Assembly: GCA_937129385.1 (NCBI GenBank)
Contig: CAKZNC010000019.1
Span: forward strand, 1 to 62,604
Source of the DNA: an uncultured Bacteroidota bacterium
Lineage (GTDB): Bacteria; Bacteroidota; Bacteroidia; Bacteroidales; GCA-2748055
Direction: 5' to 3'
DNA length: 62,604 nt
Positions within the stretch are counted from its first letter, which is position 1; each line of letters opens with the position of its first letter. Positions 1-62,604 of this stretch are shown in pieces. A program made the position numbers and the translations under genes. The notes beneath the pieces were generated by a model, which was given only the letters and a program-made list of their open reading frames with translations, was not told the origin of the DNA and ran no database searches.

Positions 1-845
1 TAAACAAAACACTTGTTTCGGGGAAACTCAATGGCCAGCAATGTGTCCTGAAGGTACGGGCTGTATGATATCATCCAGCCACTGTTGTCATTGAACAGCA
101 CTGAATCATCTGCCTGATAATTTTCCAGTGCGTTTGCCCCGGCAACGACCTGCTCTACATTTCCAGACTCATCAAGAAATACTGTCGTTGAGTTGTACCC
201 GGCTGCACTCTTGAAGGACTTCCTGATTTCCTGCGTCCACGGATCCACCTGCACGATCATTCTGGGTGAAAGCGCATAGCCCGCTCTGATCAAGAACTGT
301 AAATTCAGACCTTCTTCCCCGGCAAGTTGCACGCACCGGGCATCAATGAGATGGAGATTGTTGCGGTCAGAGATCTCAGGATAGGCTGATATATATAAAT
401 TCCGGAGAAAATGTAGCTGATCTCCCAAAGGTTCATACCCGTTTAACAGGACTGAATCATTGCTGACTGAAAGCAGGTAAAGTTCTGTGAATCCATCTTG
501 ATCCGTATCCCCTGAAAAGAAGGACACTCCTTCATCCAGACCGTCGCCATGTAACCTGATTACATCAAGAAAGGAATCATTATCTGCAAAGATCTCCACC
601 ACCGGTTTTTCAGAATATGATCTGAAAATCAGTTGTTCTGACTTCTGGTCGGCATTGAGGTCCAGGTAGTACTGGCCTCTCTGCATAAATTCATTCTCAG
701 GAAGCATGTTTGCCCTGTAAGGATGGAAGTGAATTGTTTCTGTCTTCACGAGCAGGACAAACAGGATCAACGCCAATACCATTGAAATCAGCCTCGCCAG
801 GTTATTCCTCCGACGGATCCAGGAGGTAAGGGTGCGAAAATCCAT
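1..845 (-). CDS. Membrane-anchored protein with FG-GAP/VCBS-like motifs, truncated by the left window edge
   Basis: Not in ORF track (open at edge). Minus strand is open from ATG at 845 to position 1: MDFRTLTSWIRRRNNLARLISMVLALILFVLLVKTETIHFHPYR..., with one N-terminal TM helix and Asp-rich motifs DLNADQKSE and DTDQDGFTE. Confidence 0.7.
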   Translation of the reverse strand, partial: MDFRTLTSWIRRRNNLARLISMVLALILFVLLVKTETIHFHPYRANMLPENEFMQRGQYYLDLNADQKSEQLIFRSYSEKPVVEIFADNDSFLDVIRLHGDGLDEGVSFFSGDTDQDGFTELYLLSVSNDSVLLNGYEPLGDQLHFLRNLYISAYPEISDRNNLHLIDARCVQLAGEEGLNLQFLIRAGYALSPRMIVQVDPWTQEIRKSFKSAAGYNSTTVFLDESGNVEQVVAGANALENYQADDSVLFNDNSGWMISYSPYLQDTLLAIEFPRNKCFV

Positions 846-902
846 GGTTCAAAATAGGCATTGCAGATGGATTTTCAAAAAGTAAAATATCTGCCACTCA
901 AT

Positions 903-1268
903 CTATTCCACGCCCGGGATGATCGCATCCTCAAGGTGCTCGAGGTCCATGACAGGACCCCTGGAGATCACCGACAGCAGGTCGAAACGTACCGGCATCC
1001 TGATCCCGTACTGGAAAAGATAATGTTCGGAAGCCTCCAGGATAAACCGCTCCTTGGCCCGGGAGAGGAGGTCTTCGGGCATTGGAAAACCCGACTGCTT
1101 CCTGGCCTTGACCTCCACCACCACCAGCACCTTCCCGTCGGTACAGATGATGTCCAGCTCTTTCTGTCCGTAACGCCAGTTTCGATGAAGGATACAATAG
1201 CCTTTGGATACCAGGAATTCTGCCGCAAATGCTTCCGCCCTTACGCCAAACTCATGTGATTCAGCCAT
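903..1268 (-). CDS. yraN: YraN/UPF0102 family endonuclease-like protein
   Basis: 121 aa; GVRAEAFAAEFLVSKGYCILHRNWRYGQKELDIICTDGKVLVVVEVKARK is typical of UPF0102. Confidence 0.9.
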   Translation of the reverse strand: MAESHEFGVRAEAFAAEFLVSKGYCILHRNWRYGQKELDIICTDGKVLVVVEVKARKQSGFPMPEDLLSRAKERFILEASEHYLFQYGIRMPVRFDLLSVISRGPVMDLEHLEDAIIPGVE

Positions 1269-1286
1269 GATCTGATTTTTAGGTAA

Positions 1287-2195
1287 TTACATCAACAGGG
1301 AATTGGCTCCCTTTTTAACTGTTAATGTGCTCACCCTCCCAAATATCAGTGGGAAATTGGATTTTTTATGTCCTGCCGGAAATCCGAACATCGCCGGAAC
1401 ATTGTATTTTTCGGCCCGCTCAGCAATGATCTCAAGCGCCTGCATTCCGAATGGCACTGGGTTGTCGTGCATGTCTGAAAAATCACCCACCACCAGGCCT
1501 GCGATCTTCCGGAAGATTCCCCGCAGCTCAAAATTATTCACCATCCGGTCCATATGATACAGGTACTCATCCAGGTCCTCCAGGAATAGAATGCTCCCCT
1601 CGTATTCGGGTTCAAACGAGGTCCCGGCCAGCGAAAGCAGCACCGACAAATTCCCACCCGTGAGTCTGCCCGAAGCACTGCCCGTCACATTCAGCATATG
1701 ATCGCCGACACGGTATTCCGGTCGCTCGCCTTCCAGTACGGCAAGGGTCCTCCTAAACGAATCTTCGCTCTGTGGCTCATCCATCACCAGCGAATAGGGC
1801 ATCACCGAATGCAAGGTCTCCATGCTTTTTCCAAAGGCGGCATGCAGCGCCGTGATATCACTGAATCCAGCCAGCCACTTCGCATTTTCCCTGATCACCT
1901 CCCAGTCCATCCCCTGCAGCAGCTGCGCCGAACCATATCCCCCGCGGGCAGCAAAGACCGCTCTGACCTCCGGATCCATGAACATCTGCTGGATGTCACT
2001 CAACCGTGCCTCCACGGAGGCTGCAAACCGATCGGAACTGTCATACAGGTGATCCGACTCCCGGATGCGGTACCCCGCCGTTTCCATCTGCTTCATGAAA
2101 GCACTGGTTTCCCCGGGATTCACGCTCCTTGCCGGGGCGATGATCCCGATCGTATCGCCCTTTGCAAGCGGCGCCGGTGATTTGATCTGCGTCAT
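1287..2195 (-). CDS. ldcA: LD-carboxypeptidase (peptidase S66 family)
   Basis: PLAKGDTIGIIAPARSV...AVFAARGGYGSAQLL...GFSDITALHAAF...GGNLSVL are S66 signatures. Track ORF extends to 2279, but MTQIKSPAP at 2195 is the more likely start. Confidence 0.88.
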   Translation of the reverse strand: MTQIKSPAPLAKGDTIGIIAPARSVNPGETSAFMKQMETAGYRIRESDHLYDSSDRFAASVEARLSDIQQMFMDPEVRAVFAARGGYGSAQLLQGMDWEVIRENAKWLAGFSDITALHAAFGKSMETLHSVMPYSLVMDEPQSEDSFRRTLAVLEGERPEYRVGDHMLNVTGSASGRLTGGNLSVLLSLAGTSFEPEYEGSILFLEDLDEYLYHMDRMVNNFELRGIFRKIAGLVVGDFSDMHDNPVPFGMQALEIIAERAEKYNVPAMFGFPAGHKKSNFPLIFGRVSTLTVKKGANSLLM

Positions 2196-2307
2196 GGAAC
2201 GAAGGTAAGAAAACTTTAATTCCCTTCCTCCGGCAGGTTTTTTATGCTGAACAGGGACCGGCCAGGAACTGCTCCGCAAAGGTCTATGGGCGTTGAACTT
2301 TATTGAC

Positions 2308-2315
2308 TATCTTTG
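2308..2315 (+). promoter_or_regulatory. Candidate Bacteroidota -7 box (TATCTTTG) for metG
   Basis: Exact match to TAnnTTTG upstream of metG; no well-spaced TTG -33 element seen. Confidence 0.4.
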
Positions 2316-2415
2316 TGCTTGAATTAAGATCCCCGACGATGCACCCCCCACAATTGAGGTGCAAACGTTGCGTAAAATAAATTTTTACCAAATCGATATA
2401 AGCAGATCTGATAAG

Positions 2416-4449
2416 ATGAACAAATCCTACAAAAGATACCTGGTTACGTCTGCGCTTCCCTATGCAAACGGACCCATCCACCTCGGGCACCTCGCCGGTG
2501 TTTATGTGCCATCTGACATCTATACCCGTTACCAGCGACTGAAGGGGAAGAAGATCATCCATGTGTGCGGGTCGGACGAACACGGGGTGCCCATCACCCT
2601 GAAAGCCAGGAACGAAGGTGTGAGTCCGCAGGAAATTGTGGACCGGTACCATGAGATCAACAAAAAAGCATTCGAGGATTTCGGTATCGCTTTCGATATC
2701 TATTCAAGAACCTCCAACAAGGTGCATTATGAAACCGCTTCGGAGTTCTTCAGGAAACTTTATGATGAGGGAAAATTCATCGAAAAGACCACCGAACAGT
2801 ATTATGATAAAGAGGCCGGATCGTTCCTGGCCGACCGATACATCACGGGGACCTGTCCGCACTGCAGCAACCAGGATGCCTACGGCGATCAGTGTGAACA
2901 GTGCGGTACCTCACTGAGTCCGACCGAACTGATCAATCCCACCTCCAGGCTCAGCGGAAGTGAACCTGAGCTCAGGGAGACCAGGCACTGGTACCTGCCG
3001 CTCGACAAGTATGAGCCATGGCTCAAAGAGTGGATCCTCGAAGAGCACCAGGAATGGAAACCGAATGTATACGGTCAGTGTAAATCCTGGATCGACCAGG
3101 GACTCAACCCCAGGGCGGTATCCAGGGATCTCAACTGGGGGGTGCCTGTACCAGTGGAAGGTGCCGATGGCAAGGTGTTGTATGTATGGTTCGACGCTCC
3201 CATCGGGTACATTTCGGCGACCAGGGAGCTGACCGATGACTGGGAAAAGTACTGGAAGGATGAAGATACCCGGATGATCCACTTTATCGGGAAGGACAAC
3301 ATCGTCTTCCATTGCATAATCTTCCCCACCATGCTGAAGGCGGAAGGCTCATACATCCTGCCCGACAATGTGCCGGCCAATGAATTCCTGAACCTGGAAA
3401 ATGACAAGATCTCCACCTCCAGGAACTGGGCCGTATGGCTGCATGAATACCTGGAAGACTTCCCGGGCAAACAGGATGTGCTGCGTTACGTATTGTGTGC
3501 AAATGCACCGGAGGCGAAGGACAATGATTTCACCTGGAAGGACTTCCAGAACAGGAACAACAATGAACTGGTGGCCATCCTTGGTAATTTTATCAACCGC
3601 GCCATCGTGCTTACCCATAAATATTACGACGGCAAAGTCCCCCCGGTGACCGGAATGGAAGATTACGACAGGCAGGTGATCGGGGAGATCGGTGCGATCA
3701 GGGCATCCGTGGAGAAGAGCCTGGAGAATTTCAGGTTCCGGGAAGCGGTGAAGCTTGCTATGGACCTGGCCAGGCTGGGCAATAAGTACCTGGCCGATAC
3801 CGAACCTTGGAAGGTGATCAAAAAAGATCCTGACAGGGTCAGCACGATCCTGAATATCTCACTGCAGATATCCGCCAGTCTTTCGATCTTGCTGGAACCA
3901 TTCCTCCCTTTCTCCATGGAGAAGCTTCGGAGATTCCTGAACTTTGAGAAGGTCGACTGGAGCCTGATCGGGGAGGCGGATTTGCTTGAAACCGGACAAA
4001 TGATCGGGAAGCCGGAGTTGCTGTTCGAGAAAATCGAGGATACAGCCATAGAACAACAGCTGGAAAAACTGCAGAACAGCAGGAAAAGTGTTGGGAAGGA
4101 TACTGAGGTGGCAGCACAAAAACCGGAAGTGACATTCGATGAATTTTCAAAGATGGATATCCGCACTGCGACCATCGTGGAAGCTGACAAGGTTCCGAAG
4201 ACAAAGAAACTGATCAAAATGCTGGTGGATACAGGGATCGACCAGCGAACAATCGTCTCCGGGATTGCGGAATACTATGATCCGGACACACTTCCCGGCC
4301 GGAAGGTCTGCGTACTTGTCAACCTCGCCCCCAGGAAGATCAAGGGGATCGAATCACAGGGCATGATCCTGCTGTCGGAAAACAGCGACGGTCAGCTCTA
4401 TTTCGTTGAACCGGGAGAGGAGGCGCATAATGGCGCGGAAGTGAATTAG
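2416..4449 (+). CDS. metG: Methionine--tRNA ligase
   Basis: [36 protein letters not shown], zinc-binding [18 protein letters not shown], and C-terminal tRNA-binding (EMAP-like) domain. Start reset from 2359 to 2416 ([10 protein letters not shown]). Confidence 0.97.
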
Positions 4450-4460
4450 GGGATGGCAAA

Positions 4461-4487
4461 GGGCAAGGGGCAAGGGGCAAGGGGCAA
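4461..4487. repeat. Heptanucleotide tandem repeat (GGGCAAG)x~3.9
   Basis: gggcaag gggcaag gggcaag gggcaa read directly; in the convergent metG/SPOR gap. Confidence 0.95.
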
Positions 4488-4500
4488 TCGACTGAAAAAA

Positions 4501-5556
4501 CTACCTCGTCAAAACCCACGCACCTGAGACGCCCGAGCCACTCCTCACGCGTTGCAGATCATTCACAGCCTCCTCCTTGGTGGGATATGACTGGATCGAG
4601 ACACGGTACATCCTGTTCTCGGTAATAATGATCTCTGCCGGGAATCCCTTTGCTTCCAAAGTTACCTTCAGCTCTGTTGCATTGGCCAGGTTACTGAAAC
4701 TTCCCGCAATTATGAAAAAGTTGTTCACCCTGACATCCTGGGTCTCTTCACTGGTTTCTTTGCCGTCCTCGTTCGCGGAAGTGGAGGTAAGTTCCTCCTG
4801 GTGTTCTCCCTCCCTTGATTCGGATTTGTCCACCACCGGACCTTCACTACCCGTTGAATCATCACGAAGCACCATCCCATCCTTACCGAATTCAATACCA
4901 TTCCCTGCCGGAATCATAAGGATCAGTATGAGAACTACGATGAGAGACCCAACGATAATCCAGATAAGCTTCCATTTGTTCACGGGCTTCCGTGTTGCCC
5001 TGGCCGCAGGTATTGTATTCCGCTTTGATCTGTTCCCTGTTACGGGTGCTCCCTTGTCTGCCATTGGTTGATGTTTTGGTTCAGGAGCAACGCTGGAAAC
5101 CGGTTCTTTTTCCTTTTCTTCTTCCTGCTCTTCCTCGTTCTCAAGCTCCAGCAGGTCCAGTTCAGCAAGTCCGAAAAGTTCAGGGTCGATCACCCAGTTG
5201 GGATCCTTCCTGAAATGGATCCTGTTGTCATCATCCCGTGTAAAAGTACCCACAAGATCAAGCGTATATTTCTCCCCTTTGTCGAGCTTGAATTTTATGG
5301 CATCCACCAGTTCAAGCACCTGCTGCCGGGCCTCTTCGGGATCGATGTTCTCCCCTGCGGCATATTCCGCTGCAAGCTTTCCGTCACCCTTGGGATGTGT
5401 GGCATCAAACCTGATCACAGGTCCGGGTGGCTCGATGGTCCCCGATACTCCCCTTGTACCTTTGCCCTCGCTAATGTTCAGACTGCCAAAACCTGGAAGA
5501 ATGACAGGTTCCTGCCGGGAGAGGATCTGACGAATGTATTTACCAAGGTATGCCAT
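4501..5556 (-). CDS. HU-CCDC81-like N-terminal domain and C-terminal SPOR domain membrane protein
   Basis: N-terminus MAYLGKYIRQILSRQEPVILPGFGSLNI; single TM KLIWIIVGSLIVVLILILMIPA; C-terminal SPOR-like FFIIAGSFSNLANATELKVTLEAKGFPAEII...YRVSIQSYPTKEEA. Confidence 0.85.
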   Translation of the reverse strand: MAYLGKYIRQILSRQEPVILPGFGSLNISEGKGTRGVSGTIEPPGPVIRFDATHPKGDGKLAAEYAAGENIDPEEARQQVLELVDAIKFKLDKGEKYTLDLVGTFTRDDDNRIHFRKDPNWVIDPELFGLAELDLLELENEEEQEEEKEKEPVSSVAPEPKHQPMADKGAPVTGNRSKRNTIPAARATRKPVNKWKLIWIIVGSLIVVLILILMIPAGNGIEFGKDGMVLRDDSTGSEGPVVDKSESREGEHQEELTSTSANEDGKETSEETQDVRVNNFFIIAGSFSNLANATELKVTLEAKGFPAEIIITENRMYRVSIQSYPTKEEAVNDLQRVRSGSGVSGAWVLTR

Positions 5557-5731
5557 GACACGAGTTTTTGGATAATTGCCTGATGATCGCTTCTGAAAAC
5601 AAATTTAATATAAAACCGTTTATATATGGTTAGCAGGCCTCTAAGTTATCAACGGATTTAGAAGTTTTTACAGCAACCAAACCCACAGTTTTAGTATATT
5701 CGTATTCTGAAAATATAACAACAACAACTGC

Positions 5732-6862
5732 ATGAAGAAGATTAGTATGGTTGATCTGCATGGTCAATATCTCCGCCACAGGGAGGAAATTGATAAGGCC
5801 ATTCATGAGGTACTGGATTCAACAGCTTTTATAAGGGGTGCAGATGTTGAGAAATTCCAGGAGGAGCTGGCCTCCTACATGGGAGTGAAGCATTGCATTG
5901 CGTGCGGCAACGGGACAGATGCCCTGCAGATTGCTATGATGGCCCTCGGCCTGAAACCGGGAGATGAAGTGATTACCACGCCGTTTACATTCATCGCCAC
6001 CGTTGAGGTGATCAGTCTGCTCAGGCTCAAGCCTGTGCTGGTAGACGTAGAACCAGGAACATTCAACATTGACCCGGCAAAGATAGAACAGGCAGTGACA
6101 GAAAAGACGAAAGCCATTGTGCCGGTACACCTGTTCGGCCAGGCGGCGGATATGAATACGATTCTGAAACTTGCGGAGAAGTATGGGCTTTACGTGATCG
6201 AAGACAATGCGCAGGCGATCGGTGCTGATTACCGTCTTAGCAAAGGAGAATCTGCAAAAGCAGGGGCCCTGGGCAATATTGGCTGCACCTCCTTCTTTCC
6301 AAGTAAAAACCTTGGCGCCTATGGTGATGGAGGAGCACTTTTTACCAATGACGATGACCTTGGAGCGATGATCCGCTCCGTAGTCAACCATGGTATGACG
6401 AAAAGATATCATTACGACCATGTGGGAGTGAACTCCAGGCTGGATACCATCCAGGCAGCAATCCTGCGCATCAAGCTAAGGCACCTCGATGAATACAACG
6501 TGGCAAGGCAATCCGTTGCCGCTGCATACGATGAAGCATTCAACACAATACCCGGGGTTCAGGTGCCGGAACGGAACAGTGATTCGGAACACATCTTCCA
6601 CCAGTATACACTACAGGTGGACATCAAGGTGCGGGACTCGCTCAAAGCATACCTGGGAGAAAACGGCATTCCCGCGATGATCTATTACCCTGTCCCGCTT
6701 CACCTGCAACCTGCATACGCCAATCTGGGTTATGGTCGGGGTGATTTCCCCATCACAGAGAGCCTCTGCGAGAAAGTGATCAGTCTGCCTGTCCACACCG
6801 AAATGGAAAAGGACCAGCTCGCATATATAATCTCAACTTTTATGAAATTTTTTAAAAAATGA
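5732..6862 (+). CDS. wbpE: DegT/DnrJ/EryC1/StrS aminotransferase, WbpE-like
   Basis: MVDLHGQYLRHREEIDKAIHEVLDSTAFIRG...CGNGTDALQIAMMALGLKPGDEVITTPFTFIATVEVI...SFFPSKNLGAYGDGGA; neighbours are wbpD/B/A-like. Confidence 0.88.
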   Translation: MKKISMVDLHGQYLRHREEIDKAIHEVLDSTAFIRGADVEKFQEELASYMGVKHCIACGNGTDALQIAMMALGLKPGDEVITTPFTFIATVEVISLLRLKPVLVDVEPGTFNIDPAKIEQAVTEKTKAIVPVHLFGQAADMNTILKLAEKYGLYVIEDNAQAIGADYRLSKGESAKAGALGNIGCTSFFPSKNLGAYGDGGALFTNDDDLGAMIRSVVNHGMTKRYHYDHVGVNSRLDTIQAAILRIKLRHLDEYNVARQSVAAAYDEAFNTIPGVQVPERNSDSEHIFHQYTLQVDIKVRDSLKAYLGENGIPAMIYYPVPLHLQPAYANLGYGRGDFPITESLCEKVISLPVHTEMEKDQLAYIISTFMKFFKK

Positions 6863-6865
6863 CCT

Positions 6866-7444
6866 ATGGAGCCCTCCTATTTTGCACATGAAACTGCTGT
6901 TATCGATGAAGGATGTACCATCGGGACAGGCACAAAAATATGGCACTTTACCCATGTCATGAAAGATTCCGTGATTGGGGAAAAATGCAACCTGGGTCAG
7001 AATGTCGTGATCTCTCCGGGCGTAGTCCTCGGGAAAAACGTTAAGGTTCAGAACAACGTTTCCATCTATACCGGTGTTACATGCGAGGATGATGTTTTCC
7101 TCGGTCCCTCAATGGTTTTTACTAATGTGACCAATCCCAGGAGTGCGGTAAACCGGCGTGACCAGTATGAGAAAACAAGGGTGGGAAAAGGCGCAACGAT
7201 CGGTGCAAATGCTACCATTGTATGTGGGAACGATATCGGGAATTACTCTTTTATCGGGGCAGGGGCAGTTGTAATTAATGAAGTGCTTCCCTATGCACTC
7301 GTAGTTGGAAATCCATCCAGGCAGGTGGGGTGGATGAGTGAGTATGGTCAGAGACTCAAATTTAATGAAAATGGAATGGCAACCTGCCCGGAGAGTCATG
7401 AAGATTATGAGCTGAAAAATAATGTCGTCAGAAAAATATCCTGA
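6866..7444 (+). CDS. wbpD: Left-handed beta-helix N-acetyltransferase, WbpD-like
   Basis: Hexapeptide pattern; AVIDEGCTIGTGTKIWHFTHVMKDSVIGEKCNLGQNVVISPGVVLGKNVKVQNNVSIYTGVTCEDDVFLGPSMVFTNVTNPRS. Confidence 0.85.
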   Translation: MEPSYFAHETAVIDEGCTIGTGTKIWHFTHVMKDSVIGEKCNLGQNVVISPGVVLGKNVKVQNNVSIYTGVTCEDDVFLGPSMVFTNVTNPRSAVNRRDQYEKTRVGKGATIGANATIVCGNDIGNYSFIGAGAVVINEVLPYALVVGNPSRQVGWMSEYGQRLKFNENGMATCPESHEDYELKNNVVRKIS

Positions 7445-7452
7445 ATACTGAA

Positions 7453-8397
7453 ATGAGTAAAAACTTTACAATTATTGGACTTGCCGGGTACATCGCAATC
7501 AGGCACGTAAAAGCGATCAAGGAAACTGGAAATGACCTGGTGGCAGCACTGGATAAATTCGACAGTGTGGGATTTGTAGATTCCTACTTTCCGGAAGCAG
7601 ATTTTTTTGTTGAATTTGAAAGGTTTGACCGTCATATCGCTAAGTTGGCCAGAAACGGAAAACAGATCGATTACGTTTCCATCTGTTCGCCCAACTACCT
7701 GCATGATTCACATATCAGGTTCGCCCTGAGAAGCGGGGCAGATGCAATTTGCGAAAAACCCCTGGTGTTGAATCCGTGGAACATCGATGCACTGATCGAT
7801 TACGAAAATGAGACCGGGAAAAAGGTATACAATATCCTTCAGCTCAGGCATCACCCAAGCATCATTGAACTGAAGAAAAAAATCGACAATGGTCCGAAAG
7901 ACAAAATACATGACATTGACCTGTCCTACATCACCAGCAGGGGGAAGTGGTACCATTATTCCTGGAAAGGTGATGTTCATAAGTCAGGGGGCATCGCCAC
8001 CAACATCGGTGTCCACTTCTTTGATATGCTCACATGGATCTTCGGGGATGTGAAAAGAAATGTAATTCACCTGCTGAAGGAGGATAAAGCTGCCGGATTT
8101 CTTGAACTGGAGCGTGCAAGGGTAAGGTGGTTCCTAAGTATCGATGTTGAAGACGTTCCCGGTAAGATCCGCGAAAAAGGTCAGCGCACCTTCCGTTCGA
8201 TAACAGTTGATGGAAAGGAGATTGAATTCAGCGGTGGTTTTACTGATTTGCATACCGTATCCTACCAGGAAATTCTCGCAGGAAAAGGTTTTGGTGTAAG
8301 TGCCGCAAGGAAATCCATTCAGACGGTCTATGACATCAGGAACGGTCAGATTACACCTTTGAAAGGAGATTATCACCCATTTGTTAAAGACATTTAA
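7453..8397 (+). CDS. wbpB: Gfo/Idh/MocA family NAD-dependent sugar dehydrogenase, WbpB-like
   Basis: FTIIGLAGYIAIRHVKAI...VSICSPNYLHDSHIRFALRSGADAICEKPLVLNPWN; adjacent to WbpD/WbpA-like genes. Confidence 0.85.
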   Translation: MSKNFTIIGLAGYIAIRHVKAIKETGNDLVAALDKFDSVGFVDSYFPEADFFVEFERFDRHIAKLARNGKQIDYVSICSPNYLHDSHIRFALRSGADAICEKPLVLNPWNIDALIDYENETGKKVYNILQLRHHPSIIELKKKIDNGPKDKIHDIDLSYITSRGKWYHYSWKGDVHKSGGIATNIGVHFFDMLTWIFGDVKRNVIHLLKEDKAAGFLELERARVRWFLSIDVEDVPGKIREKGQRTFRSITVDGKEIEFSGGFTDLHTVSYQEILAGKGFGVSAARKSIQTVYDIRNGQITPLKGDYHPFVKDI

Positions 8398-8408
8398 GAT
8401 TCTGATAT

Positions 8409-9698
8409 ATGTATAAAGAGTTACTGGACAAAAAGAAAACCATGGCCGTTATCGGTCTTGGCTATGTAGGGTTACCGATCGCACTGGAATTTGCAAAGAA
8501 GATCAGGGTAATCGGATTTGACATCAGGGACGACCGGATAGAATTGATGAAAAACAGGATCGATCCGAGTGATGAACTGCAACCGGAGGCGTTCGACGGG
8601 GTGGATATTGAGTTTACATCAAATCCGGAAGACCTTGAAGAGGCAGCTTTTTATGTGGTGGCAGTGCCTACCCCTATCGATGAACACAAGAAACCTGATC
8701 TCAACCCGTTGCTGAGCGCAACACGTACTGTTGGCAAAGCACTGAAAAAAGGAGATTATGTTGTCTACGAATCCACGGTCTACCCCGGATGTACCGAGGA
8801 GGAATGTATACCTCTGCTTACACAAGAGTCCGGACTTGAATACCTTACAGATTACAAGGTGGGGTTCTCACCTGAACGTATCAATCCCGGTGACAAAAAA
8901 CATACACTTACCAGGATTACGAAGGTATCCTCTGGTTGTGATGCAGAATCTGCGGAAGAGATCGCAAAAACATACGAGATGGTGATCGAAGCCGGGGTTT
9001 ACCGCGCCAGCTCAATAAAGGTAGCTGAAGCTGCCAAGATCATCGAAAATACACAGCGGGATATCAATATCGCCTTTATGAATGAGCTGTCCATGATCTT
9101 CAATAAAATGAATATCAACACCTTCGAAGTATTGGAAGCTGCAGGAACAAAATGGAATTTCCTGCCCTTTTTTCCCGGGCTGGTGGGCGGACATTGCATC
9201 GGTGTCGATCCATATTACCTCACGTATAAATCAGCCATGTACGGCCACCATGCACAAATCATAAATGCTGGCCGGGGTATTAATGACGGCATGGCTGCGT
9301 GGGTGGCCAAGCAGGTGACCATCAGGCTGTCGAATCAATTTACCAATCTGAAGGATTGCAGAGTACTTGTCATGGGTACCACCTTCAAGGAGAATGTAAG
9401 TGACATAAGGAACTCAAAGGTGGCTGACGTTGTTTATGAACTGAAAGCCTTTGGCATGGTGGTAGAAGTGGTGGATCCTTATGCCAGCAGTAAGGAGGTG
9501 CTCGCAGAATACGGTTACAGCCTTGAAAAGGAGACCTCGGGAAAATACCATGCCATTGTCGTGGCAGTTGGACATAAAGAATACAGCCAGCTTGAAGAAG
9601 CTGACCTGAAAAATCTTACCGTCAAAAATGGTTTCCTGATCGATCTGAAAGGTATATTCAGGAACAGGATTACTGAACTGAATTATTGGAGCTTATAA
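8409..9698 (+). CDS. wbpA: UDP-GlcNAc-type nucleotide sugar 6-dehydrogenase (WbpA/TviB-like)
   Basis: MAVIGLGYVGLPIALEFAKK...VAVPTPIDEHKKPDL...PFFPGLVGGHCIGVDPYYLTYKS with catalytic-Cys motif GGHCIGVDP. Confidence 0.88.
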   Translation: MYKELLDKKKTMAVIGLGYVGLPIALEFAKKIRVIGFDIRDDRIELMKNRIDPSDELQPEAFDGVDIEFTSNPEDLEEAAFYVVAVPTPIDEHKKPDLNPLLSATRTVGKALKKGDYVVYESTVYPGCTEEECIPLLTQESGLEYLTDYKVGFSPERINPGDKKHTLTRITKVSSGCDAESAEEIAKTYEMVIEAGVYRASSIKVAEAAKIIENTQRDINIAFMNELSMIFNKMNINTFEVLEAAGTKWNFLPFFPGLVGGHCIGVDPYYLTYKSAMYGHHAQIINAGRGINDGMAAWVAKQVTIRLSNQFTNLKDCRVLVMGTTFKENVSDIRNSKVADVVYELKAFGMVVEVVDPYASSKEVLAEYGYSLEKETSGKYHAIVVAVGHKEYSQLEEADLKNLTVKNGFLIDLKGIFRNRITELNYWSL

Positions 9699-9708
9699 AA
9701 TTGATCTT

Positions 9709-10740
9709 ATGCGCACAGTATTGGTTACAGGAGGTACAGGTTACATCGGGTCTCATACCGTGGTTGAGCTGCAGCAAGCTGGTTACAGGGTAGTGATCGT
9801 CGATGACCTGTCTAATTCATATGCGGATGTTGTTGACAACATTGAGAAGATCAGCGGACAAAGACCCGGGTTTGTGAAGGCCGATCTTAAGAACCGTGCA
9901 GCAACCATGGACCTCTTCAGCTCAGCTCCGGAGATCGAGGCTGTGATCCATTTTGCCGCTTCGAAAGCAGTGGGTGAAAGTGTGGAAAAACCGGTCGCCT
10001 ATTATCGCAACAATATCGATTCACTCCTGAACCTGCTGGAAGCAATGCAAAAGTACGGGGTAAATCACATCGTCTTTTCCTCATCCTGCACTGTATACGG
10101 AGAGCCCGATCAATTGCCGGTGGACGAAAATGCACCGATCAAAAAAGCAAATTCCCCCTATGGCAATACCAAACAGATCTGCGAAGAGATCCTCCGTGAT
10201 GCACGGGTTCCGGATCCGGACCTCAACGTTGTTTCTCTGCGCTATTTCAATCCTATAGGCGCCCACCCCTCTGCACTGATCGGTGAATTGCCCATTGGCG
10301 TTCCTAATAATCTTGTCCCGTTTATCACACAAACTGCGATCGGGATCCGGAAAGAGCTGAAAGTATTCGGCGATGATTACAATACACCCGATGGCTCCGC
10401 AATACGAGACTATATCAATGTGGTCGATCTTGCAAAGGCGCATGTTGTGGCAATTGAACGACTGATTTCGGAGAAAAACAAGGCAGGGTTCGAGATCTTT
10501 AACCTGGGAACCGGCAGGGGAAATTCTGTTTTCGAGGTGATCAAAGCTTTTGAGAAGGTATCCGGTAAAAAACTGAATTACAGTGTAACCGGAAGAAGGG
10601 ATGGGGACGTAGAGCAGGTATTTGCCAACACCGACCTGGCCAACCGGGAACTGGGATGGAAGGCAGAAAAGAGCCTGGAAGAGACCTTGTCGTCGGCCTG
10701 GAAATGGGAGCAACATGTAAGAACGAATCAAAAAAACTGA
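9709..10740 (+). CDS. galE: UDP-glucose 4-epimerase
   Basis: MRTVLVTGGTGYIGSHTVVELQQAGYRVVIVDDLSNS...VFSSSCTVYGEP...SPYGNTKQICEEIL (extended SDR, YxxxK). Confidence 0.93.
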   Translation: MRTVLVTGGTGYIGSHTVVELQQAGYRVVIVDDLSNSYADVVDNIEKISGQRPGFVKADLKNRAATMDLFSSAPEIEAVIHFAASKAVGESVEKPVAYYRNNIDSLLNLLEAMQKYGVNHIVFSSSCTVYGEPDQLPVDENAPIKKANSPYGNTKQICEEILRDARVPDPDLNVVSLRYFNPIGAHPSALIGELPIGVPNNLVPFITQTAIGIRKELKVFGDDYNTPDGSAIRDYINVVDLAKAHVVAIERLISEKNKAGFEIFNLGTGRGNSVFEVIKAFEKVSGKKLNYSVTGRRDGDVEQVFANTDLANRELGWKAEKSLEETLSSAWKWEQHVRTNQKN

Positions 10741-10745
10741 ACATC

Positions 10746-11792
10746 ATGAAGACAATACTGATCACCGGAGGAGCTGGTTTTATCGGATCCCATGTAGTGA
10801 GACGGTTCGTGGAAAAGTACCCACGGCTTCAGATCATTAACCTGGATGCACTCACGTATGCAGGTAACCTGGAAAATCTTGAAAGCATCCATGATGCTGA
10901 TAACTACAGTTTTGTAAAAGGCGATATCACCGACCCGGAGTTTATTGATGAACTTTTCATAGATCATCCGTTCGATGCAGTGATTCACCTTGCAGCTGAA
11001 TCGCACGTCGACCGGTCGATCAAAGATCCACTCGCATTTGTCCGGACAAATGTCATCGGGACAATGAACCTGCTCAACAGCTGCAGGGATCATTGGGCCT
11101 CTTACGAAGGAAAATTATTCTATCACATCTCAACCGATGAGGTATATGGCAGCCTGGGAGAAGAGGGCCTGTTCACCGAATCGACTTCATATGATCCGAA
11201 AAGTCCCTATTCCGCCTCTAAAGCTGCCTCTGATCACCTGGTCAGGGCCTATCATAACACTTACGGACTCCCCGTCGTCATCTCCAACTGTTCAAATAAT
11301 TATGGTCCCAACCAGTTCCCGGAAAAGTTGATACCACTGGCCATAAACAACATCAGGAACAACAAAACAATCCCCGTCTACGGGAAAGGTGAGAATATCA
11401 GGGACTGGTTATTTGTGGAGGACCATGCCGTGGCAATCGATACGATCTTTCACCATGGACAAACAGGGAAAACCTATAATGTCGGAGGGAAAAACGAATG
11501 GAAGAATATTGACCTGATCAAGCTGCTTTGCAGGGTAATGGATAAAAAACTTAACAGGGAACCCGGTACTTCAGAAAAACTGATCACCTTTGTGAAAGAC
11601 CGTGCAGGACATGACCTGAGATATGCCATCGACAGCAGCAAGATTGAGAAAGATCTGGGCTGGGAACCCTCGGTAAACTTCGAACAGGGGCTGGAAAAAA
11701 CCGTCGATTGGTACCTCGAGAACAGCAAATGGCTGAATAATGTCACCTCAGGAGCCTACTCCTCATATTACGATAAAATGTACGGGAACTGA
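10746..11792 (+). CDS. rfbB: dTDP-glucose 4,6-dehydratase
   Basis: MKTILITGGAGFIGSHVVRRFVEKYPRLQIINLDALTYAGNLENLE...HISTDEVYGSLGEEG...YSASKAASDHLVRAY. Start reset from 10656 to 10746. Confidence 0.94.
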   Translation: MKTILITGGAGFIGSHVVRRFVEKYPRLQIINLDALTYAGNLENLESIHDADNYSFVKGDITDPEFIDELFIDHPFDAVIHLAAESHVDRSIKDPLAFVRTNVIGTMNLLNSCRDHWASYEGKLFYHISTDEVYGSLGEEGLFTESTSYDPKSPYSASKAASDHLVRAYHNTYGLPVVISNCSNNYGPNQFPEKLIPLAINNIRNNKTIPVYGKGENIRDWLFVEDHAVAIDTIFHHGQTGKTYNVGGKNEWKNIDLIKLLCRVMDKKLNREPGTSEKLITFVKDRAGHDLRYAIDSSKIEKDLGWEPSVNFEQGLEKTVDWYLENSKWLNNVTSGAYSSYYDKMYGN

Positions 11793-11797
11793 CGACT

Positions 11798-11818
11798 GCC
11801 TTTCGACAAGCTCAAGGC
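11798..11818. repeat. Small imperfect inverted repeat GCCTTtcgacaagctcAAGGC, REP/terminator-like
   Basis: 5-bp arms GCCTT/AAGGC read directly, in the convergent gap after rfbB. Confidence 0.5.
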
Positions 11819-11840
11819 ACAAAAGACTTTACAATTACTG

Positions 11841-11882
11841 ACTGCCGACTGCCGACTGCCGACTGCCGACTGGCAACTGGCA
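11841..11882. repeat. Heptanucleotide tandem repeat: (ACTGCCG)x4 then (ACTGGCA)x2
   Basis: Read directly; period 7 is kept across both unit variants; in the convergent rfbB/glmS gap. Confidence 0.95.
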
Positions 11883-11887
11883 ACAGC

Positions 11888-13726
11888 CTACTCAACAGTG
11901 ACACTCTTCGCCAGGTTCCTGGGCTGGTCAACATTGCATTCCCTCATCACTGCAATATGATAGGCAATCAGCTGAAGCGGCACAGATGAAAGAAGTGAAA
12001 CCAATACCGGGTCCGTAGCAGGGATCTCGATGACATGATCGGCCATCTTTTCTATGGTATCATCACCTTCTGTTACAACTGCAATGACGATCCCATTCCT
12101 TGCTTTGACCTCTTGCACATTGCTCACAATTTTTTCATAGGAGCTGTCTTTTGTGGCAATCACCACCACAGGCATATTTTCATCAATCAGGGCAATGGGA
12201 CCATGCTTCATTTCAGCCGCAGGGTAACCTTCAGCATGAATATACGAGATCTCCTTTAACTTTAATGCTCCTTCCAGTGCCACCGGATAGGACACTCCCC
12301 TGCCAAGATAAAGTGCATTATTGACATTTTTATAGATACTTGCGATCTCCTTCAATTTGTCATTTTGTTGAAGGATCTTGTCGATTTTTTCAGGGATATC
12401 CTCAAGCTCATTGAGGAGTCCGGCAAAACGTTCATTCCCCACCAGGCCTCTCGACCGTGCGATAATCATCGCCATCATGGTAAGCACTGTAACCTGCGCC
12501 GTGAATGCCTTGGTGGATGCAACGCCAATCTCCGGACCAGCATGGGTATAAACTCCGGCATGGGTCTCCCGTGAGATGCTTGAACCTACAACATTACAAA
12601 TACCCAGCACGGTCGCGCCTTTTTCCTTTGCAAGTTGTATGGCTGCAAGTGTATCCGCTGTTTCTCCACTCTGTGAAATGGCAATGACGATATCTTCCTC
12701 GGAAATCAACGGATTCCGGTATCTGAATTCAGATGCATAATCTACCTCAACCTGCACCCTGGCCAGATCCTCGAAAAGATATTCTCCAACCAGACCTGCA
12801 TGCCAGGAGGTACCACAAGCAAGTATGATAATGCGTTTGGCATGTATGAGCTTATCATGAACATTGTAGAGCCCCCCCAACTTGATCTCATTCTTTTCAA
12901 GGTTAAGTCTGCCCCTGAAGGTATCCCTGATTGACCTCGGCTGTTCAAAGATCTCTTTCAACATGAAGTGGTCATACCCGTTTTTCTCTATTTCAGAAAT
13001 GCCCAGATCCAGTGTCTGGATCCTGGGTTTCAGCGCATCATTCCTTTTCGTTGATTTCAGAATTAACTCATCACGTTTGATAACAGCCACATCATCATTG
13101 TCCAGGTAGATCACCCTGTCTGTATATTCAATAATCGGAGTTGCATCCGATGCAAGAAAATATTCGTTTTCACCCAGTCCGATCACGAGCGGACTACTTT
13201 TACGTGCTGCAATGATTTTATCATTCTCCTGATTGCAAAGAATGACAAGGCCATAGGCTCCCACAACTTTTGAAAGTGCCAGGTGTACAGCATCCTCAGC
13301 TGAAACTTTTTGAGACCGGTATATATATTCGATAAGATTGGCAAGAACCTCGGTATCTGTTTCACTTTTGAATTTATAACCCTGCTCTATAAGGCTGGTA
13401 CGGAGTACCGTATAATTTTCAATGATACCATTGTGAATGATGGTGAAATCACCATTGTTGGAAACATGCGGATGGGCATTCAAATCGCTGGGCTCACCAT
13501 GTGTTGCCCATCTTGTATGTCCGATTCCCATTGTACCGGAAAGATCCATACCCATCATATGCTCTTCGAGCTCTGTAACCTTTCCCTGCTTCTTGTAAAC
13601 ATTCACTGAACCATTCTGAAGAGCGATGCCTGCAGAGTCATACCCTCTGTATTCCAGTCGTTTTAGCCCTTTAATGAGTATTGGATATGCATTCCTGCTC
13701 CCGATATAACCAACAATTCCACACAT
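11888..13726 (-). CDS. glmS: Glutamine--fructose-6-phosphate aminotransferase (isomerizing)
   Basis: MCGIVGYIGSRNAYPILIKGLKRLEYRGYDSAGIAL N-terminal Ntn domain; SIS domains; C-terminal QPRNLAKSVTVE. Confidence 0.98.
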   Translation of the reverse strand: MCGIVGYIGSRNAYPILIKGLKRLEYRGYDSAGIALQNGSVNVYKKQGKVTELEEHMMGMDLSGTMGIGHTRWATHGEPSDLNAHPHVSNNGDFTIIHNGIIENYTVLRTSLIEQGYKFKSETDTEVLANLIEYIYRSQKVSAEDAVHLALSKVVGAYGLVILCNQENDKIIAARKSSPLVIGLGENEYFLASDATPIIEYTDRVIYLDNDDVAVIKRDELILKSTKRNDALKPRIQTLDLGISEIEKNGYDHFMLKEIFEQPRSIRDTFRGRLNLEKNEIKLGGLYNVHDKLIHAKRIIILACGTSWHAGLVGEYLFEDLARVQVEVDYASEFRYRNPLISEEDIVIAISQSGETADTLAAIQLAKEKGATVLGICNVVGSSISRETHAGVYTHAGPEIGVASTKAFTAQVTVLTMMAMIIARSRGLVGNERFAGLLNELEDIPEKIDKILQQNDKLKEIASIYKNVNNALYLGRGVSYPVALEGALKLKEISYIHAEGYPAAEMKHGPIALIDENMPVVVIATKDSSYEKIVSNVQEVKARNGIVIAVVTEGDDTIEKMADHVIEIPATDPVLVSLLSSVPLQLIAYHIAVMRECNVDQPRNLAKSVTVE

Positions 13727-13728
13727 AG

Positions 13729-15138
13729 TTAAAATTTTGTATATATGAGTTCCAGTCTAAGACCACCTTCCATGCCTGAATGGTTGCTCCAGAATTTGAT
13801 TACATTAGGCGTTGTGGCTGGCTCATTAACAAAAATATACAATGGATTGTTTTCGATTTCTCCGGATAAAACAGATTGAAGGTGCCTTCCAATATTGAAG
13901 TTATAAAAATATTTCGGGGCAAGAAATGCACTGCTTTCGTTGGATTGCTGCAGCTGTCCGTACAGCAGTCTGCTGCCACTGATCACGAAATCATACAGGG
14001 GATCAAATGTACCTTCCAGTAGTTCAGTCTCCATCATCAGGTATTTGGGATATTCCGATTCAGTGATCCCGCTGATACTATCGGGAAGCACGTAAAAGAC
14101 CAGTCGGGCTGCATTGATGGCAACAGTACCATCGCCAATATAATCCCGGATATCAGGCAGCTGGATCTTCAGGTTTACTCCAGTCATCCCCTGTGCATAC
14201 CCGATGGCCGGATCTGTTGTCGGGTCATCGATCACATCTGCAATAGCCGTACCGGTAAAGTCGTGGTGGAAAATGTTGAATTTCTGGGCGCTGTAAGGGC
14301 TGAATCCCAGTGTGTAGGTGCTCAGGGGCAGGGTATCCAGCTGTGTCTGTGTAATCGTGCCGTTATAAACCGAATCATGGTAGTATTTGAACTTCAAACC
14401 GGCAAGGCTGTTGCCAAGGTCCAGTTTCGCAAATCCCCCACCGGAGCTTACAGCTTCAGTTGTGATGTACAGTCCGGGGAAATTATCCTGGAGATCTGCA
14501 TTGTAATAAAAGATCGAGTCTGCCGGATTCGATGCAGCATAGATTCTATCAAGAAGTTCCGGGTTGTCCAGTTCAAACTCGTAGACAGAATTGGATTTCG
14601 GAACAAAGGTTTCGTCCAACAGTGGGGTCGGATTGTACTTCCCGGCTATGTCGTAGTCAGATGTGTAGTTTGTGTCTGCCACCAGGTCGTCATACAACTC
14701 GTATATGGTTACATGCAGCTGTTGGGCTGTGTCACCATAAACGTCATCAACGTAAAATGCAAAAGAGAGGGAATCAATATAGGGATCCTCCCCAAATGAT
14801 CCCACCCGCAGGAGTCCGAACTCGGTTACGATCTCCGCCTTGGAGAAGCCTGTGATCGTATCGACCATGCTTCCCAGCAAATGCAGCCTTGTCTCGTTGT
14901 TATTGATCGACGGGATTATCGAGGTGACGCGTGGACGCGATGTCACCAGCATCGTCTCCATGTCGGTAATGGTATCCGCATACACCTGCATCGTATCTGA
15001 AGGTGGAAATATATCCACACCCAGCTTGTTGTTTTCGGGGTCACATGAAAACATCAGCAAACTGAAGATGACGATGGCTGAAAATATCGGGACTTTTCGT
15101 GTCTTCCCGGTTGGGACGGCCACTATAGAATGGTTCAT
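13729..15138 (-). CDS. DUF4270 family lipoprotein
   Basis: SLLMFSCDPENNKLGVDIFPPSDTMQVYADTI; lipobox-like Cys and DUF4270-type N-terminus; 2 nt upstream of glmS. Confidence 0.82.
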   Translation of the reverse strand: MNHSIVAVPTGKTRKVPIFSAIVIFSLLMFSCDPENNKLGVDIFPPSDTMQVYADTITDMETMLVTSRPRVTSIIPSINNNETRLHLLGSMVDTITGFSKAEIVTEFGLLRVGSFGEDPYIDSLSFAFYVDDVYGDTAQQLHVTIYELYDDLVADTNYTSDYDIAGKYNPTPLLDETFVPKSNSVYEFELDNPELLDRIYAASNPADSIFYYNADLQDNFPGLYITTEAVSSGGGFAKLDLGNSLAGLKFKYYHDSVYNGTITQTQLDTLPLSTYTLGFSPYSAQKFNIFHHDFTGTAIADVIDDPTTDPAIGYAQGMTGVNLKIQLPDIRDYIGDGTVAINAARLVFYVLPDSISGITESEYPKYLMMETELLEGTFDPLYDFVISGSRLLYGQLQQSNESSAFLAPKYFYNFNIGRHLQSVLSGEIENNPLYIFVNEPATTPNVIKFWSNHSGMEGGLRLELIYTKF

Positions 15139-15151
15139 ATATGTAGACAGA

Positions 15152-15961
15152 TTAAGAATTCAGAATATTCTCATAGAAAACGGAATATTCTTCAATATAT
15201 TTTTCAGGAGACTGATAATCGAGGTCCGGTTTCCCCGATTCCTTGATCACCTTCTGAATTCCACCCGGCAATTTCTCACTTGCCTGGATAGATGCATCGG
15301 AATACTGAAGCGCCAGCCTGGTGAGATTTTCATAGGTTGGCTCCTTCACCGCGGCCAGGTCCTCCTCGCTCACTCCATGCAACACGGCCTTGTCGATCAG
15401 CCTGCTGTTCATGGGACTGTCAAAACCATTGTCGTAAATTGAAAAAACAACTTTTGACTCGGCAAACAAAGGATCTTCACTGTAGGCCTTTTTCAGATAA
15501 ACCGGTACCATGGAGGTAAACCAGCCATGACAATGCACAATGTCGGGTGACCAGCGAAGCTTCCGCACTGTCTCCAGTACACCCCTGGCAAAAAAGATCA
15601 TGCGCTCGTCATTGTCTTCGAAAAACTTTCCTTTCTCGTCCTGCATCGTTGATTTACGCTGGAAATAATCCTCGTTATCGATGAAATACACCTGCATCCG
15701 GGCCGACTGAATTGAGGCCACCTTGATGATCAGCGGATGGTCTGTGTCGTCGATGATCAGGTTCATCCCCGATAATCGAATAACCTCATGTAGCTGGTTC
15801 CTTCGCTCATTGATATTTCCATACCTGGGCATGAATGTCCGGATCTCTTTTCCGGTCTCCTGGATACCCTGTGGCAGATACCTCCCAATGTGCGACATCT
15901 CACTCTCGGGCAAATAGGGGGTAATCTCCTGTGAAACGAATAAAACTTTTACACTTTCCAT
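15152..15961 (-). CDS. GT5 starch/glycogen synthase N-terminal-domain-only protein
   Basis: KVLFVSQEITPYLPESEMSHIGRYLPQGIQETGKEIRTFMPRYGNINERRNQLHEVIRLSGMNL...PDIVHCHGWFTSMVPVYLK; only 269 aa, C-terminal GT-B domain absent. Confidence 0.85.
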   Translation of the reverse strand: MESVKVLFVSQEITPYLPESEMSHIGRYLPQGIQETGKEIRTFMPRYGNINERRNQLHEVIRLSGMNLIIDDTDHPLIIKVASIQSARMQVYFIDNEDYFQRKSTMQDEKGKFFEDNDERMIFFARGVLETVRKLRWSPDIVHCHGWFTSMVPVYLKKAYSEDPLFAESKVVFSIYDNGFDSPMNSRLIDKAVLHGVSEEDLAAVKEPTYENLTRLALQYSDASIQASEKLPGGIQKVIKESGKPDLDYQSPEKYIEEYSVFYENILNS

Positions 15962-15990
15962 TATATATACAGGACTTGTTACAGATCATG

Positions 15991-16020
15991 CAAAGGTACT
16001 AAAAAATATTGACACCCCAA
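15991..16020 (-). promoter_or_regulatory. Bacteroidota-type promoter TTG-N19-TACCTTTG for the GT5-like/DUF4270/glmS operon
   Basis: Minus strand reads TTGgggtgtcaatattttttagTACCTTTG; matches the -33/-7 consensus TTG-N19-21-TAnnTTTG. Confidence 0.65.
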
Positions 16021-16098
16021 GGTATTCCCTGCCGTTCAATACTTTCCGAATCGACCCTTGCCCAAAGGATCCGGTGGTAAATTTCCCGGTAGAATCCA

Positions 16099-16106
16099 TA
16101 TATTTG
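16099..16106 (+). promoter_or_regulatory. Candidate -7 box TATATTTG for panC
   Basis: Exact TAnnTTTG ending 16 nt before the panC ATG; no clear -33. Confidence 0.4.
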
Positions 16107-16122
16107 TGCTCCCGTAAAAATC

Positions 16123-16965
16123 ATGAAGGTTGTAAATCAAATCAGTGAACTGAGGGGAGAGATTTCCCGGGCACGTCAAGCGGGCCGATCAGTGGGCCTG
16201 GTTCCCACCATGGGTGCACTCCACAACGGACACCTGTCGCTGATAGAGGAGGCAGCCCATCGCAATGACTTCATCGTGGTATCCATTTTTGTCAACCCAA
16301 CACAGTTCAATGACCCATCCGACCTGGAACGCTATCCCAGGGACCTCGACGCCGACCTCCAGATCCTCGGGCAGCAAACTGCAGACATAGTATTTGCTCC
16401 AGATGTGAAGGAGATGTACCCCGAAAAAGACAAACGAAATTTTGATCTTTCACCCCTGGACAAAGTGATGGAGGGAAAATTCAGGCCGGGTCACTTCAAA
16501 GGTGTTGCCCAGATCGTGACAAAACTATTCGATGCGGTGACACCCGACCGTGCCTACTTCGGACAAAAAGATTTTCAGCAGCTGGCCATCATCCGCAAAA
16601 TTGCAGGGCAATCGGAGCAGGAGATCGAGATCATCGGCTGCCCGATCATCAGGGAGCCGGACGGACTTGCAATGAGCTCCAGGAATGTACTGCTTACACC
16701 CGATCAACGGAAAGCAGCACCTCTGATATATCAAACACTTGTCGAAGCAAAAAAAAGACAGTCTTCCTATTCACCGGTAGAAATTACAGAATGGGTGACA
16801 GGCACCATCAATGCCCACCCGCTTATGCAGGTGGAGTACTTTGAAATAGTTGACGAACAGGAACTTATGCCCGTTACAGAATGGGGGCTTCACGTGAACA
16901 AAGTAGGATGTATCGCTGTTCACTTAGGGAGGGTAAGGTTGATCGATAACGTATATTTTGATTAA
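16123..16965 (+). CDS. panC: Pantoate--beta-alanine ligase
   Basis: GLVPTMGALHNGHLSLIEEAAHRNDFIVVSIFVNPTQFNDPSDLERYPRDLDADLQIL is a classic PanC signature. Confidence 0.97.
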   Translation: MKVVNQISELRGEISRARQAGRSVGLVPTMGALHNGHLSLIEEAAHRNDFIVVSIFVNPTQFNDPSDLERYPRDLDADLQILGQQTADIVFAPDVKEMYPEKDKRNFDLSPLDKVMEGKFRPGHFKGVAQIVTKLFDAVTPDRAYFGQKDFQQLAIIRKIAGQSEQEIEIIGCPIIREPDGLAMSSRNVLLTPDQRKAAPLIYQTLVEAKKRQSSYSPVEITEWVTGTINAHPLMQVEYFEIVDEQELMPVTEWGLHVNKVGCIAVHLGRVRLIDNVYFD

Positions 16966-17043
16966 CTTTGCAGGACAATTCACCCGGAGAAAGCCAGGGA
17001 GATTGAATGAATTGAATGATCATTTTTTAAACAACATATATCT

Positions 17044-17394
17044 GTGAATATCGAGGTTGTCAAATCAAAATTACACAGGGTAACCATTACACAGGCAGAC
17101 CTGAACTATGTGGGAAGCCTCACGATCGATGAGGACCTGATGGATGCTGCAAACCTGATCGAGAATGAGAAGGTACAGGTGGTGAACATCAACAATGGTG
17201 AACGCCTGGAAACCTATGTCATAAAAGGAGAAAGAGGAAGTGGCGTGATCTGCATGAACGGAGCTGCAGCAAGAAAGGTCCAGGTGGGGGATATCATCAT
17301 CATTATCTCCTATGCGTCCATGGAATTTGAAGAGGCGAAGAGTTTTGAACCCTGGATCATATTCCCTGATACTGCCACCAACAAACTTACCTGA
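17044..17394 (+). CDS. panD: Aspartate 1-decarboxylase precursor
   Basis: [74 protein letters not shown] self-cleavage site; GTG start. Confidence 0.96.
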
Positions 17395-17402
17395 ACCCCG
17401 TT

Positions 17403-18446
17403 TTGAATAAAAACATCCGGAAAATAATACGGTTCGCTGTATTCCTGGCAGCAGGACTGCTTCTTCTGTTCCTGGCATTCAGAGGCATCGACTTTTCTGA
17501 AATGAAGGAAGTTTTCCGGGATGCCAGGTACAGCTGGATACTGCTCTCCCTGGTCTTTGCAGTATTCTCACATTTAAGCCGGGCCAGGCGATGGATCCTG
17601 CTCATCGAACCACTCAATTACAAACCGCGGTTCTGGACCACATTCCATGCGATCATGTTTGGCTACCTGGCCAACTATGCGCTCCCAAGGATCGGTGAAG
17701 TGGCACGCTGTGTCTCCCTGGGACGAAAAGAGAAGATCCCGGTGGATTCGCTCATTGGAACCGTGATCGTTGAACGGGCCATCGACCTGATCTCCATGCT
17801 GGTGATCTTTGCGGTACTCATCGTAGCAAGATTTGAAAAATTCGGGGCATTCTTCAGCGACTACATTTTCACTCCGATCAGCGAAAAGGTAGCCGGAATT
17901 TTCGGGACAGCAGTCATTTTCTGGATCCTCCTACTGGCAGTGATCCTCCTGATCATGGGAGTGCTCTATCTCCTGCGAAAACGTATCATGAAACTGAAAC
18001 TGGCCAGGAAGCTGGGTGAGATCATGAAAGGAGTGGCAAAAGGGCTAAAAAGCATCTGGAAAATGGAACGCAAATGGGAATTCCTCCTGCAGACACTTTT
18101 TATCTGGATCAATTATGCACTGATGACATGGGTCATCGTTTTCTCACTGCCCGAAATCACCGGTCATCTGCAATTTGTCGACGGCATCTTCCTGCTGGTC
18201 ATCGGAAGCATGGGAATGGCAGTCCCCGTGCAGGCCGGAATCGGAGCGTTCCACTGGATCGTCTCCAGGGGATTGCATTTCGTGTACGGACTCGACAAGT
18301 CTGAAGGTCTGGTATTTGCCACCCTTCAGCATGAATCCCAGACCCTGTTGATCCTCCTGTTGGGAAGCATCTCATTGATCTTCCTTTTTCCCCGGAACAA
18401 GCTCGGTAAATCACTTTCAAACGTTACGCACATTGACCCTGACTGA
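17403..18446 (+). CDS. Lysylphosphatidylglycerol synthase TM-region family (UPF0104) membrane protein
   Basis: Polytopic; LSRARRWILLIEPLNYKPRFWTTFHAIMFGYLANYALPRIGEVARCVSLGRKEKIPVDSLIGTVIVERAIDL. TTG start. Confidence 0.85.
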   Translation: MNKNIRKIIRFAVFLAAGLLLLFLAFRGIDFSEMKEVFRDARYSWILLSLVFAVFSHLSRARRWILLIEPLNYKPRFWTTFHAIMFGYLANYALPRIGEVARCVSLGRKEKIPVDSLIGTVIVERAIDLISMLVIFAVLIVARFEKFGAFFSDYIFTPISEKVAGIFGTAVIFWILLLAVILLIMGVLYLLRKRIMKLKLARKLGEIMKGVAKGLKSIWKMERKWEFLLQTLFIWINYALMTWVIVFSLPEITGHLQFVDGIFLLVIGSMGMAVPVQAGIGAFHWIVSRGLHFVYGLDKSEGLVFATLQHESQTLLILLLGSISLIFLFPRNKLGKSLSNVTHIDPD

Positions 18447-18936
18447 AGAAATACTCGGCAAGATCGTCTCCCGCGAAGCACTGCCGGGAATCATTCAGCC
18501 GGCAATCACTGCCGGTAAAAAAATCGTATTCACCAACGGCTGTTTTGATATCCTGCACCCGGGTCACATACAGGTGCTTGGTGCAGCAAAGAACGAGGGG
18601 GACATCCTGGTCGTGGGCATGAATGCAGATGCCTCGGTAAAAAAACTGAAAGGGGAAGACCGGCCGGTCATGGATGAACAATCAAGGGCGATATTACTCG
18701 CATCCCTGGTTTTCGTGGATTACGTGGTGATCTTCACCGATGAGACGCCCCTGGAACTGATCAGGGAACTACGCCCCAATGTATTGGTGAAAGGAGGCGA
18801 CTACCGTCGCGAAGAGATCGTGGGGGCTGACCTTGTTGAAGCCGGTGGCGGCAGAACTGTGATCGTACCCCTCCTTGCAGGGCACTCTTCAAGTGAAATT
18901 ATTGGAAAAAAAGGAAAGGACGACCACCACCGATAG
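18433..18936 (+). CDS. rfaE2: D-glycero-beta-D-manno-heptose 1-phosphate adenylyltransferase (RfaE2/HldE C-terminal type)
   Basis: KKIVFTNGCFDILHPGHIQVLGAAKNEGDILVVGMNADASVKKLKGEDRPVMDEQSRA; cytidylyltransferase-fold HxGH; TTG start overlapping the upstream gene by 14 nt. Confidence 0.9.
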   Translation: MTLTEEILGKIVSREALPGIIQPAITAGKKIVFTNGCFDILHPGHIQVLGAAKNEGDILVVGMNADASVKKLKGEDRPVMDEQSRAILLASLVFVDYVVIFTDETPLELIRELRPNVLVKGGDYRREEIVGADLVEAGGGRTVIVPLLAGHSSSEIIGKKGKDDHHR

Positions 18937-18970
18937 GTTGATTCATCACAGATGATTACCTTTATGACCC

Positions 18971-18978
18971 TATCTTTG
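18971..18978 (+). promoter_or_regulatory. Candidate -7 box TATCTTTG for radA, ending 4 nt before the ATG
   Basis: TATCTTTG-CATT-ATG read directly. Confidence 0.45.
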
Positions 18979-18982
18979 CATT

Positions 18983-20341
18983 ATGGCGAAAACAAAATCT
19001 GTATATGTCTGCCAGAGTTGCGGAGCAGAATCTCCCAAATGGATCGGCAAATGCAACAGCTGCGGTGAGTGGAACACCTTCGTCGAACAGGTCATCCATA
19101 AATCACCTTCCAAGCGTTTCGAAGCACGGCCCGGCGAACGGAATATCCCGGAGAAGATCACACAGGTGCAGACCGACAGGCTCCAGCGATACGACACCCA
19201 TAACACGGAGTTCAACCGTGTGCTCGGAGGCGGATTGGTTCCGGGATCCATGGTTTTGATCGGCGGCGAACCCGGGATCGGGAAATCGACGCTGGCATTG
19301 CAGATCGCCATCAGGTTCGGTGCGCCTGTACTATATGTCTCTGGTGAAGAGAGCCCCCAGCAGATCAGGATGCGCGGGGAACGGCTGGGAACCCTGGATG
19401 AACAGACACTCGTCCTCTCCGAGACCTCACTGCAGGCCATTGTCATGCAAATCGGACAGATGAAACCTTCCATGGTGATCATCGACTCCATCCAGACACT
19501 CTATTCGGAGGAGATCGAATCAACGCCCGGGAGCGTATCACAGGTAAGGGAATGTGCCTCACAACTGCTCAGGGTGGCCAAGCAAACCGGGATCCCGGTG
19601 GTACTGATCGGACACATCACCAAGGAGGGCAACCTGGCCGGACCCAAGATCCTGGAACATATCGTGGACACGGTCCTGCAATTCGAGGGTGATTCACACC
19701 ATATATACAGGATCCTGCGGGCCAGCAAAAACAGGTTTGGCTCCACCTCAGAACTGGGCGTCTTTGAGATGAGAAACGACGGACTGGCTGAAATCGCCAA
19801 CCCCTCCGAGGTGCTACTGAACAACCAGGCCGAAGAACTCAGCGGGTCAGCAGTCGCCGCCAACATCGAGGGCATCCGTCCGCTGATGATCGAGACCCAG
19901 GCACTTGTCAGTACCGCCGCCTACGGCACGCCACAGCGCACCTCCAACGGATTTGACATCCGCAGGCTGAACATGCTGCTGGCAGTGCTTGAGAAAAGAG
20001 CGAACTTCCACCTCTCAAGCAAAGATGTCTTTATCAATATCGCAGGCGGACTCAGGGTGGATGATCCTGCCACCGATCTCTCTGTCATCAGTGCCGTACT
20101 CAGCTCAACCGTGGATATTGCACTGGAGAAAAAAATATGCTTTGCAGGCGAAGTCGGCCTTTCAGGAGAGATCAGGCCCGCCAACCGGATGGAACAGCGA
20201 ATATCTGAGGCGCAAAAACTCGGCTTCGGCACGATCTATGTATCTTCCTTTAACGACAAAGCGATCAGTAATGACCGGTTCGATATCAACATCATCAGGC
20301 TCTCGAAAGTCCAGGAGCTGCCAAAACACCTCTTCGGATAA
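18983..20341 (+). CDS. radA: DNA repair protein RadA
   Basis: MAKTKSVYVCQSCGAESPKWIGKCNSCGEWNTF zinc finger; GGEPGIGKSTLALQ Walker A; KNRFGSTSELGVFEM (KNRFG motif). Confidence 0.97.
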   Translation: MAKTKSVYVCQSCGAESPKWIGKCNSCGEWNTFVEQVIHKSPSKRFEARPGERNIPEKITQVQTDRLQRYDTHNTEFNRVLGGGLVPGSMVLIGGEPGIGKSTLALQIAIRFGAPVLYVSGEESPQQIRMRGERLGTLDEQTLVLSETSLQAIVMQIGQMKPSMVIIDSIQTLYSEEIESTPGSVSQVRECASQLLRVAKQTGIPVVLIGHITKEGNLAGPKILEHIVDTVLQFEGDSHHIYRILRASKNRFGSTSELGVFEMRNDGLAEIANPSEVLLNNQAEELSGSAVAANIEGIRPLMIETQALVSTAAYGTPQRTSNGFDIRRLNMLLAVLEKRANFHLSSKDVFINIAGGLRVDDPATDLSVISAVLSSTVDIALEKKICFAGEVGLSGEIRPANRMEQRISEAQKLGFGTIYVSSFNDKAISNDRFDINIIRLSKVQELPKHLFG

Positions 20342-20829
20342 TGACTGGAGAAAATGAACAGCAGGAATATCCGCCACTGATCAGGGAAGACTACAAAACC
20401 GGTGTTCCCTGTTACCCGATCGAAAGACCCGAGATCCCGTCGGGAGCGGCCTACTATTTCAATACCGAAAGCGGACTGAGGTACGAAGTGCTGTTCGCGA
20501 AAAAACGTGACAATTACCTGGGGAACATCATCAATTTCAGCGTGCTCAATGATGAATTCGAGGATGAATACAGCGAAACCAATCGTGGCGAAGTCTACCG
20601 GGTCATTGCCACGGTAACCGAGATCGTCAGGATCTATCACGATTTTCACGCCTACTCCACCAGCTACGAATTCAGTGGCGAATACAAGGAGGAAAAGGAC
20701 GAGGGCGAAGCCAGCATCAGGTCACTGCTATACTACAGGAAGGCACTCAGGATCCTCCATGACCAGTGGGGAGTCGAACTGTGTGGCAACAAGGTCGTTG
20801 CATTCCGAAAAAGGAAAAAATATGAGTGA
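20341..20829 (+). CDS. Hypothetical protein (162 aa), faint DUF6934-like layout
   Basis: ORF starts at the radA stop codon and overlaps the next gene's start by 8 nt. No family identified with confidence. Confidence 0.6.
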   Translation: MTGENEQQEYPPLIREDYKTGVPCYPIERPEIPSGAAYYFNTESGLRYEVLFAKKRDNYLGNIINFSVLNDEFEDEYSETNRGEVYRVIATVTEIVRIYHDFHAYSTSYEFSGEYKEEKDEGEASIRSLLYYRKALRILHDQWGVELCGNKVVAFRKRKKYE

Positions 20830-22471
20830 TCCCCTGCTCAGGATCAGGGACCTGGAGATCAGCACCGGAAATGCCAGGCTCGTCAACAGGATCAACCTGG
20901 ATATTTCCGGGAAAAGCGTCACCGGACTGGTGGGTGAGTCGGGTTCAGGCAAAACCCTCACCGCTCTGTCAATTATGGGGCTGTTGCCCAAAGGCGTCAG
21001 GGCCACCGCAGGATCCGTCACGCTTTTAAACCGGGACTCCGCCGATGCGAACCTCCTTCACCTCCCTGAAAAGGAGATGAACCATATCCGGGGCAGCAGA
21101 ATCTCCATGATCTTCCAGGAGCCCATGACCTCGCTGAACCCAACCATGAAATGCGGACCCCAGGCCACCGAACCACTGCGCATACACAAGGGGCTCTCTT
21201 CCACCGGGGCCCGTGAAAAAATTCTGGATCTCTTCAACGAAGTGAAACTCCCCGATGTGGAAAACATCTTCAATGCCTGGCCCCACCAGCTCTCCGGAGG
21301 CCAGCGACAGCGCGTGATGATCGCCATGGCCCTTTCAACCCACCCCGACCTGCTGATCGCGGATGAACCCACCACCGCGCTTGATGTAACAGTGCAAAAA
21401 AGCATCCTGGAACTGCTGCTGGCACTGAAAGAAAAATACAACCTGGGCGTGCTCTTTATCACCCATGACCTGATGGTGCTCAAACAGATCGCCGACCGCA
21501 TTGCGGTGATGTACAGGGGTGAACTGGTCGAAGAAGCAAGCGCCGCGGCCCTCCTCGAAAATCCACAAACCCCCTATGCAAAAGGATTGCTGGCATGCCG
21601 ACCCAGCCTGGAGGAGAAACCCGAAAGATTGCCCACCATCGGGGATTTTATGTCGGGGTATGCTGAACAGGACAAGCCAACCGCCGGACAACCAAGATCC
21701 GTTGATAATGATGTGATCCTCTCCGTAAAAGACCTGGAGGTGACCTTCATCAGTGGAAAACGAACCGTCCACGCCGTGGATTCCGTCTCATTCGATGTGT
21801 TCAGGGGGGAGACCCTCGGACTGGTGGGTGAATCAGGATGCGGAAAGACCACGCTGGGACGCACCATCGTGCAGTTGATACGGCCCGACAACGGAAGCGT
21901 GTCATACAACGGAGTGCCACTCGACCGACTGACTGGAAAGGAGCTGCGGAAAACCAGGAGGAAGATCCAGATCGTCTTCCAGGATCCCTACTCCTCGCTG
22001 AACCCCGGTAAAACCATCGGCGATATCATCGCAGAACCCATGATCATTCACCGGCTGGAAAAAAACAAAAAAGAGAAGGAAGCCAGGGTACATCAACTTC
22101 TTGAGCAAACGGGGCTTCCTGGTGAAGCTTACAACCTTTATCCCCACCAGTTCTCCGGGGGTCAGCGTCAGCGAATCGGAATCGCCCGTGCCCTGGCATG
22201 CCAACCCGAATTTATTGTCCTTGATGAAAGTGTGTCGGCACTGGATGTGAGTGTACAGGCCCAGATCCTCAACCTGCTAAATGATTTGAAAAGAGCGTAT
22301 GAGCTGACCTATATATTTATCTCGCACGACCTTACCGTGGTGAAATATATGTCAGACCGCGTGCTGATCATGTCGGACGGACGTATGATTGAATCCGGCA
22401 CCTCTGAAAAGATCTATATGCATCCTGAAAATGACTATACAAGGAAGCTGATCAACGCAATTCCTTCCTAA
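20822..22471 (+). CDS. Duplicated ABC transporter ATP-binding protein (DppD-DppF / YejF-like fusion)
   Basis: Two ABC cassettes: GESGSGKT...LSGGQRQRVMIAMAL and GESGCGKTTLGRT...FSGGQRQRIGIARAL. Start reset from 20675 to 20822. Confidence 0.92.
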   Translation: MSDPLLRIRDLEISTGNARLVNRINLDISGKSVTGLVGESGSGKTLTALSIMGLLPKGVRATAGSVTLLNRDSADANLLHLPEKEMNHIRGSRISMIFQEPMTSLNPTMKCGPQATEPLRIHKGLSSTGAREKILDLFNEVKLPDVENIFNAWPHQLSGGQRQRVMIAMALSTHPDLLIADEPTTALDVTVQKSILELLLALKEKYNLGVLFITHDLMVLKQIADRIAVMYRGELVEEASAAALLENPQTPYAKGLLACRPSLEEKPERLPTIGDFMSGYAEQDKPTAGQPRSVDNDVILSVKDLEVTFISGKRTVHAVDSVSFDVFRGETLGLVGESGCGKTTLGRTIVQLIRPDNGSVSYNGVPLDRLTGKELRKTRRKIQIVFQDPYSSLNPGKTIGDIIAEPMIIHRLEKNKKEKEARVHQLLEQTGLPGEAYNLYPHQFSGGQRQRIGIARALACQPEFIVLDESVSALDVSVQAQILNLLNDLKRAYELTYIFISHDLTVVKYMSDRVLIMSDGRMIESGTSEKIYMHPENDYTRKLINAIPS

Positions 22472-24816
22472 AACTCGCTGAAATCCTCACTGGAAGTGGG
22501 TCGTTCCGAAACGTCCACGCAATCGAGATCCACGTGGAAGCCAACCGGCTTCTGAAACATCTTCTCCTGGGTGACCCCAAGGGTGGAATCGGCATATACC
22601 TTTTCAAAGAATTTCGCCCAGATCGGCAGGGCCATGTTCCCACCTGCGCCCATGCCGAGCTCATCAAAATGGATGGAGCGGTCCTCACCACCTACCCAGA
22701 CACCCGCTGAAAGATGCGGGGTTATGCCCATGAACCAGCCGTCACTCTGGTTCTGCGTAGTACCTGTCTTGCCGGCTATCTCGCCGCTGAATTCATAGCG
22801 GTACCTTAATCGTCCTGCTGTACCCCGATCCACCACGTTTTTCAGAAGAGTAAGCATCAGGTATGCAGTTTCTTCACTGATCGCCTCGCTTTCCCTCGCC
22901 TGGAAAGTGGAAATAATGTTCCCGTATTTGTCCTCAATCCGTGTGACATACACTGGCGATACATAGATCCCCTGGTTGCCGAACGTGTTGAACGCGCCTA
23001 CCATCTCCTCCAGGGAGATGTCGGAAGGACCGTAGATCATTGCTGGTACGGGATCGATGTGCGAAGTTATGCCCATCTTTCGCATCAGCTGGATCACACT
23101 CTCAGGATTGTAATTCTTGAATAACCAGGCAGAAACCCAGTTGTGTGAATTTGCCAGCCCCCATTTCAGGGTTACATATTTGCCAGCATGACGATTGGGT
23201 GCCGGGGCCCTGGGGGTGTATACCGAATCCCGCACCTGGAACGAGATCGGAACAAGCGGTATCTGCTTGCATGGAGACACCCCTTCCTGCATGGCCAGGA
23301 GGTAAAGGAATGGTTTCACAGTGGATCCCACCTGCCTGCGCCCCATGGTGACATGATCGTATTGGAAATAGCGGTAATTATGATCTCCCACATAGGCCTT
23401 GACCTGTCCCGACCAGGGCTCGATGGCCATAAAGCCTGACCTTAAAATGTGCTTCAGGTACCGGATCGAATCATACGGGCTCATGACGGTATCGATCATA
23501 CCCCGCCAGGAAAAGACCGAGGTTTCCCTGGGTTGCTTAAATATCAACATGATGGAATCCTGAGGCATTCCCTGGCTTTTCAAGGTCTTGTACCTTTCCG
23601 ACTGGCGAATCGCACGATTCATTATCTGGCTGATCTCCTTGTTGCTTATATCTTCAAACGGGGCTTTTGTTCTCCCCTCCTTTTCCCTGAAAAATGCAGG
23701 TTGTAGATACTCCCGGAGATGCTCCTCCATCGCCTCCTCAGCAAACTGCTGCATTTTTATGTTGATGGTGGTATAGATCTTCAGTCCGTCGCGGTAAATA
23801 TTATAATTGGTCCCATCGGGACGGGGATTCTTCTCGATCCATCCATAAAGCGGATCCTTGACCCATCTCAGGGAATCCCGCTGGAAATTCTCATACCCCC
23901 ATGAGGGATAGTTTTCACGGACCGGCTTACTTGCATTCATACTTACCCTGAGGTAGGTACGAAAATGGTTCGCATTCCCCTGCATGTGCCCCGCAATGTT
24001 ATAATAGGCCTTTACAGGAAGCTGCTTCACCGAGTCTGCGATTGTGGTGTCGAGGTACTCGTATTTAACCATCTGGTCAATCACCACATTTCTTCTCCCC
24101 TGGGCATTATCGGGGTTGAGGTAGGGGTTGTAACGTGTAGGTGCTTTTAACATGCCTACAAGGATGGCCGCCTCTTCAAGCTTTAGCGAATCAGGCGAAG
24201 TGTCAAAAAAAGTTTTTGAAGCTGATTTGATACCGATCACCGCGTCACTCCCGAAAGGTACCGTATTTAGGTACATCGTCAGGATCTCTTTCTTCGTGTA
24301 ACTCCTTTCAAGTCTGACCGCCGTGTTCCACTCCTTGAATTTTACCACGGCCATGTGTGCTGCACGACCAATTTTTGTCTTGTTCTCCGTTGTATCCCTG
24401 GGAAAAAGGTTTTTGGCCAGCTGCTGGGAGATCGTACTCCCTCCACCTGCATCCTGACCAAGCAATATGGACTTGACAAAAACCCTGGATAAACTTCGTA
24501 CATCAATACCGGAATGCCGCTTGTACCTGACATCCTCTGTGGCAATCAAGGCATCCACCAGGTACGGGGAGAGATTTTCATAGTCTACAAGGGTCCTGTT
24601 CTCAATGAAGAACTTATCGAGCAGTTCACCGTTGTCAGTATAGATCTCTGATGCCAGGTTGGTCTGTGGGTTTTCCAGCTCCTCGAATGTCGGCATAAAT
24701 CCCAGTCTGCCTTTGGCGATCAGCATGAAGAGGATGACAATAAACAGGAACAGAAGTGCGTATATTGACCACAGGATAGAGAGGTAGATGGTCTTCTTAT
24801 CAGCTTTTTTAAGCAT
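22468..24816 (-). CDS. mrcA: Penicillin-binding protein 1A (transglycosylase/transpeptidase)
   Basis: GT51 motifs ATEDVRYKRHSGIDVRSLSR and GGSTISQQLAKNLF; transpeptidase SxxK (GSTVKPF) and KTGTTQ. Start reset from 24837 (TTG) to ATG at 24816 because the TTG lies in a TATTTTTG promoter box. Confidence 0.94.
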   Translation of the reverse strand: MLKKADKKTIYLSILWSIYALLFLFIVILFMLIAKGRLGFMPTFEELENPQTNLASEIYTDNGELLDKFFIENRTLVDYENLSPYLVDALIATEDVRYKRHSGIDVRSLSRVFVKSILLGQDAGGGSTISQQLAKNLFPRDTTENKTKIGRAAHMAVVKFKEWNTAVRLERSYTKKEILTMYLNTVPFGSDAVIGIKSASKTFFDTSPDSLKLEEAAILVGMLKAPTRYNPYLNPDNAQGRRNVVIDQMVKYEYLDTTIADSVKQLPVKAYYNIAGHMQGNANHFRTYLRVSMNASKPVRENYPSWGYENFQRDSLRWVKDPLYGWIEKNPRPDGTNYNIYRDGLKIYTTINIKMQQFAEEAMEEHLREYLQPAFFREKEGRTKAPFEDISNKEISQIMNRAIRQSERYKTLKSQGMPQDSIMLIFKQPRETSVFSWRGMIDTVMSPYDSIRYLKHILRSGFMAIEPWSGQVKAYVGDHNYRYFQYDHVTMGRRQVGSTVKPFLYLLAMQEGVSPCKQIPLVPISFQVRDSVYTPRAPAPNRHAGKYVTLKWGLANSHNWVSAWLFKNYNPESVIQLMRKMGITSHIDPVPAMIYGPSDISLEEMVGAFNTFGNQGIYVSPVYVTRIEDKYGNIISTFQARESEAISEETAYLMLTLLKNVVDRGTAGRLRYRYEFSGEIAGKTGTTQNQSDGWFMGITPHLSAGVWVGGEDRSIHFDELGMGAGGNMALPIWAKFFEKVYADSTLGVTQEKMFQKPVGFHVDLDCVDVSERPTSSEDFSEF

Positions 24817-24834
24817 CTTTGAAGTTATTTTAGA

Positions 24835-24842
24835 CAAAAATA
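24835..24842 (-). promoter_or_regulatory. Candidate -7 box TATTTTTG for PBP1A
   Basis: Minus strand TATTTTTG 18 nt upstream of ATG 24816. Confidence 0.4.
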
Positions 24843-24887
24843 GTAATTATTTGCTGCAAAAATTTTAGAGGACTGAATCAATTGGTA

Positions 24888-24895
24888 TAATTTTG
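24888..24895 (+). promoter_or_regulatory. Candidate -7 box TAATTTTG for topA
   Basis: Exact TAnnTTTG 34 nt upstream of the topA ATG; no -33 found. Confidence 0.35.
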
Positions 24896-24929
24896 TGCTC
24901 TCATTAAGTAACGAGGAAGGGTTGAAAAT

Positions 24930-27239
24930 ATGATTGAGAATTTAGTTATTGTTGAGTCTCCTGCCAAGGCAAGAACCATTGAAAGGTTCCTTGGCAAGGA
25001 TTTCGTGGTTAAATCCAGTTTCGGGCATGTCAGGGACCTGGCAAAAAAGAACCTGGGTATTGATATTGAAAAGAATTTCAGGCCTGACTACGTTGTCTCT
25101 CCTGACAAAAAAAAGGTTGTGAAGGAGTTGAAGGATCTGGCCGGAAAGGCAAAGACCGTCTGGATCGCATCTGATGAGGACCGCGAGGGAGAGGCCATTG
25201 CCTGGCACCTGGAGGAGGTGCTGAACCTGGACAGCGAAAAAACAAAGCGTATTGTTTTCCATGAGATCACGAAGGATGCCATTCAACACGCCATCGAAAA
25301 CCCCCGTAAGATTGACAAAAACCTTGTGAATGCACAGCAGGCCAGGCGTGTGCTGGACCGCCTGGTCGGTTTCGAACTGTCTCCGCTGCTATGGAAGAAG
25401 GTCAAACCTTCACTTTCGGCCGGACGTGTCCAGAGTGTGGCCGTAAAGCTTATCGTTGAGCGGGAAAGGGAGGTCAATACCTTCGAATCGAAAAGCTATT
25501 ACAGGGTCACAGCAATTTTCAATGCGCCTGATGGGAATCAGGAGGTGAAGGCTGACCTGTCAAAACGTTTCGAAACCATTGAAGAGACCAGGGCGTTCCT
25601 TGAAAAATGCATGTCGGCCGACTTCCGGATCACCTCCGTAGAGAAGAAACCCGGGAAAAAATCACCCGCTCCGCCCTTTACAACCTCCACACTGCAGCAG
25701 GAGGCAAGCCGGAAACTGGGATACTCTGTATCACAAACCATGACCCTGGCTCAGCGACTTTACGAATCGGGTCTGATCACCTATATGAGAACCGATAGTG
25801 TAAATCTCTCAAACCTTGCCATCTCCACAGCCGCATCTGAGATCAAGGAGGCTTTCGGGGAAAAATACCACCAGGTAAGAAAATATGCCACCAAATCGAA
25901 AGGTGCCCAGGAGGCCCATGAAGCGATCAGGCCTACCTACATCAGCAACCGGTCAATCGACGGAGACGGACGTGAGCAGCGACTGTATGAACTGATCTGG
26001 AAGCGTACCGTCGCCTCGCAGATGAGCGATGCCAGGCTCGAGCGAACAACGGTGAAGATCGATATCTCCAATGCAGACGAGCATTTTGTGGCCAATGGAG
26101 AGATCCTGGTCTTCGATGGTTTTCTGAAATTGTACATCGAATCGACCGATGACGAAAAAGAGGAAGAGACCAGCAGCCTGCTGCCCCCCCTGAAACAGGA
26201 TGATATGCTCACCTACAAGCGGATCGGGGCCATGCAGAAGTTTACAATGCCGCCGGCCAGGTATACTGAAGCAAGTCTGGTTAAAAAACTCGAGGAGCTG
26301 GGGATCGGCAGACCCTCCACCTATGCCCCCACCATTTCGACGATCCAAAACAGGGACTACGTGGTCAAAGAGACGCGACAGGGCAAAAAGCGGGAAATTA
26401 CCAATGTAACACTGAAAGAGGGTGAGATCACATCTAAAAAAGAAACCGAGTCATTCGGAAATGAGAAGCAGAAACTGTTTCCAACCGATATCGGAATGGT
26501 TGTGAATGACTTCCTGGAACAGTATTTTGTCAATATCATGAACTACAATTTCACGGCCGACGTGGAAAAGAAGTTCGATTCCATCGCAATGGGAAATGAG
26601 GATTGGACCAAGATGATCGATTCCTTCTATGACCCCTTTCATAAAAAGGTGGAACAGACCATGGAAACTTCTGAGAAATCAAAAGGGGAAAGGCTTCTGG
26701 GAGAGGATCCTGAAACCGGAAAACCCATTACTGTGAAGATAGGACGGTTTGGACCGATGGTTCAGATCGGGGAGGCAGAAGACGAGGAAAAACCAAGGTT
26801 TGCAAGCCTGTTGAAAGGCCAGGGAATGGAAACGATCACACTGGAGGAGGCGCTGGAGCTGTTTAAACTGCCAAGGACACTTGGAAAATTCGAGGATGAG
26901 GATGTCACAGTGGCCATCGGAAGGTATGGACCCTATGTCAGGCACAATAACAAATTTGTTTCGCTCCAGGAAGAAGACGATCCGCATACCGTCTCCCTGG
27001 ACAGGGCCATTGAACTGATCCAGGCCAAGCGGCAGGAAGAGAAGAACAGGATCATCAGGGAATTCGATGAAAAGCCCGGCTTGCAGGTGCTGAACGGCCG
27101 GTATGGTCCCTATATCACCTATGAGAAGAAAAACTACAAGATCCCGAAAAGCAAGAAACCCGAAGAGTTGTCGCTGGAGGATTGCCTGGAGATCATAGAA
27201 AAGACACCAGACAAACCCTCCCGCCGGAGGAAAAAATAA
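24930..27239 (+). CDS. topA: DNA topoisomerase I
   Basis: MIENLVIVESPAKARTIERFLGKDFVVKSSFGHVRDL TOPRIM; YESGLITYMRTDSVNLS active-site Tyr. Confidence 0.98.
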   Translation: MIENLVIVESPAKARTIERFLGKDFVVKSSFGHVRDLAKKNLGIDIEKNFRPDYVVSPDKKKVVKELKDLAGKAKTVWIASDEDREGEAIAWHLEEVLNLDSEKTKRIVFHEITKDAIQHAIENPRKIDKNLVNAQQARRVLDRLVGFELSPLLWKKVKPSLSAGRVQSVAVKLIVEREREVNTFESKSYYRVTAIFNAPDGNQEVKADLSKRFETIEETRAFLEKCMSADFRITSVEKKPGKKSPAPPFTTSTLQQEASRKLGYSVSQTMTLAQRLYESGLITYMRTDSVNLSNLAISTAASEIKEAFGEKYHQVRKYATKSKGAQEAHEAIRPTYISNRSIDGDGREQRLYELIWKRTVASQMSDARLERTTVKIDISNADEHFVANGEILVFDGFLKLYIESTDDEKEEETSSLLPPLKQDDMLTYKRIGAMQKFTMPPARYTEASLVKKLEELGIGRPSTYAPTISTIQNRDYVVKETRQGKKREITNVTLKEGEITSKKETESFGNEKQKLFPTDIGMVVNDFLEQYFVNIMNYNFTADVEKKFDSIAMGNEDWTKMIDSFYDPFHKKVEQTMETSEKSKGERLLGEDPETGKPITVKIGRFGPMVQIGEAEDEEKPRFASLLKGQGMETITLEEALELFKLPRTLGKFEDEDVTVAIGRYGPYVRHNNKFVSLQEEDDPHTVSLDRAIELIQAKRQEEKNRIIREFDEKPGLQVLNGRYGPYITYEKKNYKIPKSKKPEELSLEDCLEIIEKTPDKPSRRRKK

Positions 27240-27250
27240 ACCTTGTCAAC

Positions 27251-28420
27251 ATGGACCTCAATGGATATTTCGACCCGGTAAGCCTCGAGAAGCCTCAATT
27301 TCACCTGCTGCCCGAAAAGTATTCTTTCAGCAGGAACATTGCCATCCATACACCCGACCGGCCGATCCGGGAGCTGGACCAGTACCAGCTGGCACTGATC
27401 GGAGTACCGCAGGACCATTCAGCATACATCAAAGGAAGCGCAACTGCACCCGACAAGGTAAGGGGCATGCTCTATCAGCTGCGTAAATGCAACCGCAATG
27501 TGAAGGTCTATGACCTGGGGAACCTGAAGACCACGAAGAATGTCGGCGATACATATTACGCGATCCGCGACATTACCCTGGAACTCTCCGAACTTGGGGT
27601 GATCCCGTTCTTTATTGGCGGTTCGCAGGACCTGACCTTCGGGATAATCCTGGCACTGGAAAAATTGCCGGGCATCCGGCAGATCCTGACCATTGACCCG
27701 AGATTTGATTTCTGGCTTGAAAAGGAGCCCGGCATCCATTCACGCAATTATCTCAACTATATCCTGGATAAAAAGGTGAAGCGACAATTTACCTATTCCA
27801 ACCTTGGACACCAGCAATATTTTGTCACTGAGCACCAGCTCGATGTGCTGGAACGGGAATTCATGGAAAGCATCAGGCTTGGGGAACTGCGGGAAAACAT
27901 CAGGAGGGCAGAACCGCTGATCAGGGATGCCGACATGGTGAGCATCGACATGAATGCGATGCGGCATTCAGATGCATCCGGGGTGACCAACCCCTCTCCG
28001 AACGGACTTTTCGGAGATGAACTGTGTGCACTGACCAGGTATGGTGGGATCAGCGAAAAGGTAAAGGTCGCAGGATTGTTCGAACTTTCTCCGGAAAGAG
28101 ACCTGAATGACCAGACCAGCCACCTGGCGGCCCAGGCCATCTGGTATTTTATAGACGGACTTTCACATCGTATCAGGGAAAATCCGATGGAAACATCGGC
28201 GCACACCAAGAAATTTATCCTTAAACCGGAGGAGATTGACCAGGAGCTCGTATTCTACAAAAGTAACGTCTCTGAACGGTGGTGGGTAGAGGTCCCTGTG
28301 AAAAATCCTGCCACAAATGATAACTATTTTATCTCATGTTCGTATGAAGAATACCAGGGAGCTTGCAAAAATGTCATTCCAGATCGCTGGTGGCGTTACT
28401 TGCATCGCCTTGGAGACTGA
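27251..28420 (+). CDS. Arginase/formimidoylglutamase-fold protein with degenerate metal-ligand motifs
   Basis: Fold motifs recognisable but altered: IGGSQDLTFG (for GGDHS), IDPRFDFW (for DAHxD), VSIDMNAMRHSDASG (for SxDxDxxDP). Start reset to ATG 27251. Confidence 0.82.
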   Translation: MDLNGYFDPVSLEKPQFHLLPEKYSFSRNIAIHTPDRPIRELDQYQLALIGVPQDHSAYIKGSATAPDKVRGMLYQLRKCNRNVKVYDLGNLKTTKNVGDTYYAIRDITLELSELGVIPFFIGGSQDLTFGIILALEKLPGIRQILTIDPRFDFWLEKEPGIHSRNYLNYILDKKVKRQFTYSNLGHQQYFVTEHQLDVLEREFMESIRLGELRENIRRAEPLIRDADMVSIDMNAMRHSDASGVTNPSPNGLFGDELCALTRYGGISEKVKVAGLFELSPERDLNDQTSHLAAQAIWYFIDGLSHRIRENPMETSAHTKKFILKPEEIDQELVFYKSNVSERWWVEVPVKNPATNDNYFISCSYEEYQGACKNVIPDRWWRYLHRLGD

Positions 28421-28460
28421 CCGGCAGGACGGTGCGTTCTCTTTGCTGTAATGTGAGGAA

Positions 28461-28486
28461 CCCGGGATGAGTCCGGGATTTGTTTT
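28461..28486 (+). terminator. Weak intrinsic-terminator-like hairpin CCCGG-N7-CCGGG followed by a T-rich run
   Basis: cccgggatgagtccgggatttgtttt after the arginase-fold CDS. Confidence 0.35.
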
Positions 28487-28507
28487 GAAGACGGATGGGT
28501 ATCGTCG

Positions 28508-28531
28508 TTATTAACATTCTTCTGTTAATAA
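28508..28531. promoter_or_regulatory. Perfect inverted repeat TTATTAACA-N6-TGTTAATAA upstream of porP/gld operon
   Basis: 9-bp perfect arms read directly; not followed by a T tract. Confidence 0.6.
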
Positions 28532-28615
28532 TATTTGTCCCAACCGATAATTTTTATTTATTTTACTTCGGCTAAAAAGCGGAGTACAAGCAGAGACAGG
28601 CATTTGAGACAAAGC

Positions 28616-29569
28616 ATGAAAAAACTGGCGGGCATCATATTTTTAATGGTCATTGCAATCAAGCTTATGGCACAAGAAGATCCGAAACTGAGTCAGCGGA
28701 TGTTCCTGCTCCCCTTATACAACCCGGGAGCCGTGGGACAATCGGACAAGGTATGCGCCTCGGCAGCATTCAGGAACCAGTGGGGAGGACTCCCCGGGGC
28801 GCCTGTGGTTTCTACCTTCAGCGCGCACATGCCATTCAACCTGTTCGGACGCTCTCATGGTGCCGGGATCAATTTTGTCAATGACAATATCGCCCTTAGC
28901 AATCAATTGTTCGTGAACCTTGCCTACTCCTTCAAGACCGATATCGGGGGCGGTGTGCTCGGCACCGGGATCAATGCCGGTATGGGAAACCTCGCTTTTG
29001 ATCCGGAAGGACTGGTGGGTGCAGATGTGATGGACCAGCAGGGAGATCTGTTAATTCCACAGGTGGCGGACAGCAGGTTTGGCCTGGATGTTGGGATTGG
29101 AGCCTATTACTCGACAGAGAGGCTTTACTTCGGCCTTTCTGCCATGCACCTGGGTGGACCGAAATGGAACTTCAGTTCTGAAGACGAAACCGGAGATGCC
29201 GCCATAACAATGAACTCCACCTATTATGCCATCGGAGGTTATACCATTCAGCTTCCAAATCCAACCCTGGAACTGATGCCTGTATTTATGGTACAAACCG
29301 ATCTGAAATCACACCATTTTTATCTGAATACAAATCTCAGATACAATAAAAGATTCTGGGGAGGAGTTTCATACTCAGTGGGGGGTGCTGTCAGCATCCT
29401 TGCCGGAATTGAGCTTTTGAATGGAATAAAAGTCGGGTATTCATATGATATCGAGATGTCGCGACTCTTAAAATACAGCAGTGGTTCTCATGAGATCACC
29501 GTTCGATATTGCTTCGATCTTAGTCTGGACAAGACCCCGCAAAAATATGAAAGCATTAGATTTTTATAA
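28616..29569 (+). CDS. porP: PorP/SprF family type IX secretion system membrane protein
   Basis: Signal peptide MKKLAGIIFLMVIAIKLMAQ; EDPKLSQRMFLLPLYNPGAVGQSDKVCASAAFRNQWGGLPGAPVVSTFSAHMPF; followed by gldKLMN. Confidence 0.94.
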   Translation: MKKLAGIIFLMVIAIKLMAQEDPKLSQRMFLLPLYNPGAVGQSDKVCASAAFRNQWGGLPGAPVVSTFSAHMPFNLFGRSHGAGINFVNDNIALSNQLFVNLAYSFKTDIGGGVLGTGINAGMGNLAFDPEGLVGADVMDQQGDLLIPQVADSRFGLDVGIGAYYSTERLYFGLSAMHLGGPKWNFSSEDETGDAAITMNSTYYAIGGYTIQLPNPTLELMPVFMVQTDLKSHHFYLNTNLRYNKRFWGGVSYSVGGAVSILAGIELLNGIKVGYSYDIEMSRLLKYSSGSHEITVRYCFDLSLDKTPQKYESIRFL

Positions 29570-29646
29570 TTATTTACTATATTTAAATTGTTTTTTATAA
29601 CTTGAACAACTTGAAGACAGAGAGTTATTGCATAAACACCCAAGCC

Positions 29647-31074
29647 ATGAAAAGAGTACTTATTTTGGTATTACTGGTAGCAGTACTAGGAAGTTGTAGC
29701 AATTACAACACAGGAGAACTTACAGGAGTACCGGGACGAAAAGCCTACATTGAACCAGATCCCTACGGGATGTTGTTCATTCCAACCGGATCATTTACAA
29801 TGGGGCCCAGCGACCAGGATGTCGCGTGGACACAGAATGCGATGGCAAGAACAGTGTCTGTTGATGCATTCTGGATGGATGAAACTGAAATTACCAACAA
29901 TGAATACAGGCAATATGTATTCTGGGTGCGTGATTCGATCATTCGCAAATATCTTGCTGTAAACGGACAGGAGGATTTTCTGTATAAAGATCAGAACGAC
30001 CAGGTGGTAAACGACCGGTTCGGTCAGCCAAGGATCAACTGGGAGACCCCGATGGATGTGATTAACAAGGACAAAGAGGGCAACCTGAAGACCATGGTCT
30101 ACGGTGATCCCTCCAATCCGGATGACAACGGTATGGGGATCTATTATTCCGGTGTTGACCAGCTGTCACCCCGCGGAAGGGAACTCGATGTGACCAAGCT
30201 GATCTATAATTATTACTGGGTGGACCTTCACCAGGCCGCGAAAAGTGCCAACAGGATGCAGCTTGACTATAGTGGCGGAACGGCCGATCCCACTGTTAGA
30301 TACGGCAAAGATGGCAATACTGCAAAGGTCATCAGGCCCGACGGTACACAGGAAGATATCACCAGCCGCGGTTCATTCGTTCATAAAGACTGGGTGCTGG
30401 TATATCCCGATACACTTTGCTGGATCGCCGACTTTACATACTCATACAACGAGCCCATGGCGACCATGTATTTCTGGCACCCCTCCTATGACAACTACCC
30501 TGTGGTGGGCGTCAACTGGAAGCAGGCCAATGCTTTCTGCATCTGGCGTACCAATTACCTGAATGATGCACTGGCAAAACAGGGCCTTCCGCTGGTTCAG
30601 AACTACAGGCTCCCCATCGAGGCTGAATGGGAATTCGCAGCAAGGGGAAACCTCGACCACAGTATGTATCCATGGGGTGGTGTATACCTCAGGAACAAGC
30701 TCGGGTGCTTTGTAGCCAATTTCAAGCCACTCAGGGGAAATTACATCGATGACGGAGCCCTCGCAACAGAACGGGTCGCCTCATTTGCCGCCAATGAATA
30801 TGGATTATATGACATGGCCGGGAACGTTGCTGAATGGACCATCAATGCTTATGATCCCTCAGCTTATGTATTCTCTGCAACACTGAACCCCAATTATAAA
30901 TACAACGCACAGCCAAATGATCCGCCCGTAATGAAAAGAAAGGTGATCAGGGGAGGATCCTGGAAGGATGTTGCCCGCTATCTTCAGGTAAGTGTGCGTG
31001 ATTACGAATACCAGGACACTGCCAAATCCTACATCGGATTCCGTTGTGTACGTTCATATTTAGGTACTAATTAA
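29647..31074 (+). CDS. gldK: Gliding motility / T9SS lipoprotein GldK (FGE-sulfatase domain)
   Basis: Lipoprotein signal MKRVLILVLLVAVLGSCSN; FIPTGSFTMGPSDQDV...VIRGGSWKDVARYLQVSVRDYEYQDTAKSYIGFRCVRS. Start reset to 29647. Confidence 0.96.
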   Translation: MKRVLILVLLVAVLGSCSNYNTGELTGVPGRKAYIEPDPYGMLFIPTGSFTMGPSDQDVAWTQNAMARTVSVDAFWMDETEITNNEYRQYVFWVRDSIIRKYLAVNGQEDFLYKDQNDQVVNDRFGQPRINWETPMDVINKDKEGNLKTMVYGDPSNPDDNGMGIYYSGVDQLSPRGRELDVTKLIYNYYWVDLHQAAKSANRMQLDYSGGTADPTVRYGKDGNTAKVIRPDGTQEDITSRGSFVHKDWVLVYPDTLCWIADFTYSYNEPMATMYFWHPSYDNYPVVGVNWKQANAFCIWRTNYLNDALAKQGLPLVQNYRLPIEAEWEFAARGNLDHSMYPWGGVYLRNKLGCFVANFKPLRGNYIDDGALATERVASFAANEYGLYDMAGNVAEWTINAYDPSAYVFSATLNPNYKYNAQPNDPPVMKRKVIRGGSWKDVARYLQVSVRDYEYQDTAKSYIGFRCVRSYLGTN

Positions 31075-31085
31075 TTTGAATTGAT

Positions 31086-32048
31086 ATGGGAATTACAGAA
31101 ATCGTTCAAAGTTCGGGCTGGAAATCATTTACGGCAAAACTTTATGGTTTCGGTGCATCCATCGTGATCATCGGAGCATTGTTCAAGATTCAGCACTGGC
31201 CAGGTGCAAGTATCGCACTCACAAGCGGGTTGCTGATTGAAGCAGTCATCTTCTTCTTCTCAGCTTTTGAACCCCTGCATGAAGAACTCGACTGGACCCT
31301 GGTATATCCGGAACTTGCCGGTATGTCAGATCCCGATGAGATCGATGAATACAAGGAAGAGGCGCTGGCAGGTAGAAATGTGGGTCTGCAGAAGTTCGAT
31401 GAACTGATCAAGGAATCCCAGATCAGTGAAGCCGATGTAAAAAAACTCGGGCAGAGCATCACTTCGATCTCTTCGAGTTCCGAATCTATTGCAGATATTA
31501 CAGCAGCCTCACTCGCTACAAAAGAGTATTTCGACAAAATGGGCAACGCTGCCAGCAACATGGACCAGGTAGCCACTGCCTATGGGACGAATACAGGAAC
31601 ACTGAATCAGCAGGTGGAAACACTGGCCGAATCATACAAAAAGACTTCCCAGCTTATCGACGATAAAGGAAAAGAGGTTGCTGAAAGATTTGCAGCCTCC
31701 AGTGCCAACCTCACCGCAGCTTATGAAGCCATGTCCGGAGAGGTGAAACAGGAACATACGCAGATCTCGGAAAGTCAGAAAAAATTCCAGGGACAACTTG
31801 AAGCGCTCAGTAGTAGTCTGGCTGAACTGAATACTACCTATACAGAACAGGCGCAGGGAAGCAAAGAGCACATGAAAGGTACTGCCGATGTCTATAAAGG
31901 ACTCAATGAAATGGTGAACAGCCTGAAAGTATCTGTTGATGAAACTCAGAAGTACAAGGACGAGATCACAAGACTAAGCGAAAGTCTCTCCGAGCTGAAC
32001 AACATTTATGGATCAATGCTTTCAGCAATGAGTATCAGGAAAAAGTAA
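31086..32048 (+). CDS. gldL: T9SS motor protein GldL
   Basis: Two N-terminal TM helices FTAKLYGFGASIVIIGALFKIQHWPGASIALTSGLLIEAVIFFFSAFEP; coiled-coil C-terminus; between gldK and gldM. Confidence 0.95.
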   Translation: MGITEIVQSSGWKSFTAKLYGFGASIVIIGALFKIQHWPGASIALTSGLLIEAVIFFFSAFEPLHEELDWTLVYPELAGMSDPDEIDEYKEEALAGRNVGLQKFDELIKESQISEADVKKLGQSITSISSSSESIADITAASLATKEYFDKMGNAASNMDQVATAYGTNTGTLNQQVETLAESYKKTSQLIDDKGKEVAERFAASSANLTAAYEAMSGEVKQEHTQISESQKKFQGQLEALSSSLAELNTTYTEQAQGSKEHMKGTADVYKGLNEMVNSLKVSVDETQKYKDEITRLSESLSELNNIYGSMLSAMSIRKK

Positions 32049-32076
32049 ATAATTAAATTGTTTTAATCCATTTCGC

Positions 32077-33645
32077 ATGGGACACGGTAAGGAAACCCCC
32101 AGACAAAAGATGATCGGGATGATGTATTTGGTGCTGACAGCCATGTTGGCACTGAATGTATCAAAGGATGTACTCGATGCATTCGTAATTGTCAATGATG
32201 GACTGAACGAGACAACTGAGAATTTCTATTCAAAGAATGAAGGACTCTATTCCAAAATAGATTTTGAATACGACCAGAATCCGGCAAAGGCCGGGGAATG
32301 GAAAGAAAAATCAGATGAAGTTCAGCAGTTATCCGATGAGCTTTATGAATTTATCAATGAATGCAAGGTCCAGATTGTTGAGAAAAATGATCCGGAAGCC
32401 ATTGTTGACGGGGAAGTTGAACTGAGCGAAGTAAATAAAAAGGATGACACGGATACACCGGCCGAGGTGATGATCGTCAATAAAAAAGGTCAAGAATTGA
32501 AGGAGATGATCAATAACTACAGGGAGGAGATGATCGGGATGATCCATAACCCTGAAGATTATAATAAATTGATCGAAGCCATTGAGGGTAACCTTGACAC
32601 CCATGACCACCCTGCAGAAAAAGCCGGAGAACCAGATCATCCCTGGGAAAGTCATAATTTTGAACATCTTCCCCTTGCTTCTGTGATCACCATTCTTTCC
32701 AAGATGCAGGCAGACGTAAGAAACGTGGAATCAGACATGATCAGTTACCTGCTTGAACAGGTGGGCGCCAAGGATTTTAAAGTAAACGTTCTGGAGGCCA
32801 TCGTCCTGCCAAACTCAAATGTAGTGTTCAAAGGACAGGAATACCGTGCGCAGGTATTCCTTGCAGCCTATGATTCCACCAAGATCCCACGTGTACTGCT
32901 AAGCTCCGGGGACTCCCTTTCTGTCGAAGGTGGAAAAGGTATTTTTACCGCTACATCCAATACAGCAGGTGAGAGAACATGGGGAGGTGTGCTGACACTC
33001 GACAATGATGGCCAGGAGATCAGGAGGGAATTCGAAGCCTCATATCGCGTTACACAGGCAAATGCCGTAATCTCGCCCACGAAAATGAATGTGTTTTACA
33101 GGGGCGTTGACAACCCGGTATCCATCTCCGCATCAGGAGTGACCGAAAGCGCTGTAAGCCCGGCCATCTCTGCCGGTAAGATCCGGAAAGTGTCCTCCGG
33201 GAATTACATCGTACAACCCGGTCCACGAGAATCTTCCAGCAAGATCAGCGTGTATGCCGACGTGGAGGGCAAAAGGAGCTTCATGGGTGACATGACCTTC
33301 AGGGTAAAGAACCTGCCCGACCCGACAGCTGTTGTTGAAGGCCTGCCAAAGGGCTCCGGCACAATGACACTCAGTAGCCTGACCAGGCTGCAGAAGGTCG
33401 AGGCGATCGCCGAAGACTTCCTGTTCGAGGTTGACTTTACCGTTACCGGTTTTAAAGTGAATGTTGTTGGATCAGGAGGTATTAACCTGATCGAAGAGGC
33501 CAATGGTGAAAACTTCACCTCCGCGCAGAAGCAGATCTTCAGGGGAATGAGAGCCGGGCAAAGGGTCTATATTGAAGATATTGAAGCCATCGGTCCTGAT
33601 GGAGTAAAACGTGCACTGAACAGTATAATAATTAAAATTAGATAG
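32077..33645 (+). CDS. gldM: T9SS motor protein GldM
   Basis: MGHGKETPRQKMIGMMYLVLTAMLALNVSKDVLDAFVIVNDGL; operon position. Confidence 0.96.
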   Translation: MGHGKETPRQKMIGMMYLVLTAMLALNVSKDVLDAFVIVNDGLNETTENFYSKNEGLYSKIDFEYDQNPAKAGEWKEKSDEVQQLSDELYEFINECKVQIVEKNDPEAIVDGEVELSEVNKKDDTDTPAEVMIVNKKGQELKEMINNYREEMIGMIHNPEDYNKLIEAIEGNLDTHDHPAEKAGEPDHPWESHNFEHLPLASVITILSKMQADVRNVESDMISYLLEQVGAKDFKVNVLEAIVLPNSNVVFKGQEYRAQVFLAAYDSTKIPRVLLSSGDSLSVEGGKGIFTATSNTAGERTWGGVLTLDNDGQEIRREFEASYRVTQANAVISPTKMNVFYRGVDNPVSISASGVTESAVSPAISAGKIRKVSSGNYIVQPGPRESSSKISVYADVEGKRSFMGDMTFRVKNLPDPTAVVEGLPKGSGTMTLSSLTRLQKVEAIAEDFLFEVDFTVTGFKVNVVGSGGINLIEEANGENFTSAQKQIFRGMRAGQRVYIEDIEAIGPDGVKRALNSIIIKIR

Positions 33646-33647
33646 TG

Positions 33648-34547
33648 ATGAAGATAGCCAAGTATCTGTTAATTACAGTTGTTTCAGCAGGTTTGTCGGT
33701 AGTTGTGTACGCACAACAACCTACTGCCAGCATTTCACAGGGCGGACCTGGAACTGCAGCTGCAATGAATGCAGAAATACCGGAGGATGTCTATACAAGG
33801 GAAAATATCATCCCCAATAAGAAGCCCATCCCCTATCCCTATCTCAGGGAAGCGGATGTGATGTGGTCAAAAGATCTCTGGAGGATCATCGATCTCAGGC
33901 AAAGAATGAACTATCCCCTGAGATATCCGGAAATAGAACCAATTGAGCACAGGTACAGCCTTTACCAGCTGCTTCTCGAAGGAATCCGCTCCGGTGAGAT
34001 CATGCCCTATGGCTACAACGAATTCAACAACCCCTTCAGTGAACCCACTTCACTGAAAGAGGTATATAAGGCCATTGAAGCTGATACCATCTTTGGTGAC
34101 AACGGCGAAGTTCACCAGGTCAATATCAATGGTAATTTGGTGAAAGGTTTTTATGTCAGGGAGAAATGGTACTTTGATAAACAACACTCGGAAATGAGGG
34201 TCAGGATCACCGCACTTGCTCCATTGATCATCAAACCGAAATATGACCCGCAGACAGGAATGCAACTTCCGGGATTTGACAAGATCATTCCATTCTTTGT
34301 CTATTTTCCCGAGTGCAGGAACCTGCTCGCAACACATTCGGTATTTAACCCGAATAATGATGCACAGAACATCTCGTTTGATGACCTGTTCATCCAACGG
34401 AGGTTTGCCAGCACCATTGCGGCAGAATCGAACGAATTCGGTAACAGGTTCATTGTTGACTATGTAACCGGACAGGATGCGCTCATGGAGGCTGAAAGAA
34501 TTAAAAACGAGCTCTTTATCATGGAGCACGACCTCTGGGAATACTAG
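33648..34547 (+). CDS. gldN: T9SS protein GldN
   Basis: Signal peptide; EDVYTRENIIPNKKPIPYPYLREADVMWSKDLWRIIDLRQRMNYPLRYP. Track GTG start at 33645; ATG at 33648 preferred. Confidence 0.95.
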   Translation: MKIAKYLLITVVSAGLSVVVYAQQPTASISQGGPGTAAAMNAEIPEDVYTRENIIPNKKPIPYPYLREADVMWSKDLWRIIDLRQRMNYPLRYPEIEPIEHRYSLYQLLLEGIRSGEIMPYGYNEFNNPFSEPTSLKEVYKAIEADTIFGDNGEVHQVNINGNLVKGFYVREKWYFDKQHSEMRVRITALAPLIIKPKYDPQTGMQLPGFDKIIPFFVYFPECRNLLATHSVFNPNNDAQNISFDDLFIQRRFASTIAAESNEFGNRFIVDYVTGQDALMEAERIKNELFIMEHDLWEY

Positions 34548-34566
34548 GGTATACCCCATATCATAT

Positions 34567-34599
34567 AAAAAAGCCGTTCCTTACCGAACGGCTTTTTTT
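34567..34599. terminator. Strong bidirectional intrinsic terminator (gldN / manC)
   Basis: AAAAAAGCCGTTC-CTTACC-GAACGGCTTTTTTT; perfect stem, A tract upstream and T tract downstream. Confidence 0.92.
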
Positions 34600-34623
34600 A
34601 TGCTTATAATGCCCAACCCCTCA

Positions 34624-34672
34624 CTTAACTCTTAACTCTTAACTCTTAACTCTTAACTCTCAACTCTTAACT
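34624..34672. repeat. Heptanucleotide tandem repeat (CTTAACT)x7 with one CTCAACT variant
   Basis: Seven consecutive 7-mers read directly; in the convergent gldN/manC gap. Confidence 0.96.
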
Positions 34673-34674
34673 CT

Positions 34675-35769
34675 CTAAATAAACTTCTCCCCCACTTCCG
34701 TCCTGATGTCATTTACAAACTCCTTGATCCGCTGTTCTTCCTCCTTTTCACAGATCAGGAGCACATTGTCGGATTCAACCACGATATGGTCTTTCAATCC
34801 CTGGAGAAGCACCAGTTTATCATCCGGTACATTGACGATGTTTCCTGTGGAGTTATAAAGGAATACATGTTTCCCGGAAACCGCGTTTCCCTCCTTATCA
34901 AGCTCCATCTGTTCGTACAGGGATCCCCAGGTACCCAGGTCCGACCATCCAATATCCGAAGCAAGGACATACACGTTATCGGCTTTTTCCATAATGGCAT
35001 AATCGATACTGATATTCTTGCATCGCTCGTATGTATCGGCAATGAATTTCTCCTCCGCCCCTGTACCGTATTTTCCAACCCCCTTGGCAAAAAGGGAATG
35101 AACCTCCGGCTCATGTTTCTCAAATGCCTTCATGATCGATGGGAGTGACCAGAAGAAAATACCGGCATTCCAGTAGAACTCCCCGCTCTCCATGAAGATC
35201 TTTGCCATCTCCTGGTTGGGCTTTTCGGTAAATGTCTTCACCTTCCTCAGGTCAATCTCCTCATAACCCGACACTTTCTTCTGAATCGCCTGTATATAAC
35301 CATACCCAGTTTCAGGCCGACTTGGTTCGATACCCAATGTCAGTAACGCTTCTCGGTTTCCAACAAATTCCAGTCCGTTACGTACCTGCTCCAGGAAAGC
35401 CTCCTCCTTGATGATCAGGTGATCGGAAGGAGCGACAATGATACGTGCCTCAGGATCTTTCTGCAGGATCCTGAAATTAGCGTAGTCGATGCAGGGCGCT
35501 GTGTTCCGCCTGGAAGGCTCCAGCAGAATGTTCTCCCCAGGCAACTCCGGAAGTTGCTGGATGATCAGATCACGATATTCTGCATTACTGACAATATAGA
35601 TGTTCTCCGGGGGTATCAACCCTGTAAACCGATCAAAGGTCTGCTGTAAAAGGGTCTTACCTACCCCGAGTATATCCAGGAATTGTTTTGGGTTCTTACT
35701 ACGGCTCAGGGGCCAGAAACGGCTTCCGATTCCACCAGCCATAATGATGGCAAAGTAATTTTTATGCAT
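34675..35769 (-). CDS. manC: Mannose-1-phosphate guanylyltransferase
   Basis: YFAIIMAGGIGSRFWPLSRSKNPKQFLDILGVGKTLLQQTFDRF. Confidence 0.95.
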   Translation of the reverse strand: MHKNYFAIIMAGGIGSRFWPLSRSKNPKQFLDILGVGKTLLQQTFDRFTGLIPPENIYIVSNAEYRDLIIQQLPELPGENILLEPSRRNTAPCIDYANFRILQKDPEARIIVAPSDHLIIKEEAFLEQVRNGLEFVGNREALLTLGIEPSRPETGYGYIQAIQKKVSGYEEIDLRKVKTFTEKPNQEMAKIFMESGEFYWNAGIFFWSLPSIMKAFEKHEPEVHSLFAKGVGKYGTGAEEKFIADTYERCKNISIDYAIMEKADNVYVLASDIGWSDLGTWGSLYEQMELDKEGNAVSGKHVFLYNSTGNIVNVPDDKLVLLQGLKDHIVVESDNVLLICEKEEEQRIKEFVNDIRTEVGEKFI

Positions 35770-35862
35770 ATGGGTCCGGGTTATTGGTCCATTAAATTTA
35801 ACTTAAATATTATAACAATTCCACTTCAAAACAGTTTTATTCAGAAGCCGATTTATTATTTG

Positions 35863-35870
35863 TAATTTTG
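35863..35870 (+). promoter_or_regulatory. Candidate -7 box TAATTTTG ending 4 nt before the mlaE-like ATG
   Basis: TAATTTTG-ATAC-ATG read directly. Confidence 0.4.
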
Positions 35871-35874
35871 ATAC

Positions 35875-36618
35875 ATGCATAAATGGTTTGCAAACATAGG
35901 CAGATATTTCCTGATGCTCAAATCGGTCTTTTCGAAACCGGAACGCATTTCCATATATTACAGGCAGACCATTCGGGAGATTGAAAGTCATGGCATTGGT
36001 TCCATAGGCATTGTAGCTGTGATCTCCGTTTTCGTCGGAGCGGCAATAACCATACAGACCGATTTTAATATTGAGAATCCCTGGTTGCCCAGGTACATCA
36101 TTGGGGTGACTGTTCGGGATTCGCTGCTGCTTGAATTCTCCTCAACGATGGTCGGACTGGTGATCGCAGGTAAAAGCGGTTCTAGTATCGCCTCTGAGAT
36201 CGGCATGATGCGGGTCACCGAACAGATAGATGCACTGGAAGTGATGGGGATCAATGCTGCAGCCTTCCTGGTCCTTCCTAAACTGATCGCATTGGTCATT
36301 TTCCTTCCGATCCTCTGCGCACTCAGTGTTGCCGTAGGTTTGCTTGGCGGATACCTGGTCTGCCTCATTGGCGATGTGATCCCGGTATCGGACTACATTT
36401 ATGGCATCCAGTATGTATTTTACCCCTATTACCTGGCTTATGCAATGTTCAAGGCTGCCTGCTATGGATTCCTGATCACTACCATTGCCAGCTATTTTGG
36501 TTACCATGTAGAGGGAGGAGCCGTGCAGGTTGGCAGATCAAGTACCCGTGCGGTGGTGATCAGCAGCATCCTGATCCTCATGACGGATCTCATACTTACA
36601 AATATCATTTTACATTGA
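35875..36618 (+). CDS. mlaE: MlaE-family ABC transporter permease
   Basis: GSIGIVAVISVFVGAAITIQTDFNI...RDSLLLEFSSTMVGLVIAGKSGSSIASEIGMMRVTEQIDALEVMGINAAAFLVLPKLIALVIFLPIL. Confidence 0.93.
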   Translation: MHKWFANIGRYFLMLKSVFSKPERISIYYRQTIREIESHGIGSIGIVAVISVFVGAAITIQTDFNIENPWLPRYIIGVTVRDSLLLEFSSTMVGLVIAGKSGSSIASEIGMMRVTEQIDALEVMGINAAAFLVLPKLIALVIFLPILCALSVAVGLLGGYLVCLIGDVIPVSDYIYGIQYVFYPYYLAYAMFKAACYGFLITTIASYFGYHVEGGAVQVGRSSTRAVVISSILILMTDLILTNIILH

Positions 36619-37367
36619 TCAGACTGGAGCACATATATAAGAAATTTGATGACAGGTACGTACTGAATGATATTACCGTGAACCTGGAACAGGGAAAGTG
36701 CAACCTCGTTATCGGGGAAAGCGGCTCCGGGAAGACCGTGCTTATGAAATCGGTGGTTGGGCTTGCGGAAGTGGACCAGGGCGAGATCTGGTATGCTGAA
36801 CGGAATTTCACCAGGATGGAAAGACATGAACGACAGGAGCTCAGGAAAGAGATGGGCATGCTCTTTCAGGGTGGAGCCCTGTTCGATTCAATGACCATCG
36901 AGGACAATGTCATGTTTCCCCTGAACATGTTTACCAGGGATACATACAGTTCAAAACTCGACCGCGTCAATTTCTGCCTGGACAGGGTCGGCCTGAAGCA
37001 GGTGAACCGAATGATCCCTGCCGAATTGAGCGGTGGAATGAAAAAACGTGCCGCGATCGCAAGGGCAATCGCCATGTCTCCTGCCTTCCTTTTCTGCGAT
37101 GAACCAAATTCCGGACTTGACCCGAAAACAGCAATAAAAATCGACAATCTCATACATGAAATTACCACTGAATATAATATCACCACCGTTGTGAATTCAC
37201 ATGATATGAATTCTGTGCTTGAGATCGGTGACAGGGTGATCTATATTTATGAGGGATGTAAATGCTGGGAGGGAACGAAAGAAGAGGTGCTACATACCGA
37301 TAATGAAGAACTGAACAATTTTGTTTTTGCAACCAGGATGGCCCAGCAAATAAAAAGAGAGGGATGA
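36615..37367 (+). CDS. mlaF: MlaF-family ABC transporter ATP-binding protein
   Basis: GESGSGKTVLMKSVVGL; ELSGGMKKRAAIARAIAMSPAFLFCDEPNSGLDP; TTG start, 4-nt overlap with mlaE. Confidence 0.92.
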   Translation: MIRLEHIYKKFDDRYVLNDITVNLEQGKCNLVIGESGSGKTVLMKSVVGLAEVDQGEIWYAERNFTRMERHERQELRKEMGMLFQGGALFDSMTIEDNVMFPLNMFTRDTYSSKLDRVNFCLDRVGLKQVNRMIPAELSGGMKKRAAIARAIAMSPAFLFCDEPNSGLDPKTAIKIDNLIHEITTEYNITTVVNSHDMNSVLEIGDRVIYIYEGCKCWEGTKEEVLHTDNEELNNFVFATRMAQQIKREG

Positions 37368-37999
37368 AAAAACCCGGTGAACAACTGCAAGGTCAAACCC
37401 ATGATCCCGTATCTGCAATCATCATCGCAGGAGGAAAAAGCAACAGGATGGGGAAGGATAAAAGGAAGCTCACCCTGGGAGGAAAATCCCTCTTACACAT
37501 CGCAATCGACCTGGCCCGGGAATTTTCGGATGACCTGATCATAAGTGCAAATGACAGGTTTCCCCAATTCAGTGAATGCCGCACCGTACCCGATAAGGTC
37601 AGGGATGAAGGCCCTGTAATGGGGATTGCCTCTTGTCTGCCATATCTCAGGTACACCCATGCCATTATCCTCTCGGGTGATATGCCATTTGTCACCCATG
37701 AAATGATATCACGGTTGCTTGAGAATGAAACTCCCGGGCATGCCTGTTGCTTCCGTTCCAAAGATATTCTCCAACCCTTTCCCGGACTCATGCCTGTATC
37801 TCTTTCAGAAATGATCTGGAAGTACCTTGAATCAGGGGAAAGATCCCTGCATCGGCTCATCGATCAACTACCCGCTACAGTGATCACAACTGGTGAAAAC
37901 CTTCCGGAATACAGTTTTTTAAATATCAACCGGCCAGACGATCTCCGTAAAGCGCGTAATATTTTCCAGTCAGACCATGATATGGAACAGGAATCCTAA
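37364..37999 (+). CDS. mobA: Molybdenum cofactor guanylyltransferase
   Basis: SAIIIAGGKSNRMGKDKRKLTLGGKSLLHIAIDLA; 4-nt overlap with mlaF; upstream of a Mo enzyme operon. Confidence 0.9.
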   Translation: MKKPGEQLQGQTHDPVSAIIIAGGKSNRMGKDKRKLTLGGKSLLHIAIDLAREFSDDLIISANDRFPQFSECRTVPDKVRDEGPVMGIASCLPYLRYTHAIILSGDMPFVTHEMISRLLENETPGHACCFRSKDILQPFPGLMPVSLSEMIWKYLESGERSLHRLIDQLPATVITTGENLPEYSFLNINRPDDLRKARNIFQSDHDMEQES

Positions 38000-38088
38000 T
38001 ATATACCGTTTCTAAATAGTTCTATTTCATTGTATTACTGATATTTATATAAATGCGACTATCTATACATCCATATATCTACCTATTT

Positions 38089-38107
38089 AGATGTCTAGAT
38101 GACATCT
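38089..38107. promoter_or_regulatory. Perfect inverted repeat AGATGTC-TAGAT-GACATCT upstream of the Mo-oxidoreductase operon
   Basis: 7-bp perfect arms, 5-nt spacer. Confidence 0.55.
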
Positions 38108-38125
38108 TTCTTTGTATCTTTACGT

Positions 38126-38141
38126 TGTTATCATAATAACA
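38126..38141. promoter_or_regulatory. Perfect inverted repeat TGTTAT-CATA-ATAACA upstream of the Mo-oxidoreductase operon
   Basis: 6-bp arms, 4-nt spacer; layout resembles CRP/FNR-family sites. Confidence 0.5.
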
Positions 38142-38159
38142 TCAAAAATCTGATTGGTT

Positions 38160-40397
38160 ATGGCATCTAGAAGAGACTTTCTCAGGGTCTCTGCTTTTGG
38201 TATAGGCGGCATGTTCGTTGCGGCCGCAGGCTTGAAACTCCAGGCTTCCATTAGTGACCTGAATGAGCGCTCCGATAAACTGTATCTGAATCTCATCAAG
38301 ACTCCCACATATTGCGAAGTATGCTTCTGGAAGTGTGCTGGATGGGTCTACAAAACCGATGAGGGCGAGATCTGGAAAATCGTTGGCAACGAGATCGATC
38401 AGCACTGCAATGGCCGTTTCTGTCCGCGTGGAACAGGGGGAGTGGGGATGTATCATGATGAAGCCCGCCTGAAGACCCCATTGATCAGAACAGGTGAAAG
38501 AGGGGAACAGAAATTCAGAAAGGCATCATGGGAAGAGGCGCTGGATATGGTGGCCAAAAACCTGCAGAACATTGCCGACAAACATGGCCCGGAAACAATC
38601 GCGCTGCTTTCGCATGGGTCAGGGGGTAAGTATTTTACCAACCTGATCAAGGCACTTGGATCAGACAGCTCTGCAGCACCCTCGTTCTCCCAGTGCAAAG
38701 GTCCCAGGGAAATCGCCTTTTTAAATACATTTGGTGAAGAGGTGCTTTCACCGGAAAGAACTGATATCCGTGATACGCGTTGCATGGTACTCATTGGTGC
38801 TCACATCGGTGAGAATATGCATAACGGCCAGGTCCAGGAGATGTCAGATGCCATCGACAAGGGCGCATCGATCATTACCGTAGATCCCCGTTTTTCAGTG
38901 GTTGCCGGAAAATCGAAATTCTGGTTACCTGTCAAACCCGCCACAGACATCGCCCTGCTTCTTGCATGGATTCATGTGATCATTTATGAAAACCAATATG
39001 ATGCCGGGTATGTGGAGAAATACACATACGGTTTTGACTACCTGAAACAGCATGTAAAAAATTTCACCCCTGAGTGGGCCTATGGTATAACGACCATCAA
39101 ACCCGGCACAATACGTGAGACGGCCAGGGAAATGGCCAATGCATCACCTGCTGTGATCATTCATCCCGGGCGACATGTTACCTGGTATGGGGATGACACG
39201 CAAAGATTGCGTGCAGTTGCGATACTCAATGCGCTACTTGGTTCATGGGGAAGACGCGGTGGATTCTATCAGCCCGAATCCATGCCTGTTCCGTCGGCAC
39301 CGCACCCTCCCTATCCAAAACCCCGGAAAACATGGCGGGATGCACTCAATGGTAAATTCAACATGACCGAGCTTCCGCTGGCATCGGAGTTTGTGGAGGC
39401 AAGCCTGCCGGATAGTGACCGGGACCTGCAATACAAGGCATGGATCGTCAACGGTACAAACCTGATCTTTACCCTTCCCGATCAGCAAAAAACGATCGAT
39501 GCACTTAAAAACCTGGAATTTGTTGCAGTGGTGGATACCATGCCCATGGAAATCACTGCCTGGGCCGATGTCATCCTGCCGGAATGTACCTACCTGGAGA
39601 GGTATGACTCCATCAGGAACAGCCCGCATCGTCTCCCTTCCATCGCAGTGCGTATACCTGCTGTTGATCCGAAATATGATACCCGCTCTGCCTGGTGGAT
39701 GGCGAGGGAGATCGGATTACGGATGGGACTTGACGACTATTTTCCCTTCGAGACTCAGGAAGAGGAACTCGACTGGCAATTGAAGGAACTGGGAACTTCC
39801 CTTGAGGAGATGACAAGGAAAGGCGTCAAGAATTTTGAAAGGAGCTGGGACGACCTCTATATTGCTAAGGGTCAGGAGATGGAATTCTTCACAAATACAG
39901 GAAAGATAGAACTCTATTCCACATCAATGGCCGCAGCAGGCTTTGATCCGTTGCCGGTCTATACAAAACACGAACTGCCGCCTGCAGGCTTCTACAGGCT
40001 AAACTACGGTAGGGCTCCGATGCATACATTCAGCCGCACTTCCAATAATCCAAACCTGACCGATCTGATGGCTGAGAATACCCTTTGGGTAAACCCGAAG
40101 ATTTCAAAGATCGAGGGGATTGAGAATGACCAATATGTATGGCTGGAAAATTCAAAAGGTATCATCAGTACATTTCCCATCAAGGTCAGAGTTACCGAAA
40201 GAATTCGCTGGGATTCGGTGTACATGGTGCACGGATTCGGGCATCAGAACAAAATGCTGGAACGATGTTTTGGTAAAGGTGCGAGCGATACAGAGCTGAT
40301 GAGCATCGTTCATAAGGATCCTGTAATGGGAGGTACAGGTATGCGAGGAAATTTTGTACGTATTCACATTGAAAAACCACAGGAGGAATTGTCATGA
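38160..40397 (+). CDS. Mo-bisPGD oxidoreductase catalytic subunit (thiosulfate/polysulfide reductase PhsA/PsrA-like), Tat-exported
   Basis: Tat motif SRRDFLRV; 4Fe-4S motif CEVCFWKCAGW...CNGRFCPRG; candidate Mo-ligand Cys in FSQCKGPRE. Start reset to MASRRDF at 38160. Confidence 0.88.
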   Translation: MASRRDFLRVSAFGIGGMFVAAAGLKLQASISDLNERSDKLYLNLIKTPTYCEVCFWKCAGWVYKTDEGEIWKIVGNEIDQHCNGRFCPRGTGGVGMYHDEARLKTPLIRTGERGEQKFRKASWEEALDMVAKNLQNIADKHGPETIALLSHGSGGKYFTNLIKALGSDSSAAPSFSQCKGPREIAFLNTFGEEVLSPERTDIRDTRCMVLIGAHIGENMHNGQVQEMSDAIDKGASIITVDPRFSVVAGKSKFWLPVKPATDIALLLAWIHVIIYENQYDAGYVEKYTYGFDYLKQHVKNFTPEWAYGITTIKPGTIRETAREMANASPAVIIHPGRHVTWYGDDTQRLRAVAILNALLGSWGRRGGFYQPESMPVPSAPHPPYPKPRKTWRDALNGKFNMTELPLASEFVEASLPDSDRDLQYKAWIVNGTNLIFTLPDQQKTIDALKNLEFVAVVDTMPMEITAWADVILPECTYLERYDSIRNSPHRLPSIAVRIPAVDPKYDTRSAWWMAREIGLRMGLDDYFPFETQEEELDWQLKELGTSLEEMTRKGVKNFERSWDDLYIAKGQEMEFFTNTGKIELYSTSMAAAGFDPLPVYTKHELPPAGFYRLNYGRAPMHTFSRTSNNPNLTDLMAENTLWVNPKISKIEGIENDQYVWLENSKGIISTFPIKVRVTERIRWDSVYMVHGFGHQNKMLERCFGKGASDTELMSIVHKDPVMGGTGMRGNFVRIHIEKPQEELS

Positions 40398-40927
40398 GAT
40401 ATGCCATGGCGATCGACACGAAAAAATGTGTCGGATGCAGCGACTGCGTAGTCGCCTGCCAGACCGAAAATCATGTGCCCATTGGCTATTGCCGTGACTG
40501 GGTTGTTGAAGTGATGGATGGCACCTATCCCCAGCTTGAGATGGAGATCCGTTCGGAGAGGTGTAACCAGTGCGGCAACGCACCATGTGTGCGTTGTTGT
40601 CCCACCGGTGCCAGCCATTTTGAGGAGGGTGGACTCGTCCTGGTAACGGCCGATAAATGTATTGGTTGCGGGGCATGTATACAGTCATGCCCGTATGATG
40701 CAAGGTATTCGCATCCCGACGGACATGTTGACAAATGTACATTCTGTAACCACCGGGTGGAAGTGGGAGGAAAACCTGCCTGTGTTGAAGCCTGCCCGAC
40801 AAAATGCATGTATTTTGGCGACCTGGATGATCCTGGAAGCGATGTGTCTAAAGTGCTGAAAACCCGGAAATCAAAAACCCTCATCCCGGAAGCCGGAACT
40901 GAGCCTTACCTCTACTTTCTAATCTAA
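40394..40927 (+). CDS. 4Fe-4S ferredoxin-type electron transfer subunit (PhsB/PsrB-like)
   Basis: CVGCSDCVVACQTEN, CNQCGNAPCVRCCP, CIGCGACIQSCPYDAR, CTFCNHR...CVEACPT cluster motifs. Confidence 0.92.
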   Translation: MRYAMAIDTKKCVGCSDCVVACQTENHVPIGYCRDWVVEVMDGTYPQLEMEIRSERCNQCGNAPCVRCCPTGASHFEEGGLVLVTADKCIGCGACIQSCPYDARYSHPDGHVDKCTFCNHRVEVGGKPACVEACPTKCMYFGDLDDPGSDVSKVLKTRKSKTLIPEAGTEPYLYFLI

Positions 40928-40939
40928 AAAACACCCGCA

Positions 40940-41881
40940 ATGAGAGAAGAAATTATCATAAGTGGCCGGATGAATCCAAACATCGATCCGTACCTGCATA
41001 TCTGGCACTGGCAAATACCATTGTACCTCTTCCTGGGAGGTCTTGCTGCCGGAATCCTCTTCTTTTCTGCATACAATCATGTGACCGGAAAGGAAGAAAA
41101 ATACAGGGCTGCATCTTATATCTCCACCTTGATTGTTCCACTGCTCCTGGTATTCGGACTCTTCAGCCTGTTCCTCGACCTGAAACATAAAATGTATTTC
41201 TGGAGATTGTATACCACAATCAAACTGGAATCCCCGATGTCGTGGGGAGCTTGGGTGTTGATGCTGGTAACGCCGCTCTCCTTTATCCTGGCTGCGATCA
41301 ACCTGAAAAAGGTCTTCCCTGGATGGAAATGGAAATACCCGCTTATGCAAACGCTTGATGACTTCTTTGAGAATTACAGGAGGACCATTGCATGGATCCT
41401 GGTGGTCGCAGCACCGATCCTTGGAATATATACCGGTATCCTGTTCTCTGCATTCAACGCACGCCCCCTCTGGAATACTTCTATCCTTGGACCCCTCTTT
41501 CTTGTGTCGGGTTTGTCAACAGGAGCTGCAGTCAATATCCTGTTCTCTAAAGACCATGCAGAAAGACTGGCCTTCACCAGGATCGACCTGGTGCTGATCG
41601 GAATAGAATTGTTCCTGATCACACACATGTTCATGGGGTTCATGGCGAGCACACAGGTGCAGATCGACTCCGCAAAATTATTCCTGGGTGGACCTTATAC
41701 CGCACAATTCTGGGTGCTGGTGGTAATGCTCGGACTTGTGATCCCTGCATTCCTGGAGATCCTGGAACTAAAGAAATTTAAAATTCCGGCAATTGTTCCC
41801 GCCGGCCTGGTCCTGATGGGCGGATTGATCCTCAGGTTTATACTTACAAACGCCGGTCAAATGAGCAGATGGTTGTACTAA
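40940..41881 (+). CDS. NrfD/PsrC-family polytopic membrane anchor subunit
   Basis: WHWQIPLYLFLGGLAAGILFFSA N-terminal NrfD signature, multiple TM helices, operon position. Confidence 0.9.
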   Translation: MREEIIISGRMNPNIDPYLHIWHWQIPLYLFLGGLAAGILFFSAYNHVTGKEEKYRAASYISTLIVPLLLVFGLFSLFLDLKHKMYFWRLYTTIKLESPMSWGAWVLMLVTPLSFILAAINLKKVFPGWKWKYPLMQTLDDFFENYRRTIAWILVVAAPILGIYTGILFSAFNARPLWNTSILGPLFLVSGLSTGAAVNILFSKDHAERLAFTRIDLVLIGIELFLITHMFMGFMASTQVQIDSAKLFLGGPYTAQFWVLVVMLGLVIPAFLEILELKKFKIPAIVPAGLVLMGGLILRFILTNAGQMSRWLY

Positions 41882-41894
41882 AAAAATAATTGAT

Positions 41895-42434
41895 ATGTCA
41901 GAACAATCCATTCCTGAATTCAGGAAAACAAGTTACTTCAATCCCTACGTTGGCGGCGTCCTGCTTGGACTGGTGCTGCTGGCGGCCTTCTATATCTCCG
42001 GACGGGGACTTGGCGCAAGTGGGGCAGTGAAAAGTGCAGTTGTGGCTGGTGTGGAAACCATTGCACCGTCGCATGCCGAAAATACTAAATTCTATAGTGA
42101 TTATGCCGACGCGCATCCAAACGGACCCCTGAAATCATGGCTGGTATTCGAGATGCTGGGCGTTCTCATCGGTGGTTTTATCTCCGGAGCAATACATGGA
42201 AGACTGAAACTCCAGGTGGAGCATTCTCCAAAGATCACGTCCCGGAAAAGACTCATATTTGCCCTTGCCGGCGGGATCCTGTTTGGAATTGGATCCCAGC
42301 TGGGCAGAGGATGTACAAGTGGCTCTGCACTTTCGGGCATGGCAGTACTCAGTATGGGTGGATTCATATCGATGATCTTCATCTTCGGTACCGCCTATGC
42401 CCTGGCATATTTTGTAAGAAAATTATGGATTTAA
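41895..42434 (+). CDS. YeeE/YedE half-transporter (first half)
   Basis: RKRLIFALAGGILFGIGSQLGRGCTSGSALSGMAVLSMGGFISMIFIFGTAYALAYF: GCTSGxxLSG motif. Confidence 0.87.
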   Translation: MSEQSIPEFRKTSYFNPYVGGVLLGLVLLAAFYISGRGLGASGAVKSAVVAGVETIAPSHAENTKFYSDYADAHPNGPLKSWLVFEMLGVLIGGFISGAIHGRLKLQVEHSPKITSRKRLIFALAGGILFGIGSQLGRGCTSGSALSGMAVLSMGGFISMIFIFGTAYALAYFVRKLWI

Positions 42435-42447
42435 AAAGAACTGAAAA

Positions 42448-43044
42448 ATGGGACCACTAATAGTATATGAGAATATTACACAGAATACGAATCTGTTCTT
42501 TGCTTTCCTGATCGGAATCGGTTTCGGTTTCGTATTGGAGGCCAGCGGCTTCTCATCCAGCAGAAAACTCGCAGGACAGTTTTACGGGTATGATACCACG
42601 GTGATCAAGGTGTTCTTTACCGCTGCAATTACTGCAGGGATCGGTCTGCTTATATTCGGTCTGTTTGGCTGGATCGACCTGGACCTTATCTACATCAACC
42701 CGTACTATAAATGGTCCACCATCGTCGGTGGAATGATCATGGGTGCCGGCTTCATCCTGGGGGGATTCTGCCCCGGGACAAGCTTTACAGGCGTCGCAAT
42801 TGGTAAGATCGATGCAATGATTTTTGTTGGAGGACTTCTACTTGGTATCCTCATTTTTACTGAAGGATATCCCATCTTTGAAGGACTCTATATGGCTGCA
42901 TATAAAGGAACTCCAAGAGTAAGCTCCATGATGGGCATTTCAGACGGACTCTTTCTGCTTGGCCTCGTAATCGTTGCCTTTGGCATGTTTTATGTTGCAG
43001 AATGGGCGGAGAAAAAATTTCCATTGAAAGAAGGATCAAAATAA
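42448..43044 (+). CDS. YeeE/YedE half-transporter (second half)
   Basis: GFVLEASGFSSSRKLAGQFYGYDTTVIKVFFTA...GAGFILGGFCPGTSFTGVAIGKIDAMIFVGGLLLGILIF: GGFCPGTS motif. Confidence 0.87.
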   Translation: MGPLIVYENITQNTNLFFAFLIGIGFGFVLEASGFSSSRKLAGQFYGYDTTVIKVFFTAAITAGIGLLIFGLFGWIDLDLIYINPYYKWSTIVGGMIMGAGFILGGFCPGTSFTGVAIGKIDAMIFVGGLLLGILIFTEGYPIFEGLYMAAYKGTPRVSSMMGISDGLFLLGLVIVAFGMFYVAEWAEKKFPLKEGSK

Positions 43045-43055
43045 AACTCAACACA

Positions 43056-43700
43056 ATGAAAAACGTAAAGATCAAAAGTACAAGGGTATTGCTTGCCGTT
43101 ATCTATATCCCGGTTGCATTTGTCCTTGCTTTCGCACCGGTGAAAACCAACAAACCCAATGCGCTCTCTTCTGAAGAGTTGCTTGAAGAGGTGAACAGCA
43201 GCGTCCAGTTCATCAGTCCTGACGATGTGGCTGACAGAATCATCAAGCAGGATCCGTTTCTTCAGCTGATCGATGTGCGGACCCCGGAAGAGTTTGAGAA
43301 ATTCAGCCTTCCCGGTGCGATCAATATTCCTCTTGCCCAACTGCTTTCCGATGAATATGCCTATATCCTCAATCAGTCGGATTACATCAATGTCTACTAT
43401 TCAAACGGTACTGTCTTTGCCTCCCAGGCATGGTTGCTTACACGGATGAAAGGATATGAGAACAATTATGTGCTGATGGGCGGACTCAATTACTGGGCCG
43501 AGACGATCATGAATCCGGAAGCGCCTTCCTCAACCAGCCCTAACGAAGAAGTTGCGAAATATAATTTCAGGAAGGGAGCCAGCCAGGTTCTCGGCGGTGG
43601 TGCGACTGAAAATGATTCAGCTGCGACAAGCATCCTTGCAGCACCAAAACCGCCTATCAAGAAAAACACCCAGAGAAAAAGGGTACAGGGAGGTTGCTGA
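43056..43700 (+). CDS. Membrane-anchored/periplasmic rhodanese-fold protein lacking the active-site Cys, with C-terminal GGC
   Basis: N-terminal hydrophobic segment; LQLIDVRTPEEFEKFSLPGAINIPLAQL; active-site loop VYYSNGTVFASQA; C-terminus KKNTQRKRVQGGC. Start reset to 43056. Confidence 0.85.
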   Translation: MKNVKIKSTRVLLAVIYIPVAFVLAFAPVKTNKPNALSSEELLEEVNSSVQFISPDDVADRIIKQDPFLQLIDVRTPEEFEKFSLPGAINIPLAQLLSDEYAYILNQSDYINVYYSNGTVFASQAWLLTRMKGYENNYVLMGGLNYWAETIMNPEAPSSTSPNEEVAKYNFRKGASQVLGGGATENDSAATSILAAPKPPIKKNTQRKRVQGGC

Positions 43701-43703
43701 TAC

Positions 43704-45149
43704 TTAAAGAATCAGGGGCCGGTCCACAGGGCCGGCCTTTTTTCCTGCCCGCTGCCATCCAAACGCAAGGTTCATTCCAAACCACAGATTGACCGATCGT
43801 GTATCCAGCGGGTTCAATGCTCCGCTGACAATATTATCAGAGATCAGGTAGAGATTCAATGGTCCTACATTGAATGAAAGTCCCGCCCCGATATTATTGA
43901 AGGTGTTGCTCATATAGGAGTAACTCAATGACAGGTTGATGAATTTTCCGGTCGTCATATTTACCGAGCCTGTGAATTGCTGGGAAATATTCTCGCCCAG
44001 GAAATCTGTCCTTGAGAGAAGCCCCAGCCCGATCTTCTCAATAGGGTAATAAGATACACCAACAAATAGTTTGGTATTCAGTTTTGAAAAATAGGGCGTT
44101 CCCGTAACGAAGGAGATTGAATTGATCAGGGAATCCGTCAATTCAGAAACAAAAGTGGTGTCAACGCCTGTAAAGGGATTGACCTCGATTCCCCTGAATT
44201 CATATTGAAAATCAAAATTGCCTTCCATGGTGTTCTTCCACCGGATCCCCCCAATATCCATGACTGAAGCGCTCACCAGCAATTGAGGCAGGATCCTGTA
44301 TGACGCACCTATATCCAGGGCAAGACCCGCCTGGTCAGGATTGAGAAATGTCCTGACAATCTCACCAGGTGATGCATTATCGATGAAGGTAGAATCAATG
44401 GTGAATGGATCCTCATTCTCAATGTCGCTGTTAAAAGTAACTACAGATTGCGGGGCTGCAACACTCATCTGCATACTGGAATTTACATTCCAGGCCTCCA
44501 TGGAGGTGGAAATATCAAATACCGAATTTCGCGTCGCAACATTGGCAATCCCGAACAGTAACTTTCCCCTGATTCCTACATCCAGTCCGGGCAAAAGAAA
44601 ATCCTTTCTTGAATAGCCCATTGAAAATTCATTGAACACATTCACATCCACTCCGATTCCACTGAGTGAGATTGTCGAACCGTCAGGAGCACCATCAAAC
44701 ATTACATCAAAAATTCCCCTTGGATAAGAGATATTTCCATCCACCCTTGTGGTAATATCAAAAGAAAAGAAACTCTTTCCAGACCTGAACCCAAAGGATG
44801 CCAGGGAGGTCCCAAGACTTGACAACATGTAGTTGGTCTCCTTGAGATTCTTTAAAAATGCATCCTTGTCTGCCAGTGGATGAAAGGGGGTCACCAGCGA
44901 ATCAATCTCCTGGTTATAGGTAATTACATCGTTAAAACCAAGTGAACTTGAACTTACCTGGAACCTGAGCGGTGCTACACCGGGCATCCCGATGTAAAAA
45001 CCCCAACCCGGCTGGATCGAAGGGTTAATGCGGTTCGACTGTGGCACCCCGGGCATGAAATACAATGAATTTGGGATCTGACCTGCCACGCCAACACCCA
45101 GTATGGTAAATAATAAACCGCTAATGATAGATCTCCTGAAACTTTTCAT
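43704..45149 (-). CDS. DUF5723-like outer-membrane beta-barrel-type protein
   Basis: Signal peptide; SLYFMPGVPQSNRINPSIQPGWGFYIGMPGVAPLRFQVSSSSLGFNDVI; alternating beta-strand C-terminus. Confidence 0.65.
   Translation of the reverse strand: MKSFRRSIISGLLFTILGVGVAGQIPNSLYFMPGVPQSNRINPSIQPGWGFYIGMPGVAPLRFQVSSSSLGFNDVITYNQEIDSLVTPFHPLADKDAFLKNLKETNYMLSSLGTSLASFGFRSGKSFFSFDITTRVDGNISYPRGIFDVMFDGAPDGSTISLSGIGVDVNVFNEFSMGYSRKDFLLPGLDVGIRGKLLFGIANVATRNSVFDISTSMEAWNVNSSMQMSVAAPQSVVTFNSDIENEDPFTIDSTFIDNASPGEIVRTFLNPDQAGLALDIGASYRILPQLLVSASVMDIGGIRWKNTMEGNFDFQYEFRGIEVNPFTGVDTTFVSELTDSLINSISFVTGTPYFSKLNTKLFVGVSYYPIEKIGLGLLSRTDFLGENISQQFTGSVNMTTGKFINLSLSYSYMSNTFNNIGAGLSFNVGPLNLYLISDNIVSGALNPLDTRSVNLWFGMNLAFGWQRAGKKAGPVDRPLIL
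43717..43743 (+). terminator. Intrinsic terminator for the sulfur operon, inside the 3' end of the convergent CDS
   Basis: GGCCGGTCC-ACA-GGGCCGGCC-TTTTTT: 9-bp stem with one G-T wobble and a T6 tract. Confidence 0.85.
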
Positions 45150-45173
45150 AGGTATCAGTTCTGGTTGGTATTG

Positions 45174-46850
45174 TTATTCAAAATTCAGTTCAGATGGATT
45201 GATACGGAAATCAGCAGCAACAGCAAGCTGATAATCCAGCAGGTAATGACTAAAGAATTTCACAGTAGGTACGCCATTGTCTGTTGTACGCGCAGTGGCA
45301 ACAAACATGATCCTGGAGGCATTTTCAAGACCGTCCATCTCTTCTGCCGTCAATGTTATATCAATTACATTGGGCTGAAGCAGGCCCCTGTCGATCTCCC
45401 CATCTGCATTGACAGGCGCAGCATCAAGTAAAGGTATCTTTTCATCAAAGAGCGAATCCACCGGAAGATATGTATCGTCCACAAAATAGACCTGGGTGGC
45501 GATTTCCAGGGGCCACTCGTTCACAGTCGTGAGCCTGAAACTGATGCTCTCAATAAAATCGAGGTTCATCATCAGGCTGTCAAATGCGATGTCCAGGGTG
45601 TCCTTCAATGTATACCCTGTAGTGCTCAGCCACATTGGCAATAGCACCTCGGCCTCCAGTACCATTTTACTCGTATCAAGAAGGAAATTCTGCTCCGTGG
45701 AACCCGGCGGATTTCCCGTGGATGCAGCAAATGAAAATTCGATCATGTCAGGAACACTCGAAATGAGCTCATCTATATTGGAGGTTGCAACATTGTAATA
45801 TCGTTCCGTTGTCCTGGTCTGCCCCAGCTCCTCTACCGTCGGTGCATAGATGAGAAATGGATTCATCGTATCATTTTTAAAGTCCAGGTCGGTAAACGTT
45901 CCATCCAGGAATGACCGGGCTCTGAAATAATTGATGTCCAGCGACATAGGAACTCCAAATGAATTGTGTACCGCCAGGTTGAACTGCGGATCAGCAAAAT
46001 AGATATCTGGAAATTCCTCCAGCGATTCAAAAAATGCCAGTTCAATAGATTCCTCCAGGTCGGTGATGGATCGTTCGGCAATATGACCGAAAACCGAATG
46101 ATACTTGAGGTCGGTAAATGTCATCGTGACCCCCGCCTCTTCATCTATATCAATGCCTGCAGGTGACTTGACCAGGTTCAGGTGGAAGTATATTTCAACA
46201 ACAGCAGAATCATTGATCTCATCCATTGTAAGGGTATACCCGGTAAGGTCATAATCTGAGTTGTTATAAAAGTCCCCGGCTGTGGAACTGATCTCAAAAG
46301 TAATGTCAAGCGTATCACCATTTTCGTCCATGATGTTATTACTGGTGATGTTCAACTCCCCGGAATGCCTGAATTCACTGAAAGCTTCGAGGTTTAGAAA
46401 TCCCGCCTTGACCCTGATGCTGTCGATCCGGTCTCCCGGCTCTATTGCAAAATCCATCCGCTCCACTTTGGTAAATGTGTAGTTTTCTCCTTCCGGCAAC
46501 AGGGTCCATGCCGGAATGTTGATGTCCGATTGGATATAGGTCTCAGCAGTGATGTGGTCTGGAATCTCAACAACCTCCTCAGCATTCAGGGAAAATGCAG
46601 TATCAGCATAAGAAACCAGTATCAGGCTGTCCTCGGTAAGTGAGATCAAGCCGGCACTGTCATTCAATGACTCCAGGATGTCCTGTATGCTGAAACTTCC
46701 ATAGGCAAGCGGAGCCGCCAATGAAGGACTGAACTCCACTTCACTGGATAATTTTTCCATGTTGAACTGGTCAAGGTAACTCTCGCAGGACCAAAGTCCG
46801 GCGACTATAAAAACCCCTGCCAACAGTATATTGAATCTGCTTCGTCTCAT
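45174..46850 (-). CDS. Hypothetical lipoprotein
   Basis: Lipobox-like MRRSRFNILLAGVFIVAGLWSCESYL; 558 aa; beta-rich; no family recognised. Confidence 0.65.
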   Translation of the reverse strand: MRRSRFNILLAGVFIVAGLWSCESYLDQFNMEKLSSEVEFSPSLAAPLAYGSFSIQDILESLNDSAGLISLTEDSLILVSYADTAFSLNAEEVVEIPDHITAETYIQSDINIPAWTLLPEGENYTFTKVERMDFAIEPGDRIDSIRVKAGFLNLEAFSEFRHSGELNITSNNIMDENGDTLDITFEISSTAGDFYNNSDYDLTGYTLTMDEINDSAVVEIYFHLNLVKSPAGIDIDEEAGVTMTFTDLKYHSVFGHIAERSITDLEESIELAFFESLEEFPDIYFADPQFNLAVHNSFGVPMSLDINYFRARSFLDGTFTDLDFKNDTMNPFLIYAPTVEELGQTRTTERYYNVATSNIDELISSVPDMIEFSFAASTGNPPGSTEQNFLLDTSKMVLEAEVLLPMWLSTTGYTLKDTLDIAFDSLMMNLDFIESISFRLTTVNEWPLEIATQVYFVDDTYLPVDSLFDEKIPLLDAAPVNADGEIDRGLLQPNVIDITLTAEEMDGLENASRIMFVATARTTDNGVPTVKFFSHYLLDYQLAVAADFRINPSELNFE

Positions 46851-46852
46851 AG

Positions 46853-49612
46853 CTATTCGATTGAATAATTATATAAAAACCCATTCTGGCTACCGACAAT
46901 CAGGTTGAACCTGCTGTCAGACCCTGCAAAATAACCGACGGAGAATTGGGTGTCCCCTTCAAGGGGAAATCCCTCGTACAAACTGCCATCTGAATTCAGC
47001 AGGTAAATCTTGTTCTTATCACGATCGGTCAGACCAATCTTCAGGTCAGCGGATGAGAACTCATATATATCCGGATTTGTACGAATATTCCCCTTTATTT
47101 TAAATGTAAAATACCTGTTCCCTTTCAAATCAACAACATTCAATTCATTCCCGTCAGCAAATATACATTCGGGCTTTCCGTCCTGATCCAGGTCTTTTAT
47201 ACGGAAAAAATGCCCCGGAGTTGCTTCATACGAAAGGATTTGCTCCATACCACCCGATATTTTGATCCCAACTACGTTGCCTGCAGTGTCGGTCGAAACA
47301 AATCTCGGAATACTGCCCCCTATGTTCATATCCAGGTAAAATGCATTGTTTTCCGAAACTACTACAGGCTCCTCAGTGTCAACCCGTTCACTTCCCCGCC
47401 TGTCAAGTATATATGTCCTGATCTGGTCGGCAAATACAATATAATCCTTCTCCCCGATCCTGAAATGCTGTACGGGCCTCCGCACCATTCCTTCAGATCT
47501 CCTGAAAGACCAACCAGGGATAATACTCCCCTCAAGGTCATATACATAGACCCTCCTGTCATCACATGCAACGAAAATCCTGTATTCCTTTCTCTTATCA
47601 TAGTCAAACAAAGCCATGCCATTGGTTGCATCACTTCTCAATTTTACAGGATACCGCTCAACATAGTTCCCGTTCCTGTCTATCAGGTGAATCCCCTTTT
47701 CAGTATTGAATAGATATTGCAGTTTCCCGTTGCTGTAATAGTCCACCTGGTATATTTCACTCATAATCACTCCGTCGAGCCGTAACTTCCACAAAACTCT
47801 TCCCGTGCTATTCACAAGGTATACTGAATGTTTCGTGTCCTGCACGAGGATCTCTTTCTCCGAAGTATAGTGATTGGTCACCAGGTGAGGCTTCATTGCA
47901 ACTGTCGAATCCAGAAGACTCTCCCATACAGTATGCGCCTTTTCCCTTACCCTGGAGGTGTAGCTCATGCTGACATTTGAATAGAAGATCTCTCCCTCGT
48001 TGGAAAACTGTATGACCAGTCCGGGTATCTTCTTCAAGGGCACTGCCAGGCTGTCCACGATCCCGGAATATTTTTTTGTCAGCAGGTCTCTGTGGCGTGA
48101 CATTAGATTCCATGGCTTTAAAAAACATGTTAAGTTGGCCCTGGTAGAAACCAGGTTGCTTACCGGCTCATAGGAGGGCTCATTTTCCAGGGTCTTGTGC
48201 AAAACATTTTGATAAATGGTACGTGAAATTGCCTCCTGACTGTCTCCGAAGATGATGTAATTGTCGTAGAAAGCAAACCTTGGCCTGATGAATTTCCTGA
48301 TGATGCCCTGGTCATAATAGAGCTCAGGAAAGGTATAGATGGTATAGGTTATCTGGTCATCCAGCTGATATTCGGTCATATAATCGGTCGACTCTTGTCC
48401 CTTTAACTCTGCAAGTACCGCGACCCATCGCTCAAGTTTGTCGATGGCTTCAGACTGACTTCTCACTTCAAGCATTACCATCTCCTCAAAAGTATTGCCA
48501 GAGTGATTCTCCATTGTGAACCATACGACCTCATCACTCACAAGTTCCAGCAGCCCGTCAAATATGCGCTCACCCAACTGCCGGTTGCTCATATTGTCCT
48601 GTTCCATGAAACGCTGGAGTTCATTCCTGTTTCTCAGTTCATTTCTTAGATCCTTCCTGAACCTTTCTTTATCACTGATGCCGGCAGCAAGGAACTCAAT
48701 GGCATTGGAAGGGACGAATGAGGAAGCTTCGATCCTGACCGGAGACTGACCGGCAAACAGATTCAGCCACCCGGGCAACGAATCATTCACGTAGGTCATT
48801 CCGTTGAATAAAAACACATTGTCCCTTACATCAATATCAAACTCCCCCCAAAGCGCAACACTGGAAAGCATTGAAAGCGCGTCCATGGATGATGAGCCTG
48901 TTGCCGGGTAAAACAGCTGTTCCAACAGCCTGTAATTCAGGTATAAATTGCCGGGAACATATTTTCCGGCTGTCTCTGCAACCCTCCGATACCCCTCCTG
49001 GTAGTAAATTCCCCCCTCCGAATTCAGACTCCTGATCGATTCTTCCACCAGGATTGAAGAGGGCGAAAGGATCATGAATCCGTGCATAAATGCATAGGAT
49101 ACACTGCGGATTGCCCCGGGATTGCCGAATGAGACATCTGTAAGTTCAACCGCCTCATATTTTCGTTGATTGAAGATCGCATCCTCTCCTGCCACCTCCC
49201 TGATTTCGCTTTCGACCGACTGAACGGATACCTGGTCCCCCAATCCAATGTAAACCAAAGGCTGTAACTTATTCTTACCAAGCAGGTGAAGCGAAATACT
49301 CAGCTCTCCTGACCTGAGCTGCTCACGGATAACAGGCATCGCAGGGAATTTAGCTTTCAACTCAGCAGCAATGGAATCAAACTGTCGAAACGGCCTCCTG
49401 GTAATCAGTTCCCTCCAGAGAAGGCTCTCCTCGACCAGTTCTTCTGAGAAAAATCCAAAGTCAATATGATCCACAAAAATAATGGCATTCGAAGGTACAG
49501 CTTCTGCCACCTCAGCCTCCTTGAATGATCCGCTATTCCTGAACAACAACACTGCCAATACGCCTACAATCACAACAGCAGGCACCCCGGCAATCAATAT
49601 TCTCTTAACCAT
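46853..49612 (-). CDS. DUF3352-like membrane-anchored protein with C-terminal beta-propeller-like region
   Basis: N-terminal TM; EAVPSNAIIFVDHIDFGFFSEEL...; C-terminal propeller-like repeats incl. IKDLDQDGKPECIFADG. Start reset from 49633 to 49612 (MVKRILIAG). Confidence 0.6.
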   Translation of the reverse strand: MVKRILIAGVPAVVIVGVLAVLLFRNSGSFKEAEVAEAVPSNAIIFVDHIDFGFFSEELVEESLLWRELITRRPFRQFDSIAAELKAKFPAMPVIREQLRSGELSISLHLLGKNKLQPLVYIGLGDQVSVQSVESEIREVAGEDAIFNQRKYEAVELTDVSFGNPGAIRSVSYAFMHGFMILSPSSILVEESIRSLNSEGGIYYQEGYRRVAETAGKYVPGNLYLNYRLLEQLFYPATGSSSMDALSMLSSVALWGEFDIDVRDNVFLFNGMTYVNDSLPGWLNLFAGQSPVRIEASSFVPSNAIEFLAAGISDKERFRKDLRNELRNRNELQRFMEQDNMSNRQLGERIFDGLLELVSDEVVWFTMENHSGNTFEEMVMLEVRSQSEAIDKLERWVAVLAELKGQESTDYMTEYQLDDQITYTIYTFPELYYDQGIIRKFIRPRFAFYDNYIIFGDSQEAISRTIYQNVLHKTLENEPSYEPVSNLVSTRANLTCFLKPWNLMSRHRDLLTKKYSGIVDSLAVPLKKIPGLVIQFSNEGEIFYSNVSMSYTSRVREKAHTVWESLLDSTVAMKPHLVTNHYTSEKEILVQDTKHSVYLVNSTGRVLWKLRLDGVIMSEIYQVDYYSNGKLQYLFNTEKGIHLIDRNGNYVERYPVKLRSDATNGMALFDYDKRKEYRIFVACDDRRVYVYDLEGSIIPGWSFRRSEGMVRRPVQHFRIGEKDYIVFADQIRTYILDRRGSERVDTEEPVVVSENNAFYLDMNIGGSIPRFVSTDTAGNVVGIKISGGMEQILSYEATPGHFFRIKDLDQDGKPECIFADGNELNVVDLKGNRYFTFKIKGNIRTNPDIYEFSSADLKIGLTDRDKNKIYLLNSDGSLYEGFPLEGDTQFSVGYFAGSDSRFNLIVGSQNGFLYNYSIE

Positions 49613-49762
49613 ACAGACATACTTTTCAATCAAATTTAATTAAAAGTGAAAGTCATCTTCCGAGAACTTACCAACAGATAAACAAAAACCATTGCAGAAC
49701 GTTTGATTATGAATTATTCCATCACAATGGTTGGTACAATTTTTGTATGATTCAGCCTACCT

Positions 49763-52153
49763 ATGAAGACTTTTTTTACCCTGATTATCTTACTGATTAC
49801 CGTGACAGGAAACGGGCAAAGATTGCGGGTTCTGACCGAAAATGCAGATGAACCGATTCCCAATGTCGCCATTTTCGACAAATCGCGGGAAAGGGCTGCT
49901 ATCACCGACAGCATGGGATATACAGGCCCCCTGGTTTTCCTCGAATCAGACACACTGGTCTTCCAGCACCCGGCATTCAATACCGTGATCTATCCCTACA
50001 CGGAGATCCTGAACAGGGAGGTGGTCAGGTTGTCCAAGAGAAACATACTGTTTGATGAATTTGTCATTTCAGCGACCAAATCCAGGGAGAGCAAACAGAT
50101 CCTGCCCTATAAAGTGAGTGTCCTGCAAAGGCAGGATTTGCGTCATAATCCTTCCCAGACAGCTGCCGATGTGCTGACAGAGACAGGAAATATTGCTATA
50201 CAAAAAACCCAGGCAGGGGGAGGAAGTCCGATCCTGAGAGGTTTTGAGGCAAATAAAATACTCCTTGTTGTGGACGGGGTCAGGATGAATAATGCCATCT
50301 ACAGAAGCGGACACCTCCAAAACTCAATCACTATCGATAACGCAGTGCTCGACCGCACCGAAGTGATCTTCGGTCCAAGTTCACTCATCTACGGAAGTGA
50401 TGCCCTCGGAGGAGTAATCCATTATTACACACGCGATCCGGAACTGTCAGAAAATGAAAAAACAAAGATAAGCGGTGGAGCATATGCACAGTACTCCACG
50501 GCAAACCAGGGAATGGTTGGACATGTTGACTTCAATGCCGGTGGGAATAAATTCGGCGCCCTTACCAGTATTACGCATAAGGACTTCGGTAATATCAGGA
50601 TCGGGTCAAACCGCAACCTCTTCTATGGTGATTGGGGTAAAACCCTGCACTATGTTGAAAGAATGCCGGACAGATCCGACAGTATGTTCATCAACCAGGA
50701 CGAATACATCCAGTGGTATACAGATTATAGCCAGACTGATATCATGCAGAAATTCCGCTACCAGCAGTCTGAGTTCGTTAACTGGATCGTCAACCTCCAG
50801 TATTCCACCTCTTCTGATATTGACCGGCTTGACAAGCTCAACGATTACAACAGCGATGGAATCCTTAAATATTCAGAATACCACTACGGCCCTCAAAACA
50901 GGCTCCTTGCATCGGTGAAAAATGTTAACAGGAACGATAACCGTTTCTTTACAAATGCCACATCCATATTCGCCTACCAGCGGATTGACGAGGAACGTGT
51001 CTCCAGGAAATTCAGGTCTGATGAACGGCTGACACAACTTGAAACAGTGAATGTTTTAAGTCTGAATATAGATTTTCTCAAGGTGTGGGATGCAGATAAA
51101 AAATTGAATTATGGATATGACCTGATCTATAACAACGTGGGGTCCGGTGCTCGTTATACTGATATCCTGACAAGAGAATCGATCCCTGCACAGACCAGGT
51201 ATCCCTCGGGCGGGAGTCACACCCTCTCCTCTTCCATTTATGGCAGCTATAAGAAAATATTTACAGATAAACTCGTCTTGAATGCCGGCCTCCGCTATAA
51301 CTATTCTTACCTGCAATCGGCTTTCAACAATCCTGAACTGACATTCGATACGACCAGGATCAATAATGGAGCCGTCACCGGAAGTCTCAGCGTCGTATAC
51401 CACCCCTCCCCAATGTGGCAGATCAACGGGATTCTGTCAACAGGATATCGCAACCCGAACGTTGATGATTATGGGAAGATCCGCGCAAAAGACGATTACA
51501 TTATAGTTCCCAACCCCAATGTTAAACCAGAATATACCTACAATGCCGAAGTGGGAGTGAGCAGGGTCCTGGAAGGATTTCTCAGGATGGATGCAGTTGT
51601 CTACTATACCTTGATTACAGATGCGATCGTCCGCACGGATTATACGCTCAATGGCATGGACTCCATGATGTATGACGGAGATATTTACAGGATCTCTGCA
51701 AATTACAACGCTAACCAGGCAAGCATCTACGGGACGTCATTGAATGTCATTTCCGACTTTTACAACAACATCGTCCTGAAAGCCTCTGTGAACATTACAA
51801 AGGGCAGGAACCTGACTGATGACGTTCCGCTTGGACACATTCCTCCAGTATTTGGAAGGGTTAGCATCACCTATGACTATAAAAAATTCCGGTTCGAGAG
51901 TTTTGTCAATTACAATGGCTGGAAATTTGCCGACAGTTTTTCACCCTACGGGGAGGACAACGAAGGTGAAGCAACAGTTTTTGGATATCCCTCTTGGTGG
52001 ACACTCAACCTGAACAGTACCTACAGGATCAATGATTTCATCATGGCACAATTTTCCATCGAAAATATCCTGGACCAGTTTTACAAACCATTTGCTTCCG
52101 GAGTCAGCGCCCCCGGAAGAAATTTTATCTTCACCCTGAGAGCCTCCTTCTGA
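49763..52153 (+). CDS. TonB-dependent outer membrane receptor
   Basis: Plug domain [71 protein letters not shown]-terminal FTLRASF. Confidence 0.93.
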
Positions 52154-52250
52154 CAATCGTAGCCCAGACGATGCACCACAATTGGCTGCGATCACTGAAG
52201 AACCGCAAAAATTGGAGTCAGTCAGTGAAATTTCCTATTTTTACGGGTGT

Positions 52251-52931
52251 ATGACAGAGATCTCACCCAATATCGAAGAAAGCTGGAAACATGCCCTGTG
52301 GGATGAATTTCAGGCCCCCTACTTTGCAAAACTGAAAGATTTTCTGCACGCAGAAAAAGATAAATATACGATCTACCCCCCAGGACCGAAAATCTTCAAT
52401 GCCTTTAACAGCACTCCTCTTGACACCGTGAAAGCAGTGATACTGGGCCAGGATCCCTACCACGGACAAGGCCAGGCACACGGACTCTGTTTCTCCGTAC
52501 CACATGGCATTAAACCTCCTCCTTCACTGGTAAACATATTTAAAGAACTACATGCTGATCTGGGCATCGGGATCCCCTCACATGGTAACCTTGAAGCATG
52601 GACGCGACATGGTGTACTGCTACTTAATGCCACCCTCACCGTAAGAGCCTCCGGTGCCGGATCCCACCAGGGCCAGGGTTGGGAACAGTTCACAGACCGG
52701 GTGATTAAGGTCATCTCTGAACAATCAGAACATGTTGTTTTCCTGCTCTGGGGGCGCTATGCACAAGCCAAGGAGACGCTTATCGATACAGATAAACACA
52801 TGGTACTTAAAGCTGCTCATCCTTCACCATTTTCAGCATACAATGGCTTTTTCGGCTGCAGGCACTTTTCGAAAACAAACAGTTACCTCGACGAAATGGG
52901 GAGGCAGCAAATTGATTGGCGGCTGGACTGA
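52251..52931 (+). CDS. ung: Uracil-DNA glycosylase
   Basis: [38 protein letters not shown]...[13 protein letters not shown]...[21 protein letters not shown]. Start reset from 52182 to 52251. Confidence 0.97.
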
Positions 52932-53063
52932 AATTGCCCGGAAATGCTCAACAACAGAAGATTTCAGGTATATAAACCAAAATGGAACGCGTTTTGGCAC
53001 AGTATTTGTTTTTATTTGGATGACAGTTCATCCAAGCATATACCTGACATTATTCGGGGCACG

Positions 53064-53091
53064 GTCCGTCTCTTTCCGAGGCGGACTTTTT
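53064..53091 (+). terminator. Intrinsic terminator after ung
   Basis: GTCCGTCTC-TTTCC-GAGGCGGAC-TTTTT; 9-bp stem with one wobble. Confidence 0.85.
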
Positions 53092-53094
53092 ATA

Positions 53095-54084
53095 TTAAAA
53101 GCTTTTGTAACCAATGATCTCACGAACCTCACGCAGGGTCTTTGAAGCACTCTCCCGCGCCCTGTTGGCGCCGTTCTTCACTACCTTACTGAGGTATTCA
53201 CTGTCGTTATAAATCTCCAGGATCCTCTCCCGGTATGGCGTGGTGAATTGAATAATGTCCTCGGCAAGTTGCTTTTTAAGATCCCCGTACCTGATCGAAC
53301 AGTCATTGTATGCCTGCTCAAAATGTGCCACAGTATCTGGCTCCGACATGAGCTCAAGCAGGTAAAAAAGATTCTGAACCGGTTCAGGTTTAGTGGAGTT
53401 TGGTTGCTCTGGACCAGCATCTGTAACAGCACGCATCACCTTTTTCCGGATCACGGAGGGCTCATCGATCAGATAGATCCCGTTTCCTTCCGACTTGCCC
53501 ATTTTCCCTGTACCGTCAAGTCCGGGCACCTTCACAAGATCACTCCCGAAATTAAAAGGCTCGGGAAGGGTGAAGTAGTCAACGTTGTATATATGATTGA
53601 ATCGCTTTGCAAATTTTCGGGCCATTTCCAGGTTTTGCTCCTGGTCTTTCCCAACAGGGACCTTATTGGCATTGTGAATAATGATATCGGCACACATCAG
53701 TACGGGATAGGTAAGCAACCCCGCATTTACATTCTCCGGCTGCTTCCTGATCTTCTCCTTGAATGTGGTTGTCCGCTCCAGTTCTCCGATATATGCATTC
53801 ATATTCAATAACAGGTATAGCTGGGAGATCTCTGGCACATCGCTCTGGATATAGATGGTGGCAACCTCAGGGTCAATTCCGCAAGCAATATATTCTGAAA
53901 GGACCTTCCTGATATTGTCGTGTAGGTTTTCCGGCTTCGGATGAGTGGTAAGTGAATGCAGATCAGCAATGAAAAAATAGCAATTGTATTCATGCTGCAT
54001 CTTTACAAAATTCCTGACTGCCCCAAAATAGTTGCCCAGGTGGAGGTTCCCCGTTGACCTGATCCCGCTTAATACTGTTTCCAT
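53095..54084 (-). CDS. trpS: Tryptophan--tRNA ligase
   Basis: METVLSGIRSTGNLHLGNYFGAVRNFVKMQ...KMGKSEGNGIYL (KMSKS variant). Start reset from 54225 to 54084; the track start lies upstream of the predicted promoter. Confidence 0.96.
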   Translation of the reverse strand: METVLSGIRSTGNLHLGNYFGAVRNFVKMQHEYNCYFFIADLHSLTTHPKPENLHDNIRKVLSEYIACGIDPEVATIYIQSDVPEISQLYLLLNMNAYIGELERTTTFKEKIRKQPENVNAGLLTYPVLMCADIIIHNANKVPVGKDQEQNLEMARKFAKRFNHIYNVDYFTLPEPFNFGSDLVKVPGLDGTGKMGKSEGNGIYLIDEPSVIRKKVMRAVTDAGPEQPNSTKPEPVQNLFYLLELMSEPDTVAHFEQAYNDCSIRYGDLKKQLAEDIIQFTTPYRERILEIYNDSEYLSKVVKNGANRARESASKTLREVREIIGYKSF

Positions 54085-54107
54085 ATCTGCTTTTTCAAAA
54101 TTGCATA

Positions 54108-54138
54108 CAAAACTAGTTATGAATTTCACCTGGTGCAA
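54108..54138 (-). promoter_or_regulatory. Bacteroidota-type promoter TTG-N20-TAGTTTTG for trpS
   Basis: Minus strand TTGcaccaggtgaaattcataacTAGTTTTG, 23 nt upstream of ATG 54084. Confidence 0.6.
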
Positions 54139-54360
54139 ATATTCTGTCAAATAAAGTTTCCTGCCGGCAGGGGTTTGATGGCTCCACCCGGCTGAAGCAC
54201 TCCAACCTCCCGTCTCCCCATGCAATCATTGATTCCAGACATCTTGCACACCGGGATTAAAATAACTACTTTTACATCCTTTTGAACCCTGCGCAGAATT
54301 GTTGAAAGAATGCGTGACAGACGGGTTTCTATATTCTGTAATTTACAACTTTAGAAATGC

Positions 54361-54705
54361 ATGATGGAATCGACCAGACAACAAAAAGTGGCCAGGATGC
54401 TGCAACGGGAAATGGGAGCTTTTTTTCAGCAAAATTCACGGGACATGCTCCCCGGAAAAATGATCACGGTCACGGTTGTCAGGGTGAGCCCCGACCTGGG
54501 AGTTGCCAAGGTTTTTCTGAGCATATTCCCGGTGAAGGAAGGTGAGGACCCGCTCCAGGCTGTGAAAGACCATGCGCCGAAGATCAGGCGCGACGTAGGA
54601 AACAAGATCAGGAACCAGCTACGTGCGATCCCTGAATTCATCTATTACCTGGATGATTCGCTGGACTATATTGAAAATATTGACAATCTGCTTAAAGAGG
54701 ACTAG
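54361..54705 (+). CDS. rbfA: 30S ribosome-binding factor RbfA
   Basis: TRQQKVARMLQREMGAFFQQNSRDMLPGKMITVTVVRVSPDLGVAKVFLSIFP; ~115 aa. Confidence 0.9.
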   Translation: MMESTRQQKVARMLQREMGAFFQQNSRDMLPGKMITVTVVRVSPDLGVAKVFLSIFPVKEGEDPLQAVKDHAPKIRRDVGNKIRNQLRAIPEFIYYLDDSLDYIENIDNLLKED

Positions 54706-54710
54706 ACCTG

Positions 54711-55520
54711 ATGAAATACGATCCAGTAAAACGAAGCCTGGGAAGTGTATTCAATAGAACACCCTTTCTCAGGAAAGTATTTTACCATTTGCTAAATCTG
54801 CTGCTGCTCAGATCCTGGCACATCAGGAAAGAACTCCGCAGGATCAGGAAAACCCTGCCGTCGGACCCTGAGATCCTGGATGCAGGCTCCGGGTTTGGAC
54901 AATACGATTATACCATGTCTGTCCAGTTACCCGGTGCCAGGATTACTGCCGTTGACGTGAAACAGGAACAGATCGATGACTGCAATAACTTTTTTGAGCG
55001 TATCGGGAAAGCAGACCGCGTAAAATTCAAATATGGAGATCTGACCCGGTACAGCGATCCCGAAAAATATGACCTTGTTCTGTCTGTAGACGTAATGGAA
55101 CATATTGAAGATGATGTCGCGGTATTTAAGAACTTTGCCGTCAGCCTGAAAAAAGGAGGCGTGTTACTGATCTCAACACCGTCCGACCAGGGGGGAAGTG
55201 ATGTTCATGACGATCATGAAGACTCATTCATAGAAGAACATGTACGCGATGGTTATGCCATAGAGGACATAGAGGCAAAGCTGAAAACTGCCGGCTTCTC
55301 CTCCATCGAAAGCAGGTATGCATATGGCACTCCCGGCAAGATCTCCTGGAAACTCTCAATGAAGTGGCCCATCATGATGGCAAATGCAAACAAAATCCTG
55401 CTCGTGCTGCTGCCATTTTACTACCTGATCACATACCCGGTTAGTTTTGTACTGAACATGATCGATGTGAAATCACGTCATAAAACCGGAACCGGACTCA
55501 TCGTAAAAGCCGTGAAATGA
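54711..55520 (+). CDS. Class I SAM-dependent methyltransferase
   Basis: EILDAGSGFGQYDYTMSVQLPGARITAVDVKQEQIDDC...VLSVDVMEHIEDDVAVFKNFAVSLKKGGVLLISTPS. Confidence 0.88.
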   Translation: MKYDPVKRSLGSVFNRTPFLRKVFYHLLNLLLLRSWHIRKELRRIRKTLPSDPEILDAGSGFGQYDYTMSVQLPGARITAVDVKQEQIDDCNNFFERIGKADRVKFKYGDLTRYSDPEKYDLVLSVDVMEHIEDDVAVFKNFAVSLKKGGVLLISTPSDQGGSDVHDDHEDSFIEEHVRDGYAIEDIEAKLKTAGFSSIESRYAYGTPGKISWKLSMKWPIMMANANKILLVLLPFYYLITYPVSFVLNMIDVKSRHKTGTGLIVKAVK

Positions 55521-56755
55521 GATTTCCGTTCTATATTGCCCGGCGCTACCTCTTCGCCCGGAAGAGTCAAAACGCGATCAATATTATTTCCGCAATTTCT
55601 ATGCTCGGTGTTGGCGTAGGGGCCATGGCACTGGTAGTGATCCTCTCCGTGTTCAACGGATTCGACGAGGTCGTGAAGTCACTGTTCAATGCTTTCGACC
55701 CCGATGTGAAGATCACTGCCGTTGAAGGAAAGACCTTCGTACCGGATCAACGATTTGAAGAACTGAAAGCAGTGCCCGGTGTACTCAACGTCTCTGAAAT
55801 ACTGGAAGAAAATGCGCTACTAAAATATGACGACCGCCAACATATTGCAACCATAAAAGGGGCCGATGAGTCATTTATCAAAGTAACTGGCATCGATTCA
55901 ATGATTTATGAGGGTGATATGGTTTTGAAAGACAAGAGCAGATCCTATGCTGTTGTGGGCCAGGGAGTAGCCTACAGCCTGCAGATAGGTTTGAACTTCG
56001 TTGAACCCCTGTTTGTCTATATGCCCAAAAGGGTCGGCAGGATCAACCTTGCCAATCCCGACAATGCCTTTAAACGGAAATATATCTATCCTTCAGGTAT
56101 ATTCGCCATTGAACAGGATTTTGACTCGAGATATGTGATCGTGCCCATTGATTTTATGAGGGACCTGCTTGATTATAACAATGAGGTCTCCTCGGTTGAA
56201 ATAAAACTCGATCCTGGGTTCCCGGCCGATGAAGTTGAAGCAAATATTGAATCGTTGCTGGGCAACGATTTCCTGGTACAGGACAGGGCCGAACAAAACC
56301 AGGTATTCTACCGGGTAATGAAATCTGAAAAATATGCAATCTTCCTGATCCTGACTTTTATCCTGGTCATTGCATCTTTCAATATCATCGGCTCCCTGAG
56401 CATGCTCATCATCGATAAGAAAAACGACATCAGGAGCCTGCGTAATATGGGTGCAGGTCCGCGGCTGATCAGCAGGATATTCTTGCTTGAAGGCTGGCTG
56501 ATCAGCATTGTGGGTTCATTCATTGGGATCATACTCGGGAGCCTGATCAGTTGGGTTCAGGACAGGTTCGAATTACTGAAATTGGGTGGGAGTGGAAATT
56601 TCGTGATCGATGCATATCCGGTCGATCTGCAGGCAGGAGACGTTCTGCTGGTCTGGATAACAGTTCTGCTGATCGGGTTCCTGGCTGCACGCTACCCCGT
56701 CAGGCAGATAAGTAAAAAATATTTGACAGGAATTGAACGAGGAATAGCTATATAA
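55517..56755 (+). CDS. LolC/LolE-type lipoprotein-releasing ABC transporter permease (FtsX family)
   Basis: RFPFYIARRYLFARKSQNAINIISAISMLGVGVGAMALVVILSVFNGFDEVVKSLFNAFDPDVKIT; 4-nt overlap with the methyltransferase. Confidence 0.92.
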   Translation: MRFPFYIARRYLFARKSQNAINIISAISMLGVGVGAMALVVILSVFNGFDEVVKSLFNAFDPDVKITAVEGKTFVPDQRFEELKAVPGVLNVSEILEENALLKYDDRQHIATIKGADESFIKVTGIDSMIYEGDMVLKDKSRSYAVVGQGVAYSLQIGLNFVEPLFVYMPKRVGRINLANPDNAFKRKYIYPSGIFAIEQDFDSRYVIVPIDFMRDLLDYNNEVSSVEIKLDPGFPADEVEANIESLLGNDFLVQDRAEQNQVFYRVMKSEKYAIFLILTFILVIASFNIIGSLSMLIIDKKNDIRSLRNMGAGPRLISRIFLLEGWLISIVGSFIGIILGSLISWVQDRFELLKLGGSGNFVIDAYPVDLQAGDVLLVWITVLLIGFLAARYPVRQISKKYLTGIERGIAI

Positions 56756-56790
56756 TTCGTTGTTTTACTGTTGTTTATAAAATTTTTGAA

Positions 56791-56798
56791 TAGATTTG
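56791..56798 (+). promoter_or_regulatory. Candidate -7 box TAGATTTG for the SprB-repeat gene
   Basis: Exact TAnnTTTG; nearest upstream TTG (56771) has a 17-nt spacer, shorter than consensus. Confidence 0.35.
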
Positions 56799-56875
56799 TT
56801 TAAAACATTGCTATTTAAACCTCGTATAAATTTATAAATTGAACTGGCATTTTACACTCATAGGAGGAACATTTG

Positions 56876-59800
56876 ATGGGCATTGTACGTAGACAAAGCC
56901 CGGTTATTAGTGAAAATATGAAAATGCAAAAAATATCCCTTTCAATTGCTTTCCTGCTGTTAACTACGGCAGGCCTGTATGCACAGAATATCACGGAAGT
57001 AAGCACTTCCAGCACTCCGGTCACCTGTGGCGGAGCAGCTGACGGTACCATTACTGTTGAAATTCTTGGTGGCAACGGCGATTTGAACTACACCCTCTTC
57101 GACGGAGGAGTGATCGTTGCCTTCAGTGGACCCACAGCTGCCAGTACCTATACCTTTTCCGGCTACCCGAAAAGTGCAGACTATACGGTATTTATTGCTG
57201 ACTCCGATCCGGGAACAACAAATCTCTGGCTTCCGGCAGCAATTGGCGGACCGGATACGATCGATATCATCAGCGCAACCACAACAGATATCAATTGTGC
57301 GACCGTGAATGACGGTACAATCACTGTTGTTGCAACCGGGGAGGACGGAAACCTGGTCTATACCCTCACCGGACCGGTAGGTGATGTCAATAACAATGGA
57401 TTCTTTGAAAATCTGCCCACAGGTAGTTATGATGTAGTAGTCTCCCATGCAACATGCACAAGCACTGACGACACCACCGGCCTGTTCATCGATATCCCCC
57501 CCCTGCTTGTGGTCAATTCAGACAATATCTCCCCTGCTACATGTTACCAGGGAACCGATGGATCCATAGAGATAACACCCTCCGGAGGAACCCCTTCCGG
57601 TACAGGAACCGGCTATACCTATAGCTGGACAGGTCCCAACGGATTTACATCCAACAATGAAGATATCTTTGGCCTGGAAACAGGAGATTATACAGTGGAC
57701 GTGACTGATGCCAATGGATGCGTGGAAACAATTGGTCCGCTCACAGTTGGTGAGGGTACAGAAATTACCTTGCCCGTTGTGAATTCATCCAACGTGTCAT
57801 GTAATGGCGGAACTGATGGGACGGCAACCATTTCAGTTAACGGGGGAGTTGCTCCCTATAATTTTTCCTGGGACGGACAGAATACAGGGTTAAACAATAC
57901 TGCACAAAATCCGGCAAACCTGGTGGCCGATACTTACGATCTTACAATTACAGACAATGTGGGTTGTTCTGAGATATTTACAGGCGTGGTAGTAATCACC
58001 GAACCTGACCCGATCAGCGCAATCGTTGAAAGTACAACAAACGTAAGCTGCTTCAACGGATCAGATGGCACTGCTGATGTTACGATCAGCGGTGGAACCG
58101 GACCCTATTCATATGTATGGACTGCAACCGGTCCTTACACCTCCACCCAGGCCGATCCTACTGGTATGCCAGCCGACACCTATACCCTTGAAGTCACCGA
58201 TGCGAATAGCTGCGTCCAGCTATTCCCGGGACTCTTCTCAATCACTGAACCCCAGGATATCACCGCAACAATCAATGGATCAACCGATGTATCCTGTTTC
58301 GGCGGCAGCAACGGTGTGGCCCTCGTGACCGTAGCCCAGGGAACACCAGGGTATACCTATGTCTGGACTGGCGACGGAACCGGTCATGCCAGTACGATGG
58401 AAGACCCGAACGACCTTGTGGCCGACACCTATGACCTGCAGGTGACGGATGCAAACTTATGTGTAAAAACATTCGACAATCTGGTCTCGATCGGACAGCC
58501 CGCAGATATAACAACCGGGATCAGTATTACTCATGTGGATTGTAACGGTGATGCTTCCGGAGAGATTGATATCAGCCCGTCAGGGGGAACCTCACCATAT
58601 ACCTATCTCTGGTCCGGACCAGGCGCATTCTCGTCAACAAATGACGACATCACTGGACTTGCTGCAGGTAGTTATGACCTGACCATCACCGATGCACAGG
58701 GATGTACAAAAGACTTCAATGACATTATTGTTCTCGAAAATACGGCCATCACGGCAATGTTTACCATCACGCCTCTTACTTGCAACGGCGCTGGAAACGG
58801 AGCCATCGATGCCAACATTTCAGGCGGTACACCGCCCTATTCATACAGCTGGTCTGGTGACAACGGGTATACCAATAATACAGATGAAGATATCAGCGGA
58901 CTTGATGCTGCAAATTACACGTTGACAGTTACAGACGCCCTGGGTTGTGTCCAGCCCTTCCCGGTACAGCCGGTAAGCGAACCGGATCCCCTGACCGCCA
59001 CATTCTCTCATGTAAATGCAACCTGCTTTGAGTCAGATGACGGAAGTATCAATATCTCTGTTTCCGGTGGAACCCCGGTATACGGATTTGCCTGGTCCGG
59101 TCCCAACGGGTTCACCTCGGGCAATGAAGATATTTCCGGACTTGAACCCGGGAGTTACAGCCTCGATATAACTGACCTCAACAGTTGTTTGGTCAGCTAT
59201 CCCGATGAAGTGACGATTACCGAACCATCAGATATAACCGTTACGGCGACAGCCACAAACATCTCCTGTAATGGTGCCGACGATGGTACAATATCGGTGG
59301 TCACCTCTGGCGGAACACCAGGGTATAATTATGCCTGGACCGGTCCCAACGGATTCACCTCGAATAATCAGAATATTGCCAGCCTTGAACCAGGAACCTA
59401 CAACCTGACTGTTACAGACAATAATACATGTGTAAGTTTAGAATCCGGGATTGCCACACTTACCGAACCAACCGCCATTACTGTTACATTCACAGGACAG
59501 ACCAACCTCGACTGTTTCGGTGATTCAAACGGTACAATCGACATTGACATCTCCGGCGGAAGTCCACCCTACCTGTTCTCATGGACCAATGAACTGGGAA
59601 CGGAGGTCTCCACCGATGAAGACCCAACCGGACTGCCGGCTGGAAGCTATTCTCTTGAGGTTACCGACAACGGTCCCTGTGTGGTTACCTACCCGGATGC
59701 AGTGGAACTTACAGAACCTGGCGAACTACTTACCACCCTTTCAAAGTCCGATGTGATCTGTGCCGGACAATCCAACGGAACAATCACCGTCAGCCCAACA

Positions 59801-62604
59801 GGGGGAACAGCTCCCTACGAACATTCACGTTTTTCAGGAGGACCATATAATCCTTCCGCTACATTTACAGGTCTGTCTAGCGGAACATACAGGATCTATA
59901 CCCGCGATGCCAGCGGTTGTACAACGAGCAGTACGATCCAGATCGCCGAACCAAATGCCCTCAATTATGAATACGGTATCTCCGGTCAGAACCAGTGTTT
60001 CGGAGATTCAAGTGTTACAATCTCTATCACCAATGTAACAGGTGGAATAGCTCCCTACCAGTATTCCATCGATGGAGGTGGCTCCTTCCAGACGGATCCC
60101 ACCTTCCCCAACCAGCCCGGAGGGTCATACCCTGTTGTGGTACGCGATGCCAACATGTGCGAACAGGCTATTGCTCCACTTACCGTTCTCGAACCCGATT
60201 CACTGGAGATCACATACTACAACCAGGTCGATGTCACCACCTGCTATGACACACCGGAAGGAAGGATCGAAATAATTGGTGACGGCGGAACTGGTGATAT
60301 CAGCTATTCCCTGGATGGTGGACCTGCATCCGATTTTGGAGAATTTACAGGTCTTATCGGTGGAACCTATACAGTAACTCTCATCGATGACAGGTCATGT
60401 ACCCGAGATACAATCGTTGAAATCTCAAGACCTGATGAACTCGTGGTTGACAACATCACCATTACCGATGTAAGCGGATGTACAGGCGATGCAACCGGTC
60501 AGCTCTCCGTTTCAGCTTCAGGGGGCACAGGAGCAATCAGGTATTCTATTGACGGAACGAATTTCAATGGTTCAGGTAACTTCAATAACCTGACGGCAGC
60601 AGATTACACCATCACAATCGAGGATGCAAACGGCTGTACTATTGACTCCACTGTTAACCTGGGCGAACCGCTGCCGATCTCCATCGACAGTGAATCTGCG
60701 CAGCCCGCAGCGTGCTTCGGAACCTCTACAGGGGAAGTTAGAGTGACTGTATCGGGAGGAACACCCGACTATACATATTCACTTGATCCTCCATTATTGC
60801 CCGACCAGGCCACCAGGACCTTCAGTGGTCTGCCGGCAGGAGATTACACCATCACAGTTACCGATAGTGAAAATTGTGGCCCTGTCGTTTCAGGCATAAT
60901 CACGGTCACCGAACCTCCTGAACTGATAGTGGATTCTGTTGCCGTGGTACAGATCTCCTGTAATGGAGCAGACGACGGAAAAATTGAAGTCTTCCTGCTC
61001 GGCGGTTCCTCCCCATACGAGTATTCAATCGATAACGAAGTTTCCTGGTCATCATCATCATCCTTCACGGGACTCGCCCCTGGTACATACGATGTATACG
61101 CAAGAGATGCCAACGGGTGCGCTGTATTTGTAGACACATATATGCTGAATGATCCGCCCGTCCTCACGGTCACAGCGCTGGTCACCGATGTAACCCCATG
61201 CTTCGGGGATACAAACGGTGCGATCTCTGCAACCGCCTCCGGCGGCTGGAACATGTATGAATACTCCATCGACGGGATCGACTTCCAGCCTGGTGGTGAC
61301 TTTGTAGATCTCGCTGCTGGTGACTACACCATTTTTGTGAGGGATACAGGCAGCTGCACATCATCTGTCGATGTGACCATCGATCAGCCTGAAGCTGTCA
61401 CTGCAACCATAAATAAAACCAATTATGTGGATCTCATCAGGGGTACCATTACCATCTCGGGTGCATCTGGAGGTACTCCTCCATACCAGTATTCGATAGA
61501 CGGACCAGCAGGTACCTTTACCGCGACAACTGATTACTCCGATCTCGAAGCCGGAGACTACGAAGTGGTCGTTAGAGATGCAAACGGATGTACCTACGAA
61601 GAAATAGTCACAATCTTCGATATCATACCCCTTGCGATGGTGATTAATGCTGTTGATGTGTCCTGCTTCGGATTCTCAGATGGAAGGATCGAATTCCAAC
61701 CACAGGATGCAGAGGGCGAAGTACAGTACTCGGTCGATGACGGAAATACCTGGACCACGGAGCCCCTGTTTACAGATCTTCCGGGGGATTCTACTTACAA
61801 TTTGTACGCCTACGATGAAGCCGGAAAAGAATTTACGGCCAGCTTAACCCTCTCGAGTCCGGAGGAACTTACTGTATTCAAGAGCGTTTCAGCTGCAAAC
61901 TGTAATGCATTTAGTGAGACTGGTAGTATCAACCTGACCATCAACGGAGGAACAGGAACAAAAACCGTGACATGGTCGGACGGATCCTCAACTGAGGACC
62001 TTGTGAATGTTGTGGCAGGAGAATATATTTTCACCATTGAAGACGAAAACCTCTGTACCCTTTCCGATACAGCTGTGATCCCTGCACTAGTGACAATAAA
62101 TGCCGAGGCAGGCAAAGATACTACCATTTGTGCGGGATCAACACTGGTACTGGATGCAACTCCCGCTAATGTGATGCTATGGGAGCCTGAAACCTACCTG
62201 AGTAATACTGGCGTGCCGAATCCTGTGGCCACAAATATCTCCGAATCTATTACTTATACCTACATGGCAAGGGAGACATCCTCAGGTTTCGGCTGCTACG
62301 ATATTGACACATTGCATGTCAATGTTCTTCCAACATATGGGCTGGAGATTACCCGGGATACATTCGCAATCGAAGGAACCATGATGCAGCTTGAAACATA
62401 TACCGACGGTAACTTTGTCTCCTGGCAATGGATACCGGAAACCGGGCTCGATGATGCTACTGTGCCTGACCCGGTGGCAAGTATACTCACAAGTACCACC
62501 TATACACTGATCGCAACCAATGATAACGGATGTATTGAAACAGACTCCGTATTCATTGAACTTGTGGAGGATATCACGGTCTATAATGCATTTTCACCAA
62601 ATGG
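56876..62604 (+). CDS. Giant SprB-repeat gliding-motility/adhesin-type protein, truncated at right edge (~1,909 codons visible)
   Basis: Missing from ORF track because open at edge. I read the frame from ATG 56876 (AGGAGG upstream) to the edge without a stop. Signal peptide MKMQKISLSIAFLLLTTAGLYAQ; ~21 SprB-like repeats of type CNGxxDGTIxVxxSGGTxPYxYxWTGPNGF...GLxAGxYxLTVTDxxGC; ends ITVYNAFSPNG, the start of a CHU_C-type C-terminal domain. Confidence 0.92.
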   Translation, partial: MGIVRRQSPVISENMKMQKISLSIAFLLLTTAGLYAQNITEVSTSSTPVTCGGAADGTITVEILGGNGDLNYTLFDGGVIVAFSGPTAASTYTFSGYPKSADYTVFIADSDPGTTNLWLPAAIGGPDTIDIISATTTDINCATVNDGTITVVATGEDGNLVYTLTGPVGDVNNNGFFENLPTGSYDVVVSHATCTSTDDTTGLFIDIPPLLVVNSDNISPATCYQGTDGSIEITPSGGTPSGTGTGYTYSWTGPNGFTSNNEDIFGLETGDYTVDVTDANGCVETIGPLTVGEGTEITLPVVNSSNVSCNGGTDGTATISVNGGVAPYNFSWDGQNTGLNNTAQNPANLVADTYDLTITDNVGCSEIFTGVVVITEPDPISAIVESTTNVSCFNGSDGTADVTISGGTGPYSYVWTATGPYTSTQADPTGMPADTYTLEVTDANSCVQLFPGLFSITEPQDITATINGSTDVSCFGGSNGVALVTVAQGTPGYTYVWTGDGTGHASTMEDPNDLVADTYDLQVTDANLCVKTFDNLVSIGQPADITTGISITHVDCNGDASGEIDISPSGGTSPYTYLWSGPGAFSSTNDDITGLAAGSYDLTITDAQGCTKDFNDIIVLENTAITAMFTITPLTCNGAGNGAIDANISGGTPPYSYSWSGDNGYTNNTDEDISGLDAANYTLTVTDALGCVQPFPVQPVSEPDPLTATFSHVNATCFESDDGSINISVSGGTPVYGFAWSGPNGFTSGNEDISGLEPGSYSLDITDLNSCLVSYPDEVTITEPSDITVTATATNISCNGADDGTISVVTSGGTPGYNYAWTGPNGFTSNNQNIASLEPGTYNLTVTDNNTCVSLESGIATLTEPTAITVTFTGQTNLDCFGDSNGTIDIDISGGSPPYLFSWTNELGTEVSTDEDPTGLPAGSYSLEVTDNGPCVVTYPDAVELTEPGELLTTLSKSDVICAGQSNGTITVSPTGGTAPYEHSRFSGGPYNPSATFTGLSSGTYRIYTRDASGCTTSSTIQIAEPNALNYEYGISGQNQCFGDSSVTISITNVTGGIAPYQYSIDGGGSFQTDPTFPNQPGGSYPVVVRDANMCEQAIAPLTVLEPDSLEITYYNQVDVTTCYDTPEGRIEIIGDGGTGDISYSLDGGPASDFGEFTGLIGGTYTVTLIDDRSCTRDTIVEISRPDELVVDNITITDVSGCTGDATGQLSVSASGGTGAIRYSIDGTNFNGSGNFNNLTAADYTITIEDANGCTIDSTVNLGEPLPISIDSESAQPAACFGTSTGEVRVTVSGGTPDYTYSLDPPLLPDQATRTFSGLPAGDYTITVTDSENCGPVVSGIITVTEPPELIVDSVAVVQISCNGADDGKIEVFLLGGSSPYEYSIDNEVSWSSSSSFTGLAPGTYDVYARDANGCAVFVDTYMLNDPPVLTVTALVTDVTPCFGDTNGAISATASGGWNMYEYSIDGIDFQPGGDFVDLAAGDYTIFVRDTGSCTSSVDVTIDQPEAVTATINKTNYVDLIRGTITISGASGGTPPYQYSIDGPAGTFTATTDYSDLEAGDYEVVVRDANGCTYEEIVTIFDIIPLAMVINAVDVSCFGFSDGRIEFQPQDAEGEVQYSVDDGNTWTTEPLFTDLPGDSTYNLYAYDEAGKEFTASLTLSSPEELTVFKSVSAANCNAFSETGSINLTINGGTGTKTVTWSDGSSTEDLVNVVAGEYIFTIEDENLCTLSDTAVIPALVTINAEAGKDTTICAGSTLVLDATPANVMLWEPETYLSNTGVPNPVATNISESITYTYMARETSSGFGCYDIDTLHVNVLPTYGLEITRDTFAIEGTMMQLETYTDGNFVSWQWIPETGLDDATVPDPVASILTSTTYTLIATNDNGCIETDSVFIELVEDITVYNAFSPN

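Follow-up and report, generated by a model that had tools for sequence, protein, structure and literature searches.

A pseudo-rhodanese with a conserved C-terminal cysteine arm and a fixed link to two-piece YeeE: a probable periplasmic sulfur carrier

What a rhodanese-fold protein may do when its active-site loop has no cysteine and its only cysteine is the very last residue is the question raised by the gene at 43056-43700 of the window, i.e., the whole stretch of 62,604 nucleotides analysed here. The open reading frame (ORF; forward strand) encodes 214 amino acids and its sole cysteine, C214, is the final residue (...KRVQGGC before the stop; C-terminal sequence around it, KKNTQRKRVQGGC). An alternative in-frame ATG lies upstream at 43002, and the starts of relatives fall at about 43056. 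The product matches Pfam Rhodanese (PF00581) over residues 55-149 with 53.9 bits against a cut-off of 22.2 and gives weak NCBIfam matches to single-domain rhodaneses, and its structure model, in which the rhodanese domain is confident (mean pLDDT 86.6), retrieves ordinary rhodaneses in Foldseek (E to 5e-7), so that sequence and model both place it in the rhodanese fold. The active-site loop reads NVYYSNGTVFASQAW (residues 113-125, VYYSNGTVFASQA) with Tyr115 in the place of the catalytic Cys, and the product lacks the loop Cys in CxxGxR/S that defines a catalytic rhodanese or thiosulfate sulfurtransferase. The model also contains a helix at residues 9-26 and, at residues 181-214, a low-confidence, unstructured and Lys-rich tail of 34 residues that ends in GGC. 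All of this agrees with the original prediction, which had described a rhodanese fold without the active-site cysteine, a single cysteine ending a basic tail, and an N-terminal hydrophobic export or anchor segment. The parts of the protein are:

43056..43700, + strand: pseudo-rhodanese with terminal GGC, 214 aa (Pfam; 112 relatives)
43080..43133, + strand: N-terminal hydrophobic helix, residues 9-26 (model; hydropathy 2.6)
43218..43502, + strand: rhodanese fold, residues 55-149 (PF00581; Foldseek)
43392..43430, + strand: former active-site loop, residues 113-125, Tyr for catalytic Cys (alignment column 115)
43596..43697, + strand: flexible Lys/Arg-rich arm ending in GGC, residues 181-214 (pLDDT mostly 50-70, below 50 at 183-194)
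43689..43697, + strand: GGC terminus, residues 212-214 (C in 112/112, preceding G in 99%)

Relatives were collected from genomes by similarity to the whole 43056-43700 protein, duplicates were removed, and 112 distinct complete ORFs of at least 60 bits were used as the conservation set. Conservation of the terminal cysteine is near-absolute: it is the last or penultimate residue in every relative (112/112) and follows a Gly in 99% of them, the termini being GGC, GGCx or EGC and the penultimate-Cys variants GGCS, GGCE, GGCG and GGCA. The arm has a median length of 33 residues (range 23-49) and a highly variable sequence ahead of the Cys, and the last 12 residues have a median net charge of +4 (at least +3 in 94/112). 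The catalytic Cys is lost, column 115 holding Tyr in 79% of relatives and Cys in 2/112, with Cys in the adjacent next column in 3/112; 87/112 relatives have no further Cys in the aligned region. Loci L111 and L112 have a Cys in the catalytic loop position plus the terminal one. None of 13 other rhodanese-domain ORFs from the same loci has a terminal Cys, most of them having a visible loop Cys, and among 922 other ORFs of the same DNA two end in C and none in GC.

Because the tail is part of the search profile, the search could favour terminal-Cys matches, and a second set was chosen solely by similarity to the second YeeE half (YeeE-B). All 20 loci of this set contain an adjacent or fused rhodanese with Cys last or penultimate, and the majority of them were absent from the rhodanese-search results. 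The original prediction had proposed a comparison of homologues beside YeeE genes, and with nearly no exceptions these have lost the loop Cys and kept the terminal G-C. In L207 and L216, both from the YeeE-B-selected set, the YeeE-B or rhodanese frame is broken or split, apparently through decay or sequencing error, and yet GGC or EGC still closes the downstream frame. For the 43056-43700 terminus, both chance and sequencing error were rejected on the counts from the two sets (112/112 relatives; 20/20 YeeE-selected loci). Recoding of TGA, or selenocysteine, after the terminal Cys was also rejected, because both Cys codons (TGT in 65 and TGC in 47 of the 112 relatives) and all three stops (TAA 68, TGA 28, TAG 16) are used. 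Below 60 bits, eight more terminal-Cys ORFs were detected, seven of them tandem copies within the same clusters. Three tandem rhodanese genes, each ending in a Gly run and Cys, are present in L057 (5910-8604), L058 and L059; the third is about 380-400 aa long and also has internal Cys residues, with a lipoprotein-like start in L057. A GGC-stop pattern gave 50 raw matches in the window genome versus 30 in the reversed control; the 922 ORFs above served as the background in its place.

The family extends over much of Bacteroidota sensu lato, where it was detected at E 1e-10 in 54/393 genomes, and among the other genomes sampled it occurs in 7/198 of the phylum that contains Aminicenantes (Acidobacteriota in GTDB) and in 1/349 (locus L175) of the phylum that contains the gammaproteobacteria, Pseudomonadota. 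In a tree built with the tail removed, it is separate from the control rhodaneses with support of 99/73. We found no description of a terminal-Cys pseudo-rhodanese family in the openly accessible literature, and no dedicated database model, current models matching the rhodanese domain only. A search of plasmids for relatives of the 43056-43700 product returned no close one.

In the window, 43056-43700 is the last gene in the order psrA-psrB-psrC-yeeE half-yeeE half-rhodanese, in line with its earlier placement at the end of a Mo-oxidoreductase/YeeE-YedE operon. The upstream genes are:

38154..40397, + strand: PsrA/PhsA-like Mo oxidoreductase with a Tat-type leader, SRRDFL (Thermus 2vpw, 643 bits, E 5e-192)
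40394..40927, + strand: 4Fe-4S PsrB-like subunit (Fer4 and database-model matches)
40940..41881, + strand: NrfD/PsrC-like membrane subunit (PF03916, 149.7 bits)
41895..42434, + strand: YeeE/YedE half A, Cys motif GRGCTSG (PF04143, 81 bits)
42448..43044, + strand: YeeE/YedE half B, Cys motif GFCPGTS (PF04143, 48.6 bits)

The Mo, FeS and NrfD subunits together constitute a Psr/Phs-type CISM enzyme. Thermus 2vpw is the best solved relative of the Mo subunit, which scores 461 bits with the PhsA model, under the cut-off of 694 and too low to assign its substrate. The two PF04143 halves with their conserved Cys motifs form a two-piece YeeE/YedE; TsuA models match half A below cut-off, and the Cys motif of half B is invariant across aligned relatives. 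The window genome (99.7% complete) has a single YeeE pair, the one beside 43056-43700.

Linkage to YeeE is fixed across the family: in 101 of the 102 members with sufficient flank, a YeeE half lies within 2.6 kb or is fused to the rhodanese. Besides the psrABC, yeeE-A, yeeE-B, rhodanese arrangement of the window, a second setting comprises an octaheme cytochrome and a cytochrome b561-type protein followed by yeeE-A and a fused yeeE-B-rhodanese. Its octaheme cytochrome belongs to the tetrathionate reductase family (560 bits with TIGR04315; its solved relative is 1sp3). Assignments of the octaheme and b561 genes come from two loci; the others have genes of equal size in the corresponding position. 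In L150 (3034-7491), as in some 17 comparable loci among L130-L163, octaheme and b561-type genes, split YeeE and fused pseudo-rhodanese form one gene run. In a third setting, a secreted-looking two-domain rhodanese with an intact CHIG loop precedes yeeE-A, yeeE-B and a rhodanese ending in RMGC. This terminus, not GGC, is found in L157, L158 and L160, the intact-CHIG-loop rhodanese being upstream in L157 and L160, and a cysteine desulfurase-like gene lies downstream in L160 (identified) and in L158 (by position). The reductase is different or missing in these three loci and YeeE is kept. Split YeeE is therefore the constant partner, and the sulfur or redox enzyme (PsrABC, octaheme cytochrome or active rhodanese) is exchangeable. 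The sole YeeE-fused exception seen is L189 (661-2961), where YeeE-B and a pseudo-rhodanese are fused to more rhodanese domains, among them one whose loop is a canonical CRTG, and the terminal Cys arm is absent.

Residues 9-26 are predicted to form an N-in/C-out membrane anchor or uncleaved signal. Lys/Arg residues precede this helix in the unfused form, and the fusions preserve a transmembrane helix at the junction of YeeE-B with the rhodanese, from which the rhodanese domain should face the periplasm by the positive-inside rule. In the model of a fused YeeE-B-rhodanese, the YeeE half had poor confidence and the rhodanese half alone was used.

We consider it probable that the protein is a membrane-tethered periplasmic sulfane-sulfur carrier with a SoxY-like terminal arm that serves the outer mouth of the two-piece YeeE, because the loop is dead, the fold is kept, the sole Cys ends a basic arm and the link to a Cys-lined channel is fixed. 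This carrier reading is also supported by the change of redox partner while YeeE and arm persist, and by the model, which is a folded domain with a disordered arm. The rhodanese fold, no longer catalytic, would act as a docking body, and C214 on its flexible positive arm would accept sulfane sulfur in the form Cys-S-S(-) or Cys-S-SO3(-), the basic residues possibly drawing sulfur anions and lowering the thiol pKa. We infer such persulfide chemistry on the periplasmic side and hand-over to YeeE: the arm would shuttle sulfur between YeeE's outer mouth and a periplasmic sulfur enzyme, here the PsrABC-type reductase, with the terminal Cys as the first, outside thiol ahead of the channel's own cysteines. 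SoxYZ provides the working precedent: movement of sulfur from the SoxY Cys along the three SoxT cysteines is called conceivable in PMC11582611, whose authors also question direct Cys-to-Cys transfer. Earlier proposed as a swinging-arm carrier, the protein would keep this role in outline, with a conserved arm and a YeeE link; the Mo enzyme does not hold as its fixed partner, YeeE being constant instead. Several points count against a carrier. YeeE is reported in PMC11073785 to import free thiosulfate with no carrier on the periplasmic side, which means that the YeeE family does not strictly require one. No TusA-family protein, as cytoplasmic acceptor, was found in the 99.7% complete window genome, and it is not obvious why PsrABC-type enzymes, whose work is periplasmic, would need a channel.

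The arm might instead present sulfur from polysulfide or thiosulfate to the Mo or octaheme site, YeeE being merely co-regulated, as the PsrABC operon in the window and the OTR operon in other loci could suggest. Sud of Wolinella succinogenes, a periplasmic rhodanese-like partner and sulfur carrier for PsrABC, offers a precedent; it works through a loop Cys and is not known to be linked to YeeE. Such a feeder seems unlikely here, because the tie to YeeE, in many cases by fusion, is constant, whereas the reductase varies or is missing (L157, L158 and L160). The single Cys and close YeeE linkage would also suit a redox sensor or gate, in which a disulfide or persulfide between the terminal Cys and a YeeE Cys opens, closes or anchors the channel with no sulfur cargo, and Hyphomicrobium SoxT1B is linked to signalling (PMC11582611). 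However, a flexible arm of such median length with a Gly-Gly hinge is more carrier-like than a fixed gate, and the rhodanese domains that replace the tail in L189, including one that has the canonical Cys loop, suit sulfur transfer, which makes a gate more doubtful still. It is very improbable that the C-terminal Cys is a point of processing, lipidation or dimerisation without sulfur chemistry. Its terminal position and preceding basic residues would fit, but here it occurs in a single family next to genes of sulfur transport and sulfur redox chemistry, a GC ending is absent from all 922 other ORFs, an N-terminal membrane anchor is already present, and the GGCS, GGCE, GGCG and GGCA variants are unlike a processing signal.

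Among single-domain rhodaneses, PspE, GlpE and the YgaP domain share the fold of the pseudo-rhodanese, but the latter has a terminal Cys arm in place of a catalytic loop Cys and forms a separate branch. The original prediction had taken DsrC/TusE-type proteins as the parallel; the product has the rhodanese fold and no DsrC match, and SoxY is the closest working parallel for the arm. SoxY (of SoxYZ) is periplasmic, as predicted for the pseudo-rhodanese, and bears its sulfur-binding Cys in a Gly-rich extreme C-terminus, with the motif GGCGG; the pseudo-rhodanese likewise combines a flexible arm with a conserved end Cys. Unlike SoxY, the pseudo-rhodanese has the rhodanese fold (its sole Pfam match, with no SoxY matches in Pfam or NCBIfam), is membrane-tethered or channel-fused, has no SoxZ partner that we could see, and ends in GGC, GGCx or EGC. 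Some SoxT (YeeE-like) proteins are proposed as recipients of sulfur from SoxYZ (PMC11582611). YeeD/TsuB is likewise a dedicated single-Cys partner of YeeE/TsuA and can also be YeeE-fused, but it is TusA-like and on the cytoplasmic side, where its Cys has been called a 'fourth cysteine' (PMC11073785). PmpA/PmpB resemble the window halves as a two-piece YeeE with one key Cys per half in a passage of PMC11582611, which describes no rhodanese partner.

These results bear on the delivery of sulfur to the outer face of YeeE/SoxT-type transporters, for which PMC11582611 raises carrier hand-over and doubts direct Cys-to-Cys passage; with a one-Cys arm fused to the channel, hand-over is open to a single-point-mutation test. 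The terminal-Cys arm also offers a mark by which to annotate family members, which could be mislabelled as thiosulfate sulfurtransferases. Split YeeE and a dead rhodanese with a terminal-Cys arm may well represent a previously undescribed module, found in at least three phyla and pluggable onto unrelated periplasmic sulfur enzymes, in which the catalytic Cys has in effect been moved to the arm as a convergent equivalent of SoxY for YeeE-type transport.
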